From the NCBI RefSeq assembly GCF_023115425.1, contig NZ_CP096032.1, positions 1,116,001 to 1,180,000 on the forward strand: a stretch of 64,000 nt of DNA. Direction: 5' to 3'. The stretch is from Synechococcus sp. A10-1-5-1. GTDB taxonomy: Bacteria; Cyanobacteriota; Cyanobacteriia; PCC-6307; Cyanobiaceae. A program made the translations under genes and the position numbers. Below the pieces are notes generated by a model, which searched no databases, had not been told where the DNA came from, and saw nothing but the letters and a program-made list of their open reading frames with translations. Below, one piece after another: positions 1 through 64,000 of this stretch (within the stretch, counting starts at the first letter, position 1; every line of letters starts with the position of its first letter).

Positions 1-210
1 GATGTAGCCGATGGCGCGGCGACGGGCGGCCAGGCTGCCGTCCTTGGCCAGGGTGATCATGCGCTCGGCTTCATCACGGAGAGCCTTGGCGCGGGCCTTG
101 GTGGTGGTCAGACGACCCTCACGGATCAGCTGGGTGGTGAGAGCGCGAAGCATGGCTTTGCGCTGGTCGGCGGGGCGCCCCAACTTGGGGACTCGGCACT
201 GGTGACGCAT
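1..210 (-). CDS. rplQ: 50S ribosomal protein L17 (partial, 3' end outside window)
   Basis: L17 is a large-subunit protein at the end of the alpha operon. Only the first 70 residues are visible; the gene runs off the left edge. The N-terminus [20 protein letters not shown] matches the family's strongly conserved opening, and the following stretch ([20 protein letters not shown]) is also typical. The start is the ATG read from 210. It follows rpoA by about 40 bp on the same strand, the usual bacterial alpha-operon order. Confidence 0.93.
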
Positions 211-252
211 GACTAAATCGAATGAAACGAGGGAGAGACAGGTGCTACGCGA

Positions 253-1191
253 TCAGGCGCTAGTACGGCTCTGGGGCAGGGAGATACCGATGCGCTCAAG
301 GGCCTCGATCACCTCGTCAGCCGACTTGGAACCGAAGTTCTTGATTTCGAGCAAGTCTTCGTAGCTGAAGCCCATCAGGTCAGACACGGAGTTGACTTGA
401 GCGCGCTTCAGGCAGTTGTAGGCGCGAACCGAGAGATTCAGCTCTTCCAGGGGGATCTGAGCTTCGGCAGAGGGCTCGGGCTCCTGGCTTTGCTCCTCCT
501 CCATGGTCAGGGTCGCCATGGGCTGAATCAAAGTGATCAGCTGGTTGGCGGCCTGGGCCATCGCGTCATCAGGCGTCAGGGAGCCGTCGGTCTGAATCTC
601 CAGACGCAGGCGCTCACGGGCTGAACCGCCTTCGCCGACGGCGGTCTCGTCGATGGTGTAGTTCGCACGTTGGACGGGCATGAACACCGCGTCGATCTGC
701 AGAAGATCAACCGCGCTGGTGTCCTCGACACGGCGGTCGACCGGGCGATAACCGACGCCACGCTCGACGTGGACTTCCAGCTCGAGGCTGTGGCCCTCGG
801 CAACGGTCGCGATCGGACGCTCGGGGTCGATCACGGAGACCTGAGAGGAAAACTGGAGGTCACCAGCGGTGACAGTGGCAGGGCCATTGACCACCAGGCG
901 GCCAATCTCCAATTCGCGGCTACGGCTGTTGACGGCGACGTCCTTGCAGTTGAGAAGGATGTCGAGGACGTCTTCACGGACACCGGGAACCGTGGCGTAT
1001 TCGTGGTTCACACCAGCGATACGCACGGCGGTGATGGCACTGCCCTCAAGGGCGCCCATCAGCATGCGGCGCAAGGAATTGCCCAGGGTGGTCGCCTGGC
1101 CACGCTCAAGCGGGCCAATGACGAAGACGCCGGTTTGGGAACGATCGTCAGCGATCTGGTGTTCAACCCGATCGATCTGGTACTGCAACAC
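253..1191 (-). CDS. rpoA: DNA-directed RNA polymerase subunit alpha
   Basis: Alpha is the assembly platform of RNA polymerase; its C-terminal domain contacts activators and UP elements. The 312-residue product has the N-terminal dimerisation domain (about 1-230, with [19 protein letters not shown] near the start), an acidic linker around [15 protein letters not shown], and a C-terminal domain from about 248 with the helix-hairpin-helix core ([20 protein letters not shown], then [14 protein letters not shown]). Length is normal for cyanobacteria. It lies between rpsK and rplQ in the alpha operon, so transcription is probably shared with the ribosomal genes upstream. Confidence 0.97.
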
Positions 1192-1247
1192 GGTCTGAAG
1201 CTCAGATAGGTGGATGGACCCCCTCTGGGGCTAGTCGATGCGTCGAA

Positions 1248-1640
1248 TCAGACCCGGCGACGCTTGGAACGGCGGCAGCCGTTGTGGGGCAGCGGGGTGA
1301 CGTCACGAATCAGGGTGATCTCGAGACCAGCGACCTGCAGAGCACGGATGGCGGTTTCACGACCGGAACCAGGACCGCGAACCAGCACCTCGATTTGGCG
1401 CATCCCCTGCTCAAGGGCGCGACGGGCAGCTGCTTCGGCGGCGGTTTGGGCAGCGAAGGGAGTGCCTTTACGGGCACCCTTAAAACCGCTTGCACCAGCG
1501 GAGCTCCAAGAGATCACTTCACCTGCGGTGTCAGTGATGGAGACGATGGTGTTGTTGAACGTGCTCTGAATGTGAGCAACGCCATTGGGGACGTTGCGCT
1601 TCGTCTTCTTGGAACCAGACTTTTTGGCGGGCTTGGCCAT
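1248..1640 (-). CDS. rpsK: 30S ribosomal protein S11
   Basis: S11 sits on the platform of the small subunit and contacts the mRNA exit region. The 130-residue protein shows the conserved core ([19 protein letters not shown]), the GRETAIRAL helix and the family's terminal [15 protein letters not shown]. It lies between rpsM and rpoA. Just upstream of its start, at 1651-1666, a short CCCTGC/GCAGGG hairpin with a 4-nt loop lies in the 122-bp leader; it lacks a U-run, so it is not a terminator, and any regulatory role is speculative. Confidence 0.96.
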
Positions 1641-1762
1641 GAGTAAAGCCCTGCAGAGGCAGGGAGGTGATCGGGGGTCTAAAGGAGCGACCTGGTGACG
1701 ACGGCACCATGGGGGCCGAGCGGCAGGCGCTATGGAGCCAAAGGCCTAGAGCAAGCTGAGGC

Positions 1763-2128
1763 TTACTTCTTCTTACCGGCCACGGTCTTGCGAGTGCCGC
1801 GGCGAGTACGGGCGTTGGTGCGGGTGCGTTGACCGCGAACGGGCAGACCGACGCGGTGACGGCGACCACGGACGCAGCCGATGTCCTGCAGGCGCTTCAT
1901 GGCCATGCCCTCTTGACGACGCAGGTCGCCTTCGAGGGTGAAGCTCTCGGTTGCACCGCGCAGCTTTTGGACGTCGGAATCATCCAGGTCCTTGACGCGG
2001 GTGTCGGGGTTGACACCGGTCTTGGCCAGGATCTTCTTGGCCGTGGTCAGGCCGATTCCATAGACGTAGGTCAGGGCGATTTCGATCCTCTTGTCGCGAG
2101 GAATATCAACGCCGGCGATACGAGCCAC
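1763..2128 (-). CDS. rpsM: 30S ribosomal protein S13
   Basis: S13 is a small-subunit head protein that bridges to the 50S subunit and contacts P-site tRNA. The 121-residue product begins [20 protein letters not shown], has the H2TH-type segment [16 protein letters not shown], and ends with the basic tail [20 protein letters not shown]. Length and both ends fit the family. It follows rpmJ by about 116 bp, the order usual in cyanobacteria. Confidence 0.96.
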
Positions 2129-2244
2129 TGAGAAAACGTTGGGGGTGAGCAGGGGAAAGGCTTGCGCAGCTCTTCAGCAAAGGCTGAGGAGGACGATCAA
2201 GCTGATTGTTTGGTCCAAGGGACCGGGACAAGGTCAGCGCAGGA

Positions 2245-2358
2245 TCAACCCTGGCGCTGCTTGTGCTTCGGGTTGGCGCAGATGACCATTACCCGACCGT
2301 GCCGGCGAATCACGCGGCACTTGTCGCACATTTTCTTGACCGAGGCACGCACCTTCAT
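2245..2358 (-). CDS. rpmJ: 50S ribosomal protein L36
   Basis: L36 is the smallest large-subunit protein. The 37-residue sequence starts [20 protein letters not shown] and carries the zinc-ribbon ligands C11, C14, C27 and H32, so it is the zinc-binding (C+) form. A longer in-frame reading to 2436 exists, but the family always begins at MKVRASVKK, so the ATG at 2358 was chosen. It lies between adk and rpsM; infA, present here in some bacteria, is absent. Confidence 0.95.
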
Positions 2359-2404
2359 GGGAGCGGTCTCTCCAAAATTCCAAACAGCGAACTTACCACA
2401 GGGG

Positions 2405-2953
2405 TCAACCCAAGAGGGCTGCGATCCGATCGGCAATAGTCTCGACCGTGCCGGCCGCTTCGACCGGTGCGATCAGGCCGCGCTCGCGGTAGTAAGCGAT
2501 CAGAGGCTCGGTTTGCTCGCGGTAAACCTCAAGACGGTGACGGATGACCTCCTCGTTGTCGTCGGCCCGGCCGCGGGAGAGCAGGCGCTGAACCAGTACC
2601 CCGTCATCGAGCTCCATCAGGACCACCAGCTCGATTTGCTGGCCCAGTTCCTCAAGCAAGCTGGCCAGCGCATCGGCCTGGGCCACATTGCGGGGGAAGC
2701 CGTCAAGAAGCCAGCCGCCGCTGTGGTTCTGCAGTCGGCTACGGACGATCGCCAGAACCAGCGCATCGCTCACGAGCTCACCACGGGCCATGACGGCCTC
2801 GGCCTCCTTGCCCAGGTCGCTGCCGGCGGCGACCTCAGCGCGAAGCAGATCTCCGGTGGAGAGATGGAGCAGGCCTTGGCTCTCGGCCAGCTTCTGGGCC
2901 TGGGTGCCCTTACCCGCGCCAGGGGGGCCGAGGAACAGCAGACGTTGCTTCAT
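2405..2953 (-). CDS. adk: Adenylate kinase
   Basis: Converts ATP and AMP to two ADP in the cytoplasm. The 182-residue protein has the P-loop [10 protein letters not shown] at about residues 9-18, the AMP-binding stretch [17 protein letters not shown], the DGFPRN motif, and the short lid [15 protein letters not shown]. The lid is the short type without zinc-binding cysteines. It lies directly downstream of secY (35-bp gap), a very widespread arrangement, and upstream of rpmJ. Confidence 0.96.
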
Positions 2954-2988
2954 GGCAGGAAGAAAAGAAAAACGAGGGGAGAGAGGAA

Positions 2989-4305
2989 CTACTGGCGCAC
3001 CATGCCTTCGTAGCGCTGCGAGATCACAGCGGTTTGCAGTTGCTTGGCGGTCTGGATGGCCACGCCAACCAGGATCAGCAGGCTGGTGGCTCCGAGGCCT
3101 TGGAAGGTCTGAACGCGGGTGGCGGACTCAACCGCGGAGGGCACGATGGCGACCGCGCCCAGGAAAAGAGCACCCAGCAGGGTCAAACGGTTTTGGATCC
3201 CGGTCAGGTAGGCCGTGGTGGCCGAACCAGGGCGGACCCCAGGGATGGCGACACCACCCCGCTTCAGGTTCGAGGCCACATCAACTGGGCGGACCGTGAG
3301 GGTGGCGTAGAAGAACGAAAAACCAATGATCAAGCCAAAGAACAACAACGCATAGACCCACGGGGTGCTGCTGTTGGGGCTCAGGAAACTAGCGATCTGA
3401 ATCAGCGTTGGGTTCTTGCTGAAGTTGGCGATCTGAAGTGGGAGGAAGACCACAGCCGAGGCAAAGATGATCGGCATCACACCGCCAGCGTTGAGCTTCA
3501 GCGGGAGATAGCTCTGGCGAGCGGAGATCCCCGCACCGCCGACCTGTCGCTTGGCGCTGACGATCGGGATGCGGCGACTTCCCTCCTCAACACAGACGAT
3601 CCCAACGATGGTGATCAGGAAGACCGCCACCAAAACCACGATCCCTCCAACAGCCTCACGACCACCGGTTTGGGCCAGCTCAATGGTCGAGCCCAGGGCC
3701 CTCGGGAGGGTCGCGACAATGTTGAGGTAGATCACCAGGGACGCGCCCTGGCCAATGCCGCGCTCGGTGATCACCTCACTGAGCCACATCACCACCATCG
3801 AACCGGTGACAAGGGCAATCGCCGTTTGAACGACGAAAACCAAATCCGGTGTCCCCGGCAGGGCATAGGGCCTGAGGATCAGGGCAAAGACAATGCTCTG
3901 AAAGAGGCCCCAGCCGAGGGCGACATAGCGGGTGTACTGGGCAATCTTGCGGCGGCCCGCCTCACCTTCGTTCTTCTGCAGATCCTCCAGCTGGGGTAGA
4001 GCCGAAGTCAGCAGCTGAATGATGATCGAGGCGTTGATGAAGGGAAGGATCCCCAGGGCAAAGACACCGAGGGCGGAGATGCCACCTCCCGTAAAGATGT
4101 CGAGGAAGCCCAGCAGAGACCCGCCCTGAGCCGCGAACGCCTGGAAGGCTGCGCGGTCGATCCCGGGCACGGGGATATAGATGCCCAGACGCACCAGGAG
4201 CAGAAGCCCCAAGGTGATGAGAACCCTGTTGCGCAGGTCCTTGGCTTGAACCAGCTGCGTAAGGATTTCACCGGCACTGGGGTTACGCCCCCGGCTGACG
4301 ACCAT
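2989..4305 (-). CDS. secY: Preprotein translocase subunit SecY
   Basis: Channel-forming subunit of the Sec translocon, expected in plasma and thylakoid membranes. The 438-residue protein has about ten hydrophobic segments, the plug/TM2 region (GGSLLGFLDIFTGGGISALG, about 61-80) and the cytoplasmic loop RRIPIVSAKRQ. It ends with a TM10 tail close to RYEGMVRQ. It is the next gene after rplO, but a strong intrinsic-terminator-like hairpin lies in the 90-bp gap before its start, so its expression may be attenuated or partly driven by a separate promoter. Confidence 0.97.
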   Translation of the reverse strand: MVVSRGRNPSAGEILTQLVQAKDLRNRVLITLGLLLLVRLGIYIPVPGIDRAAFQAFAAQGGSLLGFLDIFTGGGISALGVFALGILPFINASIIIQLLTSALPQLEDLQKNEGEAGRRKIAQYTRYVALGWGLFQSIVFALILRPYALPGTPDLVFVVQTAIALVTGSMVVMWLSEVITERGIGQGASLVIYLNIVATLPRALGSTIELAQTGGREAVGGIVVLVAVFLITIVGIVCVEEGSRRIPIVSAKRQVGGAGISARQSYLPLKLNAGGVMPIIFASAVVFLPLQIANFSKNPTLIQIASFLSPNSSTPWVYALLFFGLIIGFSFFYATLTVRPVDVASNLKRGGVAIPGVRPGSATTAYLTGIQNRLTLLGALFLGAVAIVPSAVESATRVQTFQGLGATSLLILVGVAIQTAKQLQTAVISQRYEGMVRQ

Positions 4306-4325
4306 GGCAGGTGCAGACGAACAAG

Positions 4326-4362
4326 AAAAAACCGCCTAGTGATCGATCCGATCACCAGACGG
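4326..4362 (-). terminator. Terminator-like hairpin between rplO and secY
   Basis: On the minus strand the sequence forms a 14-bp stem, CCGTCTGGTGATCG (4362-4349) with CGATCACTAGGCGG (4345-4332), containing two G-T wobbles and a 3-nt loop. Six T residues follow (4331-4326). This is the form of a strong intrinsic terminator, inside an operon normally read through. Whether it terminates fully or attenuates cannot be told from sequence. Confidence 0.75.
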
Positions 4363-4395
4363 CATTGACCTTAATGGGCCGTGGACAAGCGGAGA

Positions 4396-4848
4396 TCAGA
4401 TCTCTTCGCAGGTACCACCAGCCGCTTCGATCTTCTGGCGGGCAGACGCCGTGAAAGCGGCCGCCTGAACGGTCAGCTTCACGCTGAGATCACCATTACC
4501 CAGGACCTTCAGGGGGTGCTTGGGGTTGGTCACCAGGCCATCCTTGACCAGGGTGTCGATGTTGACGGTGCTACCGGCTTTGAGCTCGGCCAGCTTCGCC
4601 ACGTTGATCACCGTGTAGTTCTTCGGATTGATGACGGTGAAGTGCTTGAGCTTCGGCACCCGGCGGTACAGAGGCATCTGACCACCTTCGAAGCCAGGAC
4701 GGGTCGGGCGACCCGAACGGGACTTCTGGCCACGCATACCGAAACCACAGCTGGCACCTTGGCCAGCGGCGATACCGCGACCCTTACGCAGCTTGCGGCG
4801 ACGGGAGCCGGCTTGCGGCTTGAGGGTTTGGAGGTTGAGCGATGTCAT
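4396..4848 (-). CDS. rplO: 50S ribosomal protein L15
   Basis: L15 is a late-assembly large-subunit protein. The 150-residue sequence has the glycine/arginine-rich N-terminal extension ([20 protein letters not shown]), the [19 protein letters not shown] core and a globular C-terminal domain. It starts 8 bp after the rpsE stop. rpmD (L30), which lies between rpsE and rplO in many bacteria, is absent, as is usual in cyanobacteria. Confidence 0.96.
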
Positions 4849-4856
4849 AGCGGGCC

Positions 4857-5501
4857 TCAGGAGTAGATCTGCTCAAGGGAGATGCCACGCTCCTTGGCGG
4901 TCTCCTTGTGGGTGCGCAGGCCGGCCAGGGCATCCATGGCGGCACGGGCGTTGTTGAGGGGGGTTTTGGAGCCTAGGCGCTTGGCCAGCACGTTCTTAAT
5001 GCCGGCAAGCTCCAGCACCGTGCGGATGGAACCACCCGCGATCACACCAGTACCAGGGGCAGCGGGGCGAATCAGCACGCTGGCGGCACCGTCGCGACCG
5101 TTGCTCAAGGTGGGAATCGAGGAGTGACGGGTCAAGGGCACCTTCACAAGGTGCTTCTTGCCATCGGCGACGCCCTTGCGGACAGCACCGATCACGTCGC
5201 CGGCCTTGCCGACGCCGACGCCCACCTGGCCCTTCTCGTTGCCGACGACAACGATGGCCCGGAAGCTCATCTTCTTACCGCCCTTCACGGTCTTGGAGAC
5301 ACGCCGGATTTGAACCACGCGCTCTTGCCATTCGGAGTCACGCTCCTGGCCACGGCGACCACGGCGGTCACCACCGCGACGGTCGCCACGGCCATCGCCG
5401 CGACCACCACGACGCTGATCCTGCTGCTGGCCTTCGGCCGCTGCAGGTACGTCAGCTGCCGCTGGGACGGCGTTGGATTGGGTGTTGTTGGTTTCGGTCA
5501 T
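4857..5501 (-). CDS. rpsE: 30S ribosomal protein S5 with RGG-rich N-terminal extension
   Basis: S5 helps form the mRNA entry channel and affects decoding fidelity. The typical S5 body starts around residue 58 ([20 protein letters not shown]) and includes [20 protein letters not shown] and the C-terminal fold. Ahead of it is an unusual 55-residue low-complexity extension: an Ala/Gln/Thr stretch followed by Arg/Gly/Asp repeats ([20 protein letters not shown]). The total of 214 residues is long compared with about 165 in E. coli. The ATG at 5501 is the only start giving this frame from upstream, and the extension keeps host-like codon use. Confidence 0.96.
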
Positions 5502-5515
5502 GGTGAGAGCAGGGA

Positions 5516-5881
5516 TCAGAACTGAAGGCCCGCTTCCCGGGCGGCGTCAGCCAAGGCCTTGACACGGCCGTGGTAGAGGTTGCCGCCACGATCGAAGACC
5601 ACCGATTGAATGCCCTTGGCGAGGGCACGCTTGGCGACCAGCTGACCGACTGCGACAGAAGCATCGCAGGTGGCACCGATGGTGACGTTGCTGCGGAGCT
5701 CTTTATCGACGGTTGACGCAGAGCAGAGGGTGCTCTGCGCGACGTCGTCGATGACCTGAGCGTAGATGTGGTTGTTGGAGCGGAACACGGCCAGGCGCGG
5801 ACGCATGGCGGTGCCGGAGAGATTGCGGCGCAGACGGCGGTGACGCTTTTGTGTCTGCTGCTTGCGGGAAAGGGTGGACAT
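5516..5881 (-). CDS. rplR: 50S ribosomal protein L18
   Basis: L18 binds 5S rRNA and attaches it to the large subunit. The 121-residue protein has the basic N-terminus ([20 protein letters not shown]), the [20 protein letters not shown] strand and the C-terminal [20 protein letters not shown] signature. It lies between rplF and rpsE with short gaps, as expected in the spc operon. Confidence 0.96.
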
Positions 5882-5913
5882 GAAAGTACTGGGTAAAAAC
5901 GCTTAAGCAGACC

Positions 5914-6453
5914 TCACTTCTTACCGGTCTTGCCGGCCTTGCGGAGGATGCGTTCGCCCTCGTACTTGATGCCCTTGCCCTTGTAGGGCTCAGGGGGACG
6001 GATGGCGCGAACCTTGGCCGCTTCGTTGCCAACCAGCTCCTTATCGGGGCCGGAGACGATCACGGTGGTGTTGCCGTCGACGGCGAAGGTCACGCCCTCG
6101 GGGGCGATCATTTCGACCTGGTGGCTGTAACCAGCACTGACGACGAGCTTCTTGCCCTGAACGGCGGCGCGGTAACCCACACCGACGATCTCGAGCTTGC
6201 GAGTGAAGCCCTGGCTGACACCCTCGACCATGTTGGCGACGAGGGTCCGGCACAAACCGTGACGCTCGCGGGAGCGACGGCTGGTGCTGGAGGGGGAGAC
6301 CACAAGAGTGCTGCCGTCCTGAGCAATCGCGACGCCATCAGGCAGCGTGCGGCTCAGTTCGCCCTTGGGGCCTTTGACTTTGACGTCAAGGCCGTTGAGG
6401 CTGACGGTGACGCCGCCCGGAACGGGAATCGGCGATTTACCAATACGAGACAT
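5914..6453 (-). CDS. rplF: 50S ribosomal protein L6
   Basis: L6 lies near the factor-binding site of the 50S subunit. The 179-residue protein begins [20 protein letters not shown] and has the two homologous L6 folds. The conserved C-terminal motif ([20 protein letters not shown]) is intact. It sits between rpsH and rplR. Confidence 0.96.
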
Positions 6454-6469
6454 GAATCAATCCCCCTAA

Positions 6470-6871
6470 TCAGTAGACGTAAGCGAGCACTTCGCCACCG
6501 ACGCCCTGCTTGCGGGCGTCGCGGTCGCTCATCACACCTTTGGAGGTGGAGATGATGGCGATGCCGAGACCGCCCAGCACTTTGGGGAGCTGACGAGTGT
6601 TCTTGTAGATGCGCAGGCCAGGCTTGCTGACGCGCTGCACGGTGCGGATGATCGGTTGGCGGTGCTTACCGCTGTACTTCAGTTCCAGCACCAGGTGCCT
6701 CATCACACCTTCACCTTCTTCGGTGATTTCGGCGATGAAGCCTTCCTGTTGCAGCACCTTGGCGATGCTGTGGGCCATGCGCGAGGCAGGCACCTTGGTG
6801 GATTGATGACGCTTCTCACTCGCATTGCGAATGCGGGTGAGCATGTCGGAAATCGGGTCGTGATTAGCCAT
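6470..6871 (-). CDS. rpsH: 30S ribosomal protein S8
   Basis: S8 is a primary 16S rRNA-binding protein that, in E. coli, also represses the spc operon. The 133-residue protein has the N-terminal signature [17 protein letters not shown] and the C-terminal [20 protein letters not shown]. It directly follows rplE; rpsN (S14), found between them in many bacteria, is not here, as is usual for cyanobacteria. Confidence 0.96.
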
Positions 6872-6891
6872 AGGTCGGGTCCGAAGAGGGC

Positions 6892-7431
6892 TCAGTTGCT
6901 GCGGAACGGCATTCCCATCTCGCGGAGGAGGGCCCGGCCCTCTTCGTCGTTACGGGCAGTGGTCACGATGGTGATGTCCATGCCCCGGATGGCATCGATC
7001 TTGTCGAAAGAGATCTCGGGAAAAATGATCTGCTCCTTCACCCCAAGGGTGTAGTTGCCGCGACCGTCAAAGCTCTTCTCGCTCACACCGCGGAAATCGC
7101 GGATGCGGGGGAGAGCCAGGTTGATGAGACGCTCGAGGAACGCATACATGCGGTCACCGCGAAGGGTGACGGCCACGCCAATCGGCATGCCCTGACGGAT
7201 CTTGAAGCCAGCAATAGCCTTCTTGGCGCGGGTCACGACCACCTTTTGACCGGTGATGGTGGCCAGCTCCTCGATCGAGGCCTCGAGGGCCTTGGCGTTG
7301 GCGGCGGCTTCGCCGAGACCCCGGTTGACGGTGACTTTCACCACCTTGGGGACTTCGTGGATGTTCGAGAGACTGAGATCCTTAAGCAACTTGGGCTGGA
7401 TCTTCTCCCGATAGTTCTGTTTAAGGGACAT
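6892..7431 (-). CDS. rplE: 50S ribosomal protein L5
   Basis: L5 binds 5S rRNA and contacts P-site tRNA. The 179-residue product has the family signature [20 protein letters not shown], the [20 protein letters not shown] segment and the [20 protein letters not shown] motif. It lies between rplX and rpsH, the standard spc order. Confidence 0.96.
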
Positions 7432-7495
7432 GACGGGGAAAGGAGATGCGCTTCTGGTCTTGGTCAGAAGGCGGACAAGGTCGATGTAAGTGAGA

Positions 7496-7852
7496 TCAGT
7501 CGAGGATCTCGCCGGTTTTCTTGAGGCGGCGCTTCTTGGTGCCGTCCTTCTCCACCACGATTTCCACGCGGCTGGCCACCTTTTTATCGGTGGAATACAG
7601 CATCACGTTGGAGGCGTGCAGGGAGGCTTCTTCGGTGACGATGCGACCGGTTTCACCTTCCTGGGTGGGCTTCATGTGGCGGGTGCGGAGGTTGATGCCC
7701 TGCACGACCACACGGTTCTCATAGGGAAGGGTGCGCAGGACCTCACCGGTCTTGCCCTTGTCCTTGCCGCTGATCACCTGAACGGTGTCGCCCTGTTTGA
7801 TGCGCATCTTGGTGCGCACCTGAGCTTTGGCTTTTGGGGTGGCAGTGGCCAT
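7496..7852 (-). CDS. rplX: 50S ribosomal protein L24
   Basis: L24 is an assembly-initiating protein of the large subunit. The 118-residue protein has the KOW motif region ([20 protein letters not shown]) and the following conserved [14 protein letters not shown]. It starts 1 bp after the rplN stop codon, so translation of the pair is probably coupled. Confidence 0.95.
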
Positions 7853-7853
7853 C

Positions 7854-8219
7854 TCAGATCACCTCCGGAGCGAGGGACACGATCTTGGTGAAGTTGCGGT
7901 CACGCAGTTCGCGAGCCACAGGACCGAAGACGCGAGTGCCCTTGGGGTTGTTATCAGTGCCGAGGATCACGGCAGCGTTGTCGTCGAAACGGATTGAGTT
8001 GCCGTTGACGCGACGCATGGTGGCTTTGGTGCGGACGACCACAGCCTTGACCACGTCCGACTTCTTCACGCCCATGTTGGGCATGGCGTCCTTGACAGCG
8101 GCCACGATCACATCGCCCACGTGGGCGTAGCGACGGTTGGTACCCAGCACACGGATGCACTGGATGCGCTTGGCGCCGCTGTTGTCAGCGACGTTGAGGA
8201 AGGTTTCCTGTTGAATCAT
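7854..8219 (-). CDS. rplN: 50S ribosomal protein L14
   Basis: L14 forms an intersubunit bridge. The 121-residue protein has the near-invariant features of the family: N-terminal [20 protein letters not shown], the VVVRTKA strand and the C-terminal [12 protein letters not shown]. It lies between rpsQ and rplX. Confidence 0.97.
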
Positions 8220-8231
8220 CGGGGGATCTCC

Positions 8232-8483
8232 TCAGCTGGCGCTGTTGTTGTTCAGCACCTCGGCCACGGACCAACGCTTGGTGCGGCTGAGGGGACGGGT
8301 TTCGGTGATGCGGACGCGGTCACCCACCTTGCAGGTGTTGGCCTCATCGTGCGCCTTGTAGCGCTTGGTGCGGCTCACCGTCTTTTGATAGATGGGGTGG
8401 GGGAAGCGGTTTTCCACCGCCACCACCACGGTTTTGTCCATCTTGTCGCTGACGACGGTGCCGACCCTTTCCTTGGTTGCCAT
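8232..8483 (-). CDS. rpsQ: 30S ribosomal protein S17
   Basis: S17 is a primary 16S rRNA-binding OB-fold protein. The 83-residue product shows the expected [20 protein letters not shown] strand and the [20 protein letters not shown] motif. It lies between rpmC and rplN with short gaps. Confidence 0.96.
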
Positions 8484-8500
8484 AACGGTTACTTAGGGGA

Positions 8501-8710
8501 TCAGGAAGCGGCGGAGCTCTTGCGCTCCGTTTGCACCGTCAGCAGCTGGGCCAGCTTGATGCGGGCGGCCTTGAAGCGGTGCGGGTTCTCGAGGCGGCGC
8601 GTGGCCTGCTCGAAACGAAGGGTGAACAGTTCGCGACGGGTGTCGTCGATCTGTGTGGTGATGTCGCCGTCGGAAAGCTTGCGCACCTCGGCGATGTCGG
8701 GACGGGCCAT
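8501..8710 (-). CDS. rpmC: 50S ribosomal protein L29
   Basis: L29 sits near the peptide exit tunnel and helps dock SRP and trigger factor. The 69-residue two-helix protein contains the family core ([20 protein letters not shown]). Its start lies 2 bp after the rplP stop. Confidence 0.95.
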
Positions 8711-8712
8711 GG

Positions 8713-9177
8713 TCAGGACTCCACGGTGGTGGCGGCCGCGGCGGCAGCCTGGGCAGCTTCCTGATCCTCCAGGGTCAGGAACTTGGTTTTCACGGGCAGC
8801 TTGTACTGCGCCAGGCGCATGGCCTCTTTCGCGATTTCGGGGGTGATGTCCTCACCGCCCATCTCGAAGAGGATGCGACCGGGCTTGATCACAGCTACCC
8901 AGAATTCCGGGTTGCCCTTACCGGAACCCATCCGGGTTTCGGCGGGGCGCATGGTCACCGGCTTGTCAGGGAAGATCCGGATCCAGATCTTTCCGCCCCG
9001 CTTGACGTAGCGGGTCATGGCACGGCGGCTGGCCTCGATCTGACGGGAGGTAATCCACCCGCACTCTTGGGCCTGCAGAGCGAACTGACCGAAGGCGATG
9101 GTGTTGCCACGGGTGGCGACACCGCGCATGCGGCCACGCTGCTGCTTACGGAATTTGACGCGTCTTGGACTCAGCAT
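8713..9177 (-). CDS. rplP: 50S ribosomal protein L16
   Basis: L16 organises the A-site region of the 50S subunit. The product starts [20 protein letters not shown] and includes the [20 protein letters not shown] motif. At 154 residues it is slightly longer than average because of an Ala-rich C-terminal tail ([18 protein letters not shown]). It lies between rpsC and rpmC. Confidence 0.96.
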
Positions 9178-9193
9178 GGTTCAGGCCTCCTGA

Positions 9194-9922
9194 TCACTCT
9201 TCGTTCGAACGGTCTTCGAACTGTTGGGGCCGACGGCTAGCGCGGCGCTTCGGACTTGCACCCACGGGCACTTTGTCCTGGCTGCCAGGAAGCACTTCGC
9301 CTTTGAACACCCAAACCTTGATGCCCAGCACCCCATAGGTGGTGGTGGCCACTTTGGTTGCGTAGTCGATGTCGGCGCGGAGGGTGTGCAGGGGCACACG
9401 ACCTTCACGGCTCCACTCGGTACGGGCAATTTCTGCACCGTTAAGGCGGCCGCTGACCTGAAGCTTCATGCCCAGGACACCGGCGCGCTGAGCGCGCTGG
9501 ATGGCCATGCGCATGACGCGACGGAAGGCAACACGCTTCTCGAGCTGTTGTGCGACGTACTCAGCCAGCAGGAAGGCGTCAGCGTCAACGCGCTCCACTT
9601 CAACCACGTTGATCCGCACCTGACGGGCGGTATCACCAATGGTCTTCTGGATGCCGCTGCGCAGCTCTTCGATACCGCTGCCTTGGCGACCGACGAGAAC
9701 GCCGGGGCGGGCAGTTTTCAGTTCAACTTCCAGCTGATCGGCCTTACGGGCGATCACAACGTCGCTGATGCCAGCGGCGCCGTACTTCTTGTGGATGAAC
9801 TTACGAATCTGATCGTCTTCCTTCAGGAGAGACGGATAGGTCTTGCTGGGGGCGTACCAGCGGGACCGGTGTTCCTGGGTGATCCCCAGGCGCAAGCCGG
9901 TTGGATGGATCTTGTGTCCCAT
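9194..9922 (-). CDS. rpsC: 30S ribosomal protein S3
   Basis: S3 forms part of the mRNA entry channel and has helicase-like activity. The start was set at the ATG at 9922 giving [20 protein letters not shown], the family N-terminus; a longer reading to 10015 would overlap rplV and adds nothing conserved. The 242-residue product has the KH domain ([20 protein letters not shown]) and the C-terminal S3 domain, where the usual [14 protein letters not shown] motif is present. Confidence 0.96.
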
Positions 9923-9941
9923 CGATCGGTGTCCTCGGGGG

Positions 9942-10295
9942 TCAGGCGGCAGGAGCCACAGCAATGCTGATGTGGCAGGTCTTTTTTTGGATCGCGTAGG
10001 CGCGACCCTGGGCACGGGGGCGATAGCGCTTCATCACCGGACCCATATCCGCCGTAGCGGAGGAGATCACGAGGGAAGCGGGATCGAGACCCAGGTTGTG
10101 CTCGGCGTTAGCCACAGCACTACGCAGGACCTTGGTGATCGGACCCGTGGAGCGGTACGGCATGAACTCGAGCATGATCAGCGCGTCGCGATAGCTGCGA
10201 CCGCGGATCTGGTCGAGGACCCGACGAACCTTGGACACGGAACCGCGTACAAAGCGGCCGTGTGCCTGGGCGGTAGTGGATGAGGTGTTGGACAT
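9942..10295 (-). CDS. rplV: 50S ribosomal protein L22
   Basis: L22 lines the peptide exit tunnel and is a site of macrolide-resistance mutations. The ATG at 10295 ([20 protein letters not shown]) was chosen because the longer reading to 10355 overlaps rpsS. The 117-residue protein has the typical [20 protein letters not shown] helix and the C-terminal beta-hairpin [20 protein letters not shown]. Confidence 0.96.
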
Positions 10296-10299
10296 GTCC

Positions 10300-10575
10300 T
10301 CAGCGGCCTCCTTTCTTGTCCTTGATGTGGCCGCGGAAGTTGCGGGTTGGCGCAAATTCCCCCAGCTTGTGGCCCACCATCTGCTCAGTCACGTAGACGG
10401 GCACATGGGCCTTGCCGTTATGCACGGCAATGGTGTGGCCGATCATCATCGGCAGGATCGTGGAAGCACGTGACCAGGTCTTGATCACGGACTTGTCGTC
10501 GGCGGCGTTCTGCTTTTCAACCTTGCGCAGAAGGCTGTCGGCAATGAACGGACCTTTTTTGAGTGAACGTCCCAT
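10300..10575 (-). CDS. rpsS: 30S ribosomal protein S19
   Basis: S19 lies in the small-subunit head next to S13. The 91-residue protein begins [20 protein letters not shown] and contains the highly conserved [20 protein letters not shown] and [20 protein letters not shown] stretches. It lies between rplB and rplV. Confidence 0.97.
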
Positions 10576-10610
10576 AGCGGTTTAAACGAACAGCAAAGCG
10601 GTGAGGTTGA

Positions 10611-11474
10611 TCAGGAATCGCGTCCGCCACGGCTCCGCTTGGAGGTGCGGCGACGTTTCCGGAGCACAAACCGATTGCTGGGTTTGTTCCGCTTGCGGGT
10701 CTTGAGGCCCAGTGCAGGCTTGCCCCAAGGGGTGACAGGACCAGAACGGCCGATCGGAGCGCGGCCCTCGCCACCACCGTGGGGGTGATCGCAGGGGTTC
10801 ATCACGCTGCCTCGGACCTGGGGGCGACGACCCAGCCAGCGGCGACGGCCGGCCTTACCGAGGCTGGTGTTCCGAACCTCGGAGTTGCCCACTTCGCCGA
10901 GGGTGGCGTAGCACTCACGGCGGACCAGGCGCACCTCAGTGGAGGGCAGCTTGAGGGCGACGTAGTCACCTTCTTTCGCCATCACCTGGGCGCTGGCACC
11001 TGCGGTACGAACCATCTGGCCACCGCGACCGGCGTAGAGCTCAACGCAGTGAACGCTGGAGCCCAGGGGGATGGCCGAGAGGGGCAGAGCATTTCCGGTC
11101 TCGATCGGAGCATCGGGGCCGGAGACCACGGTGGAGCCCACGGACACGCCAGCCGGAGCCAGGATGTAGCGCTTCTCGCCATCGGCATAGAAGAGCAAAG
11201 CCAGGCGGGCGTTGCGGTGGGGGTCGTAGTGGATTGCTGCCACCTTCGCAACCACGCCGTGCTTGTTGCGGCGGAAGTCGACGAGGCGATAGAGGCGCTT
11301 GTGGCCACCGCCGCGATGGCGGCAGGTGATCACACCGCGGTTGTTGCGACCTTTGCGTTGGTGCTTGGCCACCACCAGGCCCCGTTCACGACCGCGACCG
11401 GTGACTTCAGCGAAATCGCTGGCGACACGGGTACGGGTGCCGGGGGTGATGGGGCGGTACTTACGGATTCCCAT
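10611..11474 (-). CDS. rplB: 50S ribosomal protein L2
   Basis: L2 is needed for subunit joining and peptidyl transfer. The 287-residue protein has the N-terminal [20 protein letters not shown], the RNA-binding core, and the C-terminal hallmark [20 protein letters not shown], which contains the conserved histidine near the peptidyl transferase centre. Confidence 0.97.
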
Positions 11475-11489
11475 AGTTCTTCAGACCCC

Positions 11490-11792
11490 TCAGGCTTCAG
11501 GGAACAGCTGGATGGCATTGCCATCGGCAAGGCGAACCACAGCCTTCTTCACCTGGGCACGCTTGCCGGCGAATCGGCCCACGCGGCGGGAGCGGCGAGG
11601 GGGGTTCATGGTGCTCACACCAACGACTTTGACGTCGAACAGTTGCTCGACGGCAGCCTTGATGTCGGGCTTAGCGGCCCGATGGTCCACCTCGAAGGTG
11701 TACTGATTGAGCTCGATGGCACGGGTGGCCTTCTCAGTGATCAGGGGCCGACGGATCACATCCGCCAGGCGACCTTGAAAGCGTTCAGTCAT
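11490..11792 (-). CDS. rplW: 50S ribosomal protein L23
   Basis: L23 is at the tunnel exit and is the docking site of trigger factor and SRP. The 100-residue product has the [20 protein letters not shown] opening and the [20 protein letters not shown] hairpin. Its start overlaps the end of rplD by 8 bp, so the two are probably translationally coupled. Confidence 0.96.
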
Positions 11793-12420
11793 CGCCGTAG
11801 ACCTCCTGAATCTTCGCGAGTGCTTCCTCGCTCACCACCAAGGAATTGGCGTGGAGCAGGTCGAACACGTTGAGCTGATCAGCGGCGATCAGCTTCACCT
11901 TTTCGAGGTTGCGCACGGAGCGGCGCACCACCTCGCTGGGGGCATCCAGCACCACCAGCACCTTGGAGCCAGCGGCGATGCCGAAGCGGCTCAGGGCAGC
12001 GGTGATTTCTTTGGTCTTCGGGGTTTCGAGACCCGAAGCAAAGCCCTTCACCACAGTGATGTCAGCGGCGCGGCTCATCAGCGCAGTACGCAGAGCCAGA
12101 CGACGCTCCTTGCGGTTCATCGCAATGGTGTAGCTGCGGGGCTTAGGCCCGAAGACCACACCACCACCGGGACGCAGGGGAGTCCGGATCGAACCCTGAC
12201 GGGCGCGACCGGTGCCCTTCTGCTTGTAGGGCTTGCGGCCACCGCCGGCCACCTCAGCACGGGTGAGGGTGCTGGCCGTGCCCTGACGGACATTGGCGAG
12301 CTGACGCACCACAGCGCGGTGCACCAGATCGTTAGCGGAGCTTTCCTTAGCGACTTTCAGGTCAAGGCTGGCCTTGCCGGCCTCTTTGCCTTGCCAGTCG
12401 CGAACAACACAGTTAGCCAT
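11785..12420 (-). CDS. rplD: 50S ribosomal protein L4
   Basis: L4 lines the exit tunnel and in E. coli autoregulates the S10 operon. The 211-residue protein includes the extended loop [20 protein letters not shown] and the [12 protein letters not shown] helix. It overlaps rplW by 8 bp and follows rplC by 11 bp. Confidence 0.96.
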
Positions 12421-12431
12421 CTCTGTCCTCC

Positions 12432-13079
12432 TCAGTTCGCGGCTTTAGAGCCCACCCGCTTAGCGGGGAGGATGTTCAGCAGGGCACCGGGCTTACCGGG
12501 AACCGAGCCTTTCACCACAAGCAGATTGCGCTCAGCATCCACCTTGAGGATGGTGAGCCCGCGGGTGGTGATTTGCTTACCGCCGTAGCGGCCAGCCATG
12601 CGCTTGCCGGGATACACACGGCCGGGAGTCGTACCGGCGCCGGTGGAACCAGGCTCGCGGTGGTTCTTCGAACCGTGGGTCATCGGACCGCGGCTGAAGC
12701 CGTGGCGCTTTTGGTAACCAGCGAAACCACGACCAATGGTGTCGCCGCTCACATCGACCTTCTGGCCCGCCTCAAAGGCGGCCACGGTGACGTCACCACC
12801 AAGTTCCAGGCCGTCGACGGTGTCAACGCGGTATTCCTTCAGATGGCGCAGCAGCTCTTCCCCGGACTTGGCCAGGTGACCCTTAGCGGGCTTGCTGACG
12901 AGCTTTTCGCGGATATCACCGAAGCCGAGCTGAACGGCGGTATAGCCGTCGGTGCTGTCGGTTTTGAGTTGGGTAATGCGGCAAGGGCCTGCCTCGATCA
13001 CGGTGACCGGGATAGCCCTGCCTTCGTCGTCGAAGAACTGGGACATGCCCAGTTTCTTCCCAAGAATGCCGATGGACAT
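12432..13079 (-). CDS. rplC: 50S ribosomal protein L3
   Basis: L3 is an early-assembly protein near the peptidyl transferase centre. The 215-residue product starts [20 protein letters not shown] and has the signature [20 protein letters not shown]. It is the first gene of this cluster: rpsJ (S10) is not upstream, as in other cyanobacteria where S10 lies with tufA. Immediately upstream of the ATG the transcript reads CCTCCTT, so there is no Shine-Dalgarno sequence. Confidence 0.96.
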
Positions 13080-13470
13080 AAGGAGGGAGATACGCCAGCT
13101 GGACCACCACTCGCGGGGAGCGGCGTTACTGAATCGAGTGACGCAAGAAACCGATGGAGCTGAAATTTCCGGTGGAGCCGGAACTGCAGAGAACCAATGC
13201 GGCGGAGCTAGCGACTCGAGTCAGTGGGGGCTGGGACTTGCTCAGAAGAAGGAGCCAGAGGCAGCTTCAAGGTTGAGCAGTATCCCGGCGACTCAGAAGA
13301 GCCACACGGGCCCGGGAAGGCCGCCACCACTGGCGACCTTGTGCATTGCCCTGGAGGCCCGGCTAGCGGACGGGCACAGTTGCAATTGCACAAGCGAACA
13401 CCATACCTGAGCGCCTATCCCCCCTCCCCTGCGATCAGCTGCCAGACTTCCTGCAGCGCTGATCCGCCCC
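13080..13470. promoter_or_regulatory. Divergent intergenic region, rplC / ndhN
   Basis: This 391-bp gap separates the minus-strand ribosomal cluster from plus-strand ndhN and must hold promoters for both. I see no convincing -35/-10 pair, riboswitch or coding sequence. Short open frames across it lack start sites and conserved motifs. Confidence 0.5.
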
Positions 13471-13938
13471 ATGCCCCTGCTGCTCACCGGCCGCGGTTTC
13501 CGCCAAGAGCTGGAGCGGGCGGGCGTCCTTGCGCTCTACGCCCCATTAGAAGGTGGTGCCGAAACCCGACTGCTCCGCCGGATGCGGGCCGCCGGCTATC
13601 GCGCTCAGATCACCTCGGCCCGTGGTCTAGGAGACCCGGAAGCCTTCCTCTTCCAGTCCCACGGCGTCCGTCCGCCCCACCTGGGACACCAAAGCGTTGG
13701 ACGGGGCGCGGCCGTTGGCGAGGTGCAGATGGCCACCCCACAGTTGGGTCACCTGTTTGAGGGCAACGCCCCGGTGCTGCTCTGGCTCCTGGAGGGCCAG
13801 GTCCTCTCCACCGGTGAGCTCGAAGCGCTGATCAACCTGACCGAGCGCGAACCCAGGCTGAAGATCGTGGTGGAGATGGGCGGTGCCCGCGCCCTCCGCT
13901 GGCAGCCCTTGAGCTCCGTTCTGACCGCAGCCGCTTGA
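13471..13938 (+). CDS. ndhN: NAD(P)H-quinone oxidoreductase subunit N
   Basis: NdhN is an oxygenic-phototroph-specific peripheral subunit of NDH-1, which acts in respiration and cyclic electron flow at the thylakoid membrane. The 155-residue protein begins [20 protein letters not shown] and has the family's [20 protein letters not shown] and [16 protein letters not shown] segments. The last bases overlap the start of ldpA (TTGA), so the two are probably co-translated. Confidence 0.93.
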
Positions 13939-14951
13939 CCCCAGACGCGGCCCTTCAGAGAGGCCGCTGGGTCAAATTGATCTGTGGTGCCGGCAACCAA
14001 GACCTTGCGGCCATCGAGGACCTCTGCGCGCTCTACACCGCAGCGGGAATCCACTGCATCGACATTGCTGCCGACACCGGTGTCGCTGATGCCGCAAAAC
14101 GTGGGATCGACTGGGCCCTCGCCCGTGGAGCCCAGCGCCCCTGGCTGATGGTCAGCCTCAGTGATGGGGCAGACCCCCACTTCCGCAAAGCCAGCTTTGA
14201 ACCCAGCCGCTGTCCAAGCGATTGCCCGAGGCCTTGCCAAAAAGTCTGTCCGGCATTGGCCATTGGGGATCACGGCGGGATCCTCACTGAACGCTGCTAC
14301 GGCTGTGGCCGCTGCCTTCCTGCCTGCCCTCTCGGGCTCATCGAGGAAGACCAACAGTGGCTGAGCTCCGAACAGGTGCCAGCCCTGCTCCAGACCATTG
14401 TCCCCGATGCCGTTGAGCTGCACACCCAAGGGGGGCGGCAAACGGCCTTCGAAGCCCGCCTGAGCCAGCTCAAAACCAGCGGTATTCCCCTCCAACGGGT
14501 GGCCGTCAGCTGCGGGCTCGAGCGGGGCGCCGGCAGCCAGCAGGTCCCAGCACTCAGCCCACCGGAACTCGCCGCCGAACTCTGGCTTCGCTTTGGCGCC
14601 CTTCGCCGGGCGGGCTACCGACCGATCTGGCAGCTCGATGGCCGGCCCATGAGCGGCGATGTCGGAGCGGGAACGGCTCGCTCCGCCGTGAAATTGCTGG
14701 AGGCGATCACCCCCTGGGCACCGCCAGGCCCGCTGCAACTGGCCGGAGGCACCAACGCCAAAACCATTGAACTGGTGGGTTCCAACTCCAAGGTCGCCGG
14801 GGTGGCCTTTGGCGGGATGGCCCGCAGCCTGCTTCAACCCTGGCTGCAGGACGCGGAGAAGCGCAGTCAGCCCCTCAGGCAGATCCCTGAGCTCGAAGCG
14901 GTCGCCAGCAGCAGCGTGAAGGCTTTAATCCAACCCTGGCTCGAGCGCTAA
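13935..14951 (+). CDS. ldpA: LdpA-like iron-sulfur protein, clock light input
   Basis: LdpA in Synechococcus elongatus carries Fe-S clusters and adjusts circadian period to redox/light conditions. This 338-residue protein matches the family opening ([20 protein letters not shown]) and has two cysteine clusters: [17 protein letters not shown] and [16 protein letters not shown], the second a ferredoxin-type 4Fe-4S motif at about residues 118-134. Translation begins at a TTG that overlaps the ndhN stop. Placement after ndhN is common in picocyanobacteria. Function is inferred from the family; kai genes are not in the window. Confidence 0.85.
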
Positions 14952-14967
14952 TCGCTAGAACGCCCCC

Positions 14968-16650
<1,683 letters not shown>

Positions 16651-16759
16651 GCCAGAGGGCCGAGATGGCCCAGCGAGATTGACGAAGGTCGACCCGTTGT
16701 GGGTAACTATCTGAGTGCTGATGACACCGCCAGTTCCTGGGGGTTCACACGCAGCGCGT

Positions 16760-16831
16760 TGGGCCGTCGCCAAGTGGTAAGGCAGCGGGTTTTGGTCCCG
16801 CCATTCCTAGGTTCGAATCCTAGCGGCCCAG
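16760..16831 (+). tRNA. tRNA-Gln (TTG anticodon)
   Basis: A complete cloverleaf. The acceptor stem TGGGCCG pairs with CGGCCCA, the anticodon stem GCGGG/CCCGC holds the loop TTTTGGT with anticodon TTG, and the T-arm contains GTTCGAATC. The discriminator is G and CCA is not encoded. It stands alone between the Ycf45-like gene and the HAD gene. Confidence 0.95.
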
Positions 16832-16871
16832 TTTTTAAAGACCCAAGCCACTGCAAGGGCTTCGGAGTGTC

Positions 16872-17621
16872 ATGAGCCTCCAACCGCTGCTGGTTTTTGA
16901 TTTCGATGGCGTCCTTGTGGACGGAATGAGGGAGTACTGGTGGAGCGCCCGCCGGGCCGCGCTTTTTCTCTCACCCCAGTGCCAGCTTCCCGAGCTTGCG
17001 CCAGAGGCCTTCAGCGCGCTACGGCCGCTGATCCATAAGGGCTGGGAAATGGTTCTGGTGGCCCTCGAGCTCTCCAGGAGTGACCTCGATGTTGCCCACT
17101 ACCTCAGCGACTACGACGACCACACGCAAAGCGCCCTCAACCGCTGGGGCTTCCCAGCGGAGCAGCTCCAAAGCGCCCTCGAGAACCTGCGCAGCGACGC
17201 CATCCAACAGGACACCCCTGCCTGGCGGGCCTTACACAGCCCCTATCCAGGCGTCCCTGAACGACTGCGCGCCCTCGAAGCCGAAGGCAGCCCCTGGCTG
17301 GTTCTCACCACCAAAGGCGGAGAGTTCGCGCGAGAACTGCTGACGGGCTACGGCCTCCAACCCCAGGCGGTCTATGGACATGAGCAAGGAACCAAGCCCG
17401 AGGTTCTGCTCCGCCTGAGGGAGCAAGGACGTCCCCTGTGGTTCGTCGAGGACCGGCGGGTCACCCTTGAAACGGTTCGCAGCACACCCGGACTGGAGGC
17501 GGTGCGCTGCTTTCTGGTCTCCTGGGGCTACCTGGGCCCCCTCGACCGGGAACGGCTTCCGGACGGGATCACACTGCTGGAACCCGAAGGCTTTGCCGAG
17601 CCCTTGGCGCACTGGCCCTGA
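16872..17621 (+). CDS. HAD-superfamily hydrolase
   Basis: The 249-residue protein is a haloacid dehalogenase-type phosphohydrolase. Motif I is FDFDGVLVDG with nucleophile D10 and acid D12, motif II is VLTTKG, the conserved lysine lies in GTKPEVLL, and motif IV is the acidic pair in FVEDRR. A helical cap (about 20-110) follows motif I. The substrate cannot be told. It ends 152 bp before recA, and the LexA-type box lies just beyond its stop. Confidence 0.85.
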   Translation: MSLQPLLVFDFDGVLVDGMREYWWSARRAALFLSPQCQLPELAPEAFSALRPLIHKGWEMVLVALELSRSDLDVAHYLSDYDDHTQSALNRWGFPAEQLQSALENLRSDAIQQDTPAWRALHSPYPGVPERLRALEAEGSPWLVLTTKGGEFARELLTGYGLQPQAVYGHEQGTKPEVLLRLREQGRPLWFVEDRRVTLETVRSTPGLEAVRCFLVSWGYLGPLDRERLPDGITLLEPEGFAEPLAHWP

Positions 17622-17629
17622 GCCGCTAG

Positions 17630-17643
17630 GGTACGCCTGTACT
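17630..17643 (+). promoter_or_regulatory. LexA (SOS) box upstream of recA
   Basis: The sequence GGTACGCCTGTACT fits the cyanobacterial LexA consensus RGTACNNNDGTWCB at every position. It lies 130 bp before the recA start codon and just after the stop of the HAD gene. The location and perfect match suggest SOS control of recA; binding has not been shown here. Confidence 0.8.
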
Positions 17644-17772
17644 ACAAGTCAGGTTTCGCTCCGGTGAAACACCTGGCGCCTGGGGTGGCACTTCTTTCAT
17701 TGAGGTCGCCCAGGATGGCTCCACCGAACTGGCCCACCCGCTGCGCGGCCGCTCCTACAACCCTTTCGCGAT

Positions 17773-18885
17773 ATGCCTGCCGACGACAAGAGCACCAGCG
17801 CCTCCAGCCCTGAGCGGGACAAGGCCCTTGGCCTGGTTCTGAACCAAATCGAGCGCAACTTTGGCAAGGGCTCGATCATGCGCCTGGGGGATGCCTCGCG
17901 CATGCGGATCGAGACCACCCCCACCGGCGCCCTGACCCTCGACCTCGCCCTGGGTGGTGGCTACCCGAAAGGACGGGTTGTGGAGGTCTACGGCCCTGAG
18001 AGCTCAGGCAAAACCACCCTCACCCTGCACGCCATTGCCGAAGTGCAGCGCCGCGGAGGCGTGGCCGCCTTCGTCGACGCCGAGCACGCCCTGGACCCGG
18101 TCTATGCCGCGGCCCTCGGAGTGGACATCGAGAACCTGCTGGTCTCCCAACCGGACACCGGTGAGATGGCCCTGGAGATCGTCGACCAACTGGTGCGCTC
18201 CGCCGCCGTTGACATCGTTGTGGTGGACTCGGTGGCCGCCCTCACCCCACGCTCTGAAATCGAGGGCGAGATGGGGGACCTCGCCGTTGGCAGCCAGGCC
18301 CGACTGATGAGCCAGGCGATGCGCAAGATCACCGGCAACATCGGCAAGTCCGGCTGCACCGTGATCTTCCTGAACCAGCTGCGCCAGAAAATTGGCGTGA
18401 CCTACGGCAACCCCGAAACCACGACCGGTGGCAATGCCCTGAAGTTCTATGCCTCGGTGCGCCTTGACATCCGTCGCATCCAGACCCTGAAGCGCGGCAC
18501 CGAAGAATTCGGCATCCGCGCCAAGGTGAAGGTGGCCAAAAACAAGGTGGCGCCCCCCTTCCGGATTGCGGAATTCGACATCCTCTTTGGCCGCGGGATC
18601 AGCACCGTGGGCTGCCTACTGGACCTCGCCGAAGAGCACGGCGTCGTTGTGCGCAAGGGTGCTTGGTACAGCTACGAGGGCGACAACATCGGCCAAGGGC
18701 GTGACAACACCATCACCTGGCTCGAGCAAAACAACACCGAGAAAGACGCCATCGAAGTGAAGGTGCGCCAAAAACTCAGTGAAACCACCGATTCGCTGAA
18801 GCCCGTTGCCACTGCGGCCGCCAAGCTGGCCGCCTCAGGAAGCGCCAGCAGCAGCAAAGAGCAGGCACTGCCAGCCGCCAGCTGA
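17773..18885 (+). CDS. recA: Recombinase RecA
   Basis: RecA forms nucleoprotein filaments for homologous recombination and stimulates LexA self-cleavage. The 370-residue protein has Walker [12 protein letters not shown] (about residue 74), the conserved [10 protein letters not shown], Walker [21 protein letters not shown], the DNA-binding loop [20 protein letters not shown] and an Ala/Ser-rich C-terminus. It is followed by a strong terminator, and a LexA box lies upstream. Confidence 0.98.
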
Positions 18886-18905
18886 ACACCAGCAGGCACA
18901 AAGAA

Positions 18906-18934
18906 AGCCCCCGGGTGGACCACCCGGGGGCTTC
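18906..18934 (+). terminator. Terminator after recA
   Basis: AAGCCCCCGGGTGG (18906-18919) is followed after one base by its exact complement CCACCCGGGGGCTT (18921-18934), then CTTGCT. The hairpin is 20 bp after the recA stop. The U-run is short, and the stem also reads toward the convergent gene, so it may serve both strands. Confidence 0.8.
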
Positions 18935-18963
18935 TTGCTGAGGACGGTTGAAAAACCGCCGAA

Positions 18964-19305
18964 TCAGGAGACCTGAGCTTCAACCGCAGCTGGCTGAACA
19001 AGCGCGCGAAGGTTGGCGCTCAGGCGTTCGAGCTCTTGGATGGCTTCGGCACCCTCAAGCTTGACCAGCTCATGGCCGTTGCGGGACTCCACCCAGCTGA
19101 TCCCGAAGTCCGACACCAGAAAACGCACCATGTGTTGATCGCCCAGGCTGGCGACAAAGGATGCACCCTGGCCATCAAGGCCATCACCGCAGACATAACA
19201 AGTGGCGGCGATGCCCTGGCGTTGAAGCCCTTCGGCAAGAGCATGAAGGCTCATCACCAAGTCTTCAACAACCGATCGGTACTGCTCTGCCAGACGAGCG
19301 AACAT
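18964..19305 (-). CDS. DUF1815 family protein
   Basis: A cyanobacteria-specific protein of unknown function. Starting at the ATG at 19305 it has 113 residues (MFARLAEQYRSVVEDLVMSL), the family N-terminus; an alternative start 24 bp upstream is less likely. Recognisable features are GIAATCYVCGDGLDGQGASF and ISWVESRNGHELVKLEG. No membrane segment or catalytic motif is visible; the CYVC pair might bind a metal or be redox active, which is conjecture. Confidence 0.8.
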   Translation of the reverse strand: MFARLAEQYRSVVEDLVMSLHALAEGLQRQGIAATCYVCGDGLDGQGASFVASLGDQHMVRFLVSDFGISWVESRNGHELVKLEGAEAIQELERLSANLRALVQPAAVEAQVS

Positions 19306-19354
19306 GACCGCCCAAAAGTGAAGATCCAATCGATCCTAATCTTTTCTTCAGATT

Positions 19355-19382
19355 TGAGGGAGTGAAAGCGTTCGCTCCCTCA
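19355..19382. other. Strong hairpin between DUF2839 and DUF1815 genes
   Basis: TGAGGGAGTGAA (19355-19366) pairs with TTCGCTCCCTCA (19371-19382) around a 4-nt AGCG loop, about 12 bp of stem with one wobble. No T-run follows on either strand, so it is at best a weak terminator; it could be an RNA-processing or stabilising element. Confidence 0.5.
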
Positions 19383-19385
19383 CAA

Positions 19386-19628
19386 TTAGCCGTCCGCCAG
19401 CGTCCACCAGCCCAGGGCGGGGCCCAGAAAGCGCACGGTCAACCAAAACAACACCAACGCACCAATGCCAATCCAGGCACCGCGGGTGGTGACTGAGACG
19501 AACTGCTCACCTTGACGCTGGGTTAAGGGCAGCCAAGGGGCAATACGGGGCGAGGTGTCCTTGGCCTTCGGGGTCTTCTTCTCACGGGGGGGCAAACCCT
19601 GTTCCGAGCGACGCTTGGCCTCTCCCAT
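19386..19628 (-). CDS. DUF2839 small membrane protein
   Basis: An 80-residue cyanobacterial protein of unknown function. The opening MGEAKRRSEQGLPPREKK is diagnostic of the family. A basic cytoplasmic half is followed by one transmembrane helix (about residues 50-73, AWIGIGALVLFWLTVRFLGP). Only a hairpin separates it from the DUF1815 gene downstream. Confidence 0.8.
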   Translation of the reverse strand: MGEAKRRSEQGLPPREKKTPKAKDTSPRIAPWLPLTQRQGEQFVSVTTRGAWIGIGALVLFWLTVRFLGPALGWWTLADG

Positions 19629-19673
19629 TCCTGCTGTGCTGCGCGACGGAGCCAGGCTACGGGCAGTCCGCCA

Positions 19674-21110
19674 CTAGGAGTTGGGGAGCAGACGATTCAG
19701 AGCGACCCAGGGCTCCAGCGCATCGAGCACCTGCCGCCCCCACCCCCGCCGCTTCAAACGCCCATCCAGCACAGCCAGACGCCCACCATTGCGGCGCAGA
19801 CCAGCGATCGAGCGCTGCAAACGGCCGAGGGCGTCCGGCAGCAGCAGTTCCCTGAACCAATCGCGGCCCTGCAGCCGCAGCGCCGCGACCCGCGCCGCCG
19901 TCAGCGGGTCTTCCAGGCTGGAAATCGGCAGGGTGGCAGCCACCAACTGACCGGGCAAGGGCAACCGCTGTTGATGCTCCAGCCACCAGCTCCAACTGCA
20001 ACAGATCACACCATTGGCCTCTGGGGCGGTGAGCTCATGGCCCACCCGACTGCCGAACTCAGCCGCTAAGGCACTGGTCAGACCGAGCCTCAGGCCCTCG
20101 TCATCGAGTAACACCACGGTCAGGCCGGCCTGCCCTAAGACCAACCGGCGGCACTGATCCAGCAGGTGACTGGGGTAGTGGGGGGCATTGGGCAGCGCCT
20201 GCCCCTGCGGAGCGAACAGGGGCAAAGGATCCAGCAGTGGCGGATCGGCAAGGCTGACCTCCACCTGGGGCTCAAAGCCAAGCCCTGAAGGAGCAGGCTG
20301 CGGCCAGGGACCAACCACCACTAGACCGCGGCCGCTGAAGAGCCCCGGCATCACCGTGCAGGGATCCAGTGGTTGGCGATGCAGGGTCCACTGCAACAGC
20401 GTTGGATTGACTGAGGCCCAACTGGTCCAACTCTCACCGGCGGTCTCAAGCCATTGGGGCCAGGGGTCGGGAAGGGGGGCCAGGACCCCCAGCAACTGCC
20501 GCAAGGGCGCCTCATCCTCAGGAGTGATGGGTACCCGCTGATGGGGACCGCAAGGACGGGCCAGCACCCGGCGGCTCAGCCGTTCGTGCAGTTGCAAGAG
20601 GCTGGCCGCCGCTGCCGGGAGGCTGCGGCGCAACTGCTCCCAGTGCCCGGTTTCAATCACCACGTCCAAGGCTTGCCGCAGCAGCGGTTGCAGCAGCTCC
20701 CCCTCCGGCACCACCAGCTGACGATCCTCCAGTTGACCGCTGCGCCAAGCCGCCACCAGGGCGTCGTGCTGCAGCAACCAGAGGGGCGCCGAATCAGGCG
20801 CCGTGGACCCTTCCCAACAGGGCAGGTTCAAGCCGACAGCCTGCAGTCGGGGCAACTCGACCCTCAGCAGGCGCTGCCGCAGGCCGGGGCTCACCACCAG
20901 GACCACAGGGTTGTTGTGCAGAGCCAAGGGGACCAGCAGGCCCAGTAACCAGCTGGGATCACTGCCCGGAGCCAGACGCACCAGGGTCTGATCCGAGCGG
21001 CGCAGGCTGCGGGCCACCAGCCGACTCAAGGTGAGGTGGTGGGGCCAGCGGGTTTCCCCCTCCTGACGAAGGAGCGCCTTGAGCTGTTGGTGGGCCTTGG
21101 CTTCCAACAT
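19674..21110 (-). CDS. DinG/XPD-like helicase homologue, probably degenerate
   Basis: From the ATG at 21110 the product has 478 residues (MLEAKAHQQLKALLRQEGET). The layout recalls DinG-type superfamily 2 helicases: a P-loop position near LVRLAPGSDPSWLLGLLVPL, a second RecA-like domain, and a C-terminal stretch ALGRLQRSIAGLRRNGGRLA then VLDGRLKRRGWG that resembles motif VI and the DinG end. The Walker A lysine/threonine are missing (APGSDPSW in place of APTGTGKT), and no DEAH box or four-cysteine Fe-S cluster is visible. It may be a non-ATPase derivative. The family call is inference from the C-terminus. Confidence 0.55.
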   Translation of the reverse strand: MLEAKAHQQLKALLRQEGETRWPHHLTLSRLVARSLRRSDQTLVRLAPGSDPSWLLGLLVPLALHNNPVVLVVSPGLRQRLLRVELPRLQAVGLNLPCWEGSTAPDSAPLWLLQHDALVAAWRSGQLEDRQLVVPEGELLQPLLRQALDVVIETGHWEQLRRSLPAAAASLLQLHERLSRRVLARPCGPHQRVPITPEDEAPLRQLLGVLAPLPDPWPQWLETAGESWTSWASVNPTLLQWTLHRQPLDPCTVMPGLFSGRGLVVVGPWPQPAPSGLGFEPQVEVSLADPPLLDPLPLFAPQGQALPNAPHYPSHLLDQCRRLVLGQAGLTVVLLDDEGLRLGLTSALAAEFGSRVGHELTAPEANGVICCSWSWWLEHQQRLPLPGQLVAATLPISSLEDPLTAARVAALRLQGRDWFRELLLPDALGRLQRSIAGLRRNGGRLAVLDGRLKRRGWGRQVLDALEPWVALNRLLPNS

Positions 21111-21151
21111 CCGCGAATCGTAGGAAGCTGGGGCGAGACATCTGTTCAGCG

Positions 21152-22012
21152 ATGGCAACCCACTGGCGAGAGCGACCCATCGGGATCGTCGGCCTGGGGT
21201 TGATCGGAGGATCACTAGGCCTGGATCTACAAGCCCAGGGGCTCGAGGTCCGGGCCTTGGTGCATCGCCAAAGCACCGCTGAGCGCGCCCGGGAACGCGG
21301 GCTGGCCCAGCAGATCGACACCAGCCCGGCCGTGCTCCAGGACTGCGCCCTGGTGATCCTGGCCTTACCGCTCGACCGCCTTTTGGATCCCGACCCCGCC
21401 CTGGTGGCGGCTCTGCCGGCGGACGCGGTCATCACGGATGTGGGATCGGTCAAACAGCCCATCCAGGAGTGCTGGGACAGACTTCACGGGCGTTTCGTGC
21501 CAAGCCATCCAATGGCGGGCACAGCCCACTCAGGCGTCGAAGCCGGTCTCACCGGGCTCTTCCAAGGGCGCCCCTGGGTCGCCACCCCAACAGCGCAGAC
21601 CGATCCAGCCGCCCTGATGGCCATCCGAGAGCTCGCTGAAACCGCAGGAGCCCACTGGCTGGAATGCCCAGCCGCGGCCCATGACCAGGCCGTCGCCCTG
21701 ATCTCTCACATGCCCGTCTTGGTCAGTGCCGCCCTGCTGCAGAGCGCCGATCAGGGGGGACGCGCGGCCCAGGCCGGCAACCTCGTGCGGGCCCTGGCCT
21801 CCAGTGGCTTTGCCGACACCAGCCGCATCGGCGGCGGCAATCCCGAATTGGGCACCTTGATGGCCCGCACCAACCGCGCCGCGGTCCTGGCGGCCCTGGA
21901 GCAGTACCAACGGCAACTGCAGCAGCTGCAGGCCCTGGTGGATGGGGAGGAGTGGGAGACCCTGAAGCAGCAGCTGACCCACTGCCACACCCTGCGGCCT
22001 GAATTTCTCTAG
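21152..22012 (+). CDS. tyrA: Prephenate/arogenate dehydrogenase
   Basis: Makes the penultimate or last step of tyrosine synthesis using NAD(P). The 286-residue protein has the dinucleotide-binding motif GIVGLGLIGGSLGLDL at about 10-25, the HPMAGTAHSGVEAG active-site stretch, and the DQAVALISHMPVLVSAALLQ helix. Cyanobacterial enzymes are usually arogenate dehydrogenases; specificity cannot be told here. Its stop codon overlaps the stop of the convergent crtD-like gene. Confidence 0.92.
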   Translation: MATHWRERPIGIVGLGLIGGSLGLDLQAQGLEVRALVHRQSTAERARERGLAQQIDTSPAVLQDCALVILALPLDRLLDPDPALVAALPADAVITDVGSVKQPIQECWDRLHGRFVPSHPMAGTAHSGVEAGLTGLFQGRPWVATPTAQTDPAALMAIRELAETAGAHWLECPAAAHDQAVALISHMPVLVSAALLQSADQGGRAAQAGNLVRALASSGFADTSRIGGGNPELGTLMARTNRAAVLAALEQYQRQLQQLQALVDGEEWETLKQQLTHCHTLRPEFL

Positions 22013-23511
22013 GCCTTGAGATCCAAAGAGCGCCCCTGGCTCTGCAGCAGCTGCCGGCAAGCCATCAAGGCCGAGAGGCTCACCCCTGCAGTGCCCTCAC
22101 CGGGATAGATCGCATCCCCACAAAGCCACAGTCCGCTCAGGGGACTGCGGCTGGCCAGACCGAAGGGGCCAAAACGACTGGGGTGCTGCCCCAAGCCACC
22201 GACAAAGCCAAAGGGGCGGCCAGTCCAGCCGGCAAAGCCCCGCGGTGTGGCCAGCTCAGCGTGGCGATAGTCCTCGGGCTTCAGGCCGAAGAAAGCCTCA
22301 AGCGCCGCCTGAATTCCCGCCATCGCCTGCTGCTTCTGGCGCTGATACTCCGGCTCAGGCAAGCCAAACCAGGGCTTGGCGGGAGTGAAGACGCTGGCGA
22401 TCAAGGTCGCCTGGCCCGCCGGGGCCCGTCCATCGCCCTCGGCGCTGAAGGAGAGAAAAACACTGCCAGGGTCCTGCCAATCCAGCTGGGCATGCAGACC
22501 AAGATCTGGCGGCAGCCGATCGCGATCCACCGCGGCATAAAGCACCAAGGCCCCAGAGGGATCCGGGAAGCTGGCAATGCGCCGGCCGTAGGCCGCAGGC
22601 AGGGCCTCCCCCAACAACTGGGGCAGCACTTGGGGCGGCAGCGTGCACACCACATCGGCCGCCTCGAGTGCAAAGGGCTTCTGACCAGGCCCCTCGCCGT
22701 GAAGCTGCCAGCCGCTGGCACCAGGGCGCAGCTGGCTGACGCGGTGGCGTAAGCGCAGGCTCCCCCCGTTGGCCTCCAGCACCTGCTCAAGCGCCAAGCA
22801 GAGCTGCTGCATCGAACCGTGGAGATGCCAAAGCCCCAGCGGGTCCTGGGCCATCGCCAACACCGTGGCCCCGTAGAGAGCCGCCGTGCGATCAGCAGGC
22901 TCTTGGGAATAGAGGCGTAGCTGGAGATCGAGGAAGCGGCGCAGGCGCGCATTCCCCCCGCAACCGCTGAGGACCAAAAGGTCCGCCACCGTGGCGGTCG
23001 TGAAAAGTCCGCTGGCCAGGGTGCCGGCCCCCACAGCACCCAGCAGCTGGCGCAGATCCCAGAGGGTCCGAGGCGGCAGCACCGGATCTTTGGCCGCGAA
23101 GGCCCAATTGCTGCTGTGCAGCAAGGCGCAGAGGGACCAAAAGCGTTCGCTTCCAGGAAACTGGCGTTGGCGCTCCAGACGCCAACGCTCAGGATCCCGC
23201 CAGAGCCGAACCGGGTCTTCAGCGGCGCTGAGCTGGACGCTGCAGCCGGGATTCAGGGGTGTGGCCTTGGGGAGCGGGACCCCGAAATGGGCCATCAGGC
23301 GCTGATGGATGCCCCCCGGCTCAAAGCCCGCCACCTGGGTCGCGCCCACATCAAAGACATAGGGACCGCGGCGAAAGGTGCCTGCACAGCCGCCCGTCTG
23401 ACTGTGGGCTTCCAGCAACTCCACCTGGAGGCCCTCGGCAGCCAGCAGAGCGGCGGCGGTCAGGCCCGCGATGCCCCCCCCGACCACTGCGACATCACAG
23501 GATTTGCCCAT
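22009..23511 (-). CDS. crtD: CrtD-like carotenoid desaturase (FAD amine oxidase fold)
   Basis: The 500-residue protein has the N-terminal FAD-binding motif VAVVGGGIAGLTAAALLAAE, the TGGCAGTFRRGPYVFDVGAT stretch typical of the CrtI/CrtISO family, and the C-terminal flavin motif GLWLCGDAIYPGEGTAGVSL. It best fits the cyanobacterial C-3',4' desaturase CrtD, a step in myxol-type carotenoids; carotene isomerase CrtH is the main alternative. The start is the ATG at 23511. It converges on tyrA with overlapping stop codons. Confidence 0.7.
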   Translation of the reverse strand: MGKSCDVAVVGGGIAGLTAAALLAAEGLQVELLEAHSQTGGCAGTFRRGPYVFDVGATQVAGFEPGGIHQRLMAHFGVPLPKATPLNPGCSVQLSAAEDPVRLWRDPERWRLERQRQFPGSERFWSLCALLHSSNWAFAAKDPVLPPRTLWDLRQLLGAVGAGTLASGLFTTATVADLLVLSGCGGNARLRRFLDLQLRLYSQEPADRTAALYGATVLAMAQDPLGLWHLHGSMQQLCLALEQVLEANGGSLRLRHRVSQLRPGASGWQLHGEGPGQKPFALEAADVVCTLPPQVLPQLLGEALPAAYGRRIASFPDPSGALVLYAAVDRDRLPPDLGLHAQLDWQDPGSVFLSFSAEGDGRAPAGQATLIASVFTPAKPWFGLPEPEYQRQKQQAMAGIQAALEAFFGLKPEDYRHAELATPRGFAGWTGRPFGFVGGLGQHPSRFGPFGLASRSPLSGLWLCGDAIYPGEGTAGVSLSALMACRQLLQSQGRSLDLKA

Positions 23512-23548
23512 CGCGGCATGCTGGCAGCGCCCCTACCTCCACCGCGTC

Positions 23549-24454
23549 GTGCCCAGCCCGCAGGCCTTCTCCGACTGGATCGAGGCCACAACGGGAGTGG
23601 GACTACTGGAGCGCTCGCCGGTGGGTGGTGGCTGCATCCACAGCGCCTGGCGTCTGACCCTGGCCGATGGGCGAGAGCTCTTCGCCAAAACCAACCGGGC
23701 CGCGCTGCTGCCAGTACTGGACGCCGAGGCCCAGGGCCTGGAGGCCCTAAGCAGCGCCATCAAGCAGGGTGAATCAGGGCTCTTGGCTCCGCAACCCTGC
23801 GGCCTGGGCCTGGCCGGAACGGAGGCCGTTCTGCTGCTGAATTGGCTGCAACTTGGTCATCCGGCCGATCAAACCGGTGCCTGGGGGGCCCTGGGTGCGG
23901 GCCTGGCCCGGATGCACCGCGGCAGCCTGCAGGGCCATGACGGACGCTTCGGCTGGGAGCGCGATAACTTCATCGGCTCTGGTCCCCAGACCAACCGCTG
24001 GGGGGAGAGCTGGGGACGCTTTTTCGCCGAGCAGCGGCTGGGAGCCCAGCTGCGCTGGGCGGCAGCCTCGGGCAAGACGCTCCATGGAGCAGAGGAGCTG
24101 CTGGAGCGGGTCCCGCTCTGGCTGGCGGAGCACCACGCTGAGCCGGCCCTGGTCCACGGCGACCTCTGGAGCGGCAATGCCGCCCTGCTCCAGGACGGTC
24201 GGGGCAGCATCTTTGACCCCGCCGTCTACCGCGGAGACCGGGAGGTGGATCTAGCCATGGCCCGGCTTTTCGGCGGATTCCCCCGCAGCTTTTTCGCGGG
24301 CTACGAACAAGAATGGCCCCTAGAGAAGGGCCACCAGCAGCGGGTCGAGCTCTACAACCTGTATCACCTGCTCAACCACGCCAATCTCTTTGGCGGTGGC
24401 TATTGGCAGCAAAGTGCCGCCAGCATCACCGCGCTGCTGCGCGAGTGGCACTAA
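23549..24454 (+). CDS. Fructosamine kinase family protein
   Basis: Members phosphorylate fructosamines or ribulosamines on glycated proteins so that the sugar falls off. The protein has the kinase N-lobe segment SPVGGGCIHSAWRLTLADGR, a lysine in FAKTNR, and the catalytic HGDLWSGN motif followed by FDPAVYRGDREVDLAM. I set the start at the GTG at 23549 (301 residues, the normal size); the open frame reaches back to 23471, which would overlap the divergent crtD-like start by 41 bp. No clear ribosome-binding site decides between them. Confidence 0.85.
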   Translation: MPSPQAFSDWIEATTGVGLLERSPVGGGCIHSAWRLTLADGRELFAKTNRAALLPVLDAEAQGLEALSSAIKQGESGLLAPQPCGLGLAGTEAVLLLNWLQLGHPADQTGAWGALGAGLARMHRGSLQGHDGRFGWERDNFIGSGPQTNRWGESWGRFFAEQRLGAQLRWAAASGKTLHGAEELLERVPLWLAEHHAEPALVHGDLWSGNAALLQDGRGSIFDPAVYRGDREVDLAMARLFGGFPRSFFAGYEQEWPLEKGHQQRVELYNLYHLLNHANLFGGGYWQQSAASITALLREWH

Positions 24455-24480
24455 CGGCAGCGATTGGTCAGCTGCTGAAT

Positions 24481-24846
24481 TCAGCCGAGGTATTCCTTGC
24501 GCAGACCCTGCACCTTGTTGATCACGGCAGTGCGCTTGTCACTGGTGGTCAGGTTCTTCCAGCTCCACTGACCGACCACCACCAGACCCAGCAGTTCCAG
24601 CAGACCAGGAACAACCGGCAGAAGGTTGATGGTGTCGAGAACGCCCTTGATCAGCACCTGGGCAACGATGACGATCACCAGAACGCCGACACCCTTGCCG
24701 ATGCGGCCCATCTGGTTCCAGTCCACCTTGTCGAGGGTCTCGTTGACCTTGCTCAGGACCTCGGTGTAGCGCTCGGTGAAGTTGGCGCCGGCCTCTTCTG
24801 CAGCGGGGGTGGCCGATTCCTTCAGATCGTTGCTGTCGTCGGTCAT
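24481..24846 (-). CDS. CAAD-domain thylakoid membrane protein
   Basis: The 121-residue protein is a stand-alone CAAD (cyanobacterial aminoacyl-tRNA synthetase appended domain) protein. An acidic N-terminus and amphipathic helix (TERYTEVLSKVNETLDKVDW) precede two hydrophobic helices (about 52-72 and 77-94) and a basic C-terminal helix. CAAD proteins sit in thylakoids; plastid relatives (CURT1) curve membranes. Whether this one shapes membranes is inference. Confidence 0.85.
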   Translation of the reverse strand: MTDDSNDLKESATPAAEEAGANFTERYTEVLSKVNETLDKVDWNQMGRIGKGVGVLVIVIVAQVLIKGVLDTINLLPVVPGLLELLGLVVVGQWSWKNLTTSDKRTAVINKVQGLRKEYLG

Positions 24847-24888
24847 CAGGATGGGCTTGGATTAAAAACCTCGACACAAGGTATCCGG

Positions 24889-25365
24889 GTGACTGCCCAA
24901 GCGCCAGACCAGTTGCGCGTCGATGGTCATTGCCTGATCGTTTTGGAGCGCACCCTGCAAGCGGCCTGCCCCGAGGAGGGATGCGCTCTGTTGCTGGGCC
25001 AAACCAATGGCACAACCTTGGAGCTGCATCGGGTTTGGCCCTGTTGCAACAGCTGGGAGCCCGCCCAGGAACGGGATCACCGCTTCAAGCTCGACCCGAG
25101 GGAGCAGCTGCTGGCGCAACGCTGGGCGAGGGAGAAAGGACTGCAGGTGATCGGTGCCGCCCACAGCCACCCCACCAGTCCCGCCATCCCGTCGGCCACC
25201 GACCTGGAGCTTTGTTTCGGACCCACGTTGATGCTCATTCGCTCGGGCCTGGAGCAGAACCCTTGGCGGGCCTGGTGGATCTCAGGGGAGGAGGGTCCGA
25301 GCGAACCACGCGAATTGCCTTTACGGCAGGGGCTGGCCGCAGGGGACCAGCGTTTGGGAAAGTAG
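24889..25365 (+). CDS. M67 family (JAMM/Mov34) metallopeptidase
   Basis: The protein has a complete JAMM zinc-protease motif, HSHPTSPAIPSATD (H-x-H-x7-S-x2-D), with an upstream glutamate in PEEGCALLLG. The likely start is the GTG at 24889 (158 residues); the frame is open much further upstream but antisense to the CAAD gene. Bacterial relatives such as Mec+ cleave ubiquitin-like sulfur carriers in cysteine synthesis. The MoeB/rhodanese gene 25 bp downstream, an E1-like partner, supports a sulfur-transfer role. No small sulfur-carrier gene is seen between them. Confidence 0.85.
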   Translation: MTAQAPDQLRVDGHCLIVLERTLQAACPEEGCALLLGQTNGTTLELHRVWPCCNSWEPAQERDHRFKLDPREQLLAQRWAREKGLQVIGAAHSHPTSPAIPSATDLELCFGPTLMLIRSGLEQNPWRAWWISGEEGPSEPRELPLRQGLAAGDQRLGK

Positions 25366-25390
25366 TGAGCTGGAAAGCGATCGGCACTCC

Positions 25391-26563
25391 ATGCTTCCCC
25401 TTGACACCACCGGCATCGAGCTGAGCCCCGATGAGGTGGCCCGTTTTGCGCGCCACCTGATCCTGCCGGAAGTGGGCATGGAGGGCCAAAAGCGGCTCAA
25501 AGCCTCTTCCGTCCTCTGCGTTGGCACCGGCGGCCTGGGCTCACCACTCCTTCTGTATCTGGCCGCAGCCGGCGTTGGCCGCATCGGCATCGTCGACTTC
25601 GACGTCGTGGATCACTCCAACCTGCAGCGCCAGGTGATCCATGGCACCAGCTGGGTGGGCAAGCCCAAGATCGAATCGGCCAAAGCGCGGATTCTCGAGA
25701 TCAACCCCCACTGCCAGGTGGATCTCTATGAGACGGCCCTCAGCAGCGAGAACGCCCTGGACATCGTTCGCCCCTACGACATCGTCTGCGACGGGACCGA
25801 CAACTTCCCCACCCGCTACCTGGTGAACGACGCCTGTGTGCTGCTGGGCAAGCCCAATGTCTACGGCTCGATCTTCCGCTTTGAAGGCCAGGCCACGGTG
25901 TTCAACCTGGATAGCGAGAGCCCCAATTACCGCGACCTCTTCCCCGAGCCCCCGCCGCCGGGCATGGTCCCCTCCTGCGCTGAAGGGGGCGTGGTGGGCG
26001 TTCTGCCCGGAATCATCGGCGTGATTCAAGCCACCGAAGCGGTGAAGATCATCACTGGCATTGGCACCACCCTCAGCGGCCGGCTGCTGCTCTTTGATGC
26101 CCTCGGCATGAAGTTCCGGGAGCTCAAGCTGCGCCCCACCCCGGAGCGTCCGGTGATCGAAAAGCTGATCGACTACCAGGAGTTCTGTGGTGTGGGCGGC
26201 ACCGCCCCTGGCCAAGAGGAAGCCGGTTCCGTCGAGAGCATCAGCGTCAGCGAGCTCAAGACCCTGCTCGATGGGGACACCTCCTCGATGGTGCTGATCG
26301 ACGTTCGCAATCCCCCCGAAGCCGAGATTGCCGTCATTCCTGGCGCCCAGCTCATTCCCCTCGATCAAATCGAAAACGGAACCGCGATTGATCGCATTAA
26401 GGAGCTCACCAGAGGCAAGCAGCTCTATGCCCACTGCAAGCTGGGCGGCCGCAGTGCCAAGGCCCTGATCGCACTGAAGCGCCATGGCGTCGAGGGCATC
26501 AACGTGGCCGGCGGCATTGATGCCTGGAGCCAAGAGGTGGACAGCTCCGTCCCCCGCTACTAA
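25391..26563 (+). CDS. moeB: MoeB/MoeZ-type adenylyltransferase with rhodanese domain
   Basis: An E1-like enzyme that adenylates and then thiolates the C-terminal Gly-Gly of sulfur carriers. The ThiF/MoeB domain (about 1-270) has the ATP-binding VGTGGLGSPLLLYLAAAGVG, CDGTDNFPTRYLVNDAC and PSCAEGGVVGVLPG. The rhodanese domain (about 285-390) has the active-site loop AHCKLGGRSAKAL. The CxxC zinc pairs of E. coli MoeB are not present, as in MoeZ-type enzymes. Substrates may include MoaD, ThiS or a CysO-like protein. It pairs with the JAMM protease upstream and ends at a clear terminator. Confidence 0.9.
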   Translation: MLPLDTTGIELSPDEVARFARHLILPEVGMEGQKRLKASSVLCVGTGGLGSPLLLYLAAAGVGRIGIVDFDVVDHSNLQRQVIHGTSWVGKPKIESAKARILEINPHCQVDLYETALSSENALDIVRPYDIVCDGTDNFPTRYLVNDACVLLGKPNVYGSIFRFEGQATVFNLDSESPNYRDLFPEPPPPGMVPSCAEGGVVGVLPGIIGVIQATEAVKIITGIGTTLSGRLLLFDALGMKFRELKLRPTPERPVIEKLIDYQEFCGVGGTAPGQEEAGSVESISVSELKTLLDGDTSSMVLIDVRNPPEAEIAVIPGAQLIPLDQIENGTAIDRIKELTRGKQLYAHCKLGGRSAKALIALKRHGVEGINVAGGIDAWSQEVDSSVPRY

Positions 26564-26575
26564 CCACAGGACCTG

Positions 26576-26600
26576 AGCCCGGGGCAACCCGGGCTTTTTT
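26576..26600 (+). terminator. Terminator after moeB
   Basis: AGCCCGGG (26576-26583) and CCCGGGCT (26588-26595) pair around a GCAA loop, followed by a run of six T residues. It lies 12 bp after the moeB stop and just before the convergent adenosyltransferase gene. Confidence 0.9.
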
Positions 26601-26612
26601 CATGGTCCGCGA

Positions 26613-27812
26613 TCAGTAATCGACGCCGCGCTTGAGGTCCACGCCCCGCTCGGCGTAGTGCTTGTGGCAGACCATCTCGGAGTGAACGCTCGCCAAATCG
26701 AAGTAGGCCGGTGGGTGCTTGCAGCGCCCGGTCAGGATCACCTCGGTTTCGGCCGGCTTGCGCAGCAGGGTCTGCACGATCGGCTCGACCGGAATCAACT
26801 CGAGATCAACGGTGGGATTGATCTCATCGAGGATCACCGTTTTGTAGAGGCCGCTGGAGATCGCCGCGCGGGCGATTTCCCAAGCCCGCTCCGCTTCGAC
26901 GTAATCAATCGGCTGCTGCTGGCCGCGCCAGACGATGGCATCACGGCCGGAGCGCAGGTGATCCACCAGATGGGGGTAGCTCTCGCGCAGGGCCGCAATG
27001 GCCGCGTCCTCGGTGTAGCCGTTACCGCCCTTGAGCCACTGCAGGATTAAGACCCGATGGCTCTTGTCTTGGGAGATGCCGCGGCCAATGGCCTGCAGCG
27101 CCTTGCCCAGGGCACTGGTGGATTTGCCTTTGCCTTCGCCGGTGTAGACCTCGACCCCCTCCAGGCCGGCCAGAACGGGCTCACCGGTTTGCTCCTCGAG
27201 CTCCGGGGTGTCGGGGCGGCGGTGGGCGCGCATCTCCGAATGGAGATCAGCGATCTGCACCAGGGGACGCGGGGCGCCGCGGCCGGTGACGATCACCTCC
27301 ATGCCCGCGGGCTTGGCTGAGAGGGTACGGACCACCTCCTCGGTGTCCAGCAGACCGAGGTCCAGCACGGGGTTGAGCTCATCGAGCACCACCACCGAAT
27401 AGAGCTCGCTGGCGATCGCCCCCTTGGCGATGGTCCAGCCCCGCTGGGCCTCCTGGAGATCGACGCGGGTGACCTCATCCACGCCAAAGAATTCCCCGCG
27501 GCCGGTGCGGACCTGATCGATCAGGTGAGGGAAACCCTGCTGCAGGGCTTCGATTGCCGCGTCTTCGTCATAGGAGCGGCCGGGCCCCTTCAAAAAGCGG
27601 AGCAACAAAACCCGGGTTTGCTTCTGCTCGCAGATGCCCAGGCCGATGGTGCGCAGGACCACGCCCAGGGCCGCCTGACTTTTGCCCTTCCCTTCGCCGT
27701 CATAAACGTGCACTTGGCCGCGGCTGCGCTCGCTTCCATCGGCGGCGGTCCGAATCCCAATGCCGCGCCCGGTGCTGCGGGTGGAGCTGGCAGAGGTTGC
27801 CTGCGGAGCCAT
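26613..27812 (-). CDS. cobO: Tandem-duplicated cob(I)alamin adenosyltransferase (CobA/BtuR type)
   Basis: CobA/CobO enzymes transfer adenosyl to cobalt of corrinoids from ATP. This 399-residue protein contains two copies of the domain in one chain: the first P-loop is YDGEGKGKSQAALG near residue 37 and the second YTGEGKGKSTSALG near 220. Each copy repeats the family features (WTIAKGAIASELYSVVVLDE versus WEIARAAISSGLYKTVILDE, then VIVTGRGAP versus VILTGRCKHP). The usual protein is about 200 residues, so this is an internal duplication that joins two subunits, also seen in other picocyanobacteria. Confidence 0.85.
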   Translation of the reverse strand: MAPQATSASSTRSTGRGIGIRTAADGSERSRGQVHVYDGEGKGKSQAALGVVLRTIGLGICEQKQTRVLLLRFLKGPGRSYDEDAAIEALQQGFPHLIDQVRTGRGEFFGVDEVTRVDLQEAQRGWTIAKGAIASELYSVVVLDELNPVLDLGLLDTEEVVRTLSAKPAGMEVIVTGRGAPRPLVQIADLHSEMRAHRRPDTPELEEQTGEPVLAGLEGVEVYTGEGKGKSTSALGKALQAIGRGISQDKSHRVLILQWLKGGNGYTEDAAIAALRESYPHLVDHLRSGRDAIVWRGQQQPIDYVEAERAWEIARAAISSGLYKTVILDEINPTVDLELIPVEPIVQTLLRKPAETEVILTGRCKHPPAYFDLASVHSEMVCHKHYAERGVDLKRGVDY

Positions 27813-27850
27813 CGACGCGCCTCTTACCGTTGGATCCTAACGAGAGTGAT

Positions 27851-28708
27851 TTGAAGCCAGGGCACCCCATCGTTGAACGACTGGAGCCTTCCTTAGCGGA
27901 GGCCCTGGAGGCTCTGCGGCAGCGAATCGGATCGCTCCCAGCGGCCATCGTGGCCTACTCCGGCGGAGTCGACAGCGCCTTGGTGGCCGCCATCGCAGCT
28001 GAACAACTGGGGGATCGCGCCCTGGCGGTCACCGGCATCTCACCGGCCCTCGCTCCCCATCTACGCGCAGAAGCGCAGCAGCAGGCGACCTGGATGGGCA
28101 TCCAGCAGCAGGAGCTCCCCACCGCTGAACTCAGCGATCCCGCCTACAGCAGCAACCCCGACAACCGCTGCTACGCCTGCAAGCGCGAACTCCACAGCGT
28201 GATTGCTGATTTGGTGGGGCAACTCAGCGAACCCTGGCGCTCCTCCACCGTTCTCGATGGCGTCAACCGCGATGACCTCGGCGACCATCGCCCTGGCATC
28301 GAAGCGGCCCGCGAACGGGGGGTCTGCTCGCCGCTGGCCGAACTTCAGATCGACAAGGCGGGGGTGCGTGCCCTCTCGCGGGCGCTGGGCTTTCCCTGGT
28401 GGGACAAGCCAGCCCAGCCCTGCCTGGCCTCGCGCTTCCCCTACGGCGAAGGCATCAACGCCGAGCGGCTCCAGCGGGTGGGCGCCGCCGAAGCCTGGCT
28501 ACGGGAGCGGGGATTTCAGGAGCTGCGGGTGCGCAGCCAAGGGGAAACCGCCCGCATCGAAGTGCCCCCTTCAGCCCTGCAACGCCTGGTGGCAGAACCC
28601 ACCCGCGGCGCCGTCGTCGAGGCCCTACTGGCCCTGGGGTTTAGCGCCGTCAGCCTGGATCTCGAGGGCTTAGTCAGCGGAAAGCTCAATCGGGCCCTCA
28701 AGCGCTGA
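27851..28708 (+). CDS. larE: ATP-dependent sacrificial sulfur transferase LarE
   Basis: LarE donates its own cysteine sulfur while building the nickel-pincer cofactor of lactate racemase; many genomes have larE without that racemase. The protein has the PP-loop [20 protein letters not shown], and CYACKRELHSV with a cysteine near the usual position. I set the start at the TTG at 27851 (285 residues), which has a purine-rich stretch (AACGAGAG) just upstream; the frame is open further back but runs antisense to the adenosyltransferase gene. It overlaps the 3' end of the next, convergent gene by 11 bp. Confidence 0.85.
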   Translation: MKPGHPIVERLEPSLAEALEALRQRIGSLPAAIVAYSGGVDSALVAAIAAEQLGDRALAVTGISPALAPHLRAEAQQQATWMGIQQQELPTAELSDPAYSSNPDNRCYACKRELHSVIADLVGQLSEPWRSSTVLDGVNRDDLGDHRPGIEAARERGVCSPLAELQIDKAGVRALSRALGFPWWDKPAQPCLASRFPYGEGINAERLQRVGAAEAWLRERGFQELRVRSQGETARIEVPPSALQRLVAEPTRGAVVEALLALGFSAVSLDLEGLVSGKLNRALKR

Positions 28709-28967
28709 GCAACTGATCAATCAGATCCGCCTTGCGCAGGCGACTGACGCCGGAGAGCCCGCGGGCGCGGGCGAGCTGCTGCAGCTGCACCACCGTTTGC
28801 CCCTCCAACTCTCCACGGGGAGACGGGGGGCGATGGGCCCTCAACGGCTCTTCCGGAGCCGCGATGGCTTGATCCGCTGCAGCGGGGACCCGGGAGGCCA
28901 GAGCCAACAGCGCCAGGCTGCCGCCGGTCAGTAGGGCCGCCTCAACCGCAAAGGTGATCTCCTGCAT
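28698..28967 (-). CDS. Small protein with N-terminal membrane helix and SAP/Rho-N-like end
   Basis: The 89-residue product (start MQEITFAVEAALLTGGSLAL, ATG at 28967) has a hydrophobic N-terminus (about 6-24), a proline-rich middle, and a C-terminal helix-extension-helix (VVQLQQLARARGLSGVSRLR then KADLIDQLL) like a SAP or Rho N-terminal domain, which binds nucleic acid in other proteins. A longer reading to 29024 exists. Function unknown. Confidence 0.6.
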   Translation of the reverse strand: MQEITFAVEAALLTGGSLALLALASRVPAAADQAIAAPEEPLRAHRPPSPRGELEGQTVVQLQQLARARGLSGVSRLRKADLIDQLLSA

Positions 28968-29034
28968 GGGGGAGAGATCGAGATTGGCGGCATTACAACC
29001 AATCACCCCCGGGCGCGCCACCAATGCGTAGGCA

Positions 29035-29062
29035 CAAAAAAGCCCTCCACTGCGGGAGGGCT
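29035..29062 (-). terminator. Terminator after speD
   Basis: On the minus strand AGCCCTCC (29062-29055) pairs with GGAGGGCT (29048-29041) around a 6-nt loop, followed by six T residues (29040-29035). It lies 16 bp after the speD stop. Confidence 0.88.
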
Positions 29063-29078
29063 CAGGGTCCAGTCGCGA

Positions 29079-29555
29079 TCAGGCCGCCACGAGATCGGGG
29101 TCCCGCTCGGCATCAGCCACAGCTACGGGGGTTTCGCGGCGGAAGCTCTTGAGCTTGTAGTTACCAGCGTTGAGCTCTTCGCTCAACACAATGCAGGCCC
29201 GCTCCGGCATGGTGTGATCACCACAGGTGAACACATCCACGGCGGCGTAGCCCGATTCAGGCCACGTGTGGATCGAGATATGGGATTCGGCCAGAAGGGC
29301 CAGCCCCGTCACACCCTGAGGTTGGAAGTGGTGGGTGATCAGATTGAGCAGGGTCGCGCCAGCACGCTTCGCAGCGATGGTGAGGGCGTTCCTGATGAAA
29401 GCTTCGTCGTCGAGCTTGTCTGCGTCGCAGTTGTACAGCTCGAGAATGCAGTGTTTACCCACCATGTCGGTGGCACTGGGTGCTTGGGGGCTAGCGGAGA
29501 ACGTCTCAGCTCCAGTCCATCCCGGGTTGGGGTGGAGACAGGCTGCTTGGCTCAT
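29079..29555 (-). CDS. speD: S-adenosylmethionine decarboxylase proenzyme
   Basis: Makes decarboxylated SAM for spermidine synthesis. The class 1b proenzyme cleaves itself at the serine in [14 protein letters not shown] to form a pyruvoyl group; that motif is intact at about residue 92, followed by [17 protein letters not shown] with the conserved cysteine. The ATG at 29555 gives 158 residues; a TTG one codon upstream is possible. About 30 poorly conserved residues precede the core ([20 protein letters not shown]), so the real start could be that internal Met. Confidence 0.93.
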
Positions 29556-29581
29556 CAACGTGAGGCAAAGAGTTCAAGACT

Positions 29582-30760
29582 TTACTGGCCAGGGAGCAGC
29601 GCTCCTGCCTCAACCGTGACCACCTGAGAACCCTGGTGCCATCCGCCGTTGAAGGCACCCAGGTGGGTTGCGCTCACGAGGCACTGATGGCCCTCGCCGA
29701 CCGCCTCCAGCAGCAGCTGTTGCCGTCCGGGATCCAGCTCCGCCAGGACGTCATCGAGCAGCAGCAACGGGGGCTCGCCCCAGAGTTGATGCACCAGCTC
29801 GAGCTCAGCCATCTTCAAGGCCAGCACCAAGGTGCGCTGCTGTCCCGCTGATCCATAGCGTCTGGCGGGCTGGCCCCCAAGTTCCATCGCCACCTCATCG
29901 CGATGGGGACCGACGCTGCACTGGCCCAGTCGCAGCTCCTGGGGACGCTGCTGAAGCAACTGCTCAGCCAAGGCGTCCCGCCAGGGCGCCTCCGCCTCCT
30001 CCCCCTCGAGCTGACTGCCGGGGCGATACCGCAACCCCAAGAGCTCACGGCCATCGCTGAGGCGGTGCTGCCAAGCCTGGGCCAGGGGCTCCAAACGCCG
30101 CAGGGCCCGCAGCCGCCGGCGGTGTAACCGCGTTCCGATCAAGGCCATCTGCTGATCAAACGCATCCAGCAGCCCATCGAGCTGCGACTGGGGGAACCCT
30201 CGACGCAGCAGCTGGGAGCGCTGACGCAGAAGCCGGCCATAGCGGCTGAGCAACTCGGCATAGACCGGCTCCAGCTGCAGCACCACCCGATCGAGCCACT
30301 GCCGTCGCAGGGCCGGTTCACCTCGAACCAGCTCCAGGTCCAAGGCGCTGAAGCCCACGCAGCGCAAGGGGCCGATCAACTCGTGCTGACGCTCCAGCAC
30401 CTTTCCGTTTCGCCGGGCCTGTCGTCCCCCCTGGCGGCGCAGTTCCAACTCCAAGCGATCTCCGCCTGTGCAGTCGGCAGCAATCAAGCCCTGACGCTCC
30501 CCCTGGCGAATCAAATCCCGGTCGCTGCTGCAGCGGTGGGAGCGGAGACTCCCGAGCAGCTCCACCGCTTCCAGCAGGTTGGATTTGCCCTCGCCATTGC
30601 GACCAATCACCAGCAACCGCGGAGCCTCGAGGGTCAGGCTCAGCTCTCCGTAATTACGGAACTGACGCAGCTCCAGGCGATGCAGCCGAATGGGTTTCTG
30701 GGGCCGTCTGACCAGTAAGGTAAGGCGGTGACGGCGGTCTGCTGCCTGCACACGACCCAT
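29582..30760 (-). CDS. recF: DNA replication and repair protein RecF
   Basis: RecF is an SMC-like ATPase that helps load RecA at gaps. The protein has Walker [21 protein letters not shown], the signature [20 protein letters not shown] and Walker [21 protein letters not shown]. At 392 residues from the ATG at 30760 it has about 26 extra residues before the usual opening [15 protein letters not shown]; a GTG at 30751 is another option, and no ATG lies closer to the core. Confidence 0.93.
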
Positions 30761-30789
30761 CTGAGCAACTGAACTTGCTCAGGGCGTAT

Positions 30790-30863
30790 GGGCATGTAGC
30801 TCAGTTGGATAGAGCATCAGATTCCGGTTCTGAGGGTCGGGGGTTCGAGTCCCTCCATGCTCG
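30790..30863 (+). tRNA. tRNA-Arg (CCG anticodon)
   Basis: The acceptor stem GGGCATG pairs with CATGCTC (one G-T wobble), the anticodon stem TCAGA/TCTGA holds the loop TTCCGGT with anticodon CCG, and the T-arm contains GGTTCGAGTCC. The discriminator is G; CCA is not encoded. A terminator hairpin follows about 30 bp downstream. Confidence 0.94.
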
Positions 30864-30892
30864 TGAACAGGTCCAGACCAGTCACCGACACC

Positions 30893-30916
30893 ACCCCGCT
30901 GCGGCGGGGTTTTTTG
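30893..30916 (+). terminator. Terminator after tRNA-Arg
   Basis: ACCCCGC (30893-30899) pairs with GCGGGGT (30904-30910) around TGCG, followed by T residues to 30916. It terminates the tRNA transcript just before the convergent GNAT-like gene. Confidence 0.88.
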
Positions 30917-30921
30917 TTGCC

Positions 30922-31389
30922 CTAGAGGCGCAGACCCATGGCCCGAATGCCACCGGGGTCCACGACAAATCCGTTTCGCTTCAGCGCGTCGAGGGCCACG
31001 CTGGGGGCCGCCACCGAAATACTGCAACCGGGCAATTCGCGGCGCAGCCGGGCCATCGCGGCATGGACGATCACCAGCAACACCTGGGCCTGCGCAGGGT
31101 CAACCGGATCGGCTGAGAGATCCCAAAGATTGGCGTTGAGGGCGAGGTCGCTCGTGGCTCGCACAAAACCCACCAACACACCACTGGGATTGCGCACGCT
31201 GAACTGCCAGTTGCTGCGGGCCAGGGCTTGCTCCAGCCGCTCGTCCAACCGCTGGGGGTCCCCGCACTGAACCAGGAGACGGTTCAGCTCCCCCCCGCTT
31301 GGGGTCTGCTGCCCATCAAGGATGTAACCCTCGGGCAAAACCGGAGGCTGGGGCTGTGAGCGAAAGGGGATCAAAAGCGAGTCGAGCAC
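30922..31389 (-). CDS. GNAT-like N-acetyltransferase
   Basis: The 155-residue protein has the order expected of a GNAT fold: SGVLVGFVRATSDLALNANL (strands 2-3), then a helix (QAQVLLVIVHAAMARLRREL) where acetyl-CoA would bind, and the end ALDALKRNGFVVDPGG, a common GNAT ending. The usual Q/RxxGxG/A loop is poorly conserved, so the call is moderate. It starts 12 bp after the ppc stop on the same strand and may be the last gene of the trpE-gshA-ppc unit. Confidence 0.65.
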   Translation of the reverse strand: MLDSLLIPFRSQPQPPVLPEGYILDGQQTPSGGELNRLLVQCGDPQRLDERLEQALARSNWQFSVRNPSGVLVGFVRATSDLALNANLWDLSADPVDPAQAQVLLVIVHAAMARLRRELPGCSISVAAPSVALDALKRNGFVVDPGGIRAMGLRL

Positions 31390-31401
31390 CGCAGCCGTGC
31401 C

Positions 31402-34400
31402 TCAACCGGTGTTGCGCATGCCTGCGGCAATGCCGTTGATGGTGAGCAAAGCGCCGCGGAGCAACTCACTGCGGCTGTAGGTCCGGCCGTCATCACTGGC
31501 CGCCTCTTCACTCATGGGGGGCTGGCGGTTCTGATCCCGCAGACGACGCAGCAGGGCCACCTGCAGGAAGCCGAGCGGAATGATGGTGCGGTTGCGAAGC
31601 TCAACCGAGAGCTGCAGGGCTGGGTCCCCATCCAGAAGGCGCCCATGGCCGGTGATCCCCAGAACGAGGTCCCGGGTCAAGACGAACTCGCGGGCGATGA
31701 CCGCAAAGATCTCTTCAAAGGCCTCACGGGATTCCGGGCGACCCAGGGACTGGACGTAGTGGTGGGCCAGATCCAGGTCGACCTTCGAGAGGGTCATCTC
31801 CACCTTGGAGATCAGCATCCGGAAGAAGGGCCAACGCTGATAGAGCTGCTGGAACAACTCCATCTGGCCGGGATCCTCGCTGAGCTCATCCTGCAGAGCC
31901 GTGCCCACCCCGAACCAGCTGGGGAGCAGGAAGCGGCTTTGGGTCCAACCAAACACCCAGGGGATGGCGCGCAGGCTTGAGAGGTCCTTGGCGCCGCTCT
32001 TGCGACGGGCAGGACGACTGGAGATCTGCAGCTTGCTGATCTCTTCAATCGGAGTGCACTGCTGGAAGAAGCCCACCAAATCGGGGTTCTCATGCACCAG
32101 TGAGCGGTAGTGGCTGCGGGAGCGGGCCGCCAGGCGCACCATCAATGCGTTCCAGTCCGGAGTGTCATCGACGTGACTGGTCACCAAACTGTTTTGAATC
32201 ACCGCGGTGGTGACCGTCTCCAGGTTGTAGAGGGCCAACTCCGGCAAGGAGTACTTGGAGGCCAAGACCTCCCCTTGCTCGGTGATTTTGATGCGGCCAT
32301 TCAGGGTGCCGCTGGGTTGAGCCAAGATCGCCTGGTAGGCCGGACCACCCCCCCGTCCGACGGAACCACCGCGGCCGTGGAACAGGCGCAGGGAGACGTC
32401 GTGGCGGCTGGCCAGCTGCTGCAGAGCGATCTGGGCCTGGTGGATCTCCCAGTTGCTGGAGAGGAAGCCGGAGTCTTTGTTGCTGTCGGAGTAACCCAAC
32501 ATCAATTCCTGGAGCGGCCGGCCGGTGGGGCTGGAGCTGGCCAGAAGCTGGCGGTAGAAGGGCTCCTTGAACAGGCGCTCCATGACATCCGGAGCGGCCT
32601 TGAGATCCTCCACCGTTTCAAACAAGGGGATCACCAGCAGATCGGAGCGCTGGGCCATCGGATCCACCAAGCCAGCCTCCTTGGCCAGCAGCAACACCTC
32701 CAGAAGATCGGAGACCGTGTGACTCATCGAGATCACGTAGGTGCGGCAGATCCGTGACCCGAACTCCTGCTGGAGGCGCTGTACGACACGCAGCACGTCG
32801 AAGGTTTCCGCCGTCGAGGCACTCCACTTCACGGCCGCAGGGATCAGAGGCCGGCGGGTCTGAAGCTCCGCCATCAACCAGCTGATGCGCTGCTCCTCAT
32901 CCATCTCCCCGTAGGGCGTTGGCATCTGCAGATAACGGGTCAGCTCATCGAGGGCATCGCTATGGCGGGTGCTCTCCTGGCGGATGTCCAGGCTCGCCAG
33001 GCAGAACGCAAAGGTGTGCACCTGGGCGATCAGGTTGTCGAGCGGCTCACAACTCAGTCCGGTGCCCTGGAGGCTCTCGTTGATCAGCTCCAGATCGGTG
33101 CGGAACTCATCGACCGTCCCGTAGTGCAACTCCGGTGCCGGGGGAGCGGGCATGGCGCCCTGGTGGCCAAAGTCGGGCTGGGCCGGCCTCGGTTCATGGG
33201 GGGCATCCCAACCAGCAGCAGCCTGCTGCTGGTTGCGGGACAAGGTGAGCCGCAACCGCTCAATGACGTAGCTGAGCTTCAAGCGATAGGGCTCAAGCCG
33301 GTAGCGAGCGGCCCGCTCTTCGTAGACCTCCGGGAAGCGGAGTCGGTCCATCTCGAGGGATTCGAGCAGGGGCGCACTGACCTGGCTCCACTGCATCGAA
33401 ATGCTCAGTTGATCGCGGAGGTCTTCCACCGCGGCCAGGTAGCGATCGAGCATCAACTGGCGCTGGTACGAAGCCGTCCTCCAGGTGATGTCAGGGGTGA
33501 CCGAGGGGTTGCCATCGCGGTCCGATCCGACCCAGGAGCCGAAGGTGCAGAAGGCATCGCTCGGAGGCAGCACGTCGGGATAGTTGGAGCCCAAGGCCGT
33601 GCGAATCCGCTGGCGCAGCTGAGGCATCGCCTCAAACAGCACCTGCTGGAAGTAGTGCAGGGCGTAATCGACCTCATCGAGGACCGACGGCTTGAACTGG
33701 TGCAGTTCGTCGGTACGCCACCAGAGGCGGATTTCTTCCTCGAGTTGCTGGCGCAGGTTGTCGCGCTCCTCGGGATGCAACAGCTGACTCTTCTGAAGCT
33801 GCTGGATCAGAGAGGCCACCCGGCGTTGCTTGTGGCGGACGGTGTGGCGAACGATTTCCGTGGGGTGCGCGGTAAAGACCAGGCGGATATCGAGCTCCTG
33901 CAGCAGCTGCTCAATCTGTGCCGGCGGCACCCCAAGACCGCGCAGACGAGTAAACAGCTCGCGGAAGGTCGCGGGCGAGGTCTGGCTCGCCAGGGGCGGA
34001 ACAAACGGATCGCTCAGTTCCTCGGCGTGGTGGGGCCTCAGGCTGGCGAGATAACTGTCCTCCTCGATGTGCTGCTCGAGGATGTTGACCAGCTGAAAGT
34101 AAAGGGAGAAGGAGCGGGCAGCGGCAATCGCCTCCGAGAGATCCATATCCCGGATCAGCTGCACGATCCCCTCTGTCGCTGCTTCAGAAGCCTGATCGGG
34201 AGCTCCGCCATCGATGCGGTTGCTCAGCTCTTTCATCCGCAGCAAGCGTTCTGCCTGAGGGGCAGGGCATTCACTGCGCAGCACCGTCTGCCAGAGGTCT
34301 TCAACCAACTCCAACCGGTCCCCAAGCAGGCGGGTGACCCGAGGCTCAGCCGCAGGAGCAGAGGCTTCAGTTGCGGCGAGGGTGGGCCCCATAGAGGCGG

Positions 34401-34428
34401 TTTCGGCAGGGGTGCGATGCATGATCAT
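31402..34428 (-). CDS. ppc: Phosphoenolpyruvate carboxylase
   Basis: Adds bicarbonate to PEP to give oxaloacetate, the main anaplerotic reaction in cyanobacteria. The 1008-residue protein has the catalytic histidine in [20 protein letters not shown], the DRDGNPSVT loop, the glycine loop [14 protein letters not shown], and the C-terminal MRNTG that closes the active site. Its ATG overlaps the gshA stop (ATGA), implying coupled translation. Confidence 0.97.
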
Positions 34429-35582
34429 CCCAAAGCGCCCGTTTCGGGGCTGGTGCTTAGGGCACCAAGACGGGTTTCCAGCTGCTCAAGATCCGCTGCG
34501 GCCGAGGCAATCAGCTCCGCCACGGACGCACCCTGGGCATGGGAGTGGAGCCATTGCATCGCCTGATTGCCCTGGGCCAAGACCTGTTGCAGCGGCGTCA
34601 GCAGCTCAGCAAGCTGCAGCTCACTGGCGAGGGCCTGCATCCCATCGAGCTCAGCAGCAATCCAATCGCGGGCCACGATCGGCGATCCATCACGCCAGTG
34701 GAGCAATTCGGCGTCCAGGCTGCTGCGGGCTGCGGCCTGATCATTGGAATCCGCTAAGGCCGCGAGGGCCTGGGGGTCCAAACCACTCGCCAAGAGCGGG
34801 TCGCAGCCGGAGGAGTCCCGCAGGAGCTGGTGAAGACGCAGCTCCACAAAGGCCGTCAGCGCCAGCAGTAACTGGGGATCAGCGACCAGGTCACAGATTC
34901 GGATCTCCAAGCGATTGAGGTCGTAGGGGCGTCGCTCGCCGTTGGGGCGCACAGACGTCCAGAGATGACGCACGTTTTGCATCGTGCCCAGCTGCAGCTG
35001 CTCCTCCACCCACGCGATGTAGTGGCCGTGGTTCAGGAACAGGGGAACCTGCTCCGGTGTGAGCGGAAATTGCAACCAACGCTGGGAATGGGCACCCGTG
35101 ACCTGCCCATCGACAAACGGCGAGCAGGCGCTCAAGGCCAGCAGCAACGCCGCTTCACAACGCACCAAGCGACAGGCCGCAAACAGCTGATCGAGATCCG
35201 TCAGGCCGAGATTGATGTGCACGCTGGCCGTCACCACCCGAGTGCCATAGGACGACTCGATGTAGGCGTGATAAGGGTTCTCGGGGTCCGAGCGCTCGAA
35301 GCGTTGGCTATCCCCCGTGCTCAAGGTGCTGCCTGGGAGCAGGGTAAGCCCGCGCTGGGCCAGCCAAGGGCGCAACCGGCGGCGGGGCTCCAGCAGCAAC
35401 TCCAACTGCGTGGCGTAGCTGGCCTCGGGGGGCGTGATGTATTCGAGGTTTCGGCAGTCGGGCTCAGTGACAAAGCCCTCCAGGGCCGATGCCACTTCAG
35501 CGGAGCAACCCACCACCGTGCCGTCCGGGCGGCCGGTGTAGAGCTCGACCTCAAAGCCCTTGAGCAACAGGGGGGAGCTCAT
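34425..35582 (-). CDS. gshA: Glutamate-cysteine ligase, cyanobacterial type
   Basis: First step of glutathione synthesis. The 385-residue protein ([20 protein letters not shown]) belongs to the cyanobacterial GshA group, with [20 protein letters not shown], the [20 protein letters not shown] stretch, and [15 protein letters not shown]. The start at 35582 overlaps the trpE stop (ATGA); an ATG three codons earlier would lie inside trpE. Both junctions, with trpE and ppc, are ATGA overlaps, so the three genes form a tightly coupled unit. Confidence 0.9.
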
Positions 35583-37102
35583 GCCAGGCAAGCCAGGGCC
35601 TTGAGCATGCCCCGGGCCTTATTCAGGGTCTCCTGGTATTCCGAGGCCGGGACCGAATCAGCCACCAGACCGGCGCCGGCCTGGACCTGCACGCGCCAGC
35701 GCCCTTCGCCATCCGGTAAGACCACCATGGTTCGAATCGTTATTGCTGTATTCAAGGCTCCGCTGAGATCCATGGCCCCGTAGACCCCCGAGTAGGGGCC
35801 CCGGGCATCGGGCTCTAGGGCATGGATCAGCTGCATCGCCCGGATCTTGGGAGCGCCACTGACGGTGCCCGCGGGGAAAGAGGCCATCAACAGATCCCAA
35901 ACATCCCGGCCTGGATCCAGCAAACCTTCCACCTCGCTGACGATGTGCATCACGTGGGAGTAGCGCTCAATCACCATCAACTCACTGACGCTGACGCTGC
36001 CCGGCACACAGACGCGACCCAGGTCGTTCCGACCAAGATCGACAAGCATCACGTGCTCGGCTCGCTCCTTGGGATCGGCCAACAGATCCTTCTCAAGAGC
36101 CAAGTCCTCGGCTTCGTTGCTGCCCCGCGGCCGGGTGCCGGCGATCGGCCGTAGGGAGGCCTTGACCCGGCCGCTGCCATCGGCCATGGGCTCCGCCTTC
36201 ACCATCACCTCCGGGCTTGAGCCAATCAGGTACCAGCCTCCAAAATTGAAGAAGGCCATGTAGGGAGACGGATTCACCATCCGCAGGCTCCTGTAGAGCT
36301 CAAACGGGTCCCGCTCGACCGGTGTTTCCAAGCGCTGACTGATCACCAGCTGGAAGACATCCCCAGCGGCGACGTGCTCCTTGGCCGTCAGCACGGCCGC
36401 TTCAAATTCATCGCGGCTGCGATTGCTGGTGGTGGGGAGATCCACCGCCGCGTCATCGCGCCAATCCAGGGGTGTCACGCCTGAGGGCAGGGGCTGATGC
36501 ATGCGCTGCTCCAGCGCATCCAGGCGAGCCACCGCAGCGTCGTAGGCCGCCGTGGCGTCGGGCTCGTCCTGGAGATTGACGTAGGCCACCGCCGTGAGCT
36601 GACGCTTGACCTGGTCGAAGGCCAGCAAGCTATCGGCGAGCATCCAACACCCATCGGGCGGCCCCTCTGGATCGGTGGGGTGAATCGGAACGCTGGGTTC
36701 GATCCAACGAATGAGTTCGTAGCCCCAAAAACCAAAGAGTTGCCCCAAGGGGGGCAGTCCAGGGACCGCTGGGGCGTCATAGGCCGCCAGGGTGTCCCGC
36801 AGAAGATCAAAAGGATTGCCGCTGAGGGCACTGCGGCGCCCATCGCGCCAGCACTGTTCAGCCGCCTCACCGCGCACGCTCAGGGTCCAGAGCGGATCAC
36901 TGACGACAAAGCTCCAGCGGCCAATCTGCTCACCACCCTCAACCGACTCCAACAGAACGCCGTGCGCACTGCCGGCCCCCACCTTGAGCCAAGTGGTCAG
37001 GGGCGTTTCCAGATCCGCCGGCCAGGTGCGCCAAATCGGGATGTAATTGCTGCCCTCCTTGGCCTGGGCCAGAACAGTCGCGCGGTCAGGAGAGGGCATC
37101 AC
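35579..37102 (-). CDS. trpE: Anthranilate synthase component I
   Basis: Converts chorismate to anthranilate with ammonia from TrpG. The 507-residue protein has the N-terminal regulatory/chorismate domain and the catalytic region with RPIAGTRPRGSNEAEDLALE, KERAEHVMLVDLGRNDLGRV and FPAGTVSGAPKIRAMQLIHA. trpG is not next to it. It leads the trpE-gshA-ppc unit and overlaps gshA. Confidence 0.95.
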   Translation of the reverse strand: MMPSPDRATVLAQAKEGSNYIPIWRTWPADLETPLTTWLKVGAGSAHGVLLESVEGGEQIGRWSFVVSDPLWTLSVRGEAAEQCWRDGRRSALSGNPFDLLRDTLAAYDAPAVPGLPPLGQLFGFWGYELIRWIEPSVPIHPTDPEGPPDGCWMLADSLLAFDQVKRQLTAVAYVNLQDEPDATAAYDAAVARLDALEQRMHQPLPSGVTPLDWRDDAAVDLPTTSNRSRDEFEAAVLTAKEHVAAGDVFQLVISQRLETPVERDPFELYRSLRMVNPSPYMAFFNFGGWYLIGSSPEVMVKAEPMADGSGRVKASLRPIAGTRPRGSNEAEDLALEKDLLADPKERAEHVMLVDLGRNDLGRVCVPGSVSVSELMVIERYSHVMHIVSEVEGLLDPGRDVWDLLMASFPAGTVSGAPKIRAMQLIHALEPDARGPYSGVYGAMDLSGALNTAITIRTMVVLPDGEGRWRVQVQAGAGLVADSVPASEYQETLNKARGMLKALACLA

Positions 37103-37119
37103 TACGACGACGGGCAGGC

Positions 37120-37144
37120 AAAAAAAACGGGGCGCTTAGCCCCG
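37120..37144 (-). terminator. Terminator after psaD
   Basis: On the minus strand CGGGGC (37144-37139) pairs with GCCCCG (37133-37128) around TAAGC, followed by eight T residues (37127-37120). It lies between the psaD stop and the trpE start, so the two genes are separately transcribed. Confidence 0.88.
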
Positions 37145-37197
37145 CCTTTATAGAGGTTGAAGCACCGACCGCTGCTCGCAGCAGTGCAGGTCCTAAA

Positions 37198-37620
37198 TCA
37201 GGAATCGAAGGTGTTCTTGCCGGTGAATTTGATGCTGGCGGGGTTGCCGTTCTCACCGATGCGGCGAGCGTTGTGACCCACCATCTGACGACCCTCGTTC
37301 ACCTTCTCGGGGAACACACCGTCCTTGGGATGCAGGAACTCGGTGTCGCCGCCGGGGAAGATCCGGTAGATCTTGTAGTCCTCGATCCGGGGCTTGAACT
37401 TGGTGCGCAGCTGAGTGCCCAGGGCCAGGCACTGCTCCTTGCGAGCGAAATACATGATGTTCTCGCCCTCATTCATATGAGCAGCACCACCGGTGGGCAG
37501 CTCGAAGGGTTGGACCTTGCTGCTGGTCCAAGTGATGGCGTACTTCTCTTCGGTCTCAGCGGCGTTGAGCAGACCGCCGGTGCTGCCGATGTACTTCGGG
37601 AGTTGACCGCTCAATGTCAT
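37198..37620 (-). CDS. psaD: Photosystem I reaction center subunit II
   Basis: PsaD is a stromal photosystem I subunit that docks ferredoxin. The 140-residue protein has the conserved [40 protein letters not shown], and the basic [20 protein letters not shown] segment. It is monocistronic, judging by its own terminator. Confidence 0.97.
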
Positions 37621-37741
37621 GGCTGTTCCGGAGGGGGTGTCGGCAGACCGCAGACCGTTTCAGTCGGAAGCTAGCACCGTGTTTTCGGGGGAACTAAAGC
37701 TGCCGCCCCTCTCTTCACACCCGTCAACAATGCCCCCTGAA

Positions 37742-39094
37742 TCAGGCCACTGGGAAAAAGACCGTGAGGTCATTTCCAGAGCGCTCCGCCAACCGTCCTC
37801 CCAGGCTGTGAAACAGGCGCTGCGTGGCTTGACGGCTCAGTTGCAAACTGCCGGTCCCTGGGTTCCAACTCAACACAGGTCCCACACGCTGATGCAGGTC
37901 TTGTTCACCCTCGCTTGAAGTCAAGGCGGCGGCACTCAGCCGCAACTTCAGACGGGCCCCGGCGGGTTGAAGGCTCAGCTGCACCACCGCTCCAGCGGGC
38001 AGACCGCGGCTGAAGCGATCCATCAGCCCCCCCAAGACCGTTTCCAGGCGCGCTGGATCGGAGAGCACCGAAGGGAGCTCCGGGGTCAGACAGAGCTCCA
38101 AGTTCAGGCCGCGGCGCTGCAACTGCTGCCTCCACCCGGTTTCCAACTGACCCAGGAGCTGACTGAGATCGGTCCGGGCCAAGGCATGGGCGGGCGCAGC
38201 CCTGGTCGGCTCCCGTTGCAGTTCAGCCGCAAGAAAAATCAAGCCAAAGCGATCGATCTGCTCGCTGCATTCCCCATCGATTTGGTGCAACCGTTTGCGC
38301 ACCAAATCTGTGAGGTCTCCGCGCCGCAGCAAGGAACGAATCAGGGTGCGAATCGTGGCTAAGGGTGTGCGGACCTCGTGGGTCAAGGCCTCAAGAAGGG
38401 CCAATTCACTGCTGGGGCTTGGGCTGCTCTCGGTACCACTGCTGCGGTGCACCAAGGGCTGCAGAGTCAGGCTTGGAGCCATCGCCGCCAGGCGTTCGGC
38501 CAAGCGGGGCCAAAACAGCTGCGCCAGCTGCTCGTCGTTATGCAAGCCACCCAGGGCCTGAATCGCTTGGCGCAGGGCCTGCCCCTGCTGCGGATCGCTG
38601 TCTTGCAGGCGTTCATCCAACAGCGATAGCGCTGCTGAGAGGGTGGGAGGGTCAAAGCGAACCACCAGCTGACGCTCCTGGACTTGCCCCACCAGGGCCA
38701 TGGCCATCTGCAGCTTCGGAGTGATCAGCACCAACAGGGGATCCGTGCCATCGCTGTCCTCCAGGGCCAAGCGCTGAAACCCCCCACTGACCGAAGGGGT
38801 GGCCGCCGCGGCCGGCAACAAGGGGGAGGTGTTCTGCAGCAGGTCCTTGAGTTCGGGTGGAGCCCAGACCCAGCCCTGAAACTGCTGCAGCAGCGTGGGT
38901 TCATAGAGGGCCGGGAGCGGAGAGGCCAACCAAACCCCGGGCTGCGCCCCTAGGGGCAGCAAGAAATCCTCTTGGAGCGTCGCCAAGGCGGCCCACCACT
39001 GCCGCCGCACGCTGTCTTCATCGCAGCGACCGGCTGGCATCCGATGGGCCAACTGGCGCCGCACCGCTTCAAAACTGCACTCCAGAGCAGCCAT
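37742..39094 (-). CDS. Soluble sensor histidine kinase-like protein with degenerate ATPase domain
   Basis: The 450-residue protein has an N-terminal GAF-like region (about 50-205), a HisKA dimerisation domain with phospho-acceptor H239 in EALTHEVRTPLATIRTLIRS, and a C-terminal ATPase-like domain. The N-box position (SDPARLETVLGGLMDRFSRG) lacks the usual Asn, and no clear DxGxG motif is seen, so kinase activity is doubtful. No membrane segment is visible and no response regulator is adjacent. Its ATG overlaps the rodA stop by one base, linking it to mrp-rodA. Confidence 0.75.
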   Translation of the reverse strand: MAALECSFEAVRRQLAHRMPAGRCDEDSVRRQWWAALATLQEDFLLPLGAQPGVWLASPLPALYEPTLLQQFQGWVWAPPELKDLLQNTSPLLPAAAATPSVSGGFQRLALEDSDGTDPLLVLITPKLQMAMALVGQVQERQLVVRFDPPTLSAALSLLDERLQDSDPQQGQALRQAIQALGGLHNDEQLAQLFWPRLAERLAAMAPSLTLQPLVHRSSGTESSPSPSSELALLEALTHEVRTPLATIRTLIRSLLRRGDLTDLVRKRLHQIDGECSEQIDRFGLIFLAAELQREPTRAAPAHALARTDLSQLLGQLETGWRQQLQRRGLNLELCLTPELPSVLSDPARLETVLGGLMDRFSRGLPAGAVVQLSLQPAGARLKLRLSAAALTSSEGEQDLHQRVGPVLSWNPGTGSLQLSRQATQRLFHSLGGRLAERSGNDLTVFFPVA

Positions 39095-40380
39095 CAGCGG
39101 CGCTTGGCCGGCTGCTTAATCCCCCGGGCCACCGAGGCGCACAGGCCTAGGCCAATGAAGTTGACCAACATGGCTGATCGGCCATAACTCAACCAGGGCA
39201 GAGGGATCCCTGTGATCGGACCCAAGCCGATGGTCATATTGATGTTCACCACCACCTGGAACATCACCATCGCCCCCACGCCGATCACCACCAAGGACCC
39301 CACATCCGTGCGGGCCTGGCCGGCGATCTGCAACAACCGCCAGATCCAGGCAACGAAGCCCAGAACCACCAGAGCAGAACCCAAAAAGCCCGTCTCCTCC
39401 CCCAGGGCACTAAAGATGAAATCGGTGTGCTGCTCAGGGATGAAGCGCAGCAGGGTCAGATGGCCTTGGAGCAGGCCGGTGCCGAACCAGCCTCCTGAGC
39501 CAATGCCCACGGTGCTCTGAAGGAGGTGATAGCCCCCGCCCAGGGGGTCTTTGTTGGGATCCAGGAACAGGGTCAGGCGGTCCCTTTGGTGGGGCTGCAG
39601 GAAGTTGTTCCATAGCCACGGGGTCCCCACGGCGAACAACCCCTGAATGGCCAGCACCGCCAGGGGGGCGAGGCGTTTCCAAGGGAGCGAGCGCGACGCG
39701 ACCACCGCCATGGCGGGAATCCAGAGCATCAGCGACCAGGGGAAGACCCCGGCAAGGACCGAGGTGACCACCGGGGAGATCAAGAGCACCACCCAGGCCC
39801 CCGGCATTCCCGACCAAAACATCATCACAAGCAAGACCGCCCCAAACACCAAGGAGGTGCCCAAGTCGGGCTGGATCAAGACCAGAAACCAGGGGATGCT
39901 GATCGTCGCGACCGGGCGAACCAGATCCACGGGCCGCTCAACGGGGTGGCGCGACAGGACCTGCGCCAACAGGAGGATCGTCGCGATCTTCGCGAATTCA
40001 GACGGCTGCACATTGAAGCCAGCGATATTGATCCAGCTCTGGGCACCCAGAGCACTAACCCCAATCAGGCGCACGGCGATCAAGCTGGCGACCATGGCCC
40101 CGTAAATGGGCCAGGTCCAGCGGCTGATCCGCTCCACCGGGACCTTGGCGAGCAGCAGGGCGATGACCAAACCCACGGCGGCCGTCACCCAGTGCTGGTA
40201 CCAATCGGCGTAACCGGCTTGACGCTGGGTGCTGGCGATCAGGAATCCGGCGATGAAAATCATCGCCAGGGGAATCCACCAGAGAATTTTGTCGACGCCG
40301 GCAAACCAGCGACGCCTGCGTCCATCTCTTTTGAAAAGCAGGCCTCCGCGGCGGCGATCCCAGAAGCCCGAGAGCGTCAT
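39094..40380 (-). CDS. rodA: Rod shape-determining protein RodA (SEDS glycosyltransferase)
   Basis: A SEDS-family membrane enzyme that polymerises peptidoglycan in cell elongation. The 428-residue protein has about ten membrane helices and the signatures NVQPSEFAKIATILLLAQVL, LIQPDLGTSLVFGAVLLVMM, and GLLQGHLTLLRFIPEQHTDF followed by FIFSALGEETGFLG. FtsW is the close alternative, but the opening (a DKILWWIPLAMIF type) and context favour RodA. It is joined by 1-bp overlaps to mrp upstream and the kinase gene downstream. Confidence 0.92.
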   Translation of the reverse strand: MTLSGFWDRRRGGLLFKRDGRRRRWFAGVDKILWWIPLAMIFIAGFLIASTQRQAGYADWYQHWVTAAVGLVIALLLAKVPVERISRWTWPIYGAMVASLIAVRLIGVSALGAQSWINIAGFNVQPSEFAKIATILLLAQVLSRHPVERPVDLVRPVATISIPWFLVLIQPDLGTSLVFGAVLLVMMFWSGMPGAWVVLLISPVVTSVLAGVFPWSLMLWIPAMAVVASRSLPWKRLAPLAVLAIQGLFAVGTPWLWNNFLQPHQRDRLTLFLDPNKDPLGGGYHLLQSTVGIGSGGWFGTGLLQGHLTLLRFIPEQHTDFIFSALGEETGFLGSALVVLGFVAWIWRLLQIAGQARTDVGSLVVIGVGAMVMFQVVVNINMTIGLGPITGIPLPWLSYGRSAMLVNFIGLGLCASVARGIKQPAKRR

Positions 40381-41480
40381 CAGCGGACGGTGACAGGAAG
40401 ACGTGTCGCGAGCGCGGCAAAGGCGGCGGCCGTTGCCGACTCCGGCGCACTGATGGTCACGGGGCGACCACCATCTCCGCCCTGCACCACCGCCAACTCC
40501 ATCGGCAACTGGGCCAGCAGCGGCACACCACTCTCATCCGCCAGGCACTGCCCCCCACCGGAGCCAAAGAGCTCGTAGCGCTTCTCCGGTGCATCCGGAG
40601 GGATAAAGGCCGTCATGTTCTCCACCACACCCAGCACCGGAACGCCGAGCTGCTGGAACATTGCCAAGCCACGGCGTGCATCCTGCAGGGAGACCATCTG
40701 AGGGGTCGTGACGATGATCACGCCAGCCATGGGAACCGCCTGGGCCAGGCTGAGCTGGGCATCGCCGGTGCCCGGCGGGAGGTCAACCACGAGCACATCC
40801 CGCTCGCCCCACTCCACCTGGTAGAGGAATTGGCGAATGATGCCGTTGAGCATCGGGCCGCGCCAGATCACGGGCTGATGGGCATCGATCAGCAGCCCCA
40901 TCGAAACCATGGCGATGCCGCAACTCTCAATGGGGGTCAAGACCTGCTCGTTGCCGCTGCCTCGCACCTGGGGGGTTTGATCGGCAACCCCCAACATCGT
41001 TGGTGCGTTCGGGCCGTAGATGTCGGCATCGAGCAGGCCGACCTTGAGACCGGTCTGAGCCAGGGCACAGGCCAGATTGACCGCCACGGTGCTTTTGCCC
41101 ACGCCGCCTTTGCCGCTGCTGACGGCGATGACCTGTTTGACGCCCGGGATGGCCTGGCGCTCGGGACCACCGCCGCCATGGCCCGCAGCCCCGATGGGCG
41201 CACCGGCATGGGGTGAGGCCTGCTGCTGCGCCTGGGTCAACTCGATTTGCACGTCTTCGATGCCACCCAGCTGCAGCAGGGCACCGCGCGCATCGGCGGC
41301 AATCCGATCCCTCTGGGACGCGGCGTAGCCGGGCAGGGCGAGCTGAAAGACCACGCGATTGTTCTGGACCCGGACCTGTTGGATCCACTGCAGCTCGAGA
41401 AGGCTGCGGCCGGTCCCGGCGTCTTTCAGGGGCTCGAGGGCGGCGAGGGCCTCTGTCAGGGCCTGGTCTGCGCTGGCCAT
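40380..41480 (-). CDS. mrp: Mrp/ApbC family Fe-S cluster carrier ATPase
   Basis: Mrp/NBP35-type ATPases carry and insert iron-sulfur clusters. From the ATG at 41480 the protein has 366 residues: an N-terminal MIP18/DUF59-like domain (1-95), then a P-loop domain with [34 protein letters not shown] and [15 protein letters not shown]. The C-x-x-C of many Mrp proteins is not obvious. A longer reading to 41621 has no homologous content. Its stop overlaps the rodA start. Confidence 0.92.
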
Positions 41481-41641
41481 CGGGCGATTACACGGTGCCC
41501 CGGATCCTAAAAGCGCTGGCCAGCTCAGGCATCCCCAGAACACCAGAGGGGTGGGATCACGAACCCTCTCGAAAACTTGTGCAGCGGCGGGTTGGACTGA
41601 AAAGGTGGTGTGAATCCCCATGCCTCACGGCGCGAGCATCG

Positions 41642-42742
41642 ATGTTGAAGGGTCTGCTGTCCCGTGCCAAGGCCAAGCTGGCGAGTGAGACCTCGGCAAC
41701 CTCCAGCCCCGTCGCTCTTGAGGCGCCTCCCGCGAACTCCCGGGAGCGGGCCCGGGCCCTAGTCATGGGCCTGCAGGATTCGATCTGCGCTGGCCTGGAG
41801 CAACTCGACGGCGGCGGACGCTTTGAAGAGGAAAGCTGGGTTCGCCCGGAAGGCGGTGGGGGCCGCTCCCGCGTGATCAAAGGCGGCCGGGTGTTCGAGC
41901 AGGGAGGGGTGAACTTCTCCGAGGTGGAGGGCACCGAGCTGCCCCCCTCGATCCTCAACCAACGCCCCGAAGCCAAAGGTCACCGCTGGTATGCCACCGG
42001 CACCTCGATGGTGCTGCACCCCCGCAATCCCTACATCCCCACCGTCCACCTCAACTACCGCTACTTCGAAGCGGGTCCGGTCTGGTGGTTTGGCGGCGGC
42101 GCGGACCTCACCCCCTATTACCCGTTCCTTGAGGACGCCCAGCACTTCCACCAAACCCTCAAGAACGCCTGCGACAGCGTCAATCCCGCCTACTACCAGG
42201 TGTTCAAGCCCTGGTGCGACGAGTACTTCTATCTGAAGCACCGCGATGAAACCCGCGGTGTTGGCGGAATCTTCTACGACTACCAAGATCCTCGGGGCGT
42301 CCTCTACAAGGGCCAAGCACCGGAAGGCCCAGCCGCTGCCGCCGGTCAGGGCGTCGGTCAGATCCAGCAGAGCTGGGAGCAGCTGTTCAACCTGGCCAGT
42401 GCCTGCGGGAACGCCTTCCTGCCCAGCTACGTGCCGATCATCGAGAAACGGCAGAACACCCTCTACGGGGAGCGGGAGCGTCAGTTCCAGCTCTATCGCC
42501 GCGGCCGCTACGTGGAGTTCAACCTGGTCTTCGACCGGGGCACGATCTTTGGCCTTCAAACCAATGGCCGTACCGAGTCGATCCTGATGTCCTTGCCACC
42601 CCTGGTGCGCTGGGAATACGGCTACAAGGCAGAGGCTGGCAGCCGCGAGGCCCTACTCACCGACCTGTTCACCAAGCCCCAGAACTGGCTCGGGGACAAC
42701 TCACTGTTGGGTCGGTGCCAACCCCACGGCGCCGTGAGCTGA
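41642..42742 (+). CDS. hemF: Oxygen-dependent coproporphyrinogen III oxidase
   Basis: Oxidative decarboxylation of coproporphyrinogen III to protoporphyrinogen IX, in heme and chlorophyll synthesis. The protein (366 residues from ATG 41642) has the conserved [40 protein letters not shown], and [20 protein letters not shown]. The frame is open upstream to 41213, antisense to mrp, but homology starts after this ATG. The last 42 bp overlap the 3' end of the convergent amidase-like gene. Confidence 0.95.
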
Positions 42743-43522
42743 GACCGGCGGTGGTGCCGCCACCAAGCGGTGGCGGCCTAAACCAGCCTCCAAGGCAGCC
42801 ACAACCCGTTCACTGATCACCGCCAGGGCTTGATCGCGACTGCGGGGATTGCGCAGGGCAGGCTCAAGCGGAGCCTCGAGCTTTCCGATCTCCAGCAGGG
42901 TGATGCCCCGTTTCGGACCGCCCAATCCACCACGGAAGCCCAGGGGATAGCCCCCAAAAGCGACCGCCAAGCTTTCATCCAATGAGCTCAAGGGGCGATG
43001 CAGGGCAGGGATCACCCCAGAGCCAATCCCATCAGGCCCGTAGGCATCGAAATGAATCTCGAGGGCATAGCCCCCTGCTTCGGCGTGGGCCTTACCCACA
43101 CTCCAATTCGTACGCGGATCGTCGCCATTGACGATCGTGCGCGCCGGAGGGTCATAGAAGCGGATGTTTAGGCCGCGCTGGCGGCCGAGCTGAACGACGC
43201 GGCGAGCAACCTCCAAATTCCAATAGAGCTCGTCACGGATGCCGGGCTGCATCGGCCGGGCTCCGCGGATATCCACGGAATAGCCCGAGGTCCCAGAGCC
43301 GGGGATCTTCTGGGAATCGGCATGGCCAGCCATGACCAAGATCGGGACCGTACTGGCGACTTGCCGGGCCCCAATCCAATCACGCCCCAAACGACCGCGA
43401 GGCCCGGTCAGGGCATCCGCGGCACCGGGGGCTGGAGCGGGGGCCTGCGCGTCAGCGGCCAAAGCCAAGCTGGCGGCAGCCAGGCTGGCCAACAGCAGCG
43501 TGCGGCGCCGGGGAAACCTCAT
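42701..43522 (-). CDS. Secreted amidase_3-like (N-acetylmuramoyl-L-alanine amidase fold) protein
   Basis: The 273-residue protein has a twin-arginine-like or Sec signal peptide ([20 protein letters not shown], Ala-rich to about 25). The mature part shows the layout of zinc amidases of the amidase_3 family: histidine in [10 protein letters not shown], glutamate in [20 protein letters not shown], histidine in [10 protein letters not shown], and a late glutamate in [10 protein letters not shown]. The motifs differ from classic GHGG and SIHAN, so the enzyme assignment is moderate. It converges on hemF with a 42-bp overlap. Confidence 0.6.
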
Positions 43523-43536
43523 CGGGCCATCCTGGC

Positions 43537-44118
43537 TCAGATCGGCGAATGCATCAGATCACCGACGCCAAAGAGCCCGAGTTGAGGCCCCATTTCCTGC
43601 TCCAGGGCAATCAACTCATCGCGATGCGCCCGCATCTGCAAAGCACTCCCCGTGGCCTCGTCGTGGCTGATTAATCGCAATTCCACGGTCTCAGCGCGAG
43701 CTGCGCGGCGGCGATAAACCACCCCCGCCAAGGGCCCCAGCAGGGTGAGCAGCAGGGGCCACCAGGCCAGGGAGGGCAGCAGCTGACACAGAACCAAGCC
43801 CAGACAGGCCGCGCCGACCCCTCCCAAGAGGGAGAGCAGCAGTGCCAAGGACCCACTGGCCTCGACCTGACCGGAGAACTTGAGCAGACGGCGCTCCGGG
43901 TTGGCCTCTTCGGCAACCCAGCCCCGGCCCTGCAGCCACTCCGCCAGGGCTGGAAGCACCTCTAACGGGGGCTTGGAGGAGCGAATTTCAACGACGGTCG
44001 TGCGGTCCTTGCTGGCGGCCCGCAGAAAGAACACCAGGCCGATGACCAGCAGCAGCGTGAGGGGCAGGGTGGATCCCAGGGCCTGGGGCATGGCTGCTGG
44101 CGTGAAGATTTCGCTCAT
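43537..44118 (-). CDS. Cofactor assembly of complex C subunit B (CCB2/CCB4-like)
   Basis: The 193-residue protein has a membrane segment near the N-terminus (about 15-33), a stromal stretch (VVEIRSSKPPLEVLPALAEW), a pair of hydrophobic helices (about 91-135), and a basic C-terminal part. This matches the cyanobacterial/plastid CCB2-CCB4 family needed to attach heme c-n to cytochrome b6. The start codon lies inside the upstream HTH gene (131-bp overlap). Confidence 0.75.
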   Translation of the reverse strand: MSEIFTPAAMPQALGSTLPLTLLLVIGLVFFLRAASKDRTTVVEIRSSKPPLEVLPALAEWLQGRGWVAEEANPERRLLKFSGQVEASGSLALLLSLLGGVGAACLGLVLCQLLPSLAWWPLLLTLLGPLAGVVYRRRAARAETVELRLISHDEATGSALQMRAHRDELIALEQEMGPQLGLFGVGDLMHSPI

Positions 44119-44509
44119 TCTCGTCGAGCCAGTGATGCCATGGCGCCATCAACTGCTCTGCGTCGCTGCGTCGGGTCTCCAGAAGGTGCAACATCCGCCT
44201 CGGGCGCCCTCGACTGGGGCAGCGCTTGGCGTAACTGGCGATCGCGCCGTCTTGATCCAGAAAGCCCAAAGCCTGCTGCAACACGGTCTCTGAAAGCCGC
44301 AACTTGGGATGGGAGGACGAGAGGTCCTGCATCAGAGCCGTTGGATAGGTGTCGGCCTCGAGCAACCGCTCCAAAATCCAGCAGACCGCCAGCTCCAAAC
44401 TCAGGTGCTGAACGGGGGGACGCTCGAAAAAAGCCCGAATGGACTCCAGACCAGACCTTGGGGGCAAGGGGCGAGAACGCATTGATGGAGAGGGCCACGC
44501 GCTAACCAC
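43988..44509 (-). CDS. PadR-like winged-helix regulator, C-terminus overlaps next gene
   Basis: The product (up to 173 residues from 44509; ATG at 44482 is an alternative start) contains a winged helix: ELAVCWILERLLEADTYPTA, LSETVLQQALGFLDQDGAIA, then YAKRCPSRGRPRRMLHL, the wing. This is the type of PadR-like regulators common in cyanobacteria. After about residue 130 (DENERNLHASS) the sequence becomes a Pro/His-rich tail that is out of frame with, and lies inside, the next gene; this tail is probably readthrough past a lost stop. Targets unknown. Confidence 0.65.
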   Translation of the reverse strand: MVSAWPSPSMRSRPLPPRSGLESIRAFFERPPVQHLSLELAVCWILERLLEADTYPTALMQDLSSSHPKLRLSETVLQQALGFLDQDGAIASYAKRCPSRGRPRRMLHLLETRRSDAEQLMAPWHHWLDENERNLHASSHAPGPGIHPAPHAAAGHRPGVLSAGRQQGPHDRR

Positions 44510-44605
44510 CTGCTAGCGCGATCTCAGCTTGATACGCAAAAGCGACAGATGATCTTGAGATTTGCTCCTGGTCCGCGACGATGGTGAGCAGTTGAGCCCC
44601 ACCCC

Positions 44606-45283
44606 TTGAGCAGCGCTTCCTCCGCCGTCTCCGCCCCTGCAGCGGGATCTAGCCCTGCTCGCTTCGGCGTCCTTGACCGCGATCTCACACCGGAATGGCA
44701 TGCCCTGCTCGGAGCCTCCAGCGCCCTGGCGGTGGACACCGAAGCCATGGGCCTGATCCATGGCCGCGACCGCCTCTGCCTGGTGCAAATCAGCGATGAG
44801 CACGACAACGTCTGCTGCATCCGCATCCACCGCGGCCAAAGCGAAGCGCCGCTGCTCAAGGAGCTCATGGAAGCAGCCGCGATCGAGAAGGTCTTTCACT
44901 TCGCCCGTTTTGACGTTGCCGCCCTCGCCGAAGGCCTGGACATCCACGTCACTCCAATCTTCTGCACCAAGATCGGCAGCCGCCTTGCCCGCACTTACAC
45001 CAATCGCCACGGCCTCAAGGACCTGGTCAACGAGCTCTGCCACGTGGAACTCGACAAAGGAGCCCAAAGCAGCGACTGGGGCCGGGTCGAGGAGCTCAGC
45101 GAAGCACAGCTGGCCTATGCGGCCAATGACGTGCGCTATCTCCTGGCCGCCCGCGAAAGGCTGATCGAGATGCTGGTACGCGAGGACCGCCTGGCTCTGG
45201 CCCAGCGCTGCTTTGCCTGCATTCCCGTCATTTCTGATTTGGATCGCGGCCGCTTCGGCGCGATCTTCGAGCACCGCTCCTAA
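44606..45283 (+). CDS. Ribonuclease D-like 3'-5' exonuclease
   Basis: The 225-residue DEDD exonuclease domain has all four acidic positions: AVDTEAMGL (D and E), FHFARFDVAAL (D) and YAANDVRYL (Y and D). It lacks the HRDC domains of E. coli RNase D, as is common in cyanobacteria. The start is the TTG at 44606; no ATG is available upstream of the conserved core. It probably trims tRNA or other structured RNA ends. Confidence 0.88.
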   Translation: MSSASSAVSAPAAGSSPARFGVLDRDLTPEWHALLGASSALAVDTEAMGLIHGRDRLCLVQISDEHDNVCCIRIHRGQSEAPLLKELMEAAAIEKVFHFARFDVAALAEGLDIHVTPIFCTKIGSRLARTYTNRHGLKDLVNELCHVELDKGAQSSDWGRVEELSEAQLAYAANDVRYLLAARERLIEMLVREDRLALAQRCFACIPVISDLDRGRFGAIFEHRS

Positions 45284-45292
45284 GCGAGGGGC

Positions 45293-45550
45293 TCAGTCAT
45301 CCCCGAGGTAGTTCTCCTCCTCCTTGACCGCCTCAAGCAGCACATCCAGCAGCTGACGCGATTCGTGGCCCACCCCTTGGGCTTCAACGAGTAGGCGCTG
45401 GGCGATCAGCAGACGCCCAGCGTTGTCGCGAATCCCCTCCTTGGCCGCCACCAGATCGACCTTGCGGCGGGCCGAGGCGATGCTGATGCTCAAGGCACTG
45501 GCGAGCTGTCCGCAGGCTTTTGCGTAGTCCTTATCCTGGGGAGCAGCCAT
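45293..45550 (-). CDS. Conserved cyanobacterial small protein
   Basis: An 85-residue protein (ATG at 45550, MAAPQDKDYAKACGQLASAL). It is predicted to be all helical, with an acidic C-terminus (LLEAVKEEENYLGDD). The sequence looks like a conserved picocyanobacterial hypothetical, but I cannot assign a function. The frame extends upstream to 45805 through the lpxB-like gene in another frame, which is not credible coding. Confidence 0.65.
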   Translation of the reverse strand: MAAPQDKDYAKACGQLASALSISIASARRKVDLVAAKEGIRDNAGRLLIAQRLLVEAQGVGHESRQLLDVLLEAVKEEENYLGDD

Positions 45551-45584
45551 GGGGCGAAGCAACGCGTCAGTTGTCAAGCCACCA

Positions 45585-46844
45585 TCATCCCGTTGCGCCC
45601 TCCTCACCCCCCAGCAAGCGCTCTTCGAGGGCCCGCGCCAGGGCGGCGCTGCCGCCCGCTGGCCCCATCCGCTGAATGCCGATGGCGCCCAGCTGACGGG
45701 CGAGGTCAGGCTGGCTGAGCAACACCTCCGCCCGCTGGGCCAAGGCGGCTTGGGACCGGCAGACCCGAACCGAACCACCGAGCAGGCGACTCTGGCGCTC
45801 GGCAAAACCCCGCTTGAACTGGGGGCCTGGGCCAGGCAACGACAGCGCCGGGATCCCCAGCCCGACCAGCTGCTCGGTGGCCGTCCCCGCGGAGGCCAGC
45901 CCCAGTTCCGCCCAGCTGGCCCAGCGCGAGAAACAGCCGGGGCCGATCAACAGCAGGCGTGGTCCGCAGGCCCAAACCGCCGCCGCCCCGAGCTCCGCGA
46001 GGACCTCGGGAGGCTCGATGGGCTCGTAGCCCAGGCCCTGCAGCAGCAACTCCCACTCGTGGGGAGCCGGACGGGAGCCTATCGGGGCCAGCACCAGCAG
46101 GGGCCCATCGCAGTGCACCTGAGCCAGGGCCTCCAGCAGGCGCTTGAGATTGCCGGTCGCCTCGGGCATTCGGCTACCGCCGAGCAGCAGCAGACGTCGC
46201 CAATCCCGAAGGGCCAGCGGCAGCCCCCCCTGATCCAGGCCGTCCATCATTGGATTCCCCGGCGCGATGGCGGCCACGCCATGGCGCCGCAAGCCGCGGG
46301 CCGTCAGCCGATCCCGCATCGCCGCCATACGGCAGCGGGCGCAGCGCATCAAGGCCCACTCCCAGGGGTCCCATTCGCTGCCTTTGAGGCGGTGATAAAC
46401 CGCCGCCAGACCCGCTGACCCCGGACCGCTGGCCCAGGTGTAATCGCTCTTTGGGGTTCCGATGAAGCCGTAGGGCCCACCGCCGGCCGAAGCCAGCAGC
46501 AAGGGCAGCAGATCCCCCACCGCTAAGACCGGATCGCCGCTCTTGCCCCAACGGCGCACAAAGCGCCACTGACGCAGGGTGAGGCCCAGAACCCCAGCCC
46601 AGAGATCCGCCAACAGGCCCCGCAGGCTCTGGTTGCTGAAGCCACCGCTGGGCAGCTGCCGGCGAGGGCCCACCCTCCGCAGCAGCCCCTGCGCTTCGGC
46701 CCCTTGATAGGCGGCACCCTCACCCACCATCGACAGCACCGCCACCTCGATGTCGGGGCGCCGCTGCTTTAACGCCTGAATCACCCGCAGGGCGATCAGG
46801 TCTTCCCCATGGCCGTTGCTCAGGACCAGCAGGCGGCCAGGCAT
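45585..46844 (-). CDS. Lipid-A-disaccharide synthase-related glycosyltransferase
   Basis: The 419-residue protein (ATG at 46844, MPGRLLVLSNGHGEDLIALR) belongs to the LpxB-related family found in cyanobacteria, a GT-B-like fold. It has VLSMVGEGAAYQGAEAQGLL near the N-terminus, AIAPGNPMMDGLD and the donor-site region TATEQLVGLGIPALSLPGPG. True LpxB joins lipid A sugars; picocyanobacteria have atypical lipid A, and this family's substrate is unknown. Confidence 0.8.
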   Translation of the reverse strand: MPGRLLVLSNGHGEDLIALRVIQALKQRRPDIEVAVLSMVGEGAAYQGAEAQGLLRRVGPRRQLPSGGFSNQSLRGLLADLWAGVLGLTLRQWRFVRRWGKSGDPVLAVGDLLPLLLASAGGGPYGFIGTPKSDYTWASGPGSAGLAAVYHRLKGSEWDPWEWALMRCARCRMAAMRDRLTARGLRRHGVAAIAPGNPMMDGLDQGGLPLALRDWRRLLLLGGSRMPEATGNLKRLLEALAQVHCDGPLLVLAPIGSRPAPHEWELLLQGLGYEPIEPPEVLAELGAAAVWACGPRLLLIGPGCFSRWASWAELGLASAGTATEQLVGLGIPALSLPGPGPQFKRGFAERQSRLLGGSVRVCRSQAALAQRAEVLLSQPDLARQLGAIGIQRMGPAGGSAALARALEERLLGGEEGATG

Positions 46845-46887
46845 CCCGTGACTGATACGATCCGTCCCTGGGAGTTTGCTCCCAAGC

Positions 46888-46958
46888 GGCGGCATGGCCA
46901 AGTGGTAAGGCAGAGGATTGCAAATCCTTTACCCCCAGTTCGAATCTGGGTGCCGCCT
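46888..46958 (+). tRNA. tRNA-Cys (GCA anticodon), integration site of the mobile element
   Basis: A full cloverleaf: acceptor GGCGGCA pairs with TGCCGCC, the anticodon loop TTGCAAA gives GCA, and the T-arm contains CCAGTTCGAATCTGG. The last 26 bases are repeated at 54063-54088. The gene is intact because the element carries a copy of its 3' end. A strong terminator follows at once. Confidence 0.95.
46933..46958 (+). repeat. attL: direct repeat of tRNA-Cys 3' end (left boundary)
   Basis: A 26-bp sequence from CCCCAGTTCGAATCTGGG through TGCCGCCT, identical to 54063-54088. It covers the T-arm and acceptor 3' strand of tRNA-Cys, the usual target of tyrosine recombinases. It is taken as the left attachment site of the integrated element. 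Confidence 0.9.
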
Positions 46959-46964
46959 CTGAGA

Positions 46965-47010
46965 AAATCCCCCAAACACCCGGTCAACACTGGTGTTTGG
47001 GGGATTTTTG
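46965..47010 (+). terminator. Terminator after tRNA-Cys
   Basis: AAATCCCCCAAACACC (46965-46980) pairs perfectly with GGTGTTTGGGGGATTT (46992-47007) around an 11-nt loop, followed by T residues. It lies inside the element, so the element supplies a terminator that insulates it from tRNA transcription. Confidence 0.9.
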
Positions 47011-47023
47011 ATTTGAAACGAAG

Positions 47024-47091
47024 GGTAGGTAACCGGTAGGTAACGGACCACCCACAACCAGTCCCCAAAACGTCCCTGGGACTTACCTACC
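47024..47091. repeat. Left cluster of GGTAGGTAA sites
   Basis: Two direct copies of GGTAGGTAA lie at 47024-47032 and 47035-47043 (11-bp period, one helical turn) and one inverted copy at 47083-47091. The same arrangement, mirrored in order, is at the right end. The pattern fits arm-type sites for the integrase or binding sites for an excision factor. Confidence 0.75.
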
Positions 47092-47254
47092 TCAACCCTC
47101 GAAAACGAGTGGATCGACCGCGCCAACCGCTGCCCACTGCGTTCAGAAACCCAAGGGTTGCCAGGACGCTTTGAAATGCCGCACGCCAACGGGTTTGCCC
47201 GTATCAGAAACTCTGTACGGTTCCTTTGTTCGGAAACGCCAAGGGTTCTGACCG

Positions 47255-47839
47255 ATGCCCAGATCCATCGGGTACGCCAGGTGCTCGACCACACACCAGG
47301 ACACCAACGCTCAGGTCACTGAACTGCGGTCTGCTGGGTGCGAGGAGGTCTTTGCCGAGAAGGTGTCCTCCCGTGCACCGCTGGAGAAACGACCCCAGTT
47401 GAGACGGTGCCTGGAGTCGCTGCAGGAGGGGGACGAACTGGTGGTCTCCAAACTCGATCGCCTCGGTCGATCCCAGGTGGAGGTGATCAACCGTCTCTCT
47501 GACCTCCAGACCAAGGGGATCTACGTCCGCACTCTGGACGGTCTGATCAACACCAGAGGACTCGGGAAACTCGCCCCACTGGTGATCGGACTGCTGACGG
47601 GTCTTGCTGAGGTGGAGAGGTCACTGATCCAGGAACGCACCCTGGAGTCGGTTGAACACCGCAGAAGGACAGGAGGAAACAACCTCGGTGGGCGCCCGAA
47701 GACCTCAGACAAGAAGGAACGACTGGTGGTTCGCCTGAGAGATGAGGGTGAGTCCTACAGATCGATCCGAGATCAGACGGGACTCTCTCTCGCAACGATC
47801 CAACGGATTCTCAAAGACCACATCACCACTACCGCTTGA
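47255..47839 (+). CDS. Serine recombinase (resolvase/invertase family)
   Basis: The 194-residue protein has the resolvase catalytic domain: IGYARCSTTHQDTNAQ with nucleophile S11 and nearby R9, then VVSKLDRLGRSQVEVI with the D-R-x-x-R group, and the long E helix (GLLTGLAEVERSLIQERTLE). A C-terminal helix-turn-helix (about 160-187, EGESYRSIRDQTGLSLATIQ) binds the res-type site. Length is that of Tn3-type resolvases or Hin-like invertases. It is the first gene from the left boundary. It could resolve dimers, invert DNA, or be cargo. Confidence 0.9.
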   Translation: MPRSIGYARCSTTHQDTNAQVTELRSAGCEEVFAEKVSSRAPLEKRPQLRRCLESLQEGDELVVSKLDRLGRSQVEVINRLSDLQTKGIYVRTLDGLINTRGLGKLAPLVIGLLTGLAEVERSLIQERTLESVEHRRRTGGNNLGGRPKTSDKKERLVVRLRDEGESYRSIRDQTGLSLATIQRILKDHITTTA

Positions 47840-47843
47840 TGCC

Positions 47844-48017
47844 ATGACCAAGATCGACATCCAGTACCAAGACCAGTTCGGGAAGTGGAGACACCTCCAG
47901 ACGAAACACAACGAGGGAGATGCGTACCGCACTGCTGCTAACCGTGCCCGATCCACAGGGAAACGCCATCGACTGGTGGATCAAGACGGAACTCTTTTGG
48001 ATTTGATCGATCCTTGA
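47844..48017 (+). CDS. Small hypothetical protein downstream of the resolvase
   Basis: A 57-residue protein (ATG at 47844, 4 bp after the resolvase stop): MTKIDIQYQDQFGKWRHLQT, ending RLVDQDGTLLDLIDP. It looks like a small beta-rich domain. The tight spacing suggests one transcript with the resolvase. Similar small proteins occur in picocyanobacterial genomes, by my recollection; function unknown. Confidence 0.65.
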   Translation: MTKIDIQYQDQFGKWRHLQTKHNEGDAYRTAANRARSTGKRHRLVDQDGTLLDLIDP

Positions 48018-48298
48018 GAGAAAATGCGGAAGTCAATCTATAAACTCTCCAGAGGGATCCTAAATATCGAGAAATATTCTCAGAAATAATGCCCCGCTCA
48101 ATGCCCATCTTAACCTGAGACTGCGTGGGATCGAAAGAGGGCATTCAGATCCCTTCCGCTGCAGTCAGTTTCAAGGAATACAGGTGCTGCAAGGGGTTTC
48201 ATGGGTGCCCAGAACCACTGGTATGACTAGGTTTTGAACACTCTCCAAAATAAGTCAACCTAAAACCTTGAGTCTCATCTCAGGGGTCGCAAAAACGC
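48018..48298. other. Non-coding stretch, element left interior
   Basis: No supported gene. Base composition drops to lower GC here. A small palindrome, GAGAA-ATA-TTCTC, lies at 48068-48080. Nothing else convincing was seen before the promoter at 48299. With the promoter and leader that follow, the gene-free stretch runs to 48531. Confidence 0.4.
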
Positions 48299-48327
48299 TT
48301 GACGTGACCGCCAATCTGCCCTATACT
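48299..48327 (+). promoter_or_regulatory. Near-consensus sigma-70 promoter
   Basis: TTGACG (48299-48304), a 17-bp spacer, and TATACT (48322-48327). Each hexamer matches five of six consensus bases and the spacing is optimal. The expected transcript starts near 48334 and would read the 114-residue gene after a leader of about 200 nt. Confidence 0.75.
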
Positions 48328-48339
48328 GACGTACGTCAG
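48326..48339. promoter_or_regulatory. 14-bp palindrome over the -10 and start site (operator candidate)
   Basis: CTGACGTACGTCAG is a perfect palindrome whose left end overlaps the -10 hexamer and whose right end covers the probable transcription start. This is the usual place for a repressor operator. Candidates for the repressor are the small possible ribbon-helix-helix proteins of the same element, or a host factor. Confidence 0.65.
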
Positions 48340-48531
48340 GGGTTGGTCAGAGACCTTCCCTGAGACGCAAATCGAATACCCTGCAACTCGCAAGAGTTTT
48401 CTTAAATATCTAGACATTCCCTCTCTGGATACGGTCAACACAAACCGCAAAAGGTGTAGTCAATAAACTGACTATAAACCCTACGCAGAAGTCTGCGAGA
48501 ACAACGAAAATATTGTCCAAATGGATCCAAA

Positions 48532-48876
48532 ATGAAAACAAACACTAAAGTCCAAGTCGCATTCAAAGTCACAATTCTCGTTGAACAAATCACCTGTTGT
48601 CCTGATTGGATTGGGGACGAGGATGGATATTTCACTAACTATGAACTTCCTGGATACCTGTTCGAAATTCGTCCTCTAGATCAGTTACTAAAACTTGGAT
48701 TCTCTCTGGACATGACAGAGGAGGAACAATGTGAATGGTTGATGAACATTTTTGATCACAAAGAGATTTATGCACGCATCGCAGATGAGTATGGTGAAGA
48801 CGTATACGACTTCTATGGAGAAGAAAGTTGCATGGACTTTTCCATATCTTCTGTTGAAATGAATCTCTGGTCTTAA
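48532..48876 (+). CDS. Acidic hypothetical protein of the element
   Basis: A 114-residue, strongly acidic protein (MKTNTKVQVAFKVTILVEQI). It has no signal peptide or membrane helix. The middle (DMTEEEQCEWLMNIFDHKEI) and the later EYGEDVYDFYGEES are rich in Glu/Asp and aromatic residues. I do not recognise a family. It has its own promoter (with a palindrome) and its own terminator, and is AT-rich compared with the host. An acidic protein of this size could be a DNA mimic or inhibitor, but nothing proves that. Confidence 0.65.
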   Translation: MKTNTKVQVAFKVTILVEQITCCPDWIGDEDGYFTNYELPGYLFEIRPLDQLLKLGFSLDMTEEEQCEWLMNIFDHKEIYARIADEYGEDVYDFYGEESCMDFSISSVEMNLWS

Positions 48877-48890
48877 GTTCAATCCTTATT

Positions 48891-48926
48891 TCCGCAGGAT
48901 GTTCCGCGCATCTTGCGGATTCTTTT
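48891..48926 (+). terminator. Terminator after the acidic hypothetical gene
   Basis: TCCGCAGGATG (48891-48901) pairs with CATCTTGCGGA (48909-48919) with one G-T pair around a 7-nt loop, followed by TTCTTTT. It lies 14 bp after the stop at 48876. Confidence 0.85.
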
Positions 48927-49005
48927 AAATGCATTTTTAAATATGCGTGCGTGATTTATCGCTAGATCTTTCTTGTTGAGTAAGGGTGCTTGGGTTGACT
49001 TTATG

Positions 49006-49034
49006 TCGACAGATGCGTCAATCACCTATATAGT
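49006..49034 (+). promoter_or_regulatory. Possible promoter of the HUH candidate gene
   Basis: TCGACA (49006-49011), a 17-bp spacer and TATAGT (49029-49034) form a plausible sigma-70 promoter about 100 bp before the GTG at 49141. A GGGGGA run 5 bp before that GTG could act as ribosome-binding site. Confidence 0.45.
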
Positions 49035-49140
49035 TAGTAAACACAAAGACAAAGGTGCTTAGACCCTTTGCAGAGGTAGAGATCGTCGAACTTTGCTTTA
49101 AGAGTCTCTGGAGTCTGTTGGATTCCCCAAGGGGGACTCG

Positions 49141-49791
49141 GTGTACCTCAAAATAACTCCAAAAATTCTCAAAACTCCAGTGATACCAATGGATCTCAAG
49201 AAATCAACCAAATACAACCACCAGAACAGAACCGAACGAAGTGAGGGTCATTCACGACCGAAGGGAGTGAATCAGTCAAGATCCTCAAGGACACTCCTGA
49301 ACCAGAAACTCCAAAGAATCCATCAAAAGACCAGATCGCATCCAAAGGTTCTCCAGGAACTCATCAGAGATCAATGGGAGAACAACTTCCGACCCCAGTG
49401 GTTCATCACATTGCTATGGAAAGGTCTCCCGACTCGATCTGAAACCGTCATCAGTCACTCAAGACACTTCAGGAACGTGTTCTTGACCTCGCTGTTGAAC
49501 CAACCCCTCAAGAAACTTCCTGAACCACCCTTTAGACCCCACCTGGTGTTCTTCCATGAACGGAAACTTTTAATCCATGAGGGTCGTCAGGTTCTCGCGT
49601 TCCACACCCATCTTCATCTGGGTGCTCTACCTGACCCTCTGAACCACCTCTGGTACCTGGACCACCTGATCCACCAGAAGGTCTCTCCAAGGGTCCAGAA
49701 ACTCCTCAAGACCACTTCAGAGGGGAACAGGGGTGTGGTGATCAAACCATGGAACTGGGACCACCATGCGTTCTACAACCTCAAGGACTAG
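49141..49791 (+). CDS. Candidate HUH-type replication endonuclease
   Basis: A 216-residue basic protein (GTG start at 49141; ATG at 49189 is an alternative). I do not recognise it as a known family, but three motifs occur in the order and spacing of rolling-circle Rep proteins: a hydrophobic WFITL at 87-91 (motif I position), FHTHLHL at 154-160 containing H-x-H (motif II, HUH), and Y212-x-x-K215 at the end (motif III). The first 75 residues are basic and low in order. If real, the protein would nick DNA for rolling-circle replication or mobilisation of the element. Homing-endonuclease or unrelated DNA-binding proteins are alternatives. Confidence 0.55.
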   Translation: MYLKITPKILKTPVIPMDLKKSTKYNHQNRTERSEGHSRPKGVNQSRSSRTLLNQKLQRIHQKTRSHPKVLQELIRDQWENNFRPQWFITLLWKGLPTRSETVISHSRHFRNVFLTSLLNQPLKKLPEPPFRPHLVFFHERKLLIHEGRQVLAFHTHLHLGALPDPLNHLWYLDHLIHQKVSPRVQKLLKTTSEGNRGVVIKPWNWDHHAFYNLKD

Positions 49792-49871
49792 TACTCCTAT
49801 AGACACCACCAGGACCCTGATCTGGTTTTGGATTACGAGAATTCAGATCTGGTGTTCTAAACAGAATAAAT

Positions 49872-49898
49872 AGAGATGTCCCCACCAGAGACATCTCT
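49872..49898. promoter_or_regulatory. Inverted repeat abutting the start codon of the small coupled genes
   Basis: AGAGATGTC (49872-49880) and GACATCTCT (49890-49898) form a perfect inverted repeat with a 9-nt spacer, ending at the base before the ATG at 49899. As DNA it could be an operator; as RNA the hairpin would hide the start codon region and block initiation. Confidence 0.65.
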
Positions 49899-50084
49899 AT
49901 GAAGACCCTTGCCAAATCAGATCAAAGAAATATCAATCTGTTCTTTGGAAAAAGAAATCAGACCACTCTGCAAAAGTTTGATTCCTTGTCCAATCAACTC
50001 AGACGATCCAGGACGGGTACTCTGGATTTCCTGATTACTCACTATGAATGGTTCCAGAACAACCGTAGTGAGGTGATCAGATGA
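49899..50084 (+). CDS. Small protein, possible ribbon-helix-helix
   Basis: A 61-residue basic protein (MKTLAKSDQRNINLFFGKRN). The stretch QTTLQKFDSLSNQLRRSRTG followed by TLDFLITHYEWF resembles the two-helix body of ribbon-helix-helix (CopG/Arc-type) proteins, in which a short N-terminal strand binds DNA. Its stop overlaps the start of the next gene (ATGA). An inverted repeat abuts its start codon, which fits self-regulation. The fold call is inference. Confidence 0.55.
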   Translation: MKTLAKSDQRNINLFFGKRNQTTLQKFDSLSNQLRRSRTGTLDFLITHYEWFQNNRSEVIR

Positions 50085-50215
50085 ATATCACCATTCGACT
50101 GACCAAGGTTGAATCTGAGATGCTGAAGGAACTTCAGAAGAAGGATAAGAGGTACAAGAAGGGATTGGGTGAGAAGGTCAAGTCAGACCTTATGTCCGAC
50201 TACAGAGGGAGTTGA
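50081..50215 (+). CDS. 44-residue possible ribbon-helix-helix protein
   Basis: Starts at the ATG that overlaps the previous stop (ATGA). The sequence MNITIRLTKVESEMLKELQK then KDKRYKKGLGEKVKSDLMSD looks like a minimal ribbon-helix-helix: an alternating strand (ITIRL) followed by two helices. Its size is close to CopG (45 residues). The pair could be a co-repressor set or antitoxin-like proteins; no toxin gene is evident next to them. Confidence 0.55.
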   Translation: MNITIRLTKVESEMLKELQKKDKRYKKGLGEKVKSDLMSDYRGS

Positions 50216-50236
50216 GGTAGAATACAAATATTCCTA

Positions 50237-50245
50237 CCCCCCCCC
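50237..50245. repeat. C9 homopolymer tract before the GSCFA start
   Basis: Nine C residues in a row end one base before the ATG at 50247. Such tracts slip in replication. Here the tract would alter spacing to an upstream ribosome-binding site or change frame if translation began upstream at 50169. Confidence 0.8.
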
Positions 50246-50246
50246 T

Positions 50247-51302
50247 ATGGGAAAGAATCCGTATTCAGATCTTCCTAAGAGTGCATTCTGGAAGACAGGG
50301 GTTGCTCAAGAGAACCCCTATGCAATAGAAGGTATTTACAAGAAGAAATTTGATATCCCTGCTAGCGCGAAAATCGCAACTGCGGGATCTTGTTTTGCTC
50401 AACATATTTCTCGTCATCTCAAAAAGAATGGATACAACGTTTTGGATGTAGAACCACCGCCACCAGGACTACCAAAAGATCTGCATCAGAAGTTTGGATT
50501 CTCGATGTATTCTGCAAGGTACGGGAATATTTACACTGTTCGTCAGTTATTGCAACTTGCTCAAGAGGTTGCGGGCGAGTGGACCCCTCAAAATTACATT
50601 TGGGAAAAGAACGGAAAGTTTTTTGACGCTTTAAGACCTGCTGTTGAACCAGAAGGTCTCGATTCACCAGAAGAGGTCGCAGAACATCGTCGATATCACG
50701 TCTCACGAGTCAAAAAACTTTTAGAAAGTCTTGATTTGTTCATCTTTACGCTTGGACTCACTGAAATGTGGGCACATAAGGAGTCTGGAACTGTCTACCC
50801 AACTGCACCTGGGACTCTTGTCGGTAACTTCGATGATGATCTTTTCGAGTTCCAAAATTCCCGCTTTGGTCCAATCAATAGCGATATGAAATGTTTTGTC
50901 GAGGTGCTTAGACGTATTAGAGGAGGCAAGAGTTTTCAAATGATTCTGACTGTTTCTCCTGTTCCGTTAACCGCTACAGCAAGTGGACACCACGTATTGC
51001 CATCTACCGTTTATTCTAAGTCAACATTGCGTGCGATAGCAGGTTTATGGGCAGACAGACCTTTTGTAGACTATTTCCCTTCTTACGAAATAGTCACAAA
51101 CCCCAGGATGCATTCAACTTCGTTTGCGGATAATTTAAGGTCTGTCAGAGATGAGACGGTTGAAGTTGTTATGAGACATTTTTTTTCGGAGCATTCCGTT
51201 TTCAAGATTGACAATAAAGCACTCCATCTCAGCGAATCAAATCAGCAGTCAATAGGAGATATTCAGTGTGAAGATGCACTATTGGAGGCATTCTCGAGAT
51301 GA
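50247..51302 (+). CDS. GSCFA-domain protein (cargo)
   Basis: A 351-residue protein of the GSCFA family, an SGNH-related fold seen in bacterial glycan clusters. The name-giving motif is in ASAKIATAGSCFAQHISRHL (about residues 39-58). It is followed by VEPPPPGLPK, a tyrosine-rich region, FIFTLGLTEMWAHKESGTVY, and an HSTSFADNL stretch where a catalytic histidine might lie. I chose ATG 50247 because the conserved core (NPYSDLPKSAFWKTGVAQEN) follows at once. It overlaps the next gene by ATGA. Family members are suspected O-acyl transferases or esterases of glycans; the substrate here is unknown. Confidence 0.8.
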   Translation: MGKNPYSDLPKSAFWKTGVAQENPYAIEGIYKKKFDIPASAKIATAGSCFAQHISRHLKKNGYNVLDVEPPPPGLPKDLHQKFGFSMYSARYGNIYTVRQLLQLAQEVAGEWTPQNYIWEKNGKFFDALRPAVEPEGLDSPEEVAEHRRYHVSRVKKLLESLDLFIFTLGLTEMWAHKESGTVYPTAPGTLVGNFDDDLFEFQNSRFGPINSDMKCFVEVLRRIRGGKSFQMILTVSPVPLTATASGHHVLPSTVYSKSTLRAIAGLWADRPFVDYFPSYEIVTNPRMHSTSFADNLRSVRDETVEVVMRHFFSEHSVFKIDNKALHLSESNQQSIGDIQCEDALLEAFSR

Positions 51303-52057
51303 AAGGTCTCGTTGTCGGTAATTCACAATGTGGAATCTTGTACTCCGCCTACAAATCATTGGCAGAAGAAATAAGAATTGAACTTGATTTCTTTGCAGCG
51401 CCTGGGGGGAACGGACCATGCCTCACGTTATGTCAGGATCCACTGTCGATACAGTTCAAATTTTTATCTGATAGATCCAGGAAATACTTTAAATCAAACG
51501 TGACGGACGATCCAAAGTTCAAAATACGAATAGAAGATTACGACTTCGTTCTTCTCTCAGGCGTTGGTGACGCAGCACTGAGGAAACAATTTAATTTGGT
51601 TGAGAATAAAGCGGTTGTTTCGGGGATCTGCGATTCAAATTCTCAAAGAACGCTCCCTCTTATTTCAAAGTCTGTATATCTTTCTATTTTAGAGAATAGA
51701 TTAAGAAGAAATCCTTCGTGCATAAACATTTCTACTGTAGGGAGTTTGTGCGATAAACTCGGTAAAAAATTATTTGTTCAGATGTTCCCATTGCCTACGC
51801 CTAATCTCGTCGATCAGGAGCATTTTTCGATGCAGCATTTCGGCGCTGACTTGGGCAGATTTCTTTCCTGGAGGTACTGTGAAAGGTCGCGTCTGATCAG
51901 CGAGATACACTCTGCCACTTCGTTTGAGATTCTTGACTATGATAAAAAGTGGATTCGTGATGGGTTTTTCCCCGATGAGTTTGCTTATAAAGATGCATGG
52001 CATCCTAAAGTTGGCGAATGGTTCGTGCTTAATCGTCTAAGTCAACTTAGTCTTTGA
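51299..52057 (+). CDS. SGNH-hydrolase-like protein coupled to GSCFA
   Basis: A 252-residue protein starting at the ATG that overlaps the GSCFA stop. It begins MKGLVVGNSQCGILYSAYKS, where GNSQ fits block I of SGNH hydrolases with S9 as nucleophile. It ends with KDAWHPKVGEWFVLNRL, a D-x-x-H catalytic pair. The middle is divergent. With GSCFA it probably modifies a surface glycan (acetyl or other acyl groups), which is inference. Confidence 0.65.
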   Translation: MKGLVVGNSQCGILYSAYKSLAEEIRIELDFFAAPGGNGPCLTLCQDPLSIQFKFLSDRSRKYFKSNVTDDPKFKIRIEDYDFVLLSGVGDAALRKQFNLVENKAVVSGICDSNSQRTLPLISKSVYLSILENRLRRNPSCINISTVGSLCDKLGKKLFVQMFPLPTPNLVDQEHFSMQHFGADLGRFLSWRYCERSRLISEIHSATSFEILDYDKKWIRDGFFPDEFAYKDAWHPKVGEWFVLNRLSQLSL

Positions 52058-52419
52058 TATCATCGGATTGGTAAAATGAATTTGATAGGCACTCTCTGAT
52101 TTTGCGAAAGCACCAATATTCATTCAATTGCCTGTAAAATTATTGTGCTTGAATTTCTCTGGCGCCTTTATTCTTGAGTGTCTGCTGTCCAACTTTTTAT
52201 TGGTCGAAGGAAGTCTGTCTTTTTTCTTGTGTGTTTTTCTTGATTGTTGGGTCTACACCGTGCAAGGTCCTCGATGCAAAACTTAGGTATAAATAATCTG
52301 ATGTCGGATTTTTTTGATGGTCGAAAATATTCGCCAGTTCTCTCTGAACTCTCTGCCTACAAATCATGAACGTATGGGTTTCGCATCCAGTCGGTTCCAG
52401 TCGCTCCTTTGAGTTGTCC
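52058..52419. other. Gene-free stretch right of the cargo
   Basis: This 362-bp region has no convincing gene. It contains several short T-runs (for example near 52219-52225) but no clear stem before them, so I cannot name a terminator. Short frames across it are not conserved-looking. Confidence 0.4.
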
Positions 52420-52527
52420 TCAACCAGTCGCCAGTGCCCCAGTTGCCCTCTTCGCATCGTAGTGGAAGTAGTGCTGCTGGATGTACTCGATTGAGGTGTC
52501 GCAGTTGTTGCAGAAGGTTCTGAACCT
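52420..52527 (-). pseudogene. C-terminal remnant of a second tyrosine recombinase
   Basis: Directly after the integrase stop, in a different frame on the same strand, the translation reads FRTFCNNCDTSIEYIQQHYF and then HYDAKRATGALATG. This matches the C-terminal end of many phage and picocyanobacterial tyrosine recombinases (of the type AKNCxTSxExIxxxY), with the catalytic tyrosine in QHY. The rest of such a protein is not present upstream, where the intact integrase occupies the DNA. It looks like a scar of an earlier integrase or a recombination junction. Confidence 0.5.
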
Positions 52528-53927
52528 CAGGTCTCTCCTGCTCTTTTGACCATTGTCCACTTGCCCTCTCCAATCGTCTGACGAGACTCTCTTGCAGTTC
52601 TTTCTGCGTCGATGTACCTGAGATAAGTATTTCTGAGTTGATCTGGACTGGTATGACCATTGTCTGCGAAGGAATTGATCTTTGGAGGAATTGCCAATGA
52701 CGGATCTTCTTCGAGAGTCAGTCGGAATGCCGTATGCCGAATAGTCGTCCATTTCCTTCCTGCTGAAGGGAACTCATTCCCAAAGGTTTGCTCCATAACA
52801 TGCTTCAAGAGAAAGTTCAGGGTCTTCAGGACGTGACTGTCTGCTGGATTTCCTGATGGTCTTTCGATCTGGGGAAGAACTAGATAACCAGATGGTTTTC
52901 TCCTTTTGAGTCGCTCCCAGAATCTGTATGCATCGTTTCTGTAGTGGGTCGTCTGGTGGATCGGACGATCCTTTTTTGTGGTCTCCAGATTGCAGACCAC
53001 CGTTCTGTTTCCCTGGTCCTTGAACCACTCGCTCCTGAGTCGGTACATGTCTTCTGCCCGCAAGTAAAAGAACCACTCCAAGAGGAGTGCGTCATAAAGG
53101 TCAACCCAGTTGCGTTGGTTGAGTCGGTTGTTCTTGCTCCACTCCAAATCCAAGTACTCGTCTGGATCCAGGAGTTTTCTTGCCGAGTCAAAGGATAAGT
53201 CCACCACTGCTGCCAGTAGTTGATCCCACTGTTTCTGGGTCAGGTGCTGAACCTGTTTGGTCTGCTTGCTGATCGCGGGAAATCTCGGGAATGCATGTCC
53301 AGGGAAATCGTCCTCTGCCAACACCAGAAGTTTGTTGATGAGGGTCTTCTGCTGCCCTTTCATCCCGCTGCCATTTGACCCATTGCTCCCTCTTGCCCGT
53401 CTCTCAAGAAGGGAGAAGTAATCCTTGAAGTCTTGACTGGTGATCAGGTCAACACTTCTTGTTGCCCATGGTTGGTGACGGATGCCGTATTCATCCGCCT
53501 CCCACTTCAGGGACTCCTCTCGCCTCCATCGCTTGAAATTCCGCTGTGTCTCCCTGGTTCGGGATTCCGCCTGGAAGTACTTGTCCCAGTAACTAGTCAG
53601 AGAGTTCTTGGTTTGCTCGTGCTGCTGGTCCAGTTGTGCCCTGCTGCCGCTCTGCCACTGCTGGAACAGAGAGACCGATCTCTTCGCTGCCTCGTAGGGG
53701 TCTTCCGTTCCCGTACTCCTCTGTACGGTCAAACGCTTCCCCAGACCCCCCTTGGATCGCCCCTGATGCGGTCGTGGGTCCTCGTTGGGGTCTGGCAACC
53801 ATTCCGCGTACAGGACGCGTGTATGGGTCTGTCGCTTGATCCTGAGGTTCTGCGGGTACGAACCACGCACACCGAAGACCTTCGAGACGTTCAGGGTCGT
53901 CCAGTTCTCAGGAAGTGACTTGCCCAC
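52527..53927 (-). CDS. int: Tyrosine recombinase (integrase) of the element
   Basis: A 466-residue site-specific recombinase. The N-terminal part (1-100) is basic, a SAM-like core-binding region follows (about 105-210), and the catalytic domain (about 225-445) shows R290 in YLRAEDMYRLR, K318/K319 in ETTKKDRP, the box WTTIRHTAF with R397 (Thr in place of the first His of HxxR), G424-H425 and nucleophile Y435 in NTYLRY. It is near the right boundary and transcribed inward. One GGTAGGTAA site lies 6 bp upstream of its start codon, so binding there could repress its own expression. It is expected to act on the tRNA-Cys repeats. Confidence 0.92.
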   Translation of the reverse strand: MGKSLPENWTTLNVSKVFGVRGSYPQNLRIKRQTHTRVLYAEWLPDPNEDPRPHQGRSKGGLGKRLTVQRSTGTEDPYEAAKRSVSLFQQWQSGSRAQLDQQHEQTKNSLTSYWDKYFQAESRTRETQRNFKRWRREESLKWEADEYGIRHQPWATRSVDLITSQDFKDYFSLLERRARGSNGSNGSGMKGQQKTLINKLLVLAEDDFPGHAFPRFPAISKQTKQVQHLTQKQWDQLLAAVVDLSFDSARKLLDPDEYLDLEWSKNNRLNQRNWVDLYDALLLEWFFYLRAEDMYRLRSEWFKDQGNRTVVCNLETTKKDRPIHQTTHYRNDAYRFWERLKRRKPSGYLVLPQIERPSGNPADSHVLKTLNFLLKHVMEQTFGNEFPSAGRKWTTIRHTAFRLTLEEDPSLAIPPKINSFADNGHTSPDQLRNTYLRYIDAERTARESRQTIGEGKWTMVKRAGET

Positions 53928-53932
53928 CTCGC

Positions 53933-54008
53933 TTACCTACCTGGGTCTTGCCACCCGGTACCGACCACTGATCGATTTTGCCGTCTCTGGTAGGTAAGTG
54001 GTAGGTAA
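53933..54008. repeat. Right cluster of GGTAGGTAA sites
   Basis: One inverted copy lies at 53933-53941 and two direct copies at 53989-53997 and 54000-54008, again 11 bp apart. The left end has two direct copies followed by one inverted. The inverted copy here is next to the integrase start codon. Confidence 0.75.
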
Positions 54009-54043
54009 GTTGCCGCCTCTTTCGCTGAGAACGCAGTGTGGAC

Positions 54044-54066
54044 GGGGTTTTTCATCATGAAACCCC
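54044..54066. other. Hairpin overlapping the right attachment repeat
   Basis: GGGGTTT (54044-54050) and AAACCCC (54060-54066) flank a 9-nt loop; the right arm enters the 26-bp repeat. The equivalent left sequence is tRNA. It may replace the lost part of the tRNA structure, help Int binding, or act as terminator. Confidence 0.5.
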
Positions 54067-54088
54067 AGTTCGAATCTGGGTGCCGCCT
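54063..54088 (+). repeat. attR: direct repeat of tRNA-Cys 3' end (right boundary)
   Basis: A 26-bp copy identical to 46933-46958, with no tRNA 5' part in front of it. It marks the right edge of the element; host sequence resumes after it. Confidence 0.9.
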
Positions 54089-54120
54089 TTGAATCGCGCA
54101 GAGCTTCGGTGCCCGGAGGC

Positions 54121-54636
54121 TCAGCGCAGCACCGCGTCCGCCGACCACCGCTCCCCAAAGCGCGTCTGGGCATCGCAGTGGGCCTCAAGGCCGTCGATGC
54201 TGCAGGTGCCAACCACCGGAAGGGTTTTCGGGAAGCCCACCACCAGCCCCCGGGGGTTGAACTGCGCCAAGCGCAGCAGCCTGACGCGCAACAGCACCGA
54301 GCCATCAAGCTTGCAGACCCCGTCACTGCAGCGCAGGGGCGCAGCGGAGCTGGCCCTCTCCCCCACAAAGCTCACCTCCTGCAGCAGCTCCTGATCCGGC
54401 ACCGGCGCAATCAGGCTGAAGCGCAGCACCGAGGCATTGCGCTGATCGATCCGCAAGCTGCGGCAGGGCCGCGGTGCCTGTCCAAAGAGGGCCAGCTCAC
54501 AGCGCTTGGGATCCACCTGCCAACGCCCGAATCCCTCTTGCCTCTCCTCAGCGGCCCAAGCGGGCGCAGCAGCACCTAGCCAGGAGACCAGCAGCAGCAA
54601 GCGCGCCGAGCTCAATAGCCGGAATCCGCCACGCAC
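54121..54636 (-). CDS. Secreted hypothetical protein
   Basis: A 171-residue protein with a Sec signal peptide (LLSSARLLLLVSWLGAAAPA, cleaved near AWA). The mature part has six cysteines in pairs (RCELALFGQAPRPC, RCSDGVCK, CSIDGLEAHC), which suggests disulfides in the periplasm. It resembles conserved picocyanobacterial hypotheticals; function unknown. It is the first host gene after the element. Confidence 0.65.
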   Translation of the reverse strand: MRGGFRLLSSARLLLLVSWLGAAAPAWAAEERQEGFGRWQVDPKRCELALFGQAPRPCRSLRIDQRNASVLRFSLIAPVPDQELLQEVSFVGERASSAAPLRCSDGVCKLDGSVLLRVRLLRLAQFNPRGLVVGFPKTLPVVGTCSIDGLEAHCDAQTRFGERWSADAVLR

Positions 54637-54809
54637 ATGCCGATGCAGACCAAGCCATTGCTGGCCGTGCGGCCGCAGTGACCGCAGAGCACGGGGTCCT
54701 CCTTCTGATCAGGGGAGGTCTCCGCTGCCTTCGGCGGCGGAGCGCTGGGCTCAGCAGCCGGGCCGGGCAGAGAATTCAGCACAGTGCAAGTCCGCGATGG
54801 CTCGATCAT
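54612..54809 (-). CDS. Small Cys-rich cyanobacterial protein
   Basis: A 65-residue protein (ATG at 54809). After a disordered Pro/Ala-rich first half, it ends CGHCGRTASNGLVCIGMCVA plus DSGY; this four-cysteine end looks like a zinc-binding or Fe-S motif and is, by recollection, conserved in picocyanobacteria. Its start codon overlaps that of the divergent aldo/keto reductase by 2 bp, and its 3' end overlaps the next gene by 25 bp. Confidence 0.6.
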   Translation of the reverse strand: MIEPSRTCTVLNSLPGPAAEPSAPPPKAAETSPDQKEDPVLCGHCGRTASNGLVCIGMCVADSGY

Positions 54810-55788
54810 GACAAGAGAGGCGGACCAACCGGGCATTGGCGTTGGCACCTGGGCCTGGGGCAACCAGTTCCTTTGGGGCTACGACCCCAAGCGGGACGAC
54901 GGCCTGCTGGAGCAAACCTTTCAGCGCTGCCTGGAGCTGGACTTCCGCTTCTTCGACACAGCGGACTCCTATGGAACCGGGCGGCTGAACGGCCGCAGCG
55001 AGCTCTTGCTCGGGCGTTTCGCCATGCAAGCCAGCACCGCTCAGCGGCAGCAGCTCTGCATTGCCACGAAATTGGCCCCCTTTCCCTGGCGCCTCGGTCG
55101 GCATGGCTACGCCAAGGCCTTTGCCGCCTCGCAGAGGCGCCTACAGGGGCAGATGAAACGGGTGCAGCTGCACTGGAGCACAGCGCGCTACGCCCCCTGG
55201 CAGGAACCGGCCCTGATTGACGGCCTGGCGGATCTGGTGGAGCGGGGAGAGGTCGCCAGCCTGGGGCTCTCGAACATGGGGCCGAAGCGCCTGCGGACCG
55301 TCCACCGGCAGCTCCAAGGGCGGGGGATTCCGATCAGCAGCCTGCAGGTGCAGTTCTCCCTTCTGGCACCTCAACCGCTCGAAGACGGAGGAATCATCAC
55401 CACCTGCCGGGAGCTAGGGATTGAGCTGATTGCCTACAGCCCCTTGGCCCTCGGCCTCCTTGGCCGAAGTGCAGGGGACCCGAGACAGGTCCCCAAAGGA
55501 ACCCGGGGCAACCTCTTCCGCCGCCTGGAGACCTCGCTGAGCCCCTTACGCCAGACCATGACAGAGATCGCCGCTAATCGTCCAGGAGGCCTGGCGGCCG
55601 TAGCCATGAACTGGTGCCGAGCCCACGGGGCCATGCCAATCCCAGGGCTGCGCACTCCGAAGCAGGTCGAGCAAGCAGCGGCGGCCCGCAGCTGGAGCCT
55701 GACCGGCGAGGAACGGGCTGCCCTGGATCGACTTGCCCTGATGGAAGGAGCGGCACGGATGCCGGCCAATCCCTTCCAGAGCGCCTAA
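54808..55788 (+). CDS. Aldo/keto reductase
   Basis: A 326-residue NADPH-dependent oxidoreductase. The catalytic tetrad is present: D and Y in FFDTADSYGTGRLNGRSE, K in CIATKLAPFPWR and H in VQLHWSTARYAP. The C-terminal cofactor site includes PIPGLRTPKQVEQAAAARSW. The ATG at 54808 was chosen; a GTG at 54784 is possible. The substrate is unknown. Confidence 0.88.
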   Translation: MTREADQPGIGVGTWAWGNQFLWGYDPKRDDGLLEQTFQRCLELDFRFFDTADSYGTGRLNGRSELLLGRFAMQASTAQRQQLCIATKLAPFPWRLGRHGYAKAFAASQRRLQGQMKRVQLHWSTARYAPWQEPALIDGLADLVERGEVASLGLSNMGPKRLRTVHRQLQGRGIPISSLQVQFSLLAPQPLEDGGIITTCRELGIELIAYSPLALGLLGRSAGDPRQVPKGTRGNLFRRLETSLSPLRQTMTEIAANRPGGLAAVAMNWCRAHGAMPIPGLRTPKQVEQAAAARSWSLTGEERAALDRLALMEGAARMPANPFQSA

Positions 55789-55791
55789 CGC

Positions 55792-56442
55792 TCAGTCTCC
55801 GCCCATCTCCGGGGAAGGATCAGGGGTCAGGACCACCGTCATTTGTTCGCGCTCAGGCGACTGCGGGGTCTCGATCCGACGGACCATGGGCACCACACGC
55901 GCACGGGGAGGCTCGGGAGCTACGGGTTCAGGCGGTTGAGGCTGAGCCTCTTCTGCCGGCTCACCGGAGCCTTCATCACAGGCGGAGAGGGCCTCCTGCA
56001 ACAGCGAGTCAAACGTGGCTCCAGGCAAACGGTGCCTTGCGATCTCAAGGAAGGCACGCGCCAGGGATTCACCAGCGGCAGCCTTCAAGGCCGGATTACT
56101 ACGGCGCTGTTCCTGCTCTTCTTCGACGGCCCGGATAAAGCGTTCCGTGACATCCCGCTTGGTGGCGGCACGGATCCGCGTTTCCTGCTCCTGGGGGTTG
56201 AGATCGAGCTGCTGATCGAGCTCCTCGAGGCGGCGACACAGGCTTTCCATCACCTCCTTGGCTTCCTTGCCGACGTGAGCCAGCTGACCATCGGAGAGGC
56301 GGGGGAGATCTGCGACAAAGACCTTGCCGTGATCCCGCAGGGTCAAAAAGGTGGGTCGGACGTTGCTGCGGCCGGGATAGGTGTCGCGGCGCAGGGGACG
56401 GTTCGGGGGAACGGGACCGGCGGAACTACGGCGGCGGGTCAT
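55792..56442 (-). CDS. Conserved cyanobacterial protein, helical, acidic C-terminus
   Basis: From the ATG at 56442 the product has 216 residues (MTRRRSSAGPVPPNRPLRRD). A basic N-terminus is followed by long helices (about 55-155, with LCRRLEELDQQLDLNPQEQE, probable coiled coil) and a Pro/Glu-rich tail. No catalytic motif is visible. The frame extends to 56514 with two further Met codons. Function unknown. Confidence 0.65.
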   Translation of the reverse strand: MTRRRSSAGPVPPNRPLRRDTYPGRSNVRPTFLTLRDHGKVFVADLPRLSDGQLAHVGKEAKEVMESLCRRLEELDQQLDLNPQEQETRIRAATKRDVTERFIRAVEEEQEQRRSNPALKAAAGESLARAFLEIARHRLPGATFDSLLQEALSACDEGSGEPAEEAQPQPPEPVAPEPPRARVVPMVRRIETPQSPEREQMTVVLTPDPSPEMGGD

Positions 56443-56594
56443 CCGCCCCGAATTACCTACAAATGCAGCAGAAGACTGCGCGCTGAAAGACATCTCAAAC
56501 AACCCTATAAACAACAGAACCTTGAACAGAAAGACATCTGAACAACGGTCAATAGAACTGAATTACGGAGCTACCACAAAACAGCTTGCGTGGA

Positions 56595-56630
56595 ACCTAG
56601 GCAGCAACTCGAGAGCTGTTGCCTGGTTTT
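56595..56630 (+). other. Hairpin with short T-run between purM and the next gene
   Basis: AGGCAGCA (56600-56607) pairs with TGTTGCCT (56618-56625) with one wobble, followed by GGTTTT on the plus strand. The neighbouring genes are on the minus strand, where no U-run follows, so its role as purM terminator is unclear. Confidence 0.35.
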
Positions 56631-56668
56631 GGCGCGACTGAAGCAATTTGGCAGGTCCAGATCGCGCC

Positions 56669-57703
56669 TTAGTACGGCAAACCCGCCAACGGCTCGGCGC
56701 CTGCCTCTCCAGCCTCCACACTGCCCAGCAACCAGGCACGGTGCCCAGCCTCCTGGCAAACGCCAATGGCCCGCTCCACCTGGGCCTCAGGCAGCACCAG
56801 GGCCAGGCCCACCCCCAGGTTGAACGTGTTCCAGAGATCCCGCTCCGGCACCTCACCTTTCTCCTGCAACCAGCGGAACAGCGCGGGACGCTCCCAGCTG
56901 CTGGGGTCGATGCGGCCATGGACTCCGGCAGGGAGAGTCCGCGGCAGGTTTTCCGGCAGTCCGCCACCAGTGATGTGGGCCATCCCGTGGAGATCGAGCC
57001 CGTCCTGCAGCAGGCGCTGAACAAGCGACGGATACAGAACTGTGGGCTCCAGCAGGGCATCCAGCACCGGCAGTCCCGCGCCCTCCAGCGGCGTGGAAGC
57101 GGTTACCCCATGGGCCTCCAGGATCCGGCGGACCAAACTGAAGCCATTGCTATGGACACCGCTACTGGCCACAGCAACGATGCGATCGCCCGCTTGAACG
57201 CGGCTGCCATCGATCAGGGCGTCCTCATCGACCACCGCGACGCAAAAGCCGGCGAGGTCGTAGCGCCCGGGGCCATAGAAACCGGGCATTTCAGCGGTCT
57301 CACCGCCCAGGAGAGCGCAGCCGCTCTGGCGGCAGCCGTCGGCGATGCCCTCCACCACTTCAGCCATGGCCTCGGGCGCCAGCTTCCCGGTGGCGATGTA
57401 GTCGAGAAAGAACAGAGGTTGGGCACCGCTCGTCACCACGTCGTTGACGCACATCGCGACGAGGTCGATGCCAACGCCGTGGTGACGGCCATGGGCCTGG
57501 GCCAACTCCAACTTGGTCCCCACCCCATCGGTCCCCGAGACCAACAGGGGTTTCTTGATCCCCTCAGGAATGCGGCAGAGCCCGCCAAAGCCGCCCAGAC
57601 CACCGACCACCTCGGGCCTGCGGGTGGATTCAACGCTTGAGCGAATGCGCTCCACAAACGCGCGCCCAGCCACCACATCAACGCCAGCGGTGCGGTAGTC
57701 CAT
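56669..57703 (-). CDS. purM: Phosphoribosylformylglycinamidine cyclo-ligase
   Basis: Closes the imidazole ring in purine synthesis (FGAM to AIR, with ATP). The 344-residue protein has the conserved [60 protein letters not shown] and [20 protein letters not shown]. Length is normal. It appears to be transcribed alone. Confidence 0.97.
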
Positions 57704-58089
57704 GCCCTAGACGGCCCATCTCTCTTCTGATCCTGCCCCGTCAGCCACCCCCGAAGCCCAAAAACAAGTGGACGATCCCAAAATCGCACCAAGACTTGAT
57801 TAGCGGCACTGATCAAAGCAATGACTCCTGCTAATTGGAGCCCGGCAATTCATTTCTCCTAAGCCCTGATGAAAAGAGAGTTTTTCAGCGAGATTGCCAA
57901 TCCTGATGAATGCAACCGAACCAAAGTGTAAGGAGACGTTGATGCAAACCCGGCTAACTTCCGACTGACCTTTTAAGCCCCAAGGAACACCTCCACGCAT
58001 TCGCAACAGAAACTGCGCGTTTCTGTCGCCACTGCCACCGAGTTGAAACCCAGCCAGTCGCCCTCCCGCGACTAGGTGTTCCGGTTGTT
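57704..58089. other. Intergenic region purM / rlpA
   Basis: A 386-bp gap between divergent genes, lower in GC than its surroundings, that must contain both promoters. A 20-codon frame at 57869 has no ribosome-binding site and is not called. I see no clear promoter pair, hairpin or known RNA motif. Confidence 0.4.
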
Positions 58090-58608
58090 ATGCGTCGTCT
58101 TTCTCTCCTCGGCGGATTCGCGCTCCTGCTCTCTGGGAGCAGCAATGCCAATCCGGTTCTGGCTATCAAGAGTCCAGCAATCCCCGAGATCCCCGCGGCC
58201 AAGGCCGTTGCCCTGCGCAGCCTTGAAACACCCGGGAGCGAGTCGGAAGCACTGAAAAAGCCTGCTGCTCCAGCTCTTCCCATCGCGGCTCCATCCGCGC
58301 CCCGCGTCCGTGCCGTCAGCACCGGTGAAGCCAGTTGGTATGGCCCCGGTTTCTACGGCAACCGCACCGCCAACGGCGAGGTCTTCCGACCCGGCACCCT
58401 GACCGCCGCACACCGAACCCTGCCGTTCGGCACCAAGGTCCGCGTGACCAACCTCTGGAACGGCCGCAGCGCCATTGTTCGCATCAACGACCGGGGCCCC
58501 TTCCACGGCCGCCGCGTCATTGACCTGGCCCACGGTGCCGCAAGCCAGCTCGGCCTGGTCTCCAGTGGAATCGCCCAGGTGAAGCTCGAGGTGCTGCAAG
58601 CTCAGTAG
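58090..58608 (+). CDS. rlpA: RlpA-like septal ring lytic transglycosylase family protein
   Basis: A 172-residue exported protein: signal peptide at 1-20 (MRRLSLLGGFALLLSGSSNA), a Pro/Ala-rich linker, and a double-psi beta-barrel (about 78-170) with EASWYGPGFYGNRTANGEVF, TAAHRTLPFGTKVRVTNLW and RINDRGPFHGRRVIDLA. The catalytic Asp position (NDRGPF) is intact. RlpA cleaves naked glycan strands in Pseudomonas. No SPOR domain is present. Confidence 0.88.
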   Translation: MRRLSLLGGFALLLSGSSNANPVLAIKSPAIPEIPAAKAVALRSLETPGSESEALKKPAAPALPIAAPSAPRVRAVSTGEASWYGPGFYGNRTANGEVFRPGTLTAAHRTLPFGTKVRVTNLWNGRSAIVRINDRGPFHGRRVIDLAHGAASQLGLVSSGIAQVKLEVLQAQ

Positions 58609-58625
58609 GGTTCGCCCCCCTCGCT

Positions 58626-60182
58626 GTGCAGCTGCTGCAAACGCGCGCCGAGCTTGAGGCCTGGCGAGGCATCTCTGGGGATCGGCCCTTGCGCTGCGTT
58701 CCCACCATGGGTGCCTTGCATGCAGGCCACGGCAGCCTGATCCAGAGAGCCGGCAGACAGGGCCCTGGAGAAGCCAGGCCCCTGGTCCTCACCAGCGTGT
58801 TTGTGAACCCGCTGCAATTTGGGCCCAACGAAGACTTCGCGCGCTACCCGCGCTGCCTGGATGCTGACCTGAAGCTCGCCCAGGAGTCTGGAGCTGATGC
58901 CCTCTTCGCTCCCAGCGTTGAAGAGATCTACCCCCAGGGCGAAAGCCAGCTGACCCGGGTTCAACCGCCCAAATCCCTGCAGGCGGGACTCTGCGGCCGG
59001 CACCGACCGGGACATTTCGACGGAGTGGCCACGGTCGTCGTTCGGCTCTTGTCCCTGATCCGCCCCCAGGTCCTACTGCTCGGGGAGAAGGACTGGCAGC
59101 AGCTGGTCATCCTCAAACGGGTCGTCAGGGACTTGGGCCTCCCGGTCCAGGTCTGGGGCTGCCCCACCCTGCGAGAGGCCGATGGATTGGCCATGAGCTC
59201 CCGCAATCGCTACCTCTCCAGCGACGAGCGCCGTCAAGCTGCCGTGCTCCCGCAAGCGCTGCGTCGGGCGGCAACGCGCTGCTTGCAGGAGCCAGGCCTG
59301 CCCCTGGCGGCGGTGCAAGCCGAGGTTCATCAAGCCCTGGAGGGTGCGGGCATGGTGGTGGACTATGTGGAGGCCGTGAAGCCTCTGTGCCTCCAGGCCC
59401 AATCCCGTCTAGACGGACTCACCTTGCTGGCAGTGGCTGCCCACTGCGGCCCCAGCCGACTGATTGACCACGTCTTCCTCATGAGCCGAGCCCCAATCGT
59501 TGCCATCGATGGCCCTGCCGGAGCCGGCAAGAGCACGGTGACCCGCGCCTTTGCCGAACGGCTTGGTCTGATCTACCTGGACACCGGGGCGATGTATCGC
59601 GCCGTGACCTGGTTGGTGCAAGACCGCGGCGTCGACCCCAGCAAAGCCGAACAGGTGGCTCCCCTGCTGGCGAACCTCGACCTCCAGCTGAGCAGCACCA
59701 GCAATGGCCAACGGGTCCGCGTCAATGGGGTGGATGTCACCGAAGCCATTCGCTCACCCGAGGTCACGGCCCAGGTCTCCGTGGTCGCGGCCCATGGTTG
59801 TGTTCGCGAGGCCCTGACCCAGCAGCAACAGGCGATGGGAGCTCGCGGGGGCCTGGTGGCGGAAGGGCGCGACATCGGCACAGCCGTCTTCCCAGGCGCG
59901 GAACTCAAGGTGTTTCTGACCGCCACCGTGACCGAGCGGGCCCGCCGCAGGGCTCTTGATCTGGAGCAACGGGGCTTTGAGGTGCCCGAGCGGGCTGATC
60001 TCGAGGCTCAGATTGCTGAGCGCGACCACCTGGACTCCACCCGTGCCGTGGCCCCCCTGACCCAGGCGGAGGATGCGATAGAGCTGATCACCGATGGCAT
60101 GGCCATCGAGGCGGTGATTCAACGGCTGGTGGATCTCTTCCGCGAGCGCGTCCCCCACGACGCCTGGCCTGACCCCAGTTAG
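58626..60182 (+). CDS. panC/cmk: Bifunctional pantoate-beta-alanine ligase / cytidylate kinase
   Basis: One 518-residue chain with two enzymes, a fusion typical of cyanobacteria. PanC (about 1-285) makes pantothenate and has the HIGH-like PTMGALHAGHGSLI and MSSRNRYLSSDERR. Cytidylate kinase (about 290-510) has the P-loop AIDGPAGAGKSTVTRAFAER, DTGAMYRAVTWL and GRDIGTAVFPGAELKVFLTA. The start is a GTG at 58626, 17 bp after rlpA. Its stop overlaps the stop of the convergent phosphatase gene. Confidence 0.95.
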   Translation: MQLLQTRAELEAWRGISGDRPLRCVPTMGALHAGHGSLIQRAGRQGPGEARPLVLTSVFVNPLQFGPNEDFARYPRCLDADLKLAQESGADALFAPSVEEIYPQGESQLTRVQPPKSLQAGLCGRHRPGHFDGVATVVVRLLSLIRPQVLLLGEKDWQQLVILKRVVRDLGLPVQVWGCPTLREADGLAMSSRNRYLSSDERRQAAVLPQALRRAATRCLQEPGLPLAAVQAEVHQALEGAGMVVDYVEAVKPLCLQAQSRLDGLTLLAVAAHCGPSRLIDHVFLMSRAPIVAIDGPAGAGKSTVTRAFAERLGLIYLDTGAMYRAVTWLVQDRGVDPSKAEQVAPLLANLDLQLSSTSNGQRVRVNGVDVTEAIRSPEVTAQVSVVAAHGCVREALTQQQQAMGARGGLVAEGRDIGTAVFPGAELKVFLTATVTERARRRALDLEQRGFEVPERADLEAQIAERDHLDSTRAVAPLTQAEDAIELITDGMAIEAVIQRLVDLFRERVPHDAWPDPS

Positions 60183-60661
60183 GGGCGCATCAGGGTCTCT
60201 AGCAGACCTGAGCAGGCATCCTCGAGCAAATCGAGGACGTGCTCAAAACCCTGTTCACCCCCGTAATAGGGGTCCGGGACTTCCTTGTCGCTGAAGCGGC
60301 GGCAATGGCTGGTCATCGGTTCCACCACGGCAAGGCCAGGTCGGGATCCCAGCTCACCAGCCAACGACCGAACAGCCCGCAGGTTGTCGTCATCCATGGT
60401 GAGGATGCGATCGAAACTGCTGAAATCCGCTAGCTCGATCTGACGGGCGCGGCTGGGGAGGTTGATGCCGCGGCGCTCGGCGGCGGCGCGCATCCGACGG
60501 TCCGCCGGGTTGCCCACATGCCAACCACCGGTACCGGCACTGTCGACCACAAAGCGCTCCTCCAGGCCCGCCTGGGCGATCTGGTGCAGAAAGACCCCCT
60601 CGGCCGCTGGAGAGCGGCAGATATTGCCGAGGCAAACAAAGAGCAGACGTTGTTCAGCCAT
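60179..60661 (-). CDS. Low molecular weight protein tyrosine phosphatase
   Basis: A 160-residue phosphatase (ATG at 60661, MAEQRLLFVCLGNICRSPAA). The P-loop is CLGNICRS with catalytic C10 and R16, and the general acid lies in VPDPYYGG. The tyrosine-rich regulatory surface is partly present. Such enzymes often act on bacterial tyrosine kinases of polysaccharide export. Its start overlaps the end of cpcF by 8 bp, so it may be in the cpc transcript. Confidence 0.92.
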   Translation of the reverse strand: MAEQRLLFVCLGNICRSPAAEGVFLHQIAQAGLEERFVVDSAGTGGWHVGNPADRRMRAAAERRGINLPSRARQIELADFSSFDRILTMDDDNLRAVRSLAGELGSRPGLAVVEPMTSHCRRFSDKEVPDPYYGGEQGFEHVLDLLEDACSGLLETLMRP

Positions 60662-61340
60662 GGGGGTCTCCAGAGTGGTCAATGCGATGCAGTGCCAAGG
60701 CAGAACGCCTCTGAACCACAACAGGCGAAAGTGGATCAGATCCTGCTGCCAGGCCAGTCAGCGCACGCCTGAGGGCATCAAGGCTGAGGTCCGAGAAGCG
60801 CTTGGCTTGATGAAGAGCTAAGCCTTCTAGACCGACAACGACCGCATAGCGCACGATCCACTCTCCGTCTCCACAGGCAGCGAGCAGCGCCTGCAGACTT
60901 CTCTCAGCCAGCTCTGACGCCTGATCGTCAGACAGAGGCCTGAGATCGAGCCGTCCCAGACCGGAGGCTGCTGCACGCCGGACTGAAGGCCCAATATCCG
61001 TAGCCAAGGCTCGCTCGAGCACCTCAATCCCGCGAGGATCGCCAATTCCGGCAAGGGCGCGGACCGACCATGCCCGAGCCCCATAGTTATTGGTCCTGAG
61101 CGACGCAAGAATCGGCTGAACAGCAGGTTCTCCGATAGCGATGAGACCATCGACCGCTGCAACGGCTGCCCCTGGATTGTTGAAGCCCAAGATCTCCAGC
61201 AAACAGGATGTTGCTGCGGGATCCTTTGCTTCGGCCAAGCACTCAACGGCGCTTAAAAGTGCATCAGCAGAATCAGCCGATTGCACCTTGGCAATCAATT
61301 GATCGACAGTCGCTCTGGATTGAATGGGGTCAGACAGCAT
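60654..61340 (-). CDS. cpcF: Phycocyanobilin lyase subunit CpcF
   Basis: CpcF pairs with CpcE to attach phycocyanobilin to Cys84 of the phycocyanin alpha chain. The 228-residue protein is made of HEAT-like repeats (AAVAAVDGLIAIGEPAVQPI, RAWSVRALAGIGDPRGIEVL, RRAAASGLGRLDLRPLSDDQ). Its ATG directly follows the cpcE stop (TAGATG). Confidence 0.92.
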   Translation of the reverse strand: MLSDPIQSRATVDQLIAKVQSADSADALLSAVECLAEAKDPAATSCLLEILGFNNPGAAVAAVDGLIAIGEPAVQPILASLRTNNYGARAWSVRALAGIGDPRGIEVLERALATDIGPSVRRAAASGLGRLDLRPLSDDQASELAERSLQALLAACGDGEWIVRYAVVVGLEGLALHQAKRFSDLSLDALRRALTGLAAGSDPLSPVVVQRRSALALHRIDHSGDPHG

Positions 61341-62168
61341 CTAAAGCAACCCATCCATCACGTCAAAAATTTCCTCATCGAAGCTGTCACTGGGCACAGA
61401 CTCAACCAAACCCTTCAAAGCAATGAGTTTGAGGCTGTTTTCAGCCAGCGTCTCGGCAATCGCTTGGGTCGCGGGTCGCCAACCAGCCGCTCCGAGGTCC
61501 ATCAAAGCAGCACGTCTGACCTGCAACTGCGGATGCAACAACAGCCTCTTCAGTCGCTCACCCCAGCGGGAATCTTTGGTGAGTTGAAGCAGTGATCTAC
61601 AAGCCGAACTTTGAACGACAGGACGCTCATGGGTCAAAAACGACTCCAGAACCTCAAGGACCCCATCACCTGAGATTCCAAGGTCACCAATGGCCTCCAA
61701 CAGGGCTTCGCAAGGTTCGACCAGATTGGCCGAATCCAACGAGCGGGCCCCAGCGACTTCAGGACCTGATTGCAATCGCGCCAGCAGAGCAGGCAATGCC
61801 GCTTTGGCCTTGAGTTCACCCAGGGAGCGAGCCGCAGCTTCCCTCAAGCCGTAATCAGGGTCGTCGAGCAGTTCAAGGAGGGTCGGAATCGCCTCACGCG
61901 CGGACGGGCCAAGCTTGCCGACGGCACGGGTGGCATTGCGGGCGACGGCATTCTCTTCAACACCATCACCGAGCTGGCGAGCCCGCCGTTGACGCATCGC
62001 GGCCAGTAGTAACGGGAGCGTGTCTGGGTGCTGACTGCGATGACGACCCAGCCACCAGGCGGCGTAGTACTGAGCGGAGGGGTCATCCGTCGCCCGCAAC
62101 CGCCGCAAAGCCTCCGCCTCGTCGATGGGTTCAGCCATCTCAAAGGTGGTGGAGGAGGGAGCCGACAT
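61341..62168 (-). CDS. cpcE: Phycocyanobilin lyase subunit CpcE
   Basis: Partner of CpcF in the E/F-type bilin lyase. From ATG 62168 it has 275 residues, the normal size; a longer reading to 62231 would run into the terminator hairpin. HEAT/PBS repeats are visible (AVGKLGPSAREAIPTLLELL, REAAARSLGELKAKAALPAL, VVQSSACRSLLQLTKDSRWG). It follows cpcA, separated by a terminator, so expression is probably by readthrough. Confidence 0.93.
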   Translation of the reverse strand: MSAPSSTTFEMAEPIDEAEALRRLRATDDPSAQYYAAWWLGRHRSQHPDTLPLLLAAMRQRRARQLGDGVEENAVARNATRAVGKLGPSAREAIPTLLELLDDPDYGLREAAARSLGELKAKAALPALLARLQSGPEVAGARSLDSANLVEPCEALLEAIGDLGISGDGVLEVLESFLTHERPVVQSSACRSLLQLTKDSRWGERLKRLLLHPQLQVRRAALMDLGAAGWRPATQAIAETLAENSLKLIALKGLVESVPSDSFDEEIFDVMDGLL

Positions 62169-62190
62169 AACCCGCTCGGAAACACAAGAC

Positions 62191-62221
62191 AAAAAGAAAG
62201 ACCCCCCAAATTGGGGGGTCT
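62191..62221 (-). terminator. Terminator between cpcA and cpcE
   Basis: On the minus strand AGACCCCCCAA (62221-62211) pairs with TTGGGGGGTCT (62209-62199) almost without a loop, followed by TTTCTTTTTG (62198-62189). It lies 20 bp after the cpcA stop and would keep lyase expression far below that of phycocyanin. Confidence 0.88.
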
Positions 62222-62241
62222 CGAAAGCCAATCGTGGCTGA

Positions 62242-62730
62242 TCAGATCAGAGCGTTGATGGCGTAGTCGAAGTAGTTGTTGGCTTCGGTTGCAGCCTCAC
62301 CGCTCAGACCGTGGTTGGCCTTGATGTAGTTGAGAGCTTCGACGTACCAGGAGGGGGACAGTTCGAAGGTCCGGTTGATCTCGTCGAGACCAGCGATCAG
62401 GTAGTCATCCATGGGGCCGGTGCCACCTGCCACGAGGCAGTAGGTCACCATGCGGAGGTAGTAACCGATGTCGCGGGAGCACTTGGCCTTGCCTTCTGCC
62501 GTAGCGGCATAGGCGGGACCCTGCATCTGGGTGGTGTAGGGAAACTTGGAGTACACAGCCTGAGCTGCGCCGTTCACCAGGGTGTCGGCCTTGGCGGTCA
62601 GAGCCTTGGCAGCTTCGAGACCAGCCTTAGCGCGGTTGAAACGACCGAAAGCGCCTTGGATTTCGGTGTTGCCCAGGAAACGACCCTGGGAATCAGCTGC
62701 GGCAACGGCTTCGGTGAGAGGCGTCTTCAT
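62242..62730 (-). CDS. cpcA: C-phycocyanin alpha subunit
   Basis: Light-harvesting subunit of phycobilisome rods. The 162-residue protein starts [20 protein letters not shown] and carries the single bilin-binding cysteine in [20 protein letters not shown] (Cys84 region). Length and the ending [11 protein letters not shown] are typical. It follows cpcB by 39 bp. Confidence 0.97.
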
Positions 62731-62769
62731 GACGGAGAAAGAGAGGGGTGGACGTGAACTGGTGCCAGA

Positions 62770-63288
62770 TCAGGCAACAGCGGCAGCAGCACGGTCGAAG
62801 TAGGTGCCGATCTCGCTCATGAGGGCGGTGCAATCACCTTGGGTGATGCCAGCCTTGTCGTTAGCGATGGAGATGGCGGCTTCCTTCATCAGGTTCACGC
62901 CAGCGGCGACGGAAGCACCGGGGGTACCGAGGGCCAAGTAGGTCTCACGCAGACCGTTCAGGCAGCGGTCTTCCATCACGGAAGCATCGCCAGTGAAGAT
63001 CGAGTAGGTGACGTAGCGAAGGATGATCTCCATGTCGCGCAGGCAAGCAGCCATGCGGCGAGAGGTGTAGGCGTTACCGCCAGGAGCAATCAGAGCGGGC
63101 TGCTGAGCGAACAGCTGGCGAGCAGCGGCCGACACGATGGTGGAGGCGTTGCTGGTGATGCGGTTGACGGCATCCAGACGCTTGTTGCTGTCGGAAACCA
63201 TGGCGGCCAGAGCGTCAAGCTCACCGGCGCCGATGAATTGGCCCCGGGCGTCGGCCTGGGCGACAACCTTGGTGAAGGCGTCGAACAT
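62770..63288 (-). CDS. cpcB: C-phycocyanin beta subunit
   Basis: The 172-residue beta chain begins [20 protein letters not shown]. Two bilin-binding cysteines are visible: Cys82 in [16 protein letters not shown] and Cys153 in [15 protein letters not shown]. The asparagine methylated in phycobiliproteins lies in [10 protein letters not shown]. It is the first gene of the cpc cluster; no linker or phycoerythrin genes are in the window. Confidence 0.97.
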
Positions 63289-63552
63289 GAGTTAACTCCT
63301 TTGGGCTTCGTCTGAGGGAGGGGACTGCAGACGCTATGGATGGGTCTGCCGGGAGGCATACCGCATCCCGTCGCTGTGATTGTCGCCACACCCCAGTGCA
63401 GACCAGCGAAGGCGTTCATAATGTTTAACCAGGGCCATCCCACTGGGCTTGAGCCAGAAGGGATGACAAGTTCTTGAGGTCCATGCGGTTTTCCGCCTGA
63501 CCCGCTTCGCGCCTCTTACGGTCAACTCCATTGTTTGTGAGTGGACCAGGGC
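63289..63552. promoter_or_regulatory. Divergent intergenic region cpcB / hemH
   Basis: A 264-bp gap between divergent genes that must hold the strong cpc promoter and the hemH promoter. An AT-rich island at about 63415-63430 (TTAAAC then ATTATG on the minus strand) is the best place for cpc promoter elements. A G/A-rich stretch (GGAG, 63293-63297 on the opposite strand) gives cpcB a plausible ribosome-binding site. Confidence 0.45.
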
Positions 63553-64000
63553 ATGGCCAAGGTCGGCGTGGTGTTGCTGAACCTCGGCGGCCCTGAGCGC
63601 ATTCAGGACGTCGGACCCTTTCTCTACAACCTCTTCGCGGACCCGGAAATCATCCGGCTACCCAATCCCGCACTCCAGAAGCCCCTCGCCTGGTTGATCA
63701 GCTCCCTGCGTGCTGGCAAGTCGCAAGCCGCCTACCGCTCCATCGGTGGCGGCTCACCGCTGCGTCGCATCACCGAGCAGCAGGCACGCGAGCTCCAGAG
63801 CACCCTCCGCCAACGCGGCATTGAGGCCACCAGCTACGTGGCCATGCGCTACTGGCATCCCTTCACCGAATCGGCCGTCGCCGACATCAAGGCCGATGGG
63901 ATCGATGAGGTCGTCGTCCTTCCCCTCTATCCACACTTCTCCATCAGCACCAGCGGCTCCAGCTTCCGCGAACTGCAACGCCTGCGTCAGGGCGATCCCT
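63553..64000 (+). CDS. hemH: Ferrochelatase (partial, 3' end outside window)
   Basis: Inserts ferrous iron into protoporphyrin IX. The first 149 residues are visible, starting [20 protein letters not shown]. The conserved [15 protein letters not shown], the [14 protein letters not shown] motif and [20 protein letters not shown] with the active-site histidine region are present. The gene runs off the right edge. Its product links to the bilin pathway used by the adjacent cpc genes through heme. Confidence 0.95.

Follow-up and report, generated by a model that had tools for sequence, protein, structure and literature searches.

A 7.1-kb integrative element at a tRNA-Cys gene of Synechococcus sp. 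A10-1-5-1 with paired probable arm-type sites and a probable HUH endonuclease

Target site and boundaries of the element

The window, a 64,000-nucleotide stretch of the genome of the picocyanobacterium Synechococcus sp. A10-1-5-1 (contig NZ_CP096032.1, positions 1,116,001 to 1,180,000), holds a 7.1-kb element at a host gene for cysteine tRNA. The tRNA-Cys (GCA) gene, the integration target, lies at 46888-46959 on the plus strand, and its 3' end forms the first copy of a 26-bp direct repeat (attL core, 46933-46958, plus strand), while the other copy (attR core, 54063-54088, plus strand) closes the element. The two copies are exact and embedded in a 39-nt pair of 87% identity with a spacing of 7130. 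In 500-base windows, the GC content is 0.39-0.52 in the interior (47750-53499) and 0.55-0.61 close to both element ends; the left flank, read from 40000, has 0.61-0.72, and the right flank, up to 59999, has 0.55-0.68. Thus, the repeat, the tRNA-Cys and the lower-GC interior (0.39-0.52) between GC-richer flanks (0.55-0.72), all described in an initial annotation made from the letters alone, were confirmed, the repeat at the coordinates given there.

The 7.1-kb stretch is an integrative element, since the site is empty in relatives and related elements occupy the same tRNA. Within the genus, 12 of the 21 tRNA-Cys sites examined are empty (the site of genome G012 was left out of the 21), and the window's flanks, when joined, align across the core in three close relatives with an empty site, while two relatives carry related elements at the same tRNA-Cys. 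The initial annotation had proposed such an element and had named an empty tRNA-Cys site as one check; the exact repeats and the empty sites bear it out. Searching with the tyrosine recombinase (YR) of the element returned 39 positive genomes, from which the 19 loci with the longest matches were taken, the others being fragments or weaker. Two of the 19 (L172 and L176) run to the contig end with no partner repeat, and one (L041) is divided between two contigs. Among the related elements, 16 could be read at both ends, and every one of them is bounded by repeats of the 3' end of the target tRNA, tRNA-Cys in 10 and tRNA-Phe in 6, which places the repeat first noted in the window beyond chance.

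Recombinases, cargo and a probable HUH endonuclease

The left end encodes a small serine recombinase (SR) of the resolvase/invertase type (194 aa, 47255-47839, plus strand), matching Pfam Resolvase (E 3.4e-32), HTH_7 (3e-5) and phrog_125 (2.5e-47). Clustering places a related ORF in 16 of 17 elements and direct tblastn in 15 of 17, and IMG/VR yielded one SR relative. The right end encodes the YR (466 aa, 52527-53927, minus strand), which had no significant match in Pfam, PHROGs, NCBIfam or PDB sequences; likewise, none of 19 YR members matched a YR family of Pfam even at E 1. Its identity as a tyrosine recombinase follows from residues R290, K318, R397-H398-T399 and Y435, which are invariant in the 19 members and were assigned as catalytic by eye, together with a moderate match of the YR profile to host integrases (P 58%, E 1e-4, from a comparison without an unrelated control). 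This catalytic set departs from the usual HxxR in that its first His is replaced, and the later His is variable. The structure prediction, built from 3 input sequences, reached a pLDDT of 36, and no YR relatives were found in plasmids, phages or IMG/VR. The two recombinase types expected at opposite ends are accordingly both in place.

Between the recombinases lie a small conserved ORF (the conserved part of "orf91", 47844-48017, plus strand) and an ORF of 114 aa with no assigned function (48532-48876, plus strand) and no relative among the 40 loci compared. The latter gave the best virion-type match, to a head-and-packaging family at a non-significant E of 0.016; among the 10 ORFs scanned against PHROGs, no virion gene was significantly matched, in line with the earlier reading. 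The cargo comprises a GSCFA-family protein (50247-51302, plus strand; PF08885, 9.3e-47), with matches in 11 of 201 family genomes when its own genome is counted, and a 252-aa protein (51299-52057, plus strand) that resembles WcbI/SGNH proteins by eye only and had no significant match in Pfam, PHROGs or the other libraries searched.

The gene termed REP (49141-49791, plus strand) encodes an HUH-endonuclease-like protein of 216 aa, ended by an in-frame stop beyond which the frame is open for 22 more codons; relatives have longer copies, and the window protein is without their conserved C-terminal tail. An FxE motif, an HxH motif and then a Tyr are shared by 19 divergent homologues (F in 18, E in 19, both His in 19, Y in 18), and YxxK is present in all 12 members of the near group. 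In distant homologues, a second Tyr (YLGK/YLSK) lies downstream of the aligned one, and either could be catalytic. Modeling of a close, longer relative (pLDDT 78, pTM 0.73) gave modest support for an HUH fold. The top ten VIA-align rows were all AAV or parvovirus Rep nuclease domains (Z 7.1-8.0, the best being AAV2 Rep at 8.0), while unrelated ribosomal rows reached 6.9 and models without a clear match typically score 7 to 8. A Foldseek search of the PDB gave no match at E 0.001 or better; it listed ferredoxin-like folds, and parvovirus B19 NS1 came only at ranks 11 and 20. Among viral models, proteins named Rep and microvirus initiators scored E ~0.01, behind an unrelated top match at E 8e-4. 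Sequence searches in Pfam, PHROGs, NCBIfam and PDB returned nothing convincing. Dynein light chain matches of the REP profile (E 0.07) were weak and taken as chance, and an IS200-type transposase was rejected, as PF01797 was matched by 0 of 12 members. Judged by motif order and model together, the protein is probably an HUH endonuclease of the replication-initiator type.

REP is present in 5 of 17 elements and absent from 12, being full length in two, truncated in the window, split in G097 and a fragment in G186. Of the 12 elements lacking REP, 9 were scanned through their large ORFs, 13 in all, and none of these ORFs showed a replication gene; no REP relatives were found in plasmids, phages or IMG/VR. 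After merging 30 places into 27 REP loci, a YR lay within 7 kb at 20 and at none of the other 7, a count that carries no background rate; 15 of the YR neighbors are of the Pfam type, and one of these 15 (G146:C7) falls below the curated cut-off. Behind REP lie the conserved orf61 (49899-50084, plus strand) and the small orf44 (50081-50215, plus strand), both ribbon-helix-helix-like by eye only and without a Pfam match. No double-strand origin was identified near REP, where a promoter-like CTATATAATT stretch and a conserved 15-nt word occur, neither being decisive as an origin. Exact overlapping ends, as sought for a free or circular copy, were seen in 0 of 4 contigs with REP relatives. The suggestion that the element is perhaps able to replicate by itself hence gains a Rep-like HUH gene but meets a truncated copy in the window and 12 of 17 elements without the gene, and self-replication stays at "perhaps".

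Paired boxes at the element ends

Within the element, a short distance inward from each core, lies a pair of boxes, GGTAGGTAA twice with an 11-bp period, at 47024-47044 on the left and 53988-54010 on the right, both on the plus strand. Lone inverted copies are found on the minus strand at 47083-47091 and, just upstream of the YR start, at 53933-53941. Using a run of 8 or more at period 11 as the criterion, two boxes of ~9 bp exactly 11 bp apart were detected at 33 of 34 element ends versus 2 of 471 interior windows, while the other periods from 7 to 20 reached run 8 at no more than one end and never reached run 9. For the single end without a pair, the missing end is on another contig, where the box is present. 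Box distance was correlated with identity of the N-terminal part of the YR (rho -0.55) and more weakly with that of the C-terminal part (rho -0.28), each over 136 non-independent pairs and with the G034 box out of register. The left box equals the right box in only 9 of 16 elements, G186 being one in which they differ. The paired boxes are probably arm-type integrase sites, and their 11-bp period is a simple mark by which such elements can be located, and their limits set, in picocyanobacterial genomes.

Relation to known systems and a proposed mechanism

The element resembles a recently described group, and its kind is thus known in outline. The 2023 preprint "Large language models improve annotation of viral proteins" (PMC10187409) describes, in marine Prochlorococcus and Synechococcus, elements with a YR missed by standard profiles, located at tRNA-Cys or tRNA-Phe and often beside a small SR, with variable cargo and a mobilization mechanism stated as not yet known. 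The window element shares the unrecognized YR and its catalytic residues, the tRNA-Cys site and the nearby SR, while exact ends, arm boxes and an HUH gene appear not to be given in the preprint, whose main text is without "repeat", "arm" and "rolling" as whole words. Added here are the end repeats at tRNA-Cys and tRNA-Phe, the paired probable arm boxes and the probable HUH protein; with the ends defined exactly, and with probable arm boxes and a candidate initiator in view, the mobilization mechanism becomes directly testable. Actinomycete AICEs such as pSAM2, as outlined in PMC3218068, likewise combine a tyrosine integrase at a tRNA gene with a rolling-circle initiator. In contrast to AICEs, the window element has an SR and no recognized conjugation gene, its HUH protein matches no Pfam Rep family, and the FtsK-like translocase of AICEs had no match in the 10 scanned ORFs. 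Short repeated arm boxes adjoining the core are also reported for ICEMlSymR7A, whose attP is described as having five P/arm-type sites with the consensus TGKTGGTATC (PMC11963761), whereas the putative boxes here are exact 11-bp-period pairs at each end that vary between elements.

The initial annotation had placed the element among tycheposons and phage satellites; the integrative element at tRNA-Cys stands, and the two named kinds fit less well. A strict-sense tycheposon, the tRNA-targeting cargo element of Prochlorococcus, would share the tRNA target, the tyrosine recombinase, the cargo and a size inside 4-200 kb (PMC10872708), yet is improbable given that such YRs are described as separate from the integrases of tycheposons and VEIMEs (PMC10187409). 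A satellite packaged by a helper phage would likewise be small, sit at a tRNA gene and have no recognized virion gene. This reading appears slightly less probable still, as the 10 scanned ORFs, some of no assigned function, include no recognized packaging or capsid-remodeling gene, and no relatives of YR or REP were found in IMG/VR or phage records.

HUH proteins include relaxases, and the element could accordingly be integrative and mobilizable, with a conjugal relaxase in place of a replicase. This too seems unlikely, since the conserved Tyr lies after HxH, as in Rep proteins, while relaxases have it before HxH, and neither a coupling protein nor any further gene for transfer was recognized among the scanned ORFs. 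An island in decay that has lost mobility is somewhat more plausible than these, though still doubtful: the HUH gene is truncated in the window and fragmentary in several relatives, but both recombinase genes have open frames, the left and right cores match exactly, and the two ends agree in their arm boxes.

We consider it likely that this is a site-specific, YR-driven element at tRNA-Cys that would combine arm-box binding, HUH-dependent rolling-circle replication and SR-mediated multimer resolution. Here, the YR would recombine a circular form with the tRNA-Cys 3' end through the 26-bp core, leaving the tRNA intact, while its N-terminal part probably binds the paired 9-bp boxes flanking the core, as in lambda-type integrases, and the YR could regulate its own gene through the inverted box immediately upstream of its start. 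Following excision, the HUH protein may introduce a nick that primes rolling-circle replication of the circular form, with orf61 and orf44 possibly acting as regulators of copy control or expression and the SR resolving multimers; the element would also undergo transfer. The window copy may integrate and excise without replicating, as its HUH protein is without the conserved C-terminal tail. More tentatively, and at somewhat less than even chances, Cyanobiaceae might harbor a class of integrative replicons with an undescribed HUH initiator and small partner ORFs, exchangeable tyrosine integrases and target genes, residing mainly in the integrated state and replicating by rolling circle after excision. 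Finally, the cargo perhaps changes the cell surface; other elements carry sulfotransferases, an acyltransferase-SGNH protein and type I restriction genes, and it could be speculated that the cargo traits of these related elements bear on phage resistance.

Boundaries and content of the tRNA-Cys element

The element is bounded by two exact copies of a 26-bp repeat (46933-46958 and 54063-54088), the first of which forms the 3' end of tRNA-Cys (46888-46959). A small serine recombinase (SR; 47255-47839) is encoded near one end and, on the opposite strand, a tyrosine recombinase (YR; 52527-53927) at the other. GC content is 0.39-0.52 across 47750-53499 and 0.55-0.61 close to the ends, compared with 0.61-0.72 in the left and 0.55-0.68 in the right flank of the host genome, a single contig of 2,404,104 bases. 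The direct repeat of the tRNA 3' end, the recombinases at the two ends and the lower-GC interior noted in the initial annotation are all borne out. Inside the element, 46964-47008 holds a perfect 17-bp inverted repeat with T at its end, probably a terminator behind tRNA-Cys. The cargo consists of a GSCFA protein and one further protein without assignment. In related elements it comprises type I restriction genes and genes for an acyltransferase-SGNH protein, arylsulfotransferase, sulfotransferase, a DNA methylase and TPR proteins. Such a gene content may point to a surface or defence role.

Empty sites and related elements

The left flank was found in 24 of 25 genus genomes (own counted), yet the match in genome G005 ends before the tRNA, so that flank and tRNA-Cys together were seen in 22 relatives. 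Comparison covered 21 tRNA-Cys sites, from 20 relatives and G001, with G012 left out. Empty sites, which the initial annotation had proposed seeking in close strains, make up 12 of the 21; in these the right-hand gene follows the tRNA at a distance of 671-748 bases, and the core, the tRNA 3'-end repeat, is present once. One site (G002) holds a related element of 6.6 kb. The G001 site is broken by contig ends: a box of the kind described below adjoins its tRNA, and the YR, the HUH-like REP gene, the SR and a second core lie on a separate contig. At four sites (L085, L094, L097 and L098), 3.5-9.1 kb separate the tRNA from the right-hand gene; since these sites show neither second core nor box, their insert is something else. 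Contigs at three sites were too short to read. In G008, G003 and G015, both flanks are 79-85% identical to those of the window, and the joined window flanks align gap-free over the core and the next ten bases, with small gaps farther away.

The YR is matched in 39 of 400 family genomes, often by fragments; the genomes are a sample, and several drafts are broken within elements. Nineteen loci were examined, 16 with both ends on the contig, and in all 16 the 3' end of a tRNA (tRNA-Cys in ten, tRNA-Phe in six) is repeated upstream of the YR start. The core repeat is exact over 23-36 bp in 14 of them and extends to ~100 bp at 84-86% identity in L170 and L173. Element size, from tRNA start to outer repeat, is 6.2-12.9 kb. 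Clustering identifies an SR-related ORF in 16 of 17 elements, and direct similarity to the window SR in 15. Besides its core, L168 (G051) has a second exact 27-bp repeat (12978-13004 and 19548-19574), whose left copy falls within the element and whose right copy lies beyond it; this may reflect an earlier insertion. L166 (G186), with an SR match in two pieces of just 32-40% identity, a REP fragment and unlike left and right boxes, is possibly a chimera of two elements.

Paired boxes at the element ends

Around 250 bases at each of 34 element ends were scanned for exact runs recurring at a fixed period. At period 11, a run of at least 8 was found at 33 ends and of at least 9 at 32, compared with 2 of 471 interior control windows and a mean of 0.085 of 34 shuffled ends; other periods from 7 to 20 gave a run of 8 at no more than one end and a run of 9 at none. 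The single end without a box is the left end of G001, which lies on another contig, where the box is present. Box sequence varies among elements (GGTAGGTAA in the window; elsewhere GGAAGGTGA, GGTCGGTAA, GGTATGTAA and others), with a mean difference of 2.4. Within single elements, the left box equals the right one in 9 of 16 and is one base off in five; those of G186 are three bases apart, and the G034 box is out of register. Box distance tracks YR N-terminal identity (rho -0.55) more than C-terminal identity (rho -0.28; 136 non-independent pairs). Several elements, the window's included, have an inverted box copy further inward. From their position, and by analogy with arm sites described in the available text of PMC11963761, the boxes are probably integrase arm sites.

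The HUH-like protein and comparable systems

REP, a 216-aa ORF, has relatives in 24 of 400 family genomes (own counted); when 291 genomes of the class were searched with a profile, four matched, all from this family. Residues invariant in 12 members include H155, H157, H159, Y212, N213, K215 and D216. In a wider set of 19, with seven distant members added and the truncated window copy left out, columns kept in at least 90% read P, F, E, H, H, Y and D. Alignment by hhalign shows the near and the distant group to be homologous (probability 97%, E 3e-11); the distant group has a second Tyr behind the aligned one, and either could be catalytic there. In Rep proteins, the Tyr is placed after HxH. 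A close longer relative of the window copy (86% identical), modelled with eight sequences, has the order beta-alpha-beta-beta-alpha-beta; its third strand bears HxHxH, and the Tyr stands just ahead of a short C-terminal helix. The first ten VIA-align rows are AAV/parvovirus Rep nuclease domains (Z 7.1-8.0), followed by ferredoxin-like ribosomal proteins at Z 6.9, and such scores can reflect merely a common arrangement. The fold by itself is weak evidence; motifs, motif order and predicted fold concur in a putative HUH identity.

In the window, an in-frame stop takes off the conserved tail of REP; 22 more codons are open beyond it, and relatives have longer copies. Of the 17 elements, those in G001 and G002 have a full-length REP and the window's a truncated one; the gene is split in G097, and G186 has a fragment. 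At the upstream end of REP, a 15-nt word (49133-49147; GGGACTCGGTGTACC) is common to the window, L034 and L035 and forms part of a longer match to G097. Of 27 REP loci, 20 have a YR within 7 kb: five of these YRs are of the type that Pfam misses, and 15 are Pfam-detected (one below cut-off).

A preprint (PMC10187409), in its available text, reports a YR like this one, located at tRNA-Cys or tRNA-Phe and accompanied by a small SR, and states that the mechanism by which such elements are mobilised is not yet known. All four features tested (a YR missed by standard models, its catalytic residues, the tRNA site and a nearby SR) are found in the window element, a likeness by description rather than sequence comparison. 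Neither that text nor a literature search yielded exact ends, arm boxes or the HUH gene. The actinomycete elements (AICEs), which combine tRNA integration with rolling-circle replication (PMC3218068, available text), serve as a working analogue, but no translocase was recognised in the window element. The whole account is read from sequence, and excision, replication and transfer of the element are predicted on that basis.

A second compact type in Cyanobiaceae (L193 (G249:C10), L053, L052, L195, L196 and L194) combines a YR (PF00589; 357 aa in L193) with a distant HUH-like protein and adjoins, by eye, an apparent 3-methyladenine glycosylase gene. L193 has an additional Y1_Tnp ORF, and a 141-bp stretch of it occurs in two copies each in L053, L052 and L196. 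In L042 (G298:C47), a Prim-Pol ORF (PF09250, E 5.5e-6) and, by eye, an ATPase-like ORF lie beside a REP fragment.
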